28,259 bases of DNA, from the IMG/VR virus record IMGVR_UViG_3300042883_000340, positions 1 to 28,259 of that record. One strand, written 5' to 3'. Source of the DNA: a virus. The notes beneath the pieces are model-generated. The model saw nothing but the letters and a program-made list of their open reading frames with translations, had not been told where the DNA came from and ran no database searches. How positions within the stretch are numbered: position 1 is the first letter of the stretch; each line of letters begins with the position of its first letter. Positions 1 to 28,259 of the stretch are shown piece after piece. The translations under genes were made by a program, and so were the position numbers.

Positions 1-315
1 TTTATATGAATTATGGCGGTTTGTAATATACTGCAAATTATCTAAATTATTATTCAATTTATTATTATCTATATGGTCAATTACATACTTTGAACATGAC
101 TTGATTCCATAAAATGATTCATACATTAATCTATGAATTAATTGAAAAGAAGGTTTTTTGTTTTTATACAAATTAACCATTAAATATTTATTAGTTGAGG
201 GCATTGCTTTTAATATTTTAGCATTCCTATAATAAATACTTTTAACTTTTCCTAAGTTGCTTACTTGATATAATCCTTCATATCCAATTACATCTTTCCA
301 AATTTCTGTTTTCAT
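1..315 (-). CDS. HNH homing endonuclease, N-terminal part (gene continues at 28259)
   Basis: The reading frame starts with ATG at 315 and is open to base 1, giving 105 residues. Residues 4-25 (EIWKDVIGYEGLYQVSNLG and following) match the NUMOD4 DNA-binding motif. Further on, IHRLMYESF and IDHIDNNKLNNNLDNLQ carry the HNH nuclease core, followed by the NRHNS signature typical of phage free-standing HNH enzymes. The frame continues without a break into the open frame at 28259-28101, giving a 157-residue protein with NUMOD4, HNH and AP2-like domains in the usual order. Such enzymes cut DNA and promote spread of their own gene. It lies just downstream of ninG and directly behind a structured leader that ends six bases before the ATG, so its expression may be attenuated. 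The family call is strong; whether the enzyme is active is unknown. Confidence 0.9.
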   Translation of the reverse strand, partial: MKTEIWKDVIGYEGLYQVSNLGKVKSIYYRNAKILKAMPSTNKYLMVNLYKNKKPSFQLIHRLMYESFYGIKSCSKYVIDHIDNNKLNNNLDNLQYITNRHNSYK

Positions 316-320
316 AAAAT

Positions 321-368
321 AAAAAAGCCTTAGTGCTTTCGAGATTGCGGACTCTACTAACACTAAGG
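321..368 (-). terminator. Intrinsic terminator upstream of the HNH gene
   Basis: A perfect 8-bp stem, 368-361 with 335-328, is followed by six T (326-321) on the minus strand. It would end ninG transcription and the short leader, leaving the HNH gene dependent on read-through. It forms the 3' half of the structured leader. Confidence 0.8.
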
Positions 369-404
369 TCTTAAATAAGTTTTTAAATGTAGCCGCAATT
401 CTAC
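321..404 (-). ncRNA. Structured leader RNA with loop-loop pairing, terminator type (copy 1)
   Basis: Reading leftward, hairpin 1 has stem GTAG/CTAC (404-401 with 392-389) and loop AATTGCGG (400-393). After an A/T-rich linker, hairpin 2 has an 8-bp outer stem CCTTAGTG/CACTAAGG (368-361 with 335-328), an inner GAG/CTC stem (354-352 with 343-341) and apical loop TCCGCAAT (351-344). Loop bases 399-393 (ATTGCGG) and 350-344 (CCGCAAT) are perfectly complementary over 7 bp, so a kissing interaction is possible. CTTTTTT (327-321) follows, making hairpin 2 an intrinsic terminator. The HNH start codon comes six bases later. A second RNA of the same design but different sequence lies at 3285-3377. The role is inferred as an attenuator or a short stable RNA; I do not recognise a described family. 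Confidence 0.7.
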
Positions 405-408
405 TTAA

Positions 409-416
409 CAAATATA
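409..416 (-). promoter_or_regulatory. Bacteroidetes-type -7 box for the leader RNA
   Basis: TATATTTG matches the TAnnTTTG consensus and sits right after the ninG stop codon, five bases before hairpin 1 of the leader. No TTG is seen at the expected -33 distance, so this is a one-box match. The same octamer precedes the second leader RNA at 3383-3390. Confidence 0.5.
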
Positions 417-941
417 TTATTTATTTTCTAATTGTTTGCATTTTAATTTATATTTCTGCATTAATTCTTTTAATTCGTCTTTTGTCCATTTTTTTTCTTT
501 ACTTCCGTTGTTTTCTAACCATTCAACTTGTTGTGTTCCTATCTTTTTAATTAATTCTTTTCGATATTCAACTTGATTTCCTGAAAGTTGCACGTTACAT
601 TTATAACATGAAGTCCAAACATTGTTTTCGTGAAAACGAACTATTGAATGACCCCCAGCACTTAAATAATGTGAAGCGTGTTTAACTCCGTTTATTGGTT
701 TTTGGCATGATATACAAACTTTTCCATTGTCCCTTAATCGAACGTATTTATTAAATATCTGTTGGGTTAATTTAAGATAATCACTCAAAGTCATTAAATC
801 CAGCTTCGCTTTTGCTTTCGTCTTTTGCCAAGTTTTCTCTTTTACGTCAGCTACAAAAACACGTAAACATTCATCTTTTAAGCAATATTTTTGTAGGAAC
901 TTAATAGGCTCAAACTTTTCTTTGCAGTTACGGCATCTCAT
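417..941 (-). CDS. ninG: NinG/Rap-like recombination protein
   Basis: This 174-residue protein resembles the lambda NinG (Rap) family, structure-specific endonucleases that act on Holliday-junction and D-loop intermediates in Red recombination. The N-terminus has a CxxC pair (CRNC) followed by YCLKDEC, a probable zinc site. The core CISCQKPINGVKHASHYLSA, then GHSIVRFHENNVW and CYKCN, is the family's His/Cys-rich nuclease centre. The C-terminal third is a Lys/Glu-rich helix. The start ATG at 941 overlaps the stop of the upstream HTH gene by four bases (ATGA), indicating translational coupling. It ends the replication operon, and together with ERF and the YqaJ-type exonuclease across the genome ends it makes a Red-like set. 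The family call is confident; the biochemical role is transferred from lambda. Confidence 0.87.
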   Translation of the reverse strand: MRCRNCKEKFEPIKFLQKYCLKDECLRVFVADVKEKTWQKTKAKAKLDLMTLSDYLKLTQQIFNKYVRLRDNGKVCISCQKPINGVKHASHYLSAGGHSIVRFHENNVWTSCYKCNVQLSGNQVEYRKELIKKIGTQQVEWLENNGSKEKKWTKDELKELMQKYKLKCKQLENK

Positions 942-1129
942 TTTTTTATTTGGTATTTATTAAATTCGTGTTTTTCAACTATGAATCCTAAGTTTTTAAA
1001 TAAATCAAAATAACGATATACTGTCCTTTCGCTTACGTTCAAATATCTACAAATAGTTGCAATCGTTCTTGGTCGTTCTTGAAGTAAATCGTAAACTTTA
1101 AAAACACGATACATTTTTAACTGATTCAT
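938..1129 (-). CDS. Small helix-turn-helix protein
   Basis: This 63-residue protein is almost entirely one winged-helix/HTH fold. Residues 10-30 form the lead helices (VYDLLQERPRTIATICRYL), and NVSERTVYRYFDLFKNLGFI is a clear turn and recognition helix of the DeoR/HTH_11 type, followed by a short wing (VEKHEFNKYQI). There is no effector domain. It overlaps its neighbours by four bases on each side (1126-1129 and 938-941), so it is translated in chain with the helicase, coiled-coil and ninG genes. It may be an early-gene regulator or a DNA-binding accessory of replication. The fold is clear but the target is not. Confidence 0.7.
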   Translation of the reverse strand: MNQLKMYRVFKVYDLLQERPRTIATICRYLNVSERTVYRYFDLFKNLGFIVEKHEFNKYQIKK

Positions 1130-1419
1130 ATTTCATAATTTTTAGTTGTTAATTGTGATTGTAAATCTTTATTCTTAAACTTTTCTTCCATAAGTAACTT
1201 TTCAAGTCTGAAACTTTGCTGAACTGCTGCCCGGAACTCCTTTTCCATTGTTGCATAAACTAAACTTATTTCTTGTAAATCTACTAAGGTACGCTCCATT
1301 GAATGTATTATGTCAGTTCTATTCGGGTGGTTTTTCTTTATATCTTCTAAGCTAATTTTAACTTTTAAGAAAGTAGTTTGTATTGATACTTTTGCGCTTA
1401 TTATATTTAATTCGTCCAT
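1126..1419 (-). CDS. Coiled-coil protein of unknown function
   Basis: This 97-residue protein is predicted to be almost all helix. The heptad-like, charged C-terminal half (RLEKLLMEEKFKNKDLQSQL) suggests a coiled coil. There are no cysteines or catalytic motifs. It starts one base after the helicase stop and overlaps the HTH gene by ATGA, so it is co-translated within the replication operon. A helicase partner or oligomerisation factor is possible from context only. I do not recognise a family. Confidence 0.6.
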   Translation of the reverse strand: MDELNIISAKVSIQTTFLKVKISLEDIKKNHPNRTDIIHSMERTLVDLQEISLVYATMEKEFRAAVQQSFRLEKLLMEEKFKNKDLQSQLTTKNYEI

Positions 1420-1420
1420 T

Positions 1421-2464
1421 TTAAAAAGGTGTTTGTTGGTTCATTTTTTCTGAAAACGAAAGTAATTCTTTTCCGTTTACTATATCGGGTTTCATTAAAG
1501 GTAGTTGTTTAACAGGAAAACTATTCGAAATTGGTTTCGTGTTTTCAGATTTATTTCTTTGAGCGTAAATCTTCCTACCAAAAGCGTCAATCATGTAGTA
1601 TTGATATTTAGAAACATCTAAAAACATTTTGTAAGTTCCTGAAAGTCCAATTCCTTTTGGTTTGCTTTTCGCTAATTTTAAGTGTACTTCATTCTTTTCG
1701 TATATGTTGCCGTCACCATCACTCAAACCCGTTGGCGGTCTCCAAGGTATTAAAACAGCTAATCCTTTACGGAACCATACTTGACCACCAGCAAAATCAC
1801 GAGCTGTTGGCATAGGATAAAAAGTGTTTCCGTCTTTTGTTATCGGTGCCTGGTCCCGAACGTGGTTTATAATGCAATTATGTCGGTTTGTTTTACGTGC
1901 GTTTTTTCGTGCCATTCCTAAAATTCGGCTAAGGTATTTATCTTCGCGTCCTAAGTCTGACATAATATAATTTTCAGTTAATTCATTCCAAGGGTCAATT
2001 GTTGTCGTGTGAATAGTTATTTCGTTTTTACGTTCAATCTCATCTACCATTGTATAAAATTGTTCAAGTGTTAAATCCTCATCTATTGGGTCAATTACAA
2101 TAAAATGCTCGTTAATAAACATTTCAGCTTGTGTTTGTTCCGATTGCGTCATTGTGTTTTCACTTTTGTAGTAAGGTTTTCCAATGTACTTATAACAAAG
2201 TTCTGCGTAAATTTCTGCAGCACTTCCTGTTTCAGGTGAAAAAATAACATGATTCCATTTATGTAAACACGAAAGGTTAATTAAAAACTCAAACCATAAT
2301 TCAGTTTTACCACTTGCTGGAGCTGCTCCGATATAAGTCGTACAACCCTCTTTAATTGTGTATGGTAATAAATCCCAATCCCAACCGATTGATTTTCCTT
2401 TAATATTTAATTCGTTTCGTATGCTGAATAGTTCGCTCGATACGTCGTGTAGTCTTTTATACAT
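1421..2464 (-). CDS. DnaB/RecA-type replicative helicase (no primase domain)
   Basis: This 347-residue P-loop ATPase resembles the C-terminal ATPase half of DnaB/Twinkle helicases. Walker A is GAAPASGKTE (residues 46-55), Walker B ends in IHTTTIDPWN (about 151-160), and the sensor segment IINHVRD (198-204) matches the SHLR/NHVRD position of DnaB-like phage helicases. PTARDFAGGQVWFRKG further on is the conserved region before the last strand. There is no N-terminal primase or zinc-binding domain. It follows immediately after the initiator-like gene (adjacent stop and start at 2465/2464). It probably unwinds the origin and fork while the host supplies primase and polymerase, because no polymerase gene is visible. 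The ATPase call is strong; the replicative role is inferred. Confidence 0.85.
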   Translation of the reverse strand: MYKRLHDVSSELFSIRNELNIKGKSIGWDWDLLPYTIKEGCTTYIGAAPASGKTELWFEFLINLSCLHKWNHVIFSPETGSAAEIYAELCYKYIGKPYYKSENTMTQSEQTQAEMFINEHFIVIDPIDEDLTLEQFYTMVDEIERKNEITIHTTTIDPWNELTENYIMSDLGREDKYLSRILGMARKNARKTNRHNCIINHVRDQAPITKDGNTFYPMPTARDFAGGQVWFRKGLAVLIPWRPPTGLSDGDGNIYEKNEVHLKLAKSKPKGIGLSGTYKMFLDVSKYQYYMIDAFGRKIYAQRNKSENTKPISNSFPVKQLPLMKPDIVNGKELLSFSEKMNQQTPF

Positions 2465-3088
2465 TTATTCGTGTATTATGTTTGGTTTATAAAAATTACT
2501 TTCGTCTTTGCGTAAATAAGGAATAGTGTTTAATAACGTACTTTTCCAATTTACAATTTTACGTGTTTTATTATTTGCTGTAACACTCCAATCATTTACA
2601 ATCCATGATTCATATTTTAACCTAACATCTTCTCGATTAATAGTTGAAGCCTTTTCAATTGCATAAGCTAAAAATTCAGATAACTCAGGTATATAGTTGT
2701 TCTTTGTTTCTTGTTTATCTATACTAACAATGCTTTGACCTTGCTTTGTACCGTGCTTTTGCAGTGCTTTGTCTAATGCTTTGGTATCTGCTTTGGTAAA
2801 ATTTACAATAGCAATTATATTACTTGAATACTGATTTGTTGACTTTTCTAATAACTTAATAAAACCAAAATCAATAAGTTCATTTAATCCTTGCGAGTAT
2901 GTTCGCCAATTTTTAACTCCAATAGCTTCCATTACCATTTGAGAAGGTAACCCAAATTTTTCCTTCCAACCTAATCTATTGCAATGCTCAATAGCAAAAA
3001 AATAAATAGCAGAATGTATTGGTTTAATTCTATCAGGATTCTCAAAAGCAAAATCCCAAAACTTTCGGCTTAATTCGTAACTATTCAT
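2465..3088 (-). CDS. Replication initiator/helicase-loader-like winged-helix protein
   Basis: This 207-residue protein has an N-terminal winged-helix region (about 1-95): helices around HSAIYFFAIEHCNRLGWK, then GLPSQMVMEAIGVKNWRTY and NELIDFGFIKLL, and a wing. A polar linker follows (about 100-130). The C-terminal helical region ends in YESWIVNDWSVTANNK and STLLNTIPYLRKDE, reminiscent of DnaD/DnaT-like loader domains. This family is common beside DnaB-type helicases in Flavobacterium phages and prophages. It overlaps the preceding small gene by eight bases and abuts the helicase gene. It probably recognises the origin and loads the helicase. The C-terminal assignment is by pattern and context, so loader versus initiator stays open. 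Confidence 0.65.
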   Translation of the reverse strand: MNSYELSRKFWDFAFENPDRIKPIHSAIYFFAIEHCNRLGWKEKFGLPSQMVMEAIGVKNWRTYSQGLNELIDFGFIKLLEKSTNQYSSNIIAIVNFTKADTKALDKALQKHGTKQGQSIVSIDKQETKNNYIPELSEFLAYAIEKASTINREDVRLKYESWIVNDWSVTANNKTRKIVNWKSTLLNTIPYLRKDESNFYKPNIIHE

Positions 3089-3266
3089 AATAAAATTTTA
3101 ATAAAAAAGGTAACAATTTTTCAATATCGTTTTTATTTAATCCTACACCCATGTTTTTACTACCGTCCCAAATTTCAAATAACATAGTTTCACCATTACC
3201 AATAACTAATTTCTCAGTACTTGTTTCAGGTGAAAGTTTACAAGTAAATTCTAAATAATTTTCCAT
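3081..3266 (-). CDS. Small conserved-looking protein, first gene of the replication operon
   Basis: This 61-residue acidic protein has an N-terminal strand-rich half (YLEFTCKL, then EKLVIGNGETMLFEIWD) and a C-terminal helix (NKNDIEKLLPFLLKFYYE). No motif is recognised. It is the first gene behind the structured leader and terminator at 3285-3377, so its expression depends on read-through or terminator control. It overlaps the initiator gene by eight bases. The function is unknown; position suggests a part in the early replication programme. Confidence 0.6.
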   Translation of the reverse strand: MENYLEFTCKLSPETSTEKLVIGNGETMLFEIWDGSKNMGVGLNKNDIEKLLPFLLKFYYE

Positions 3267-3284
3267 AATTTAAATTTTTAGCAT

Positions 3285-3338
3285 AAAAAAAACCCCTTAA
3301 ATCCTTTGGGTCTTCACGTCCAAATTCATTAAGAGGTT
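3285..3338 (-). terminator. Intrinsic terminator upstream of the replication operon
   Basis: A 10-bp stem with one wobble pair and an internal second stem is followed by a T-run on the minus strand. It stands between the promoter at 3383-3412 and the gene at 3266, so it is either the end of a short RNA or an attenuator. Confidence 0.8.
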
Positions 3339-3377
3339 TTAATAACTTCTTTAAGTTCTATAATGTGAAGACGAACC
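3285..3377 (-). ncRNA. Structured leader RNA with loop-loop pairing, terminator type (copy 2)
   Basis: Hairpin 1 pairs GGTTC (3377-3373) with GAACT (3358-3354) and has a 14-base loop that starts with GTCTTCAC (3372-3365). Hairpin 2 has a 10-bp outer stem with one G-U pair (3338-3329 with 3300-3291), an inner TTTGG/CCAAA stem (3324-3320 with 3309-3305) and apical loop ACGTGAAGAC (3319-3310). GTGAAGAC (3317-3310) is perfectly complementary to GTCTTCAC over 8 bp. Eight T follow on the minus strand (3292-3285, the first two inside the stem), a strong terminator. A small AACTT/AAGTT hairpin (3357-3343) competes with hairpin 1. The layout matches the leader at 321-404 although the sequences differ. 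The first gene of the replication operon begins 19 bases after the T tract. Confidence 0.7.
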
Positions 3378-3382
3378 GTTTA

Positions 3383-3412
3383 CAAATATACTAATTATTT
3401 TTTAATTACCAA
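3383..3412 (-). promoter_or_regulatory. Promoter of leader RNA copy 2 and replication operon
   Basis: The -7 box TATATTTG (3390-3383) and a TTG (3412-3410) are 19 bases apart, an excellent match to the Flavobacterium/Bacteroides vegetative promoter. The -33 box overlaps the last codons of the lipoprotein gene. The start point would be near 3376, at the base of hairpin 1. Confidence 0.7.
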
Positions 3413-3654
3413 CTTTCTACATTATAAATACAAAAATCTTCACCTACATTTCCATCATACCAAACACTTTGGTCAAAACAAAATGTTTTTTCATTTTTAG
3501 AACAACTGTTTCTAATGGTAAGCGAATAACACGGGTTACTATTTGCGTCGTAGGTTATTTCATCTGCTGTTATGTAACCACAATTACACGTTTCGTCTTT
3601 CTTTGAGCAACTTGTAAACGCTGCTATTGCTAAAATTAAAATTACTTTTTTCAT
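3406..3654 (-). CDS. Cysteine-rich lipoprotein
   Basis: This 82-residue protein has a lipoprotein signal peptide: MKK, the hydrophobic run VILILAIAAF, and lipobox TSC with Cys16 as the acylated residue. The mature part is short and holds six more cysteines (23, 25, 42, 51, 59, 75), enough for three disulfides, with aromatic residues near the end (FCIYNVESW). Ser-Lys-Lys after the lipid cysteine and the Flavobacterium-like signal suggest membrane anchoring outside the cytoplasm. Small lipoproteins of this look occur in Flavobacteriaceae genomes and phages. In an early phage block a superinfection-exclusion or host-envelope role is plausible, but nothing in the sequence proves it. A spanin role is less likely because it lies far from the endolysin gene. 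Confidence 0.75.
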   Translation of the reverse strand: MKKVILILAIAAFTSCSKKDETCNCGYITADEITYDANSNPCYSLTIRNSCSKNEKTFCFDQSVWYDGNVGEDFCIYNVESW

Positions 3655-3656
3655 AA

Positions 3657-3764
3657 TTAATCGTTTTCTTCGTTTTTATAATAATTATTTGATATGTTAA
3701 CTTTTATTTTCCACCGCTTTAATTTACGGTAGTCAATCTTTTGTTTAGGGTTTTCTATTATCAC
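3657..3764 (-). CDS. Very small basic protein (35 aa, GTG start)
   Basis: An open frame of 35 codons begins with GTG at 3764, overlapping the stop of the preceding gene as GTGA (3764-3761), just as the neighbouring genes overlap by ATGA. It ends two bases before the lipoprotein start. The product is basic (IENPKQKIDYRKLKRWKIK) with an Asn/Glu-rich end. It fills the otherwise empty gap and keeps the coupling pattern, which is the main support. No function is assigned, and it may be spurious. Confidence 0.45.
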   Translation of the reverse strand: MIIENPKQKIDYRKLKRWKIKVNISNNYYKNEEND

Positions 3765-3988
3765 AGCTGTTCTATTTCGTGTTTAACGTCCAACAGCCAT
3801 TGATGAGCAATACTACCCTCGTTAATATATAAGCCGTTTCTAATATCAATCATTTCATCTACTGCAATCAATGCGCATCGTTTGGCAGTACTTGGAAACA
3901 TTGATTCACTTGGAGGAATACAACCTTTTCTATTAAATGGGTTTCTGTATTTCTTAACCAATTCTTCAGCTTTTTCTTTTGCACTCAT
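3761..3988 (-). CDS. Tandem paralogue 3 (MSAKEKA...EIEQL family)
   Basis: This 75-residue protein is built like the next two genes upstream: the start MSAKEKAEELVKKY, a central AKRCALIAVDEMI helix, and the end LLDVKHEIEQL. The insert between these blocks (GCIPPSESMFPS) differs from its sister. Small proteins of this form (xPKEKA..LV, AKxCALIAVDEI, VKxEIEKL) are common in Bacteroidetes phages and I know of no assigned function. It overlaps both neighbours by four bases. The conserved Cys-Ala-Leu-Ile-Ala core suggests a small helical, perhaps protein-binding, domain. Confidence 0.7.
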   Translation of the reverse strand: MSAKEKAEELVKKYRNPFNRKGCIPPSESMFPSTAKRCALIAVDEMIDIRNGLYINEGSIAHQWLLDVKHEIEQL

Positions 3989-4002
3989 AGTTTTTCTATT
4001 TC
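3972..4002. repeat. 31-bp direct repeat, copy A
   Basis: Thirty-one bases are identical to 4199-4229. Each copy spans the junction between the end of one MSAKEKA-family gene and the start of the next. It is what would be expected from unequal crossing-over that duplicated one gene. Confidence 0.85.
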
Positions 4003-4215
4003 TTGTTTAACTTCTAAATAATAATCAATTAAATCATGACACACTATTACACAACTTATCTTATTTAAGACTTCTAATTTCTCATCTAATGCAATCAATG
4101 CACATTTCTTAGCAATTACACTACATAGGATTTCATTACCGCATTCAGTGTCTTCATTCATTAAAATAATTCGGTAGCTATCCACTAAGCTAATAGCCTT
4201 TTCTTTTGCACTCAT
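3985..4215 (-). CDS. Tandem paralogue 2 (MSAKEKA...EIEKL family)
   Basis: This 76-residue member of the same family has MSAKEKAISLVDSY at the start, IAKKCALIALDEKLEVLN in the middle and YYLEVKQEIEKL at the end. The middle insert contains extra cysteines (ECGNEILC, ISCVIVC). It is the closest relative of the gene at 3761-3988, with the same start and end blocks and the same 31-bp junction sequence. Stop and start overlap by ATGA on both sides. The function is unknown. Confidence 0.7.
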   Translation of the reverse strand: MSAKEKAISLVDSYRIILMNEDTECGNEILCSVIAKKCALIALDEKLEVLNKISCVIVCHDLIDYYLEVKQEIEKL

Positions 4216-4229
4216 AGTTTTTCTATTTC
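4199..4229. repeat. 31-bp direct repeat, copy B
   Basis: Identical to 3972-4002, 227 bases away. It covers the end of tandem paralogue 1 and the start of paralogue 2. Confidence 0.85.
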
Positions 4230-4394
4230 GGTTACTACTTCTTTCCAGTGTTTAATTCTTTTCAGGTCTAAGGTTTCCATTACTAAGCGATGTGCTAAAT
4301 AAATAGAAAGGTCTTTCGCCTTTTTGTAGTCCCTGATTTCAAATTGATATGAGAAATGCTGAACTAAATAAAATGCTTCTTCTTTTGGTGTCAT
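4212..4394 (-). CDS. Tandem paralogue 1, shorter and diverged (MTPKEEA...EIEKL)
   Basis: This 60-residue protein has the family start (MTPKEEAFYLVQHFSYQF) and end (HWKEVVTEIEKL), but the AKxCALIAxDE core is replaced by LAHRLVMETLDLKRI, so the cysteine is lost. It overlaps both neighbours by four bases (4394-4391 and 4215-4212). It is the most diverged of the three, so the duplication between copies 2 and 3 is more recent. The function is unknown. Confidence 0.65.
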   Translation of the reverse strand: MTPKEEAFYLVQHFSYQFEIRDYKKAKDLSIYLAHRLVMETLDLKRIKHWKEVVTEIEKL

Positions 4395-4618
4395 ATATAA
4401 GATTTTACTAAGATTAAATTATTTTCTATTTTAAAACTACGCTTTCTTTTGTATTCCTGTTTAAAATGTAAATAGAATTTTTGACCATTGGGTGACATTT
4501 GCATATCCTCAAAAAATTCTTTTCCCTCCATTAACTCGGACTTCAATCTATTTATCATTATTTCCAAAGTATCAAAATTTGTATATTCGAATTGAACGGT
4601 TACGTGTTTTGCTTTCAT
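4391..4618 (-). CDS. Small basic protein, early block
   Basis: This 75-residue protein is read from the ATG at 4618, which follows the upstream stop by one base. A longer frame back to 4693 would overlap the previous gene deeply and is unlikely. It shows KHVTVQFEYTNFDTLEIMINRL as a strand-helix pair, a middle MEGKEFFEDM, and a basic end (QEYKRKRSFK). No motif is recognised. It is part of the tightly packed early operon from the promoter at 4966-4999. Confidence 0.6.
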   Translation of the reverse strand: MKAKHVTVQFEYTNFDTLEIMINRLKSELMEGKEFFEDMQMSPNGQKFYLHFKQEYKRKRSFKIENNLILVKSYI

Positions 4619-4619
4619 G

Positions 4620-4799
4620 TTATTTAAATATTTGAGTCCATGTTTTATCGTTATCATTCCATCGTAAAATTCGAGCTTTTGCCCTACAAACATTCATGTA
4701 ATGTGCGATATTCATTTTACCCGTGTTTTTTTCCTTTTGGTCTTCCCAATAGTTTATTATTTCTAATAAAGTGTAACACTTATTTTCAGCCGTTCTCAT
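4620..4799 (-). CDS. Small protein, early block
   Basis: This 59-residue protein starts at the ATG at 4799, which overlaps the stop of the membrane protein gene as ATGA. The in-frame start at 4871 lies inside that gene and is rejected. The sequence is mostly helical with MNIAHYMNVCRAKARILRWN and an aromatic end (WTQIFK). No family is recognised. Overlap coupling and a clean frame support a real gene. Confidence 0.6.
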   Translation of the reverse strand: MRTAENKCYTLLEIINYWEDQKEKNTGKMNIAHYMNVCRAKARILRWNDNDKTWTQIFK

Positions 4800-4942
4800 C
4801 GCATATAAATTAAAAGTAAATACAATGCACCAATCGTAACAATAAGTAGCGGGAAAAAGCCTAAAAAGCACTTTAAAATGTCTTTATGCTCCTCGGTTCG
4901 TGGTGTGACTTGGTCTAATAAGTCAAAAAAGTAATTTTTCAT
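4796..4942 (-). CDS. Small membrane protein, first gene of early operon
   Basis: This 48-residue frame starts at ATG 4942 and ends at TGA 4796, overlapping the next start. A charged N-terminus (MKNYFFDLLDQVTPRTEEHK) is followed by one strong hydrophobic stretch (CFLGFFPLLIVTIGALYLLL), a single transmembrane helix, and ends in YMR. It lies 23 bases behind a good promoter, so it is probably among the first phage proteins made. It could act on the host envelope, but no family is recognised. Confidence 0.6.
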   Translation of the reverse strand: MKNYFFDLLDQVTPRTEEHKDILKCFLGFFPLLIVTIGALYLLLIYMR

Positions 4943-4965
4943 AGTTTAGTATTTAATTGTTTTGA

Positions 4966-4999
4966 CAAATATACGTTATTCTTTTTAATATAGTTACAA
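4966..4999 (-). promoter_or_regulatory. Early promoter
   Basis: TATATTTG (4973-4966) with TTG (4999-4997) at 23-base spacing fits the upper end of the Flavobacterium range. It lies upstream of the early operon and downstream of the late terminator. The sequence between the boxes is A/T-rich. Confidence 0.6.
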
Positions 5000-5021
5000 T
5001 TATTTTAAAATATTTTTTTTC

Positions 5022-5123
5022 AGAATTAAGAATTAGCAGTAATTGCTTACGGGGGTATCCCTTAAAAATTTAATTCATTTATACATATATACCCAATAGG
5101 AGTGTTTCTTAATTCTTAATTCT
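5022..5123. repeat. Nested inverted repeat in the largest gene-free stretch
   Basis: A perfect 14-bp inverted repeat (AGAATTAAGAATTA, 5022-5035; its complement 5110-5123) encloses 74 bases. Inside is a second pair, GGGTAT (5053-5058) and ATACCC (5089-5094). The arms themselves contain short direct repeats of TTCTTAA. The stretch 4943-5232 has no gene. It holds the late terminator, this element and the early promoter. The structure could be an origin, a packaging site or an RNA; the sequence alone does not decide. Confidence 0.65.
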
Positions 5124-5162
5124 ATAAACCAATTTCCCAGCATCAAGAATATGGTATAAACT

Positions 5163-5189
5163 AAAAAACCCCTACCGAAGCAAGGGTTT
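5163..5189 (-). terminator. Late operon terminator
   Basis: On the minus strand a 10-bp stem with two wobble pairs (5189-5180 with 5175-5166) closes a TTCG tetraloop and is followed by a T-run (5168-5163). It lies 44 bases behind the last late gene and separates the late from the early block. Confidence 0.85.
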
Positions 5190-5232
5190 AATAAAACAAT
5201 TAACTATTTATGAAAAAGTCACTGCAAATATA

Positions 5233-5457
5233 CTATTTTAATCTTTTCGAAATATATCTTCCTAAAATTTTACCTACCAAACCACAAAAAGGTTTATCCG
5301 TATCGACTTTCACCTCGATTTTGTCACCCGTTTTTGTAACCTCGATATCTAAATTCTTAGTATCTAATTTCACTTCGCTAATCGTTTCGTCTCTGTGAAT
5401 TTCTAACGATGAATCATTCACTTGAATTTCAACATCAATCTTTTTTTTCTTTGCCAT
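5233..5457 (-). CDS. Small basic/acidic protein after endolysin
   Basis: This 74-residue protein has a Lys-rich start (MAKKKKIDVEIQ), several alternating strand-like segments (VKLDTKNLDIEVTKTGDKIE, then VKVDTDKP) and a basic C-terminal helix (GLVGKILGRYISKRLK). Proteins with the MAKKKKIDV start and ISKRxK end are common in Flavobacterium phages next to endolysins. It begins one base after the endolysin stop and is the last gene of the late operon. The function is unknown; a lysis-associated or membrane-binding role is possible because of the amphipathic end. Confidence 0.65.
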   Translation of the reverse strand: MAKKKKIDVEIQVNDSSLEIHRDETISEVKLDTKNLDIEVTKTGDKIEVKVDTDKPFCGLVGKILGRYISKRLK

Positions 5458-5458
5458 T

Positions 5459-5977
5459 TTATTTTTCGTTTGTTGTTATTACTCCTTTTGGTTCTAATTT
5501 TACTACTCGCACATTTGCGGGTTGTGCTATTTTCCAAGCCGTTCTACGTGCCTGATTTAATCGTGTTTTTGCAATTCGTGAAACGCTAACCATGTTATTT
5601 TGATTGCCGCCTAATACGTGGTAATGTGTAATATCCTCACCAACGTATAAACCTACATGACCGCCGCCGTTTCGAGTGAAAGTCAATACATCACCTAACA
5701 TAGGAACTTCAACCTTTGTGCCGTACTTATTCCAGTTCAACGCCCACAATGGTTTTTTAACTACGTCCAAGCCTTGCGCGTGACAGCAATAAGCTATATA
5801 TAAACCACACCAAGGTATTTCATCGTTTGTGTAAACGTCTTCTAAGTCTAAGGATTGCGCCCACCCGATAATAGTTTCACTGTGATAACGACCGATAATT
5901 TCTTTTACTCCGATATGTTTAACAGCTTCGACCAATATTTTTGGCGATGGTTCGTGTTTTAGCCAATCGTAACTCAT
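5459..5977 (-). CDS. Endolysin, NlpC/P60-CHAP-like cysteine peptidase
   Basis: This 172-residue protein matches the phage family of about 150 residues with the pattern IPWCGLYIAYCCHAQG (Cys57 as nucleophile), GDVLTFTRNGGGHVGLYVGE (His107 as general base) and HYHVLGGNQNNMVSVSRI. Such enzymes cleave peptide or amide bonds in peptidoglycan at the end of infection. There is no signal peptide or separate wall-binding domain, so it needs a holin. It overlaps the holin-like gene by four bases (5977-5974). The family call is strong; bond specificity cannot be read from the sequence. Confidence 0.85.
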   Translation of the reverse strand: MSYDWLKHEPSPKILVEAVKHIGVKEIIGRYHSETIIGWAQSLDLEDVYTNDEIPWCGLYIAYCCHAQGLDVVKKPLWALNWNKYGTKVEVPMLGDVLTFTRNGGGHVGLYVGEDITHYHVLGGNQNNMVSVSRIAKTRLNQARRTAWKIAQPANVRVVKLEPKGVITTNEK

Positions 5978-6180
5978 AATGTATCGTTTAGTTCGTCTTT
6001 TGGAATTATAGCAATAAACGAATTATCTTCAATTAAGTTTTTAGATATTTGCCCGTCTTTGCCATAACATTCATATAAGCGCATTTTTAATTCCTGTACC
6101 TCGGTATGTGTATACCATAACCACATAGCTAAAACCCCAACCGCGCCATTCTTTTTAATAGCCGCTACAAATTCATTCAT
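5974..6180 (-). CDS. Holin-like membrane protein
   Basis: This 68-residue protein has one short hydrophobic segment (GAVGVLAMWLWYTHTEVQ, about 13-30) near the N-terminus, then a charged helix (ELKMRLYECYGKDGQ) and a polar tail. The NGAxGxxAxW start followed by a Glu/Lys helix resembles small BhlA/XhlA-like phage holins. It overlaps both the adaptor gene (6180-6177) and the endolysin gene (5977-5974), the usual holin position. Topology with a single segment fits that class. The role is inferred from place and shape. Confidence 0.6.
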   Translation of the reverse strand: MNEFVAAIKKNGAVGVLAMWLWYTHTEVQELKMRLYECYGKDGQISKNLIEDNSFIAIIPKDELNDTL

Positions 6181-6731
6181 AATATTAAGATTTGATTGTT
6201 ATATCCATTTCCACTTTCACCATTACACGTTGCATTGTGACAACCTGAACAACCTAAACAGTCAATCATTGGGCGTAAATCCGTGTCGCGGTTTTCATGT
6301 GAAATAAATTCAGGAAATAAATTTCTATTTTTTAATAGGTATCTGATTAATCGTGTTTCAAAGAATGAAGCCTTTTGTGCGTAATGCTCCATACCAAAAG
6401 CCACTTCGCGTTGACTTACCGAACTTGAATAATCACCGCTTTGTGTTTGAAGTCCTTTGTTTTTTAGTTGGTATGTTAAACCGAAAACAGCGTCTTCAGC
6501 CGAACGCCACGCGATAACGGGTTGAATGAATTTAATTAAAGTTTCTTCATCGTTTGTTGCCGTTTGATCGTTATAAACGTCAAGCATATAATTAAAGAAT
6601 GTAGTTCCTAAAATAGGCATTACCCTTAACTGCGCCTGTGTTGCAATATACGGGGTCACGTCTGTAACATCTACATTCGCCGTTATTGGCGTATTTGTTT
6701 TTAGATAATTTTCTGTTATAAAATAAAGCAT
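6177..6731 (-). CDS. Head-tail adaptor-like protein with C-terminal Cys cluster
   Basis: This 184-residue protein is mainly helical. TPYIATQAQLRVMPILGTTF at about residues 27-46 and FIQPVIAWRSAEDAVF resemble the gp6-like connector family seen beside portal genes in Bacteroidetes phages. Near the C-terminus, DCLGCSGCHNATC has four closely spaced cysteines, unusual for a connector and possibly a metal site or disulfide lock. Stop and start overlap the portal stop by one base (6731) and the holin gene by four. It probably sits between portal and tail. Confidence 0.65.
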   Translation of the reverse strand: MLYFITENYLKTNTPITANVDVTDVTPYIATQAQLRVMPILGTTFFNYMLDVYNDQTATNDEETLIKFIQPVIAWRSAEDAVFGLTYQLKNKGLQTQSGDYSSSVSQREVAFGMEHYAQKASFFETRLIRYLLKNRNLFPEFISHENRDTDLRPMIDCLGCSGCHNATCNGESGNGYNNQILIL

Positions 6732-8020
6732 TATGCTGGAGTTTCAGGTTTAATAGGTGGCAAAGACGCTAAAGAACGTATTTCTTCAGTGGTCATACTT
6801 TCTAATACTTTTGCTAATAATTCAGGATTTAAAGAACTTAATTGAGTTGCTAATTTTGAAGCGTTTTCATCAACCTCTACAATAGTTTCATTAATTATTT
6901 GAAAGTTATTGATTTTTAACGTTCCTTTCACCTTTGCAATATATAACAATTCATTAAATATATCTTGGATACATTCACGCAAAGGTTTAACTACGTTTTT
7001 CTCAAATATAACATACGCTTGTTTTATATCCGCACCACCACCAAGTGAACCCGTTGTTCGAACCCCCATTAATATAGGGTCAATAGTATGTGAAAAACAT
7101 ATTTGTTCCGTGTTTAGGTTTGAAGCTTCCTGAAACAACTTGTCGTTTGAATTTGTAGGTAAACTTTCTATTTTCGGCATTTGTTCGGCACTATTTGCAA
7201 AGAATGCAACCGCTTTTCCAGCGTTTTCAGCACCTTTCAACTTGTCAATAGTACGTCTAATCATATTTTTTTCTTCTTCGCTTTGTGGACGCTTAGGAAA
7301 AAACATAGCAAAAGACGGGAAAACAGCGTTTTGAATGTTTGATTTTGCTAAATAACTAAGTTCACCTGATAAAAAGGCAAAGTTCAAAGCACTTGAATAC
7401 TGCGGTAATGGATAATAGTCCTGACCAATACAAGGCAATTCATAAATAAATAATTGCTCGTAATCTTTATTTAATGGGTGGTAGGGTTTAATTTCTAAAA
7501 CATCAATTCTTGAAGCCCAATCATCACAAACAAAATAAGTTTTACCGTCCTGTGAACGTCTTAATTTCTCAGGTGAAAGATTATCTATTTTAACTATTTT
7601 TCCCTTTTCAGAAAAACATAACTTAAAATAAACTCGGTTATGAATAACAAGCTGTTTAGTGACAACCGAAGCCATTTTTTTTAACTTCAATTTAGATTCA
7701 AAAGCGTATAATTCTAATTTTTCTTCATTGGTTAGTTTATCAATCATGATATTAAACCCGCCACCGATAACCGCATTTGTTTTGTAGTCTACAATTGCAC
7801 CGTGTAAAGGTGAACTATAATACATTTGGTTAAGGATTTCAGGATAAAGGTTATCCGAACCGAAAGGAATGTAACCAGCGACTTGATAACGTCCATTTAC
7901 ATAAGGTAAGGCAAGGTTTGCATTACCAACTCGAGCAAATGGAGTAGAAAAACTATGATAACCTTCGACAACTTCAACGCCTTGTTTTTCACCTTTAGAA
8001 AATATATTGTACCATGCCAT
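6731..8020 (-). CDS. Portal protein
   Basis: This 429-residue protein is of usual size for a phage portal. It shows the typical pattern of portals: IPFGSDNLYPEILNQMYYSSPLHGAIVDYKTNAVIGGGF near the N-terminus, a central NRVYFKLCF with SPEKLRR, and the C-terminal GVRTTGSLGGGADIKQAY with EKNVVKPLRECIQDIFNELL, matching the wing and stem helices. It forms the dodecameric DNA channel. It lies downstream of the capsid gene here, which is the reverse of the usual order. Confidence is high. Confidence 0.9.
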   Translation of the reverse strand: MAWYNIFSKGEKQGVEVVEGYHSFSTPFARVGNANLALPYVNGRYQVAGYIPFGSDNLYPEILNQMYYSSPLHGAIVDYKTNAVIGGGFNIMIDKLTNEEKLELYAFESKLKLKKMASVVTKQLVIHNRVYFKLCFSEKGKIVKIDNLSPEKLRRSQDGKTYFVCDDWASRIDVLEIKPYHPLNKDYEQLFIYELPCIGQDYYPLPQYSSALNFAFLSGELSYLAKSNIQNAVFPSFAMFFPKRPQSEEEKNMIRRTIDKLKGAENAGKAVAFFANSAEQMPKIESLPTNSNDKLFQEASNLNTEQICFSHTIDPILMGVRTTGSLGGGADIKQAYVIFEKNVVKPLRECIQDIFNELLYIAKVKGTLKINNFQIINETIVEVDENASKLATQLSSLNPELLAKVLESMTTEEIRSLASLPPIKPETPA

Positions 8021-8022
8021 AA

Positions 8023-8364
8023 TTAGTCGTAAATTGAATTTATAATAGAACCTGAAACAACCATTCGCCCTTCTTCAATAACAATTCCTGTTGTGTCTAT
8101 AATTGCAACGGGTGGAATTACCGATTCATAAACCGAATATGAGTATTGACCTTTGATTAGTTCAACGTCAACGGGTTCATCTAATAAAAATTGATTGTAT
8201 CGTTCCGGATAAGCTGAAATATCCGAAGATGTGAATAAAATAGGTTCGCTTTCTGGGTTCATTTCGTTTTGAAACACAAATAAATAATAAGGATTTGTTA
8301 AGGTGCTAACCTCACTAAGCGTTAACACGATATTGTTTACTTCGTCTTTATTTATATATATCAC
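8023..8364 (-). CDS. Conserved structural-region protein (GTG start)
   Basis: This 113-residue protein starts with GTG at 8364, one base after the TAATATAGT motif at 8366-8374. The pattern MIYINKDEVNNIVLTLSE, then YYLFVFQNEM, and the end IIDTTGIVIEEGRMVVSGS is one I know from Flavobacterium phages between capsid and portal genes. It is strand-rich and has no cysteine. It could be a minor head or tail structural protein. The role is unassigned. Confidence 0.6.
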   Translation of the reverse strand: MIYINKDEVNNIVLTLSEVSTLTNPYYLFVFQNEMNPESEPILFTSSDISAYPERYNQFLLDEPVDVELIKGQYSYSVYESVIPPVAIIDTTGIVIEEGRMVVSGSIINSIYD

Positions 8365-8365
8365 A

Positions 8366-8374
8366 ACTATATTA
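8366..8374 (-). promoter_or_regulatory. TAATATAGT motif at start of gene 8023-8364
   Basis: TAATATAGT ends one base before the GTG start. The same nonamer is found one to three bases before the starts of the genes ending at 10943, 12635 and 21847. It may be a late promoter element or a translation signal. Confidence 0.4.
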
Positions 8375-8395
8375 ACTTAGTACGTCTTTTTGTTT

Positions 8396-8424
8396 AAAAA
8401 AAAAGCACCCTTATAAAGAGTGCT
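8396..8424 (-). terminator. Intrinsic terminator after the probable tail-tube gene
   Basis: On the minus strand AGCACTC (8424-8418) pairs with GGGTGCT (8410-8404) around a 7-base loop, with one wobble pair, followed by nine T (8404-8396). It would separate the capsid/tail-tube transcript from portal and lysis genes. Confidence 0.85.
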
Positions 8425-8446
8425 AATTTTCTTGGAGAAGATAGTA

Positions 8447-8962
8447 TTAAATAACCGCTAATACCGCAGCTTCAGTAACCTCATAAGCTAAGAAATCGTT
8501 TTCCGCAGTCAAAGTAACTGAATATTTAGAACCATCAGCACGGGCAGTTCCCGAACCTTCAGCGGCTCCCGTTAATTGCATGAATGGAAAATACCAATAT
8601 TTACCGTTAGCATCTAAAACGATTGCATTTAGATATTGTTGACCAGCACCTAAAACTTTTATCGCTTGTGACTTAGTTTGATCACGACGATGGAACATCA
8701 AAGTAATTATTTGAGTGTAATAAGAAGACCCGTTTACAAGGTCGATTGCAGCTTCTTCAGTATAAGAACCCGTATTTCTTCGGATTTCAAATTCAGTATA
8801 AGGTGTTGGTGTTACTAAGGTAATTTGGTCAATAGTCCACGTTAATGTTGGGTTAACGTCAACGCTATCAATCTCATCTTGTTGGTTTATCCACACTTTG
8901 TAGATACCACCTGAATTGTTGTCACACGACTTTACAATTCCTTCTAATGCTTCACATGACAT
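8447..8962 (-). CDS. Probable major tail (tube) protein
   Basis: This 171-residue strand-rich protein has the patterns SCEALEGIVKSCDNNSGGIY at the start, DQTKSQAIKVLGAGQQYLNA and KYWYFPFMQLTGAAEGSGTA in the middle, and SKYSVTLTAENDFLAYEV at the end. This is the shape of small tail-tube proteins of Bacteroidetes siphoviruses. It lies between two terminators, next to the capsid gene, consistent with high expression. A head decoration or cement protein would be the alternative. Confidence 0.55.
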   Translation of the reverse strand: MSCEALEGIVKSCDNNSGGIYKVWINQQDEIDSVDVNPTLTWTIDQITLVTPTPYTEFEIRRNTGSYTEEAAIDLVNGSSYYTQIITLMFHRRDQTKSQAIKVLGAGQQYLNAIVLDANGKYWYFPFMQLTGAAEGSGTARADGSKYSVTLTAENDFLAYEVTEAAVLAVI

Positions 8963-8984
8963 AATTTATATATTTTTTTTAGTT

Positions 8985-9012
8985 TATAAAATAGGGGGTT
9001 TTTACACCCCCG
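8985..9012 (-). terminator. Weak or partial terminator after the capsid gene
   Basis: On the minus strand GGGGG (9011-9007) pairs with CCCCC (8998-8994) across TGTAAAAA, followed by TATTTTATAA, an imperfect T tract. It may lower transcription between capsid and tail-tube genes, or protect the capsid mRNA 3' end. Confidence 0.65.
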
Positions 9013-9022
9013 TTAATTTTAA

Positions 9023-9955
9023 TTATGCAAAACAAGCAGACCAAACAGAAATTTGCGCAGGGTTTACATAAAAGAAACCAGCTTTTACATTCGCACGTGT
9101 ACGGATATAAGGCTCTGCAACTGTGTCTGTCAAGTTAACAGCTTTCAATGCCTTAGAATCGCCTTCAGCGTCAAATGCATAGATTAAATCAGTTTGCAAA
9201 GAAGCTACGATTGTATTATCAGGCATACCCTCACAAACAACAACTTTAATTCCTAAATAAGTCATTTGCAATGGAGCAGAAACATAAGTTAATGTGTTAC
9301 CTGAAGCGGCAGCAAGTTCATAAGCAGCAGCAACATTTGAAGAAACACGGATTCTTAAGTCTGTTTTCTTAAATCGAACTGAAGCCGGTAAGCTATTTAC
9401 AACCGTGTTCAATGTAGCAAGTACATTTGAAGAGTTAACAGCACCACCATTTTCGTAAGCCAAATTACCTGTTTCTAAACAAAGTTTTTTCAAGTAACCA
9501 TCACAAAGAGCAAGTAAAGGATTTTCGCTTTCTGTGTCACCTTGCCATCTAATTAGTTCGATGTCTTCTTCGATTTGATTTGCCATTTGACCCCAGTAGT
9601 AATTCATGAATGAAGGGACAGAAAAGTCACCGTTTGAACCTTGCGTCATTTGCAAAGCAACAAAAGACTGCTCCAAATCAAACTGACAAATTTGTGCCAT
9701 AGCACTAAATGCACATACCTCGATGTCGATTGCGTCCAAAGTGTCGGTAGGCGCTTCGAAGTTACAAGTTGAAGCCTTAAGGATTGAACCAAAAGCAACA
9801 TTTGCTAATTTTGTTTTTGATTTAATACCCGGTAATGCTCGGTAAGTATCCGCAACATCAGCTGTTAAATAAGCTCTTGAATAGAACTCGTTAGGATTTG
9901 GACACAACAAAGCGTTGGTTTCGATATCCAAGTCAAATTTTAATTTTCTTTCCAT
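9023..9955 (-). CDS. Major capsid protein, HK97-fold
   Basis: This 310-residue protein has no N-terminal delta domain, because scaffold functions are in the gene before it. The order of secondary structure fits the HK97 fold: an N-arm, PGIKSKTKLANVAFGS, a long spine helix region (SFMNYYWGQMANQIEEDIEL), then LRIRVSSNVAAAYELAAA, GIKVVVCEGMP and a final ADLQ-type strand region (YIRTRANVKAGFFYVNPAQI). The location after the protease/scaffold gene is as in most tailed phages. Two or three cysteines near the core could be structural. The capsid identity is confident even though the sequence is diverged. Confidence 0.85.
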   Translation of the reverse strand: MERKLKFDLDIETNALLCPNPNEFYSRAYLTADVADTYRALPGIKSKTKLANVAFGSILKASTCNFEAPTDTLDAIDIEVCAFSAMAQICQFDLEQSFVALQMTQGSNGDFSVPSFMNYYWGQMANQIEEDIELIRWQGDTESENPLLALCDGYLKKLCLETGNLAYENGGAVNSSNVLATLNTVVNSLPASVRFKKTDLRIRVSSNVAAAYELAAASGNTLTYVSAPLQMTYLGIKVVVCEGMPDNTIVASLQTDLIYAFDAEGDSKALKAVNLTDTVAEPYIRTRANVKAGFFYVNPAQISVWSACFA

Positions 9956-9977
9956 TTTTATTTGTATTTGATTTTAA

Positions 9978-10943
9978 TTAATTACTTAGTTTAGTTAATG
10001 CGCTGAATTTTTCAGCAATACTCATTTTTACATCCGACTTCAATTCGATTTCGTCTTCAGTTCTTTCCGCCAACATATCCTCGATTTGGGATTTTAAATC
10101 AGCGATAATTTTCAATAGGTTGTTAACTTGTTCTTCAAGTACAGGTGCAACGATTGCTAAAACCGCTTCCGCGTCCGTAGTTACGTCAACAGCCATTTCA
10201 GCTTCTTCAGGTTCTGGTTGCTCATCAATAGGCTCGGTTTCGGTTGTTACCTCTTCTTCGACTACCGTGTCGCTTTCCATTGCCACGTCTTCGGTTGGTG
10301 CGTCTTTTATCTCGATAATCTCACCGCCTTTCACAACGTAGATTTTACCTTCGACAAGGTGTTCACCGTCTGGTAATTTGTTCATATTATATTTATTTAA
10401 TTGATTACTTAATTTTAAACCTAAAAACCCCTCGATTGAAAATCCGATTTGTTCGTTTTTTACTAACTCATTATAATATTCTTGGTCAGTAATTTGCGCG
10501 GTTAACATCAAAGTTCCTTTTGGCACTTCAATACCAAACGTGCTGAATGCTTTGTCTTCTTTTGGGTTATCTACTATCCACGATTCAAGAATATATGCTG
10601 GAACTTGTTGTGTTTGGTCGTGTTCTAAATTAAAAATGTCGCGATTCTTTAAATCTTGCATGAATTTAGAATGTATTTGCTCGATTGTTTCAGCTGTAAA
10701 TTGAACGTAGTATTCGCCCGTTTCATCGTCACGTCTATAAATTTCCATTGGAATCATAGCGGGAGCCGTAACACGATATTTCAAGTCATCTGCAAATAAC
10801 AATTTTACATCTTGATTAAATGCCATTCCTTTAACCTTAATAGCCGGGTTTGAAGTGAAAGCGATTTGCTCGATTCCTAAATCTTCGCCATCTGAATATT
10901 CAGGTTCAATGGTAATTTTGTAAATAGGTAAATCTTTTGTCAT
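9978..10943 (-). CDS. Capsid maturation protease (XkdF-like) fused to scaffold
   Basis: This 321-residue protein has an N-terminal serine-protease domain of the XkdF/S78-2 type. FNLEHDQ supplies the candidate catalytic His108 and IGFSIEGFLG the Ser169, with AFSTFGIEVPKGTLMLTAQI as the core strand. The C-terminal third is very acidic (about 220-265, many Glu) and then a coiled-coil helix (VLEEQVNNLLKIIADLKSQI) ending in AEKFSALTKLS, typical of a scaffold that is cleaved away. It precedes the capsid gene. The acid residue of the triad is not assigned. Confidence 0.8.
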   Translation of the reverse strand: MTKDLPIYKITIEPEYSDGEDLGIEQIAFTSNPAIKVKGMAFNQDVKLLFADDLKYRVTAPAMIPMEIYRRDDETGEYYVQFTAETIEQIHSKFMQDLKNRDIFNLEHDQTQQVPAYILESWIVDNPKEDKAFSTFGIEVPKGTLMLTAQITDQEYYNELVKNEQIGFSIEGFLGLKLSNQLNKYNMNKLPDGEHLVEGKIYVVKGGEIIEIKDAPTEDVAMESDTVVEEEVTTETEPIDEQPEPEEAEMAVDVTTDAEAVLAIVAPVLEEQVNNLLKIIADLKSQIEDMLAERTEDEIELKSDVKMSIAEKFSALTKLSN

Positions 10944-10946
10944 CTC

Positions 10947-10955
10947 ACTATATTA
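10947..10955 (-). promoter_or_regulatory. TAATATAGT motif at start of protease/scaffold gene
   Basis: TAATATAGT followed by GAG and the ATG start. It is one of four copies upstream of late genes. It shares the 45-base divergent spacer with the plus-strand promoter box at 10965-10972. Confidence 0.4.
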
Positions 10956-10964
10956 AATATTATT

Positions 10965-10972
10965 TATATTTG
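10965..10972 (+). promoter_or_regulatory. Plus-strand -7 box for the chaperone pair
   Basis: TATATTTG fits TAnnTTTG and lies 16 bases before the ATG at 10989, so the leader would be about ten bases. A TTTG 25 bases upstream is slightly far for a -33 box. Confidence 0.5.
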
Positions 10973-10988
10973 TTCAAAAATTATAAAC

Positions 10989-11531
10989 ATGATTGAAGTA
11001 CTTGGGCGTAATATTGCCAACAAAATGAATGAAATTAACATCGAGGAGTTCGAAAAGATTTCAGCTATCCACAACAATCCCGAATTGGATAACATCGAAA
11101 AACAAATCAAAGTTTTTGAAGTTGTCGGAATCGAAGAGGACGAATGGGAAGATTTTAAATACTTTGTTGAAAAGACAAAAGAATTTAATACCGATAATTA
11201 CGATAATAAAGAACCCGTTACAAGTTTAGAAATTGACGGATTTACTTATAATGCCGAAATGCGTTTATCTGTAAAAGATACGAAGCTAATTGAAAAGATA
11301 ATTACCAAAGAAAACAAACATTCGGTTTCTGATATCATGGCTTTGTTGTTTAAAAGAAGCGACCTTTCAAATACGGAACACTACGATAACGCGCACCTAA
11401 AACACAAATCAAAGTTGTTTAGATTGCAAGCCGCTGAAATTGCAATCCCTTATTTAAACTTTGTAACTCAAACAATATCCAGCCATGCTCAAAAACAAGC
11501 TTCCGAAAGCGTGGAATCAAATAACGATTGA
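10989..11531 (+). CDS. Tail assembly chaperone-like protein, copy 1 (opposite strand)
   Basis: This 180-residue acidic protein has the pattern MNEINIEEFEKISAIHNNPE, then IEKQIKVFEVV and EEDEWEDFKYFVEK, as in a Bacteroidetes phage family placed before tape measure genes and regarded as tail assembly chaperones (the lambda gpG role). A second part, LEIDGFTYNAEMRLSVKDTK, precedes a helical tail. It is on the plus strand with its own promoter box, inside the minus-strand late block. It overlaps the next plus-strand gene by 47 bases in a different frame. The role is inferred from pattern and neighbours. Confidence 0.55.
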   Translation: MIEVLGRNIANKMNEINIEEFEKISAIHNNPELDNIEKQIKVFEVVGIEEDEWEDFKYFVEKTKEFNTDNYDNKEPVTSLEIDGFTYNAEMRLSVKDTKLIEKIITKENKHSVSDIMALLFKRSDLSNTEHYDNAHLKHKSKLFRLQAAEIAIPYLNFVTQTISSHAQKQASESVESNND

Positions 11532-12225
11532 ATCCTTTATAGAACTTAGAACCCTATCCGATGAAGATGGGGTTTTTAATTATCAAATTGATGTGCTTTG
11601 TACGTTATTGGATTGCTATCCTGAAGATTTGGACGATATAACAATCGAAGAACTTGAGGATTTATTAATGGAGGTTAAATTTATACGGGGCGAACCGCAT
11701 AAAAACTACAAAAAAGAAATCGGAGTTTATAAATTAAAGCCGTTTAATAAAATTACACTCGGTGAATTTATAAGTTTAGAATCTTATTTCTCGGATAACT
11801 ACATCGAAAAGCTGCTTAACATCGTTGCAATTCTTTACAGGCGGGTTCGTGTTAATGAATGGGGCGATAACGTCTTAGAAAGCTATAATTATCATTCTAA
11901 TGACCGCTTAGATTGGTTCTTAGATTTTCCAATTACTGATGTTTACGGGTTACTACCTGAATACATTAAATTTCGTGAGGATATTATCGACCAATATAAA
12001 AACTTAATGTCCGAATCCTATGAAGATGACTTCGAAACCGATTTAACCTTAGACGCTGAAGAACAAAAGGAATTTGAAGAAGAAAAGAAACAGAAAAAAT
12101 GGGCGTGGGAACAACTTATTTGGTCACTATGCAACGAGGATTTAACTAAGTTTCATGCCGTTTGTGAACTTCCTTTAATTTTGGTCTTTAACTTTTTAGG
12201 AATGAAAAAAGAATTAAGCGTTTAG
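11485..12225 (+). CDS. Tail assembly chaperone-like protein, copy 2 (opposite strand)
   Basis: This 246-residue protein starts (ATG 11485) inside the end of copy 1 and repeats its layout: NQITIESFIELRTLSDED, CTLLDCYPEDLDDI and EELEDLLMEVKFI, then IGVYKLKPFNKITLGEFISL, close to the chaperone family before phage tape measure genes. The end is highly charged (DAEEQKEFEEEKKQKK) and then hydrophobic. Its stop overlaps the stop of the converging gene at 12222. Frame relative to copy 1 is +1, so a fusion by frameshift would need a +1 or -2 slip. Separate translation by reinitiation is simpler. Confidence 0.6.
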   Translation: MLKNKLPKAWNQITIESFIELRTLSDEDGVFNYQIDVLCTLLDCYPEDLDDITIEELEDLLMEVKFIRGEPHKNYKKEIGVYKLKPFNKITLGEFISLESYFSDNYIEKLLNIVAILYRRVRVNEWGDNVLESYNYHSNDRLDWFLDFPITDVYGLLPEYIKFREDIIDQYKNLMSESYEDDFETDLTLDAEEQKEFEEEKKQKKWAWEQLIWSLCNEDLTKFHAVCELPLILVFNFLGMKKELSV

Positions 12226-12635
12226 TATTCCAATGCCGCCCAAAACTCACCGAATAACGGATTAAAGTCATAGATTACATTTTGCTTTTTACGCAACATT
12301 CCAGCAACTTGAACAAGTGGATATTTACCCGTTAACCATTCAATATATTGCGCGTACATTTCTGAAATAATACCTTGCATTTCTAATTGTTTATTGAATG
12401 ACCGCACTAAATTGTAAGGTTCAATGCTTATTGTGCCATTATTTAAGAATCCAAAGTAATAAGCTGCCAAAATTTCAATTCTTAAACTGCCCTCGGTTGT
12501 GAATTTAGCATTAATACGGATAGATTCGTAAAGTGTTCCCGTATCGATTAACGCGTCCTGTTTAATTACTTGCTTTAAAACCTTTGCGGCTTTATTCCGT
12601 ATCTTATATTTTAGTTTAAATTCTTTGTCCGGCAT
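12222..12635 (-). CDS. Tail completion protein, HK97 gp10-like
   Basis: This 137-residue protein contains ALIDTGTLYESIRINAKF and LAAYYFGFLNNGT, matching the conserved DTGxLxxSIR and YxxxxNxGT of HK97-gp10-like tail completion proteins. The N-terminus is a basic helix (KLKYKIRNKAAKVLKQVIK). The start at 12635 follows a TAATATAGT motif by one base, and the gene ends convergently, overlapping the stop of the plus-strand chaperone gene. It probably joins the tail tube to the head. Confidence 0.65.
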   Translation of the reverse strand: MPDKEFKLKYKIRNKAAKVLKQVIKQDALIDTGTLYESIRINAKFTTEGSLRIEILAAYYFGFLNNGTISIEPYNLVRSFNKQLEMQGIISEMYAQYIEWLTGKYPLVQVAGMLRKKQNVIYDFNPLFGEFWAALEY

Positions 12636-12636
12636 G

Positions 12637-12645
12637 ACTATATTA
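12637..12645 (-). promoter_or_regulatory. TAATATAGT motif before tail completion gene
   Basis: TAATATAGTC directly abuts ATG, in the 13-base gap after the previous gene. A 13-base stretch including the start (TAATATAGTCATG) is identical to that at 21845-21857. Confidence 0.45.
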
Positions 12646-12648
12646 ATT

Positions 12649-13101
12649 TTAATCCTCTAATTGTTCAGGAACTTGGCAATTGGTATAATTATTTATTGAA
12701 CACGTAACGGTCATGACCCACCCAGCTGCGTAATCTAATAAATCGTTATTTAAAGGTGACATTGTAGGAACTCCGATAATATCAAAGCTATAATCGTCTG
12801 AGTTTAAAAACCAATTGTAAAGGTCGTTTAATATCAAATGGCAATCGCTTAAAATTACGTTTATGTTTGCTCGGTCTTTTTGTATAATATCAAAGCAATA
12901 GATTTCCAAATTAATTTCGGTAGTGAAACCCATTTCAGACGGCGCAGCGTCAACGGGGCAAATATAAACCAAAGGATATTTTTCGTCCTTAGTGGCAAAG
13001 TTTTCTAATTGTTCCCGAAAGTCCGAACCTACTTTTTTTACTTGTAAATGGTTATCGTAAAAATTGATAATCTTATTTATTAAACTTTGGTAACTTATCA
13101 T
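12649..13101 (-). CDS. Tail terminator-like protein
   Basis: This 150-residue alpha/beta protein has the pattern YQSLINKIINFYDNHLQVKK at the start, INLEIYCFDIIQKDRANI in the middle, SDCHLILNDLYNWF and LDYAAGWVMTVTCSIN. This is the shape of small conserved proteins between tape measure and connector genes of Bacteroidetes phages, probably a tail terminator that stops tube growth. It overlaps the tape measure stop by ATGA (13101-13098). The role is by position and shape. Confidence 0.55.
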   Translation of the reverse strand: MISYQSLINKIINFYDNHLQVKKVGSDFREQLENFATKDEKYPLVYICPVDAAPSEMGFTTEINLEIYCFDIIQKDRANINVILSDCHLILNDLYNWFLNSDDYSFDIIGVPTMSPLNNDLLDYAAGWVMTVTCSINNYTNCQVPEQLED

Positions 13102-15245
13102 AGCGTTGCGTTTTTATTGATTTTAGCGACTTTATTTTGTGTGTTTGTTAATTCTGTTTCACTTACAACAGCATTCACCGTTATTGATGTTTGACTATCT
13201 TGAGGTGCGCCCACGTTGTTTGCGTCGTTACCTTGACCAAATAAATTGAATGAAGGCGTTGCTCCCGTTGTAGATGTAGAACTTGCACCTTGAATCGTTG
13301 GTGTATTACCACCGCCACCACCTGTTGAAGTGAATTGTGTTGCCGCTATCTTTGAAATATTCAAAGCCGAAGTGGTAACCGCTGCTGCGAGTGATGCAAT
13401 ACCAATAGGATTTGGAACAACGCCAATTGCTAATGGTGCTGAAGCTAATGAAGCCGTAACCGCTTTACCAGCGTCAACAATTGCACCAGCTAATTGCATG
13501 GCTTTATTAAACTTAAATTGTTTTTTTGCGATTTCTTCCTCTTCTTTACTGCCTTTTTTAACTTTTGCCATTTTAGCTGCGAAAGCAATATCGCCAAGAT
13601 TTTGAATAGATGTAATTGATTTTTGAGAAATATCTAAGGCATTGTTTGCCGTTGCTAATTGTTCCGCTCGAATTTTAGCTTGTGTATCCGCTTCAAGCTT
13701 AACTTTTGCATCTGCCGCATCTTGGTCTATTTTATTTAAATCTGTTTGATATTTAGTAGTTAAGGCTTTTATTAATTCTTGGTTTTCACCAGCTGCTAAA
13801 ATTTCAGCATCAAACTTTTGAGCAAGTTGAGTTTTTGCAAATTCGGTTTGTGTTTGTGTTAATTCCTGAAGTTTTAAATATTGTTTATCCTGTTCTTCAT
13901 ATTGCTTAATTAAACCCGAGTTATATTCTTCAAGTAATGCTTTTTGTTTAGCCTTTTCAGCATCAATTTCGATTTGTTCTTGTTTTCCAAGTTCGTCCTC
14001 AAGTTGTTTTTGATATAATACTTTTAAACGTAATTTTTCTTCAGTTGTATAGTTTTCGTTTTTAATTAAATCTTCTTGTAATCTGGCATATTTTTCTTGA
14101 GTGGCTACAATTTCCCTATCTGCATCTTTTTGAATTAAACTAATTTCAATATCACGAATAGTTCTTTGTGCATTTAACCTATCTTCAGCGAATTTCTTAG
14201 CCGCTGCCGCTGCCGCTTTTGCTGCATCAATAGCTGCTTTGTGTCTTTCTTTGTTGTTTTTCTTATCTTCTTCAAGTTCTTTTTTAGCATCCGCTTGTTT
14301 ATCAACCCTATCTTGTGCGACAATGGCATTTCGTTCACGTCTTTGACCTGTTATTATCGTGTTTTCTTCTGTTATTTTCGCTTTAAGTTTTGTAACTGTT
14401 TCTTTATCAGCTTTATCACCTAATGCAAGTTGCGCATTTAATGCCTTTTGCGCAGACGATAAGCGTGTTTTAGCTTCTTTTCCAATTGCCTTACTTTTGT
14501 TTAATTCTAAATCTAATGTTTCCTGACCGTAAATTTTAGCCATTCGTATTTCATAATCAAAACCGCTTACAATGGTGTCTTGGCGTTCCTTAGAACTTTC
14601 CATTATTTTATCATTAGCTTCAATCATTTTTGCCGCGTTTTCTTCCGCTGCATAACTTGTAAGTCCAAGCCAATCTGTAAGCTCTTTAAATCCCGCAATT
14701 AGGTCATTTATAGGTTTCATTAAAAAGTCAATAGCTTTTTTAAGAACTCCAATTTTATTAAGCCATAAAAGAAAAACAGCAACAACAGCAACAATAACAG
14801 CAACTAATAAAAAGATAGGGTTTGCTAAAAGCGATAAACCAAAAGCAATAAATTGTTTTGATACAATGCCGATTGTTTTACCAAGACCCAAAAAAGTTTT
14901 ACCAAGACCATTAATTTGTCCCATGAAATCTTCAGGCTTTAACGCTTTTAAAGTTTGATTAAAAACTGATGCTTGTTTTCCAGCTTTTGCAAAATCCAAA
15001 TTTATTATTGAATCTTTTAAATTGGTAAAAGCGTTTTGTGTTTGTTCTAAGTTTGTCCCCTCTGTAAATCCAGCAAAAGCCTTTGTCGCTCCATCTAATT
15101 TTTTTTGTAAATTACCAGCTTGGTCGGCAATTTCTGCCATTCTTGCGGGGTCGGTGGCGTTTATATATTCGGATTTTAAATCCTTTAACTGTTTTCTTAT
15201 TTCAGTTACACCAGTTATCTTTAAAGGAACTTCTATTTCATTCAT
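13098..15245 (-). CDS. Tape measure protein
   Basis: This 715-residue protein is the longest of the helical type here. Residues 1-130 are helical; 132-162 form a hydrophobic segment (SLLANPIFLLVAVIVAVVAV). About 215-560 is a long Lys/Glu/Ala-rich coiled coil. A second hydrophobic region at about 570-640 (LAIGVVPNPIGIASLAAAV) is followed by a Gly/Ser/Thr-rich end. Using the common rule of about 0.15 nm per residue, the tail would be near 107 nm, a siphovirus length. It sets tail length and may assist DNA entry through its membrane segments. No peptidase or lysozyme domain is seen. Confidence 0.85.
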   Translation of the reverse strand: MNEIEVPLKITGVTEIRKQLKDLKSEYINATDPARMAEIADQAGNLQKKLDGATKAFAGFTEGTNLEQTQNAFTNLKDSIINLDFAKAGKQASVFNQTLKALKPEDFMGQINGLGKTFLGLGKTIGIVSKQFIAFGLSLLANPIFLLVAVIVAVVAVFLLWLNKIGVLKKAIDFLMKPINDLIAGFKELTDWLGLTSYAAEENAAKMIEANDKIMESSKERQDTIVSGFDYEIRMAKIYGQETLDLELNKSKAIGKEAKTRLSSAQKALNAQLALGDKADKETVTKLKAKITEENTIITGQRRERNAIVAQDRVDKQADAKKELEEDKKNNKERHKAAIDAAKAAAAAAKKFAEDRLNAQRTIRDIEISLIQKDADREIVATQEKYARLQEDLIKNENYTTEEKLRLKVLYQKQLEDELGKQEQIEIDAEKAKQKALLEEYNSGLIKQYEEQDKQYLKLQELTQTQTEFAKTQLAQKFDAEILAAGENQELIKALTTKYQTDLNKIDQDAADAKVKLEADTQAKIRAEQLATANNALDISQKSITSIQNLGDIAFAAKMAKVKKGSKEEEEIAKKQFKFNKAMQLAGAIVDAGKAVTASLASAPLAIGVVPNPIGIASLAAAVTTSALNISKIAATQFTSTGGGGGNTPTIQGASSTSTTGATPSFNLFGQGNDANNVGAPQDSQTSITVNAVVSETELTNTQNKVAKINKNATL

Positions 15246-15248
15246 ATC

Positions 15249-18050
15249 TTATGGGTAAACTCTAATTTCTATTGTATTATTCATTAAGACGCTATCTAAT
15301 TGTGCTAAAGAAAAATCATACCATTGTAAAAACAATTGACTTGTGCTCCCCCATGTAAAATAATAAACGCCTTGCGCACTATTCACTTGATTAACCATTA
15401 AATAGGTTTTATCAGCACTTGGAAAACCATTAGTTAAAACCCCTTCATAATTACCAACTCCCGTTCTTATCCAAACAATATCGCCTATTGTGTTTTCAAG
15501 TATTGTAATAACAGGGTCAAGTATTCCCGTTTGACTTATTGTAGCAATATATTTTGTATAAGTTGGTAGTATTTCCGTTACAGATTGCCCGTTTATTGTT
15601 TCAGTTACCGTTAAATTCGTGGTCGTTATTCCGTCTTCCGTTACGCTTTGATTATCACCGATAACGATTCCTTTTAAACCGCTTGGAATTACATTACCTT
15701 TTCCAAATACTTGGACGTTACCCTCGCTTAAATTGATATTTGATTGCTCTGTGATTACAGTATTCATTTCAGATTTACCTTTCGAATCTAAAATATCACC
15801 AATTGGTATTGGTCTTTTTATAGGAAAATTAGCGAGTTCGATTTCAGTGTCTACGCTTATTAATTCAACCTTTGTTAAAACCTCATCGTTTGCGTTATAA
15901 TCAATTACTTTATTGATATTCCACCATGAGTTATCAATACGGATTTTATCGTTAAGTTTTAATGTTTGGATATCCGCTTCATTCAGTAAAAAAGAAGTGA
16001 TTAGCATTTTACCTACATTAATCTGATTAACCGTTCTTCGCCAATATAAGTTATATAAGTTATTGTTTGTTAAAACGCTTGTTTGATAAAAATAGTAATC
16101 ACACACTCCGAAATTTATGTCGAAAGTCGGAGTTAACGCGTTGTTAAAATGCCCCGTTTGTGGGTACGATGTAAGTCCCGTTGTTCCCGTTGTTCCTTGT
16201 TCGTAAATATTAAACGGTTGACACGTTTCTAATCCTGAATCGTAAAGAATTCTTATATTCGTGTTTGGCGCTATTCCATTAATCATTGGTAAATAAGCAT
16301 CAAAACTTGTTTTGTTTACGGGAGTAGGTGAAAATAAAAGTTCTTTTGTGTCGGTGTCTTTTACATACTCATTATCAAAAGTGTATTCTAATTGTCCGTA
16401 TGTTTCAGCGGTTGCCTGTGTATAAACATCGTTTGCCGTGTCGGTATCTGGCTTATAAGTTAGCTTTAATTTCTTTTTACTTAGATCGGGTAAAAATATT
16501 AATTGTTGTTCTTGGTTCTTTGCTAATTTAGTTGACCAATCCTTTTCGGTTCCAGCGTCGTACCACTCATCACGTTGAACTAAAATTAATTCATTAGGTT
16601 GGTTCGTGTTTGGGTATGCGTAAAGGTTATACATCTGAAATATTGCCTTAACGAAATCCGATTGTTTAATCTTCAAAGGAATAAACTCATTAATAACTTG
16701 AGTGCCGCCAATGACTTGAATATTATTTGAGGGAACTACGTCTAATTTTAAGCTACTAAAATTAACTTGAGGATTTACTTGAACATTTGAGCCGCCAGAA
16801 GTTGCGTTTGTACTACGCCAAACCGCGTCAACTCCGAAATTATATAACGATGTTACGTTAATACCCACTTTTATTTCAACAATATCGGTAGCCGTTATAT
16901 TAATCGGAATCGGAATTGTAGTTGTTCCCGAAGCTGTTAAAACTGATAATGAACTTGAGGGTGGTATGCTTATGGTTGTAATTCCATCACCTACGATAAC
17001 ATCGTCTGAAGCTTGAACAAAACCAACGCCCGAACCATTAACCAACAATTCAAATTGAAGGTTGTATTGTATTTGAGCGTTTTGATATAATAAAGTAGTT
17101 GGGTCCTGAACTTTTAAATAAGCGGTGAAAGGTGGTGAGGTACTTGTATTATCTAAAATTATTTCATAAGCATAAATAAAATTAAAGAAATATGTTTGAC
17201 CTTGCGTAGTATCTGTATTAAATGGCGTGTTATATTCACCCAAAGACGGGTTAAATAAACTTTGATTATCAAGCGTTTCAGTCCACGTTGTTACTTGTTG
17301 AGTAAATGACTCATTATAACCCGGGTTTGGCTGCGCAAAAGAACTTAAATAAGTTGTTTCAGCGGTTACCCTATAATCAGAAAAATCAAAATTGTTTACA
17401 TCGCCATTATAAGGAATTAACAACTTGTCAAAATGGAAATTGGTTAAATCCGACCAATCGTAAGTAAATCCAGCGTTTGCAAATATCCGATCAAAATAAC
17501 TTTTAGCGTAAATAGCGGGTTTAAAATGATTAACCGTGTAATTTGTCGTGTCATTATACGGCATTAAATATTTATAATGGTCGCTTTGAGTGTGTGACCA
17601 ACTATCCGTAATTGATGTTATGCTAAACTCATGGTTACAATCGCTAAAATCCAAATCCGTTAATTCAAGATTTGTTATCGTAGTGTAAAATTCAGCCTGT
17701 GAATCACGAACCAAAACCTCGTATTCCAACCCTTGTTCGTATGCGTCTGTTAATTGAACTTTTTTAACGTTTACTAATTGAAGTAAAGCGTTTGTTACAA
17801 TTGGAATCCCATTTTGAAGAACCGAGCAGCGAGTTAATTTATTTATATCAAAATTACCCGAACTGATATTAATATCGTAATAGTTGTTTAGGAGCGTGTT
17901 ATTGTTCTTTGTGCCACTTAGTGTTATAGTCTTCGAGAAAGTTCCTTTACGTTGCGTTAAATCGCGTATATCGCCAACTTGAAAGTTAAGCGGAAAAGAC
18001 GTTCCCTCTTTTACATCTAAATAACCCGTTTCTAATTGTATCCTAACCAT
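15249..18050 (-). CDS. Large tail tip / tail-associated structural protein
   Basis: This 933-residue protein is the largest here. The N-terminal MVRIQLETGYLDVKEGTSFP with VGDIRDLTQRKGTFSKTI is typical of tail tip proteins of Bacteroidetes siphoviruses. The middle (FVKAIFQMYNLYAYPNTNQ, LILVQRDEWYDAGTEKDW) is a conserved block; the C-terminal part from about 770 (IVIGDNQSVTEDGITTT and on) is repeat-rich and fibre-like. It lies between the tape measure and another tail protein and overlaps the next gene upstream by eight bases. It probably forms the tip or hub that binds fibres. Exact homology to Dit or Tal is not shown. Confidence 0.7.
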   Translation of the reverse strand: MVRIQLETGYLDVKEGTSFPLNFQVGDIRDLTQRKGTFSKTITLSGTKNNNTLLNNYYDINISSGNFDINKLTRCSVLQNGIPIVTNALLQLVNVKKVQLTDAYEQGLEYEVLVRDSQAEFYTTITNLELTDLDFSDCNHEFSITSITDSWSHTQSDHYKYLMPYNDTTNYTVNHFKPAIYAKSYFDRIFANAGFTYDWSDLTNFHFDKLLIPYNGDVNNFDFSDYRVTAETTYLSSFAQPNPGYNESFTQQVTTWTETLDNQSLFNPSLGEYNTPFNTDTTQGQTYFFNFIYAYEIILDNTSTSPPFTAYLKVQDPTTLLYQNAQIQYNLQFELLVNGSGVGFVQASDDVIVGDGITTISIPPSSSLSVLTASGTTTIPIPINITATDIVEIKVGINVTSLYNFGVDAVWRSTNATSGGSNVQVNPQVNFSSLKLDVVPSNNIQVIGGTQVINEFIPLKIKQSDFVKAIFQMYNLYAYPNTNQPNELILVQRDEWYDAGTEKDWSTKLAKNQEQQLIFLPDLSKKKLKLTYKPDTDTANDVYTQATAETYGQLEYTFDNEYVKDTDTKELLFSPTPVNKTSFDAYLPMINGIAPNTNIRILYDSGLETCQPFNIYEQGTTGTTGLTSYPQTGHFNNALTPTFDINFGVCDYYFYQTSVLTNNNLYNLYWRRTVNQINVGKMLITSFLLNEADIQTLKLNDKIRIDNSWWNINKVIDYNANDEVLTKVELISVDTEIELANFPIKRPIPIGDILDSKGKSEMNTVITEQSNINLSEGNVQVFGKGNVIPSGLKGIVIGDNQSVTEDGITTTNLTVTETINGQSVTEILPTYTKYIATISQTGILDPVITILENTIGDIVWIRTGVGNYEGVLTNGFPSADKTYLMVNQVNSAQGVYYFTWGSTSQLFLQWYDFSLAQLDSVLMNNTIEIRVYP

Positions 18051-19542
18051 TGATATTGTCTTGGTTTGCTAATTTAACTAAAATAGAATGTTTAATTAGA
18101 TTCTTATTTCTTTGTTGAAAGATTTCGTAGTTCGTGTTTGTGATAATTACGGGTTGGTATTCGGTACTTTCTGGAATTCTTAACGGGCAGCCGCTTTCAT
18201 CTTCAGGATATAACCAACTTTCAGTATTTGTGTACGAAGCTAATTTTAAATAAACTTGCGGTGATGTCATTAACTCCTCAAAATAACGATTCATTTCTTC
18301 GGACATCCAATTTGTGTTTAATTCAATGGTTTTCTTTACGTTAATGTTGAAAGTTTTAAACCCGTCTTCGATTGTTTTATAACTCCATTGGTCAACCGTT
18401 GGCGCGGTGTTTATAAACCCTGTAACATCTTTATTAAATTCATCGCGTGTAACTTCGCCACGTTCATAGTTTTTAAGCTGAAAAGCAAAAGAACTAAACG
18501 AACCTAACCTATCCAAAAATAAACAATGGTATTCAGAAATTTGCACCCTTGTATCTAAATTTATTGTATAGATTAAAGACTTTTGCGCCGGTGTTCCGCT
18601 GTTTGCATTTGAATAATAAACTTCATAAGACGTTGTATCCGTTTTTATCATTGGTAAGGTTGCCGCTCCTATTGGAATTAATATTCCGTAATTATTTGGA
18701 CCAACTGCAATTTGATTGGCTAAATCTGTTCCCGAAATTGATTTGTAAAAGTATTCGCCATTTGAGTTTTTAAATATAACGTAGTCAGGTGTTCCGCTTG
18801 GATTTAACGCGTTTAAATATATATCTTGACCCAACGTGCTATAAAACGTCGTAGGTTGGTTTGTAAGCAATCTTTTCGTGTTTGCCGTTAAACTAAAATC
18901 CGTGTAATCAAAAGCGGGAAAATCCAGCCATCTGAAAACTCCATTGAAAACAGCCTTTGTTAATTCAACGCTAAATGAATAAGTTTTTCTATTATCAGCA
19001 TAGGTAATTACACCGTCAATAGTTGAATCGGTTACAAGTGACCAAAGCGAATTAATAACGATATACGAACCCGTTGCACTTAATACCGTAAATAAACCCT
19101 CCATATAAGGATTTGCCGTTCCGCTGTCATCTTGTTTTATGTTTATTCGGTCACCCGCTACAAAAGTATTTGTTACGTTTATTCGTACGTTACCAGAACT
19201 ATCGACCAAACTTGACGTGTAAGTTACCCGGGTAGTATATTCTTCGCCTAATTCAATTTTGTAAATATAAAATGAATTTGTAGCCGCGTAGTAACTTGTT
19301 GACGTAGTGTCCAAATCAAACGACACGTAATTACTTAATAGCTTAGATAAATCTTGTTCACCGTAGCCAGTTCCAAAAGTTGGCAAAAGACGATATTCGG
19401 CGATAACATTACTTGAATTATCTTTTATTTTGAATACATATCTAAAACCTTCGTAATTCTTAATATTAGAATCTACAATCCATTTAACAGGGTTGTATGC
19501 CGGTGTTATATCTTGCGGTCGCGCTATTAAAGTTATTGCCAT
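18043..19542 (-). CDS. Tail tip-associated protein
   Basis: This 499-residue strand-rich protein (MAITLIARPQDITPAYNPVK, with repeated segments such as IRVNI and EYHCLFLDRLGSFSSFAF) appears in the tail module with the 933-residue protein. The conserved FLDRLGSFSSFAFQ and YEIFQQRNKNLIKHSILVK blocks suggest a Bacteroidetes tail protein family. It overlaps the next gene by eight bases, and its start shares one base with the upstream stop. No enzyme motif is visible. A baseplate or fibre-connecting role is likely but not proven. Confidence 0.6.
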   Translation of the reverse strand: MAITLIARPQDITPAYNPVKWIVDSNIKNYEGFRYVFKIKDNSSNVIAEYRLLPTFGTGYGEQDLSKLLSNYVSFDLDTTSTSYYAATNSFYIYKIELGEEYTTRVTYTSSLVDSSGNVRINVTNTFVAGDRINIKQDDSGTANPYMEGLFTVLSATGSYIVINSLWSLVTDSTIDGVITYADNRKTYSFSVELTKAVFNGVFRWLDFPAFDYTDFSLTANTKRLLTNQPTTFYSTLGQDIYLNALNPSGTPDYVIFKNSNGEYFYKSISGTDLANQIAVGPNNYGILIPIGAATLPMIKTDTTSYEVYYSNANSGTPAQKSLIYTINLDTRVQISEYHCLFLDRLGSFSSFAFQLKNYERGEVTRDEFNKDVTGFINTAPTVDQWSYKTIEDGFKTFNINVKKTIELNTNWMSEEMNRYFEELMTSPQVYLKLASYTNTESWLYPEDESGCPLRIPESTEYQPVIITNTNYEIFQQRNKNLIKHSILVKLANQDNING

Positions 19543-19772
19543 TAGTTTTCTATTGGTGGAAAAGGTGGTGTTGGTTTAGGTATAAATTCACTCAAAGGAA
19601 TATCTAATAAATAAGCATATTCAGTTGGTGCAATATCGACTTCATCTGAGCTACTTAAAAATAAAAAATATACATCATTAATATCTTGAACAAAGTTAAA
19701 GAATGTATCTGAGTCAAAGAATACACCTTGTAATTGTTCTGCTGTTTCGTTTGTTACTATTCTTCCTTCCAT
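19542..19772 (-). CDS. Small tail-module protein
   Basis: This 76-residue acidic protein has an N-terminal MEGRIVTNETAEQLQGVFFD, then FNFVQDINDVYFLFLS and a Pro-rich end (FIPKPTPPFPPIEN). The Pro-rich tail suggests a connector or fibre chaperone. The start follows the upstream stop by one base. No family is recognised; its place among fibre and tip genes is the only hint. Confidence 0.55.
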   Translation of the reverse strand: MEGRIVTNETAEQLQGVFFDSDTFFNFVQDINDVYFLFLSSSDEVDIAPTEYAYLLDIPLSEFIPKPTPPFPPIEN

Positions 19773-19773
19773 T

Positions 19774-20535
19774 TTAACTATATCTACTAAGTGCTGTTTG
19801 GTAAGTTGTTACAGCTGTGTTAAAGTTTGCTATATCTGCATCCAATAAACCATCTCCAACGGAAGCAAATTTACATATCCCGTTGAAATTATCAGAGCCA
19901 AAACCACCCAACCTTGCGAGTTCAATATTAGCTGTAGGTCTTACACTTGAATTTAATGTAGCTGTTTGGATTGTTCCGTTGTTTGCAAATTTTTGAACAG
20001 TTGAAGATAATCTACTAATTATTCTAAATTTAGCTCCACCCCCAGAATAAGTATAAGATGACCAAGCAGCACTATTTACCCCGTATACACCTGCAGTATA
20101 AATAGCTAATCTATTTGGAGCATTATAAGCACCTATCATACAAGCTTGCGTTGAATCAACTAATGATGTAAAATAACTTAAATGTGCATCATTTAATCCA
20201 AGAACAGTCGATGGCTGAATACCAGTTTGTGCCCATGTCATTAATGAAGTCATTCCATTTGAAGTGTGCGTCCAACCTGTTCCAAAACTTAAATTATAAG
20301 TTCCCGGTGTTTTAAGATTAACCGCATGACTTGACGCTATTCCACCTACAATTGGATATATAGCTTTAAATTTTGTCCAAATTGAATAACCTTTTAAATC
20401 AAGAACCAAAGTATTAATAGCATTCTTTTGAGTGTTATCAGTTATTCCAGCCGCTGTTATAAATGCCTGTGCGTCTGGGTCATAAGGAGAAGCCGTTGTT
20501 TTCGGCATTATAGAAATTAAAGGGTAGTAGCTCAT
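19774..20535 (-). CDS. Fibre-like structural protein with conserved N-terminal domain
   Basis: This 253-residue protein has an N-terminal block (DPDAQAFITAAGITDNTQKN, then LDLKGYSIWTKFKAIYPIVG) that is frequent in Flavobacterium phage and prophage tail proteins. The rest is Ser/Thr/Gly-rich and strand-like (for example TYSGGGAKFRIISRLSSTVQ), fitting a lectin-like jelly-roll. The final helix (DADIANFNTAVTTYQTAL) closes the fold. It probably binds a host surface sugar or forms a fibre. It lies between two other fibre-module genes. Confidence 0.6.
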   Translation of the reverse strand: MSYYPLISIMPKTTASPYDPDAQAFITAAGITDNTQKNAINTLVLDLKGYSIWTKFKAIYPIVGGIASSHAVNLKTPGTYNLSFGTGWTHTSNGMTSLMTWAQTGIQPSTVLGLNDAHLSYFTSLVDSTQACMIGAYNAPNRLAIYTAGVYGVNSAAWSSYTYSGGGAKFRIISRLSSTVQKFANNGTIQTATLNSSVRPTANIELARLGGFGSDNFNGICKFASVGDGLLDADIANFNTAVTTYQTALSRYS

Positions 20536-20536
20536 C

Positions 20537-21847
20537 TTATGCCTGTGTTGTTACTCCGATTACGTCCCACTTAGTATCTGTTGCATTATAGATTAAACCT
20601 AAATAAGTTGTTTTACTTATAACCGTTGTAGTAGGTAATGTAACCCCTATTGCTCGGTAGTTAGTATCGTAGGTAATTGCCCTTGCCGTTCCGTTGTCTT
20701 TTATTCTAATCATTAAAGGTTGACCTTGGTCCCAAGTTCCTGTTGGATTTGCCAAAGCAAGTGCTGCGGATTGCGCCACTATTATAACAATATCATTAAG
20801 ATTAGTTGGTGTAACTGTTGCTGCGCTGCTTAAACTTTGAACTCTTGGTGTATATGAAGCCTTTGCATTAAACGCGCTCCAGTCAGTTGTACTTAATGCA
20901 CCCCTATTCGTGGCCGAAGCCGTTGGTAAATTAAAAGTATGTGTACTTGAAACTGAGCTAATCGCAAAATCCGTTCCACTTGTTCCGACTGCTAAATTTT
21001 GAATCTGAGCTGTTAATCCATTTAATGCAGTTAAGCCAGTTGAAAATGTCGTAATTATTTGGCAAAGATGACTGTTCTCGGTATGAAGTTTAATCGTCCT
21101 TCCCGAATTATTAACCCATATTCTAACCGCTAATCTATCGGTTAAAGCTAATGTTGTTTGTGGAATAGCTAATGCGCTAATATAAAGGTCAGTTACCGTT
21201 CCATTCGTGATGCCTTCAGGAGTAGCCGAGTTGGATGCAATCAAAGATAATGTAGCACCGTCCCATTTATATAATTCAACATAAAATGAGGGTGAACCGC
21301 CACTACTTGACGCGCTGAAATAAGTTTCAAAATTCCAATTTCCAGAGGGTATTTCAAGTTGGTTCGGGTCGTTTGCGTCTGTTATGAATGATTGTATATA
21401 TCCGTTTGCATTTATTGTAAAATCTGTTCCAGCTCCTATAATTGGCGTTTTATTAATTTCTTTCATAGCAACACCACCGAATGTACCTTGACTCACCGAA
21501 CCATTAAGATAGTAACTAACGGAAGCACCGCCACCACCTGAAGCGGGGAAATTAGCTAACGAACCATCACCCCTTACATATTGACTTACTACACCCGCTC
21601 CCGTAACTGCCAATGTTCCACTTGTTGTTATTGGATTGCCTGTAACTGTAAATGCTGACGGCATAGTTAAATCTACACTTGTTACTGTGCCAGAACTACC
21701 AGCCGCATTAATTATTTCTTGACCTGTTATTGATTTGGTTACATACGAACCGCTTTCTATTGTGGATATTTCGATTAGGTCGGTAGCTTCAAGGTCTGCG
21801 CCTTTTGGCGTCATCTGACTAATTTTTTGTCTTTCTCGGTATGCCAT
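20537..21847 (-). CDS. Receptor-binding/tail fibre protein
   Basis: This 436-residue protein has a short N-terminal peptide (MAYRERQKISQMTPKGADLE) followed by GTVTSVDLTMPSAFTVTGNP and SQYVRGDGSLANFP, typical fibre modules. Further on comes ATNRGALSTTDWSAFNAK, another recurring fibre motif, and a C-terminal DQGQPLMIRIKDNGTARAI domain. Low-complexity Ser/Gly/Thr/Ala content fits beta fibres. It is the first gene after the large terminase and is preceded by a TAATATAGT motif. It is likely the host-recognition fibre; the receptor is unknown. Confidence 0.75.
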   Translation of the reverse strand: MAYRERQKISQMTPKGADLEATDLIEISTIESGSYVTKSITGQEIINAAGSSGTVTSVDLTMPSAFTVTGNPITTSGTLAVTGAGVVSQYVRGDGSLANFPASGGGGASVSYYLNGSVSQGTFGGVAMKEINKTPIIGAGTDFTINANGYIQSFITDANDPNQLEIPSGNWNFETYFSASSSGGSPSFYVELYKWDGATLSLIASNSATPEGITNGTVTDLYISALAIPQTTLALTDRLAVRIWVNNSGRTIKLHTENSHLCQIITTFSTGLTALNGLTAQIQNLAVGTSGTDFAISSVSSTHTFNLPTASATNRGALSTTDWSAFNAKASYTPRVQSLSSAATVTPTNLNDIVIIVAQSAALALANPTGTWDQGQPLMIRIKDNGTARAITYDTNYRAIGVTLPTTTVISKTTYLGLIYNATDTKWDVIGVTTQA

Positions 21848-21848
21848 G

Positions 21849-21857
21849 ACTATATTA
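21849..21857 (-). promoter_or_regulatory. TAATATAGT motif before fibre gene
   Basis: TAATATAGTC directly precedes the ATG at 21847 in a 29-base spacer behind the large terminase gene. The spacer also carries a copy of AAACACGA (21872-21865), the only non-coding copy of that frequent octamer that I found. Confidence 0.45.
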
Positions 21858-21876
21858 TTTTTATTCGTGTTTGTGT

Positions 21877-23028
21877 TTAGAACGCAAAGTATGAATCGTC
21901 GGTGTAATATTCCTGTCTTATATTAGTTACCGCGTATCGAACAGCGTCCATTGCATCGTCAAAAAGTTTCACGGGTTCATCTGTTATTTGGTCACCTACT
22001 TTTTTCCATTTGTAGTTATCGTATTCCTTTTTTATTTCTTTTGAATCTTCGCAGAACACTCCAAAGGTTTTAATGTTATCAATTCCTTTTTTAACTACCT
22101 TATTCGCGTTTTGTACATCAAACCCTGCGTTGTTCATTTCGGCTATTATTTCAGGTCGTGAGTAATCAGCTAAAATGGTTACGTGTTTTTCTATATTTAA
22201 ATCCAGCATTTTGTCGATTAGGTTCGTAGTGGTTAAATAGCTTTCATAAATTACCTTTTCAATAAAGATATCTTTGTCACACCAATAAACCCGAACCAAT
22301 GCCGTGGGGTGATTATATCCAAAATCCAAACCATAAACAAAATTCACAAACTTTGAGGGGCGGTGATTTAAGAAAGTCCAATTCGAATATATATTACTTT
22401 TACTGACCGCCTTTTCACCAAGCGCATAGATTTGATATAACGCTTCATCGGTTCGTTTAAGGTCTTCAATTTGCTTTTTAATACTATCCGGTAAAAAAGG
22501 GTTATCACGATACGTAGACTTAATTAAAATGGATTCGTGTTTAGGTAGTTCGTAAAGCCAACTTGAAGATTCTGAAGGGTTATAATCGAATATCAGTTTA
22601 TTTTCGGTTCGCATGTTAAGTTGGGTAAAGTCATCGTAATAAAGTTCATTCGCTTCATTACACCAAGCGATGTCACGTTTGCGCCCTCGTATCTTTTGTT
22701 CATCGTCAACTGAAAAGAATTCAACGATTGAACCGTTATCAAACGTGTAAATGTGTTCTGACTTGTTGTGCCGTTCCTGTGAATAGATTTCTAAGTCTTT
22801 TAAGATTTCTAAAAAGTCACGCATTACCGTTGCCCGTAACGCTGGAAATGTCTTTCTTATTATACTAATTACCTTTTGAGGGTTTTTTATAGCGTAAACG
22901 ATTAGCAACTGACAAAGCGAATAAGTTTTACTTGAACGTGAGCCACCCTCATTAATAACAAAACGCACCCCGTTATCTTGGAGCGCGTTAAAGTTCTTTT
23001 CAAATATAATTGTACTATTTAACTCCAT
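21877..23028 (-). CDS. terL: Terminase large subunit
   Basis: Read from the ATG at 23028 this has 383 residues; a GTG at 23034 would add two. Walker A GGSRSSKT (28-35) and Walker B RDIAWCNEANEL (about 118-129) define the ATPase. The RNase-H-like nuclease has acidic residues in GLDFGY (D235), LADYS (D288) and FDDAMDAVRYA (357-361). The signature matches the PBSX-type terminase family. It pumps DNA into the head and cuts it. The location after the small subunit gene is standard; a fibre gene directly following is not. Confidence 0.92.
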   Translation of the reverse strand: MELNSTIIFEKNFNALQDNGVRFVINEGGSRSSKTYSLCQLLIVYAIKNPQKVISIIRKTFPALRATVMRDFLEILKDLEIYSQERHNKSEHIYTFDNGSIVEFFSVDDEQKIRGRKRDIAWCNEANELYYDDFTQLNMRTENKLIFDYNPSESSSWLYELPKHESILIKSTYRDNPFLPDSIKKQIEDLKRTDEALYQIYALGEKAVSKSNIYSNWTFLNHRPSKFVNFVYGLDFGYNHPTALVRVYWCDKDIFIEKVIYESYLTTTNLIDKMLDLNIEKHVTILADYSRPEIIAEMNNAGFDVQNANKVVKKGIDNIKTFGVFCEDSKEIKKEYDNYKWKKVGDQITDEPVKLFDDAMDAVRYAVTNIRQEYYTDDSYFAF

Positions 23029-23075
23029 TTGCACACATTTTACATATTTCGGTTATACTACCCCTATATATGCAT

Positions 23076-23522
23076 TTACAATTCATTCGTGTTTGTGTCA
23101 CTTGGTTTAATGATATTTACCTTTATTTCGTTTATTGATTCGCCATTTGTTGTTACATCGCTACTATCTTTAATTCCGAGTTTACGTGCAATTAAATTAG
23201 GGTCAAACAATTTTACCGCTGCGCCTTTAAAGTTGTGAATATAGCAATGTTTCCTTATATACGCGATGATGGGGGTGTATTCGGAATATCGACCTTCTTT
23301 GTTTTTAGAATAGTCGCCTAAATCGTTTATAATTTCCTTTTGAAATAGGTATACTTCAAAGCCATCAAATGTTACAGGTGTTTCAAGAGGTGTTTTAACT
23401 TGTTTTCCGTCTTTACCTACGTAATCCGTTCGATACATTGGATTTTCTGATTCGTGTTTTACGTAGTCTTTAAATAGCTGAAGTAGTTTTTCGGGTGTTT
23501 CTATTAGTTTAGGTTTTGGCAT
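23076..23522 (-). CDS. terS: Terminase small subunit
   Basis: This 148-residue protein has the pattern TFDGFEVYLFQKEI, then YTPIIAYIRKHCYIHNFKGA and FDPNLIARKLGIKDSSDV, matching the gp3-like small terminase family in which the NPNIIARKLGLKD block is the hallmark. The C-terminus is polar (ESINEIKVNIIKPSDTNTN). It recognises the packaging site and regulates TerL. It precedes terL with a gap of 41 bases to the GTG. The packaging site is not identified. Confidence 0.8.
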   Translation of the reverse strand: MPKPKLIETPEKLLQLFKDYVKHESENPMYRTDYVGKDGKQVKTPLETPVTFDGFEVYLFQKEIINDLGDYSKNKEGRYSEYTPIIAYIRKHCYIHNFKGAAVKLFDPNLIARKLGIKDSSDVTTNGESINEIKVNIIKPSDTNTNEL

Positions 23523-23523
23523 T

Positions 23524-23724
23524 TTAATTAGGGTTATAATAATAATTATTGTATTCGTCTTTTGTTACGGGGTGAACCTCCATATCGTAAAGTCTGTAAT
23601 CTATAAAAACAGCGTAATTTATTTCAGTTACTTTCATGATTAGTTTGAGCGCGTTCCATTCAGATTTATGTTTTGATGGATTCATAAATACAATGTAGTA
23701 ATCACTTGTTAAATATAGGCTCAT
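23524..23724 (-). CDS. Small protein before terminase
   Basis: This 66-residue protein (MSLYLTSDYYIVFMNPSKHK, then LIMKVTEINYAVFIDYRLYD, ending in Asn/Tyr-rich NNYYYNPN) is strand-rich. It overlaps the upstream gene by four bases (23724-23721) and abuts terS (stop 23524, terS ATG at 23522). No family is recognised. It may be co-expressed with terminase. Confidence 0.55.
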   Translation of the reverse strand: MSLYLTSDYYIVFMNPSKHKSEWNALKLIMKVTEINYAVFIDYRLYDMEVHPVTKDEYNNYYYNPN

Positions 23725-23942
23725 TCACTTTTTTTTCTCCGTCTTTTTGGTTTTTCTGCGGTTGGTTCTTGTTCTATGCCTGTGTAACTAATTGCTTCAG
23801 GTTCGAATAAGTAACCAAGTCCAATAGATTGGTAGTAATTAAATCTATTTGGATCAAGTTTATCGACTTCGATTCGTCTTTGTCCGAGTACGGAATCGTA
23901 TTTTACAATTACTTTTCCTTTGTGTTCGTCTTTAATTTTCAT
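23721..23942 (-). CDS. Small basic-tailed protein
   Basis: Read from the ATG at 23942 (a TTG two codons upstream is less likely) this has 73 residues. It shows MKIKDEHKGKVIVKYDSVLG, then IEVDKLDPNRFNYYQSIGLG, FEPEA and a strongly basic end, KPKRRRKKSE. The pattern of a small beta domain with a basic tail suggests nucleic-acid or head binding and is common before terminase in Bacteroidetes phages. It overlaps the sigma-like gene's end by 11 bases. Confidence 0.55.
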   Translation of the reverse strand: MKIKDEHKGKVIVKYDSVLGQRRIEVDKLDPNRFNYYQSIGLGYLFEPEAISYTGIEQEPTAEKPKRRRKKSE

Positions 23943-24522
23943 ATTCAAGTTTTATTCGTTTTAAATCTTCTTTTATTTCTTTTATCCAATAGTGAGCCGT
24001 TGTGTACGGGAGTTCAAAATACTTTCCCATTGCCCTGGCTGTCACATATCCTTTGTCGTAGTACGCTTCAAATATAATTAACTTTATTTTATCGTTAATC
24101 GTGTTTCTGTAAATTTCGATACATGACTTTTCAAGTTGGTATTTTTGTTCCTGTGCTATTTTAGATATTAAATCAGAATCATCGTTTGTTTCGTTTGAAT
24201 GACTTTCTAAGGCGGTTACTAAGTCATCTTTATTGCTTTGTGATGTATTCCAAAGGATTTGTTTTTTAATGGTGTTTAAAAGGTAGCTTTTGATTTCGTT
24301 TTCCGTGTTTATATTCGGGTTTAACTTAACTAAATATAGATAAGAATTGTTTATTACGGTGTCGGCACTTATTGGGCTACTCATTCTAACCAAAAAATAG
24401 TTAGTATACTTTCTGATTTCAGGATAATTCGTGTTAATGTATTTGTCAAGAATTGCTTTCAAACCATTGGATAAAATCTTTAAACCACACGCGACGCCTG
24501 ACATTTGAACAAAAACATTCAT
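23932..24522 (-). CDS. ECF sigma-like transcription factor
   Basis: This protein of up to 196 residues resembles small (ECF-type) sigma factors. Region 2 is suggested by LDKYINTNYPEIRKYTNYFL and ADTVINNSYLYLVK, with EIKSYLLNTIKKQILWNTS equivalent to the end of region 2. A region-4-like HTH lies at 155-188 (AYYDKGYVTARAMGKYFELP, then TAHYWIKEIKEDL). The ATG at 24522 makes a 77-base overlap with the upstream gene; a TTG at 24462 would cut this to 17 and start right at the sigma core, so the true start is open. The location between early and late blocks suggests a late-gene activator. Some relatives may be annotated as terminase small subunits. Confidence 0.6.
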   Translation of the reverse strand: MNVFVQMSGVACGLKILSNGLKAILDKYINTNYPEIRKYTNYFLVRMSSPISADTVINNSYLYLVKLNPNINTENEIKSYLLNTIKKQILWNTSQSNKDDLVTALESHSNETNDDSDLISKIAQEQKYQLEKSCIEIYRNTINDKIKLIIFEAYYDKGYVTARAMGKYFELPYTTAHYWIKEIKEDLKRIKLEYEN

Positions 24523-24649
24523 TCTCTTTTTTACCCGTTTTTAGTTCCTTAATTTTCTTCAGCTTATTTAAACTGACTTTCGAATACTTAACAACGTCCT
24601 GTGATAACGCTATTTCGTTTATTACTTCGCGCTCAACTTGTTCAAACAT
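24446..24649 (-). CDS. Small Cys-containing protein before sigma-like gene
   Basis: Sixty-seven residues are read from the ATG at 24649. The frame is open further upstream to 24745, but that would overlap the membrane protein gene more. It shows MFEQVEREVINEIALSQD, a helical region (KLKKIKELKTGKKEN), and CFCSNVRRRVWFKDFIQWFE, a motif I know from small Bacteroidetes phage proteins in this position. CxC and the basic/aromatic tail suggest a metal- or nucleic-acid-binding end. The function is unknown. Confidence 0.55.
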   Translation of the reverse strand: MFEQVEREVINEIALSQDVVKYSKVSLNKLKKIKELKTGKKENECFCSNVRRRVWFKDFIQWFESNS

Positions 24650-24876
24650 ATTTCTAATGAATAAGCAATTAAAGCCGCCATACATGACATAAAAAAGCTG
24701 CCCGTATAAATTAAAGATGTCCAAAACGACCAACATTTCCAGCAACCTAAACTCGAATGGATATAATCTGAAAGGTGCGAAATATTAATCTGTTTAAATA
24801 TAAAATCAAAAAGCAGCTGCAAAGGTTCGAAATTAACAAACCACCACGCAACTGATATAATAAAAAGTAACTCCAT
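24622..24876 (-). CDS. Small membrane protein with CxxC
   Basis: This 84-residue protein has an N-terminal hydrophobic segment (MELLFIISVAWWFVNFEPLQ), a polar middle (HLSDYIHSSLGCWKCW) and a second membrane segment (GSFFMSCMAALIAYSLEI). GCWKCWSFW puts CxxC at the membrane boundary. The pattern is common in Bacteroidetes phages just before the sigma-like/terminase genes. Two membrane segments make a holin-like function possible, but it is far from the endolysin. It overlaps the next gene by 28 bases. Confidence 0.6.
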   Translation of the reverse strand: MELLFIISVAWWFVNFEPLQLLFDFIFKQINISHLSDYIHSSLGCWKCWSFWTSLIYTGSFFMSCMAALIAYSLEICLNKLSAK

Positions 24877-24896
24877 TCCTAAAATTTTAAGCTAAA

Positions 24897-25541
24897 TTAA
24901 AACAATTTTTGTTGTGAAGTATAATTTTTAATTCTTTGAATTGCCTTTTCGTAATATTCAATATCTAATTCACACGCTGTTAAATCAAATCCGTAATCGT
25001 GACAAGCAATGGCAATACTGCCACTGCCTAAGTGGGTGTCAAGTATTTTGTCTCCTTGCTTTGCGTATTTGTCAAGTAGCCATTTGTAAAGTTTGTAAGG
25101 TTTCTCTGTTGGATGGAATGTATTTTGAGCAATTAACGCAGCTCTATTTAATTTAAATTGCCTTGTAACAGTCTCAAATGAAGTCCAAGCCATTTCACCA
25201 TCTGACATTGTTAAATCATTTTGCCCTTTATACCAAAAAATCCATGCTTTTGTTGGCTCTAAATATTCAGTAAAATAGTTACCACCCCAAATAATTTGAT
25301 TTTTTGAAACTCTTTTTAATTCGTAAAAATATTCTTTAGATGGTATTGCGTTATCCCAATTCTTTTGGGTGTGTTCTTTTCTGTTATGCTTTGGGTTCTT
25401 ATTTATACTTTTCTTTTGTCCGTCAATTCCTATCCCATAAGGCGGGTCAACAATAGCCAAATTAAAATAGTTATCTGTATACCGAGCCATTAGCTCCATG
25501 TTATCTTCATTAGTTATTTTTATTTTATCTGTTACTTGCAT
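24897..25541 (-). CDS. DNA adenine N6-methyltransferase (beta class order)
   Basis: This 214-residue protein has motif IV DPPYGIG (32-38) before motif I DTHLGSGS (168-175), the order of the beta class (N6_N4_Mtase). HPTEKP (143-148) is the expected X motif, and CELDIEYYEKA follows as motif II. The specificity region is short. It is a solitary methyltransferase, with no restriction partner in the window. It could protect phage DNA against host restriction or mark it for regulation. It overlaps the zinc protein gene by 17 bases. Target sequence unknown. Confidence 0.87.
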   Translation of the reverse strand: MQVTDKIKITNEDNMELMARYTDNYFNLAIVDPPYGIGIDGQKKSINKNPKHNRKEHTQKNWDNAIPSKEYFYELKRVSKNQIIWGGNYFTEYLEPTKAWIFWYKGQNDLTMSDGEMAWTSFETVTRQFKLNRAALIAQNTFHPTEKPYKLYKWLLDKYAKQGDKILDTHLGSGSIAIACHDYGFDLTACELDIEYYEKAIQRIKNYTSQQKLF

Positions 25542-25887
25542 AACTAATTAATTTTCTTTTATAGTTTAACAAACGACCTAATCCACATGAACAAAGTTCT
25601 AAACGGTCCGTGTATTTCTGCGCTAAATTAGGCAAATAACCTTTGTTTGCTAACTTAATAAAATCGCTTAATGTTCTAAGACGTGTTTGCATTCCTAAAA
25701 TCATATCGTTAAGTTCTTCAATACGCTCTTTAATTAATTCAGGGTCTAATTCAGCTCCCGTTCCTGTGCAACTCATGCATTCGTAATCGACTACGTCCTG
25801 TAAATAAGGAATATCAGTATCGTTGTGTTCTATTGTTATAGTTCCCCAGCCGTTACATTCTTGGCAATCTTTTGTTAAATTTTTCAT
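25525..25887 (-). CDS. DnaJ-like zinc-finger protein without J domain
   Basis: This 120-residue protein has two CxxCxGxG modules, CQECNGWG (8-15) and CMSCTGTG (37-44), the hallmark of the DnaJ cysteine-rich domain, together one zinc site. A long helical middle (ELIKERIEELNDMILGMQTR) and a further LCSCGLG follow. There is no J domain. It is the first gene after a terminator and promoter pair, so it opens a transcript with the methyltransferase. It may bind unfolded protein or nucleic acid; the family is common in phages but uncharacterised. Confidence 0.7.
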   Translation of the reverse strand: MKNLTKDCQECNGWGTITIEHNDTDIPYLQDVVDYECMSCTGTGAELDPELIKERIEELNDMILGMQTRLRTLSDFIKLANKGYLPNLAQKYTDRLELCSCGLGRLLNYKRKLISYASNR

Positions 25888-25910
25888 AATATAAAGTTAA
25901 ATTGTTTCTA

Positions 25911-25940
25911 CAAATATACTAAAAAGAATAACACTACAAA
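25911..25940 (-). promoter_or_regulatory. Promoter of zinc protein/methyltransferase operon
   Basis: TATATTTG (25918-25911) and TTTG (25940-25937) are 18 bases apart, matching the Bacteroidetes consensus. It follows directly on a terminator. Confidence 0.75.
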
Positions 25941-25969
25941 TAAAAAAGCGGAATTTTTTACGTTCCGCC
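25941..25969 (-). terminator. Intrinsic terminator of the recombination operon
   Basis: On the minus strand GCGGAA (25968-25963) pairs with TTCCGC (25953-25948) around a 9-base loop, followed by TTTTTTA (25947-25941). It ends the ERF-to-regulator transcript. Confidence 0.85.
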
Positions 25970-25975
25970 TTAAAT

Positions 25976-26179
25976 TTAATTTTTTAAGAACGCTCCAAGC
26001 CTTTCAATTGTTCGTGAACTTATATTTGTTTTATAGTTTAGGAACTTGAACAATATAGGTTGGTTAATCTTAACTAACTTGGAAAACGCATTTAAACTTA
26101 GTTCGTGTTTCGTTAAGTAATCAATTATCATTTTCCTCGTAACCTGGTTTATATTGCTTAAAATTTGCGCTTCTCTCAT
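25976..26179 (-). CDS. XRE-like helix-turn-helix protein
   Basis: This 67-residue protein is a single HTH domain: MIIDYLTKHELSLNAFSKLV as helices 1-2, KINQPILFKFLNYKTNIS as recognition helix and following, and RTIERLGAFLKN as the last helix. This is the Cro/CI layout without a dimerisation domain, so Cro-like rather than CI-like. It overlaps the preceding gene by four bases and is the last gene before a strong terminator. It may repress the early promoters; no operator was identified. It does not by itself argue for lysogeny. Confidence 0.75.
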   Translation of the reverse strand: MREAQILSNINQVTRKMIIDYLTKHELSLNAFSKLVKINQPILFKFLNYKTNISSRTIERLGAFLKN

Positions 26180-26412
26180 TTTCCGTTTAAAAAGTCATCA
26201 AAATCTTTATTACCATAGCTCGGTTTTTCACTTTGCGTTTGTTCCGTTGGCTTAAAGTCATTCACAAAGATTTTAAAATCAGGTTGTTTTTCTTCTTTTT
26301 TGTAGTTATTAACCCACATTGAATATTTAACATCGTTAATTGTAAAGTTTATTACTTCGCCTTTTTGCGTTTGCTTTTTCCACGCTCCGGTACTCCATTT
26401 TTTTTCTTCCAT
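26176..26412 (-). CDS. Small protein with acidic tail, recombination operon
   Basis: This 78-residue protein has MEEKKWSTGAWKKQTQKGEV with the strand segment INFTINDVKYSMWVNNY, then DFKIFVNDFKP, a Gln/Ser-rich linker and the end NKDFDDFLNGK. A compact beta domain with a flexible acidic end recalls OB-fold ssDNA-binding proteins, but no key residues can be assigned. It lies between recombination genes and the XRE-like gene, overlapping the latter by four bases. A single-stranded-DNA role is a guess from context. Confidence 0.55.
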   Translation of the reverse strand: MEEKKWSTGAWKKQTQKGEVINFTINDVKYSMWVNNYKKEEKQPDFKIFVNDFKPTEQTQSEKPSYGNKDFDDFLNGK

Positions 26413-26414
26413 TT

Positions 26415-26576
26415 TTATTTATATATTTCAGTTACTAACTCGGTTATTTTTTCTGCGTCTTTACGAACTTTTGCCTGTCGTTCATCACTAAACGGCGAAT
26501 GCCATCTTTCATCTGAAACCGAATCAAAGTTTAAATAGGTAATAATCGCTTGAATTAATTGTTCTTTCTTTTCCAT
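26415..26576 (-). CDS. Small protein (53 aa)
   Basis: This 53-residue frame is read from ATG 26576 to TAA 26415. The product is helical and charged: MEKKEQLIQAIITYLNFDSV, then DERWHSPFSDERQAKVRKDA and the end ITELVTEIYK. It starts one base after the stop of the tiny gene upstream, and ends two bases before the next start. Packing and coding character support it; it has no recognised function. Confidence 0.55.
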   Translation of the reverse strand: MEKKEQLIQAIITYLNFDSVSDERWHSPFSDERQAKVRKDAEKITELVTEIYK

Positions 26577-26577
26577 T

Positions 26578-26658
26578 TTAATTATATTTTATTGGGTTTA
26601 TACTTTGAAGCCACATTTTTAAGACTTCAATTTTACTCTTTGTGCTTGTTTTACTCAT
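26578..26658 (-). CDS. Tiny protein (26 aa)
   Basis: This 26-codon frame begins in ATGA overlap with the previous gene (26658-26655) and ends one base before the next start. The peptide is MSKTSTKSKIEVLKMWLQSI and then NPIKYN. It fills the only gap in this operon with the same coupling rule as its neighbours. It could be a leader peptide or a short protein; the evidence is position only. Confidence 0.4.
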   Translation of the reverse strand: MSKTSTKSKIEVLKMWLQSINPIKYN

Positions 26659-26846
26659 TTTTTTTCAGCATATAAACGTGTAAACCTTTCTTGACTACAG
26701 CAAAATTCTGTAATCGTGTTTCTGTCGTTTTGTCTAAGTGTTTCGTACCACATCATGTTTCTTTTCATGTCTTTAATTTGTACAATTTGGTCAGGGCGTG
26801 TCGTATTGTAATACTTACCCATGATTTTTAATTCTTTTGTTTCCAT
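26655..26846 (-). CDS. Small basic protein
   Basis: This 63-residue protein (MGKYYNTTRPDQIVQIKDMK inside, two adjacent cysteines in TEFCCSQERF, and RLYAEKK at the end) follows the exonuclease gene by 11 bases. No family is recognised. An internal ATG at residue 9 would give a shorter form. It is probably part of the recombination operon. Confidence 0.5.
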   Translation of the reverse strand: METKELKIMGKYYNTTRPDQIVQIKDMKRNMMWYETLRQNDRNTITEFCCSQERFTRLYAEKK

Positions 26847-26857
26847 TCTATTTTTAT

Positions 26858-27529
26858 TTAAAGGTTAATTAATAATTCGTTATAATACTCCCTACATTCT
26901 TCAACTCGTTGTTTAATCTTTTCGATTACTTCTTCGTCTTTTGCTATTTTAAACACTTTTAAACGCTTTTCTTTTGGTATATGGTTAAAGTTATGCTTCG
27001 CTTGTACAAAGTCTCTTAAATCTAAACTTTCATCAATTAGGTTTTGTTTCCAATGTTCGCGCCTAACCTCGTCCTCAACTATCTGAAATGGTGTATTAAT
27101 CAGGCAATAACATAAAAGTGATTCGTTTTTTCCTGTTAACCACATATAACCCTGTAATTGGTAGTAATAATCTTTATTAGGCACTTCGGTTTCAAACCAT
27201 GGAAAAGTTGTTGCGTCCCAGCTTGATTTAACATCTAAAAGAATTTCTTTTGTATTTACATCAGGTTTACCAGTTATCCATTCGTTTGTTATTCTTTCAT
27301 CGTTTTTAAAAATACCTTTTAAACCTAAAACATTTTCAACAAGTTTAATTGATTCTGGCTCAACCTCATTCCCTTTATCCGTGTACCTACTCCAAAACTC
27401 TTTTCGGATTCCGTATTTTTCTTCAATTACAAGTTCCTGAATGTAGGTTTTACAAGTTTTAGATAAAACCTCACCTTTTGTTTTAGATGAGGTCATGATT
27501 TTACCTATTTGTGAACAGCGAATTTTCAT
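26858..27529 (-). CDS. YqaJ/lambda-exonuclease-like PD-(D/E)XK nuclease
   Basis: This 223-residue protein has the layout of the YqaJ viral recombinase family. GNEVEPESI (53-61) supplies the helix glutamate, GKPD (87-90) the metal-binding Asp, DVKSSW (99-104) the D/E-x-K core, and YYQLQGYMWLTG (122-133) the QxxxY helix. Such enzymes degrade one strand of a duplex from the 5' end to give a 3' tail for the annealing protein. The start overlaps the ERF gene stop by ATGA (27529-27526). This pairing makes a Red-type two-component system. Activity is inferred from motifs. Confidence 0.85.
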   Translation of the reverse strand: MKIRCSQIGKIMTSSKTKGEVLSKTCKTYIQELVIEEKYGIRKEFWSRYTDKGNEVEPESIKLVENVLGLKGIFKNDERITNEWITGKPDVNTKEILLDVKSSWDATTFPWFETEVPNKDYYYQLQGYMWLTGKNESLLCYCLINTPFQIVEDEVRREHWKQNLIDESLDLRDFVQAKHNFNHIPKEKRLKVFKIAKDEEVIEKIKQRVEECREYYNELLINL

Positions 27530-28038
27530 ATCAGTAATAATGCTTTTTGTTGTAATTCAGTTAATTCAAACTTCGCTTGTAGCTGTTCAATACTAAATTC
27601 TCCGTTACGTATTGCTTCAACAGCTTTTTCAAAACGTTCATTATCTATTTTTTCAGCTTTCTTATTGTTTTTTGAGTCAGGGTCACTTTCAGTTTCATCA
27701 ATTAAGAATAAACCATTTAAAGCGTATTTACGCGCGTAGCTTGAAGCCGTGCCAGTACATTGTTCGCTCGACATTCCTTTATGTTCTCCAAGTTCCGCCC
27801 AACCGTAAATTTCTACAATATCCGTTCCGTCTTTTAAAGTTGCCGTTGCTCTTAAAAATAGCTTACTACCTACTTCGATAATCGTATCGGACAAAACCAA
27901 AGTAGATTCGTGTTTGTGTAAAATAGGTTTTACCGATTCTAAAATTTGTTCAGCACTTCGATATTTAAACCCTCCGAACTTATTTAAACTTCCTTTTGGA
28001 CATTTTAATTCTGCCTGAATTTGCAATAACTTTTTCAT
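27526..28038 (-). CDS. erf: ERF-family single-strand annealing protein
   Basis: This 170-residue protein has the ERF core: KFGGFKYRSAEQILESVKPI near the N-terminus, then GMSSEQCTGTASSYARKYAL and GLFLIDETESDPD (about 88-121), the most conserved segment of the family. The C-terminal tail is Lys/Asn-rich and then helical. ERF proteins bind ssDNA and anneal complementary strands during phage genome circularisation and repair. It is the first gene after a strong promoter and is coupled to the exonuclease. Family is confident. Confidence 0.88.
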   Translation of the reverse strand: MKKLLQIQAELKCPKGSLNKFGGFKYRSAEQILESVKPILHKHESTLVLSDTIIEVGSKLFLRATATLKDGTDIVEIYGWAELGEHKGMSSEQCTGTASSYARKYALNGLFLIDETESDPDSKNNKKAEKIDNERFEKAVEAIRNGEFSIEQLQAKFELTELQQKALLLI

Positions 28039-28060
28039 AATATAAATTTTAATTGTTTGA

Positions 28061-28090
28061 CAAAGATAACTATTCTTTTTAATATAACAA
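28061..28090 (-). promoter_or_regulatory. Promoter of the recombination operon
   Basis: TATCTTTG (28068-28061) and TTG (28090-28088) at exactly 19-base spacing match the Bacteroidetes consensus. It lies in the gap between the HNH gene stop and the ERF start. Confidence 0.75.
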
Positions 28091-28100
28091 TGGAAATATT

Positions 28101-28259
28101 TTATTTTATTGTTTCTGATTTTAAAAAATTATCTCTGCAAATTATAGCTTCATCAATTGTTTTAAAAGTTCCAATGCTTTTTTTAATATTATTTATTCGC
28201 ATTCTAACTAAATAACTGTTTGAATTTAAATAAATATTATAATGACCGCTTTTAGATGT
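28101..28259 (-). CDS. HNH homing endonuclease, C-terminal part (gene starts at 315)
   Basis: Minus-strand codons are open from 28259 to TAA at 28101, 52 residues with no start needed. SGHYNIYLNSNSYLVRMRIN followed by IGTFKTIDEAIICRD is an AP2-like DNA-binding domain, the usual C-terminal domain of NUMOD4-HNH enzymes (pattern GxxxIxxxxxxxxVRMRINxxKxxIGTFxTxxEA). It continues the frame that leaves the window at base 1, in phase and with matching junction (NRHNSYK then TSKSGHY). It ends before the ERF promoter with no terminator in between. Confidence 0.85.
   Translation of the reverse strand, partial: TSKSGHYNIYLNSNSYLVRMRINNIKKSIGTFKTIDEAIICRDNFLKSETIK

Follow-up and report, generated by a model that had tools for sequence, protein, structure and literature searches.

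The window, by which we mean the whole stretch of DNA analyzed, is a virus record of 28,259 bases (G000). On its minus strand, the NinG gene (417..941, Pfam NinG 6.6e-39) is followed by a promoter -7 box of the Bacteroidetes type TAnnTTTG (TATATTTG, 409..416, read from the sequence), which heads a leader in front of an HNH gene. The leader begins with a hairpin, H1 (389..404, GTAG-AATTGCGG-CTAC), in which positions 404-401 pair with 392-389 and the loop carries the word ATTGCGG (399-393). An A/U-rich linker (369..388), with a TTATT that is conserved in alignments A3 and A6, separates H1 from the terminator hairpin H2 (328..368). The outer stem of H2, CCTTAGTG/CACTAAGG, joins 368-361 to 335-328, and H2 also contains AGTA (358-355) and GAA (340-338), a bulged-G (loop E) signature whose two halves are conserved in the class of elements that we call A; in the fold, an inner stem GAG/CTC then leads to the apical loop TCCGCAAT (351-344). 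Six T residues (321..326) form the tract of the intrinsic terminator. Unconstrained folding returned the terminator hairpin and inner stem with the loop open. The first-pass annotation had paired ATTGCGG with CCGCAAT (350-344), and we found this match to be exact and correctly placed on the minus strand.

The ATG of the HNH gene (315-313) lies five bases past the T tract. The gene, also on the minus strand, occupies 1..315 and, for its C-terminal part, 28101..28259, giving a 157-amino acid frame across the junction, and its product matches Pfam NUMOD4 (4.8e-12) and HNH_3 (4.4e-14). As one gene thus spans both ends, we read the record as circular or circularly permuted; an end repeat is absent.

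A second leader RNA (3284..3382, minus strand), preceded by a TATATTTG box (3383..3390, minus strand, seen in the sequence), consists of an H1 stem (3377-3373 with 3358-3354) and then a terminator, and its H1 loop word GTCTTCAC (3372-3365) matches GTGAAGAC (3317-3310). It leads the replication operon, the first gene of which (3081..3266, minus strand, 61 amino acids) had no match in Pfam or PHROG, and in which a replicative helicase-like protein is encoded at 1421..2464 on the minus strand (PHROG 239 DNA primase/helicase, 8.9e-13). Elsewhere in the window, 5150-5232 on the minus strand holds a TATATTTG box and, after it, a plain AAACCC/GGGTTT terminator that is conserved in many relatives; there is no loop matching, and the element is possibly a second short RNA. 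Two plus-strand genes at 10989-12225 (180 and 246 amino acids) oppose nearly all others and have their own TATATTTG box at 10965; neither product had a Pfam or PHROG match.

The two window leaders had been described as differing in base at almost every position, which is overstated, as both share the promoter, the spacing, the TTATT of the linker and the T tract; they fall into two structural classes of one RNA design, the HNH leader in class A and the operon leader in class B. The window genome alone gives weak evidence for the pairing. The 7-nt match of the HNH leader was reached by 407 of 20000 dinucleotide shuffles, and the 8-nt match of the 3285 element by 149 of 20000. That about 2% of shuffles reach a 7-nt match by themselves is the point in favor of an ordinary terminator beside a chance hairpin, without regulation.

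Relatives decide this question. Using the helicase-like protein as query, we assembled about 345 loci from five viral-contig scans for helicase-like and NinG proteins, and scanning these loci for a promoter plus terminator showed the same leader design recurring repeatedly: a TAnnTTTG promoter, H1, a linker, and a terminator hairpin with an apical loop complementary to that of H1. A TATATTTG-type box stands upstream of nearly all related elements, and in some HNH leaders a TATATTAG-like box replaces TAnnTTTG. In class B elements the H1 stem spans 5 bp, the kissing word is 8 nt long and the internal loop is TGAA/GGAT; in class A elements the stem spans 4 bp, the word is 6-8 nt long and the AGTA/GAA bulged-G signature is present. 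The class A element of the window shares all of the family features, namely a TAnnTTTG-type promoter, H1, a terminator hairpin and a covarying loop-loop match. The loop match spans at least 8 nt in all 86 distinct class B sequences and 5-7 nt in all 37 distinct class A sequences, while the words themselves turn over fast, with 20 in class B and 10 in class A. The annotation had named loop complementarity at a similar rate in shuffled sequence as the outcome that would undo the pairing, and the family withstood this comparison: matches of at least 6 nt occur in 86/86 distinct class B elements against 11.7 expected from shuffles, and in 35/37 class A elements against 2.8. When halves were swapped between elements, such matches fell from 45/45 to a mean of 18.7 in class B and from 25/27 to 7.1 in class A. 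A chance origin of the loop match across the relatives is excluded.

Comparing unlike sequences that keep both members of the pairing had been put forward as a natural covariation test, and the loop-loop helix passed it. In an alignment of 32 class B sequences, the kissing helix comprises 8 pairs with 100% of cells paired, and 6 of the 8 show changes on both sides; the whole structure is 99.0% paired, as against 31-49% with partners slid. The class A kissing core is likewise paired, apart from the outermost column, in which the rows are only loosely aligned. Among the HNH leaders (10 distinct rows), each of 22 pairs is formed in every row; the 7 kissing pairs are 100% paired, two of them with two-sided changes (A-U/G-C and G-C/A-U), and the outer H2 stem contains 3 compensatory pairs, also 100% paired. 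Covariance models R1 and R2 were built without the kissing pairs and score the window elements at 90.1 bits (R1, class B leader) and 73.5 bits (R2, class A element), the window itself being in each seed. The distinct R1 and R2 matches that were examined still keep the loop match, with a mild bias in that the seeds were first spotted by loop complementarity. The leader structure is shown by covariation; its transcription and function we infer. With this covariation, and with loop matches kept in more than 100 distinct sequences, the chance hairpin is already refuted and we give it practically no weight. A further possibility is that the repeated word is a DNA operator, bound by a repressor in both direct and inverted orientation and covarying with repressor specificity. 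Two or three copies of the word do lie within some 110 bp of the promoter, but the H1 stem, P2a and P2b each covary as an RNA helix in its own right, the loops sit exactly at hairpin tips and every copy is in an RNA-competent register, and we regard operators as exceedingly improbable.

The family had been placed in this phage, to which it is not confined, being widespread in flavobacterial phages. Tenacibaculum phage Gundel_1 carries a class B leader (E 3e-8, L346:5011-5125) directly before a gene annotated as an antirepressor, behind which lies an HNH gene. Another class B leader, that of Flavobacterium phage FL-1 (E 9e-7; KY421186 18933-19028), heads an operon containing a helicase-like gene. 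HNH genes are preceded by a class A leader in FCOV-F56 (E 2e-5) as well as in 65 Flavobacterium columnare phage records, with a new word, GTAGTGC/GCACTAC. A low-scoring relative in Polaribacter phage Danklef_1 (E 0.5) has a 7-nt match, GGTGGAA/TTCCACC, and heads an operon that holds a relative of the window's 207-amino acid gene; the family is probably present there too. Plasmids that we searched contained no leader element, and GTDB genomes queried with the helicase profile and a strict DNA pattern gave, as a weak negative, no relative and hence no prophage or host copy. Rfam 15 at the gathering score recognized no family in the window, and its matches elsewhere (L041, L058, L012; E up to 5) were at chance level; the literature consulted on kissing-loop phage leaders and on Flavobacterium phage small RNAs contained nothing relevant. 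Given that no Rfam family matched and no description turned up in those papers, we therefore take the leaders to be a new RNA family and a regulator of known kind: a structured RNA of Bacteroidota phages that is well supported as a family and apparently has not been described before.

The lack of Rfam riboswitch matches also bears on whether the leaders form a ligand- or protein-sensing domain, with kissing loops, AGUA/GAA bulged-G module and linker as the binding site and the terminator as expression platform. Such a domain would fit the compact loop-loop architecture upstream of a terminator and the unpaired nucleotides that are conserved besides the helices (AGTA, GAA and TTATT in class A; TGAA/GGAT in class B). 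It would not predict two classes with different internal loops in the same place, replacement of the loop word should not track a ligand, and the additional word copies described below would not be needed. On balance, we consider a riboswitch-like sensor rather unlikely.

Near-complete records carry one strong element each, of class A or class B, and G011 has a second, HNH-leader copy. The element usually heads the replication operon, roughly 650-1000 nt upstream of the helicase gene; the first gene of this operon varies among phages. The HNH leader cassette follows NinG in the window and in L081, L085, L086, L099, L139, L152 and L187, and precedes it in L020, L185 and L283. As leaders of the window class A type occur on either side of NinG and in front of NUMOD4-HNH genes, we assign the leader to the HNH gene, with which it moves. 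HNH leaders have a mean column identity of 89%, and their HNH proteins are 38-87% identical to that of the window; HNH genes without their own promoter (L012, L091, L126, L051) lack the leader. A location before early genes, as first suggested, thus suits the 3285-type element, which leads the replication operon, but not the window HNH leader, which goes with a homing-endonuclease gene. Of the proposed small RNA family, the structured family with its covarying loop-loop pairing stands; a small RNA as such is suggested by the promoter and terminator.

In most replication-type class A leaders, another copy of the H1-loop word lies 0-6 nt upstream of the next gene's start codon, a feature of many relatives that the first-pass annotation had missed. 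This third copy, S2, was found in 15 distinct word sets (GGGCAG, GAGCAG, AGGCAG, GTGCAG, ATGCAG, AAGCAG and GTTGCAG in several contexts). At each of its two variable positions, S2 pairs with the terminator loop in 15/15 sets, where permutation gave a mean of 2.6 and 0/20000 permutations reached 15, values that are only indicative and overstate independence because the word types are phylogenetically related. H1 pairs with H2 in 14/15 of these sets, the exception being a G-U pair, and the predicted energy of H2:S2 equals or slightly exceeds that of H1:H2 in all types. We rejected S2 as a general feature: it is absent from both window elements, from HNH leaders and from nearly all class B leaders, and is confined to replication-type class A and one class B type (L074 and L118, CTTCGAC before ATG). 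At L280:1011-1118, the leader word AGGCAG and the start-codon copy GTTGCAG do not match, a mosaic that looks as if leader and gene had recombined.

Leaders of other designs were also seen at these sites. Upstream of the helicase in L002/L003 and L014/L018 is a different leader type in which a 5' segment (ACAACCAC and ATACGCAACCA) matches the terminator loop; the 5' segment (ACAACCA... in L002/L003, ATACGCAACCA... in L014/L018) recurs at the next start codon, and a short open frame runs through the leader. In L037, L039, L040 and L232, again upstream of the helicase, the leader has a AGAGAGGG/CCCTCTCT-like outer stem and an inner loop (CACACACTT; GCATTGT) complementary to post-terminator bases just upstream of the start codon. 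HNH genes in L056:9761 and L132 have another leader, in which a 5' TGAGGA matches TCCTCA in the loop of the second hairpin and AAACGC is repeated before the ATG. One more candidate loop match (CTTTCA; L064, L065, L072) was left out, as it fails by eye in L054 and L059.

Taken together, these data lead us to favor, by a modest degree, a kissing-loop switch in which a leader RNA of about 85-100 nt, a riboregulator or attenuator of Bacteroidota phages, acts through read-through and competition with S2. The RNA would fold into H1 and the terminator hairpin H2, and the apical H2 loop would kiss the H1 loop over 6-8 bp, a step that covariation strongly supports. Most transcripts would end at the terminator, leaving a compact small RNA, as the map suggests. 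Between the T tract and the downstream gene, which starts about 4-25 nt further on, no promoter was seen; since the sole promoter seen precedes the leader, whose terminator stops just a few bases short of the gene, the map implies that expression needs read-through. No consistent conserved antiterminator stem competing with the terminator was found by eye in the class A and class B alignments. In replication-type class A leaders, the H2 loop may pair with S2 instead, a pairing backed by covariation and of presumed effect; as S2 is a third copy of the H1-loop word and pairs with H2, H1 and S2 compete for H2. The H1:H2 kiss would leave the start codon free, and H2:S2 pairing would hide it. Terminated leaders may join in, since the same code could let leader molecules pair among themselves, and output could then track leader, and hence genome, copy number. 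Through competition and a copy-number response, the replication genes, and the HNH homing endonuclease with its leader, would be kept low and self-limited. The competition model is not general, as the window elements, the HNH leaders and almost every class B leader lack S2; for the window HNH leader and most class B leaders, only termination control or a start-proximal hairpin is possible. At the broader level, the leader is probably an RNA switch limiting replication and endonuclease genes.

The start-codon copy and the changing words would also suit a terminated leader that acts in trans, as an antisense RNA setting superinfection immunity or copy number in the manner of P1 c4 RNA or plasmid RNAI. 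Its loops would target incoming relatives that share the word, binding their leader or start region, and diversification of words would create new immunity groups. Consistent with such a role, leaders that are otherwise conserved carry 20 and 10 different loop words, S2 matches the word at the start codon, and the class B leader of Gundel_1 lies immediately upstream of the "antirepressor" gene, which recalls c4 RNA acting on ant mRNA (PMC12197685). Pairing of H1 with H2 within one molecule would, however, compete with pairing in trans, and an integrase was not recognized among the window proteins scanned. Second targets were absent as well: loop-word matches outside S2 in nearby loci showed no excess (11 against 10.7 and 5 against 9.0 expected), and so lend no support to trans action. 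We judge an antisense RNA unlikely, although it deserves more weight than a sensor domain.

More speculatively, the words of H1, H2 and S2 might make up an RNA-coded specificity system of flavobacterial phages, rewritten jointly in evolution; every lineage would then restrain its own replication and shut out relatives bearing its word, free of cross-talk, and homing endonucleases would have adopted the module as a private switch. We consider this reading unlikely. The three-way covariation of H1 loop, terminator loop and start codon makes the switch hypothesis directly testable, and FL-1, Gundel_1, the F. columnare FCOV/FCV group and probably Danklef_1 are cultured phages that carry the family. 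Phage gene regulation in Bacteroidota is little studied, and the leader family adds a structured RNA there, together with a homing endonuclease shown to travel with its own RNA leader.

Several known systems resemble parts of this arrangement, and in its proposed mode of action the leader comes closest to IsrK, c4 RNA and plasmid replication leaders with competing pseudoknots. HK022 put is a two-hairpin RNA that acts in cis in antitermination and is not known to carry a terminator of its own. Like put, the phage leader is a two-hairpin RNA immediately after an early phage promoter, and a folded leader of the put kind could modify RNA polymerase to pass terminators, its own included. Hairpin 2 of the phage leader is itself a terminator with a T tract, whereas neither a terminator nor an intramolecular kiss is known in put, and the loop word may change freely provided that the pairing holds; put-like antitermination therefore seems very unlikely. 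Type III toxin-antitoxin loci have the order promoter, pseudoknotted RNA, terminator and protein gene, with tandem RNA repeats and a ToxN-like gene. The phage leaders share this order, but each is a single element without tandem repeats, and the next gene is of HNH or replication type and no known toxin. In the replication leaders of IncI-alpha and IncB plasmids (Asano and Mizobuchi 1998, cited in PMC10724649), a pseudoknot is opposed by an antisense RNA. The likeness extends to loop pairing upstream of a replication gene, specificity-setting kissing words and two pairings competing for one site, and the difference is the intrinsic terminator of the phage leader. No conserved opposite-strand box that could serve as an antisense promoter was noticed at the phage leaders when the downstream strands were read by eye. 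IsrK of the Salmonella prophage Gifsy-1 yields a short terminated RNA and a read-through mRNA from one promoter; alternative pairings between leader and downstream sequence switch translation, and the short form acts in trans (PMC4825925). A promoter and a terminator are likewise present in the phage leader, for which alternative pairings and short and read-through forms are predicted; IsrK differs in its unrelated sequence, its long pairing of about 30 nt, and its lack of kissing loops and fast-changing words. The c4 RNA of P1 and P7 is a 77-nt phage RNA with word-specific loops that are complementary to its target gene at the ribosome binding site; it blocks ant mRNA at this site and underlies P1/P7 heteroimmunity (PMC12197685). 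Whereas c4 pairs with ant mRNA, the main partner of the phage leader is the second loop of the same RNA, with S2 only in some classes; a loop complementary to the start region of the following gene, the hallmark of c4, is absent behind both window leaders but present in the replication-type class A leaders.
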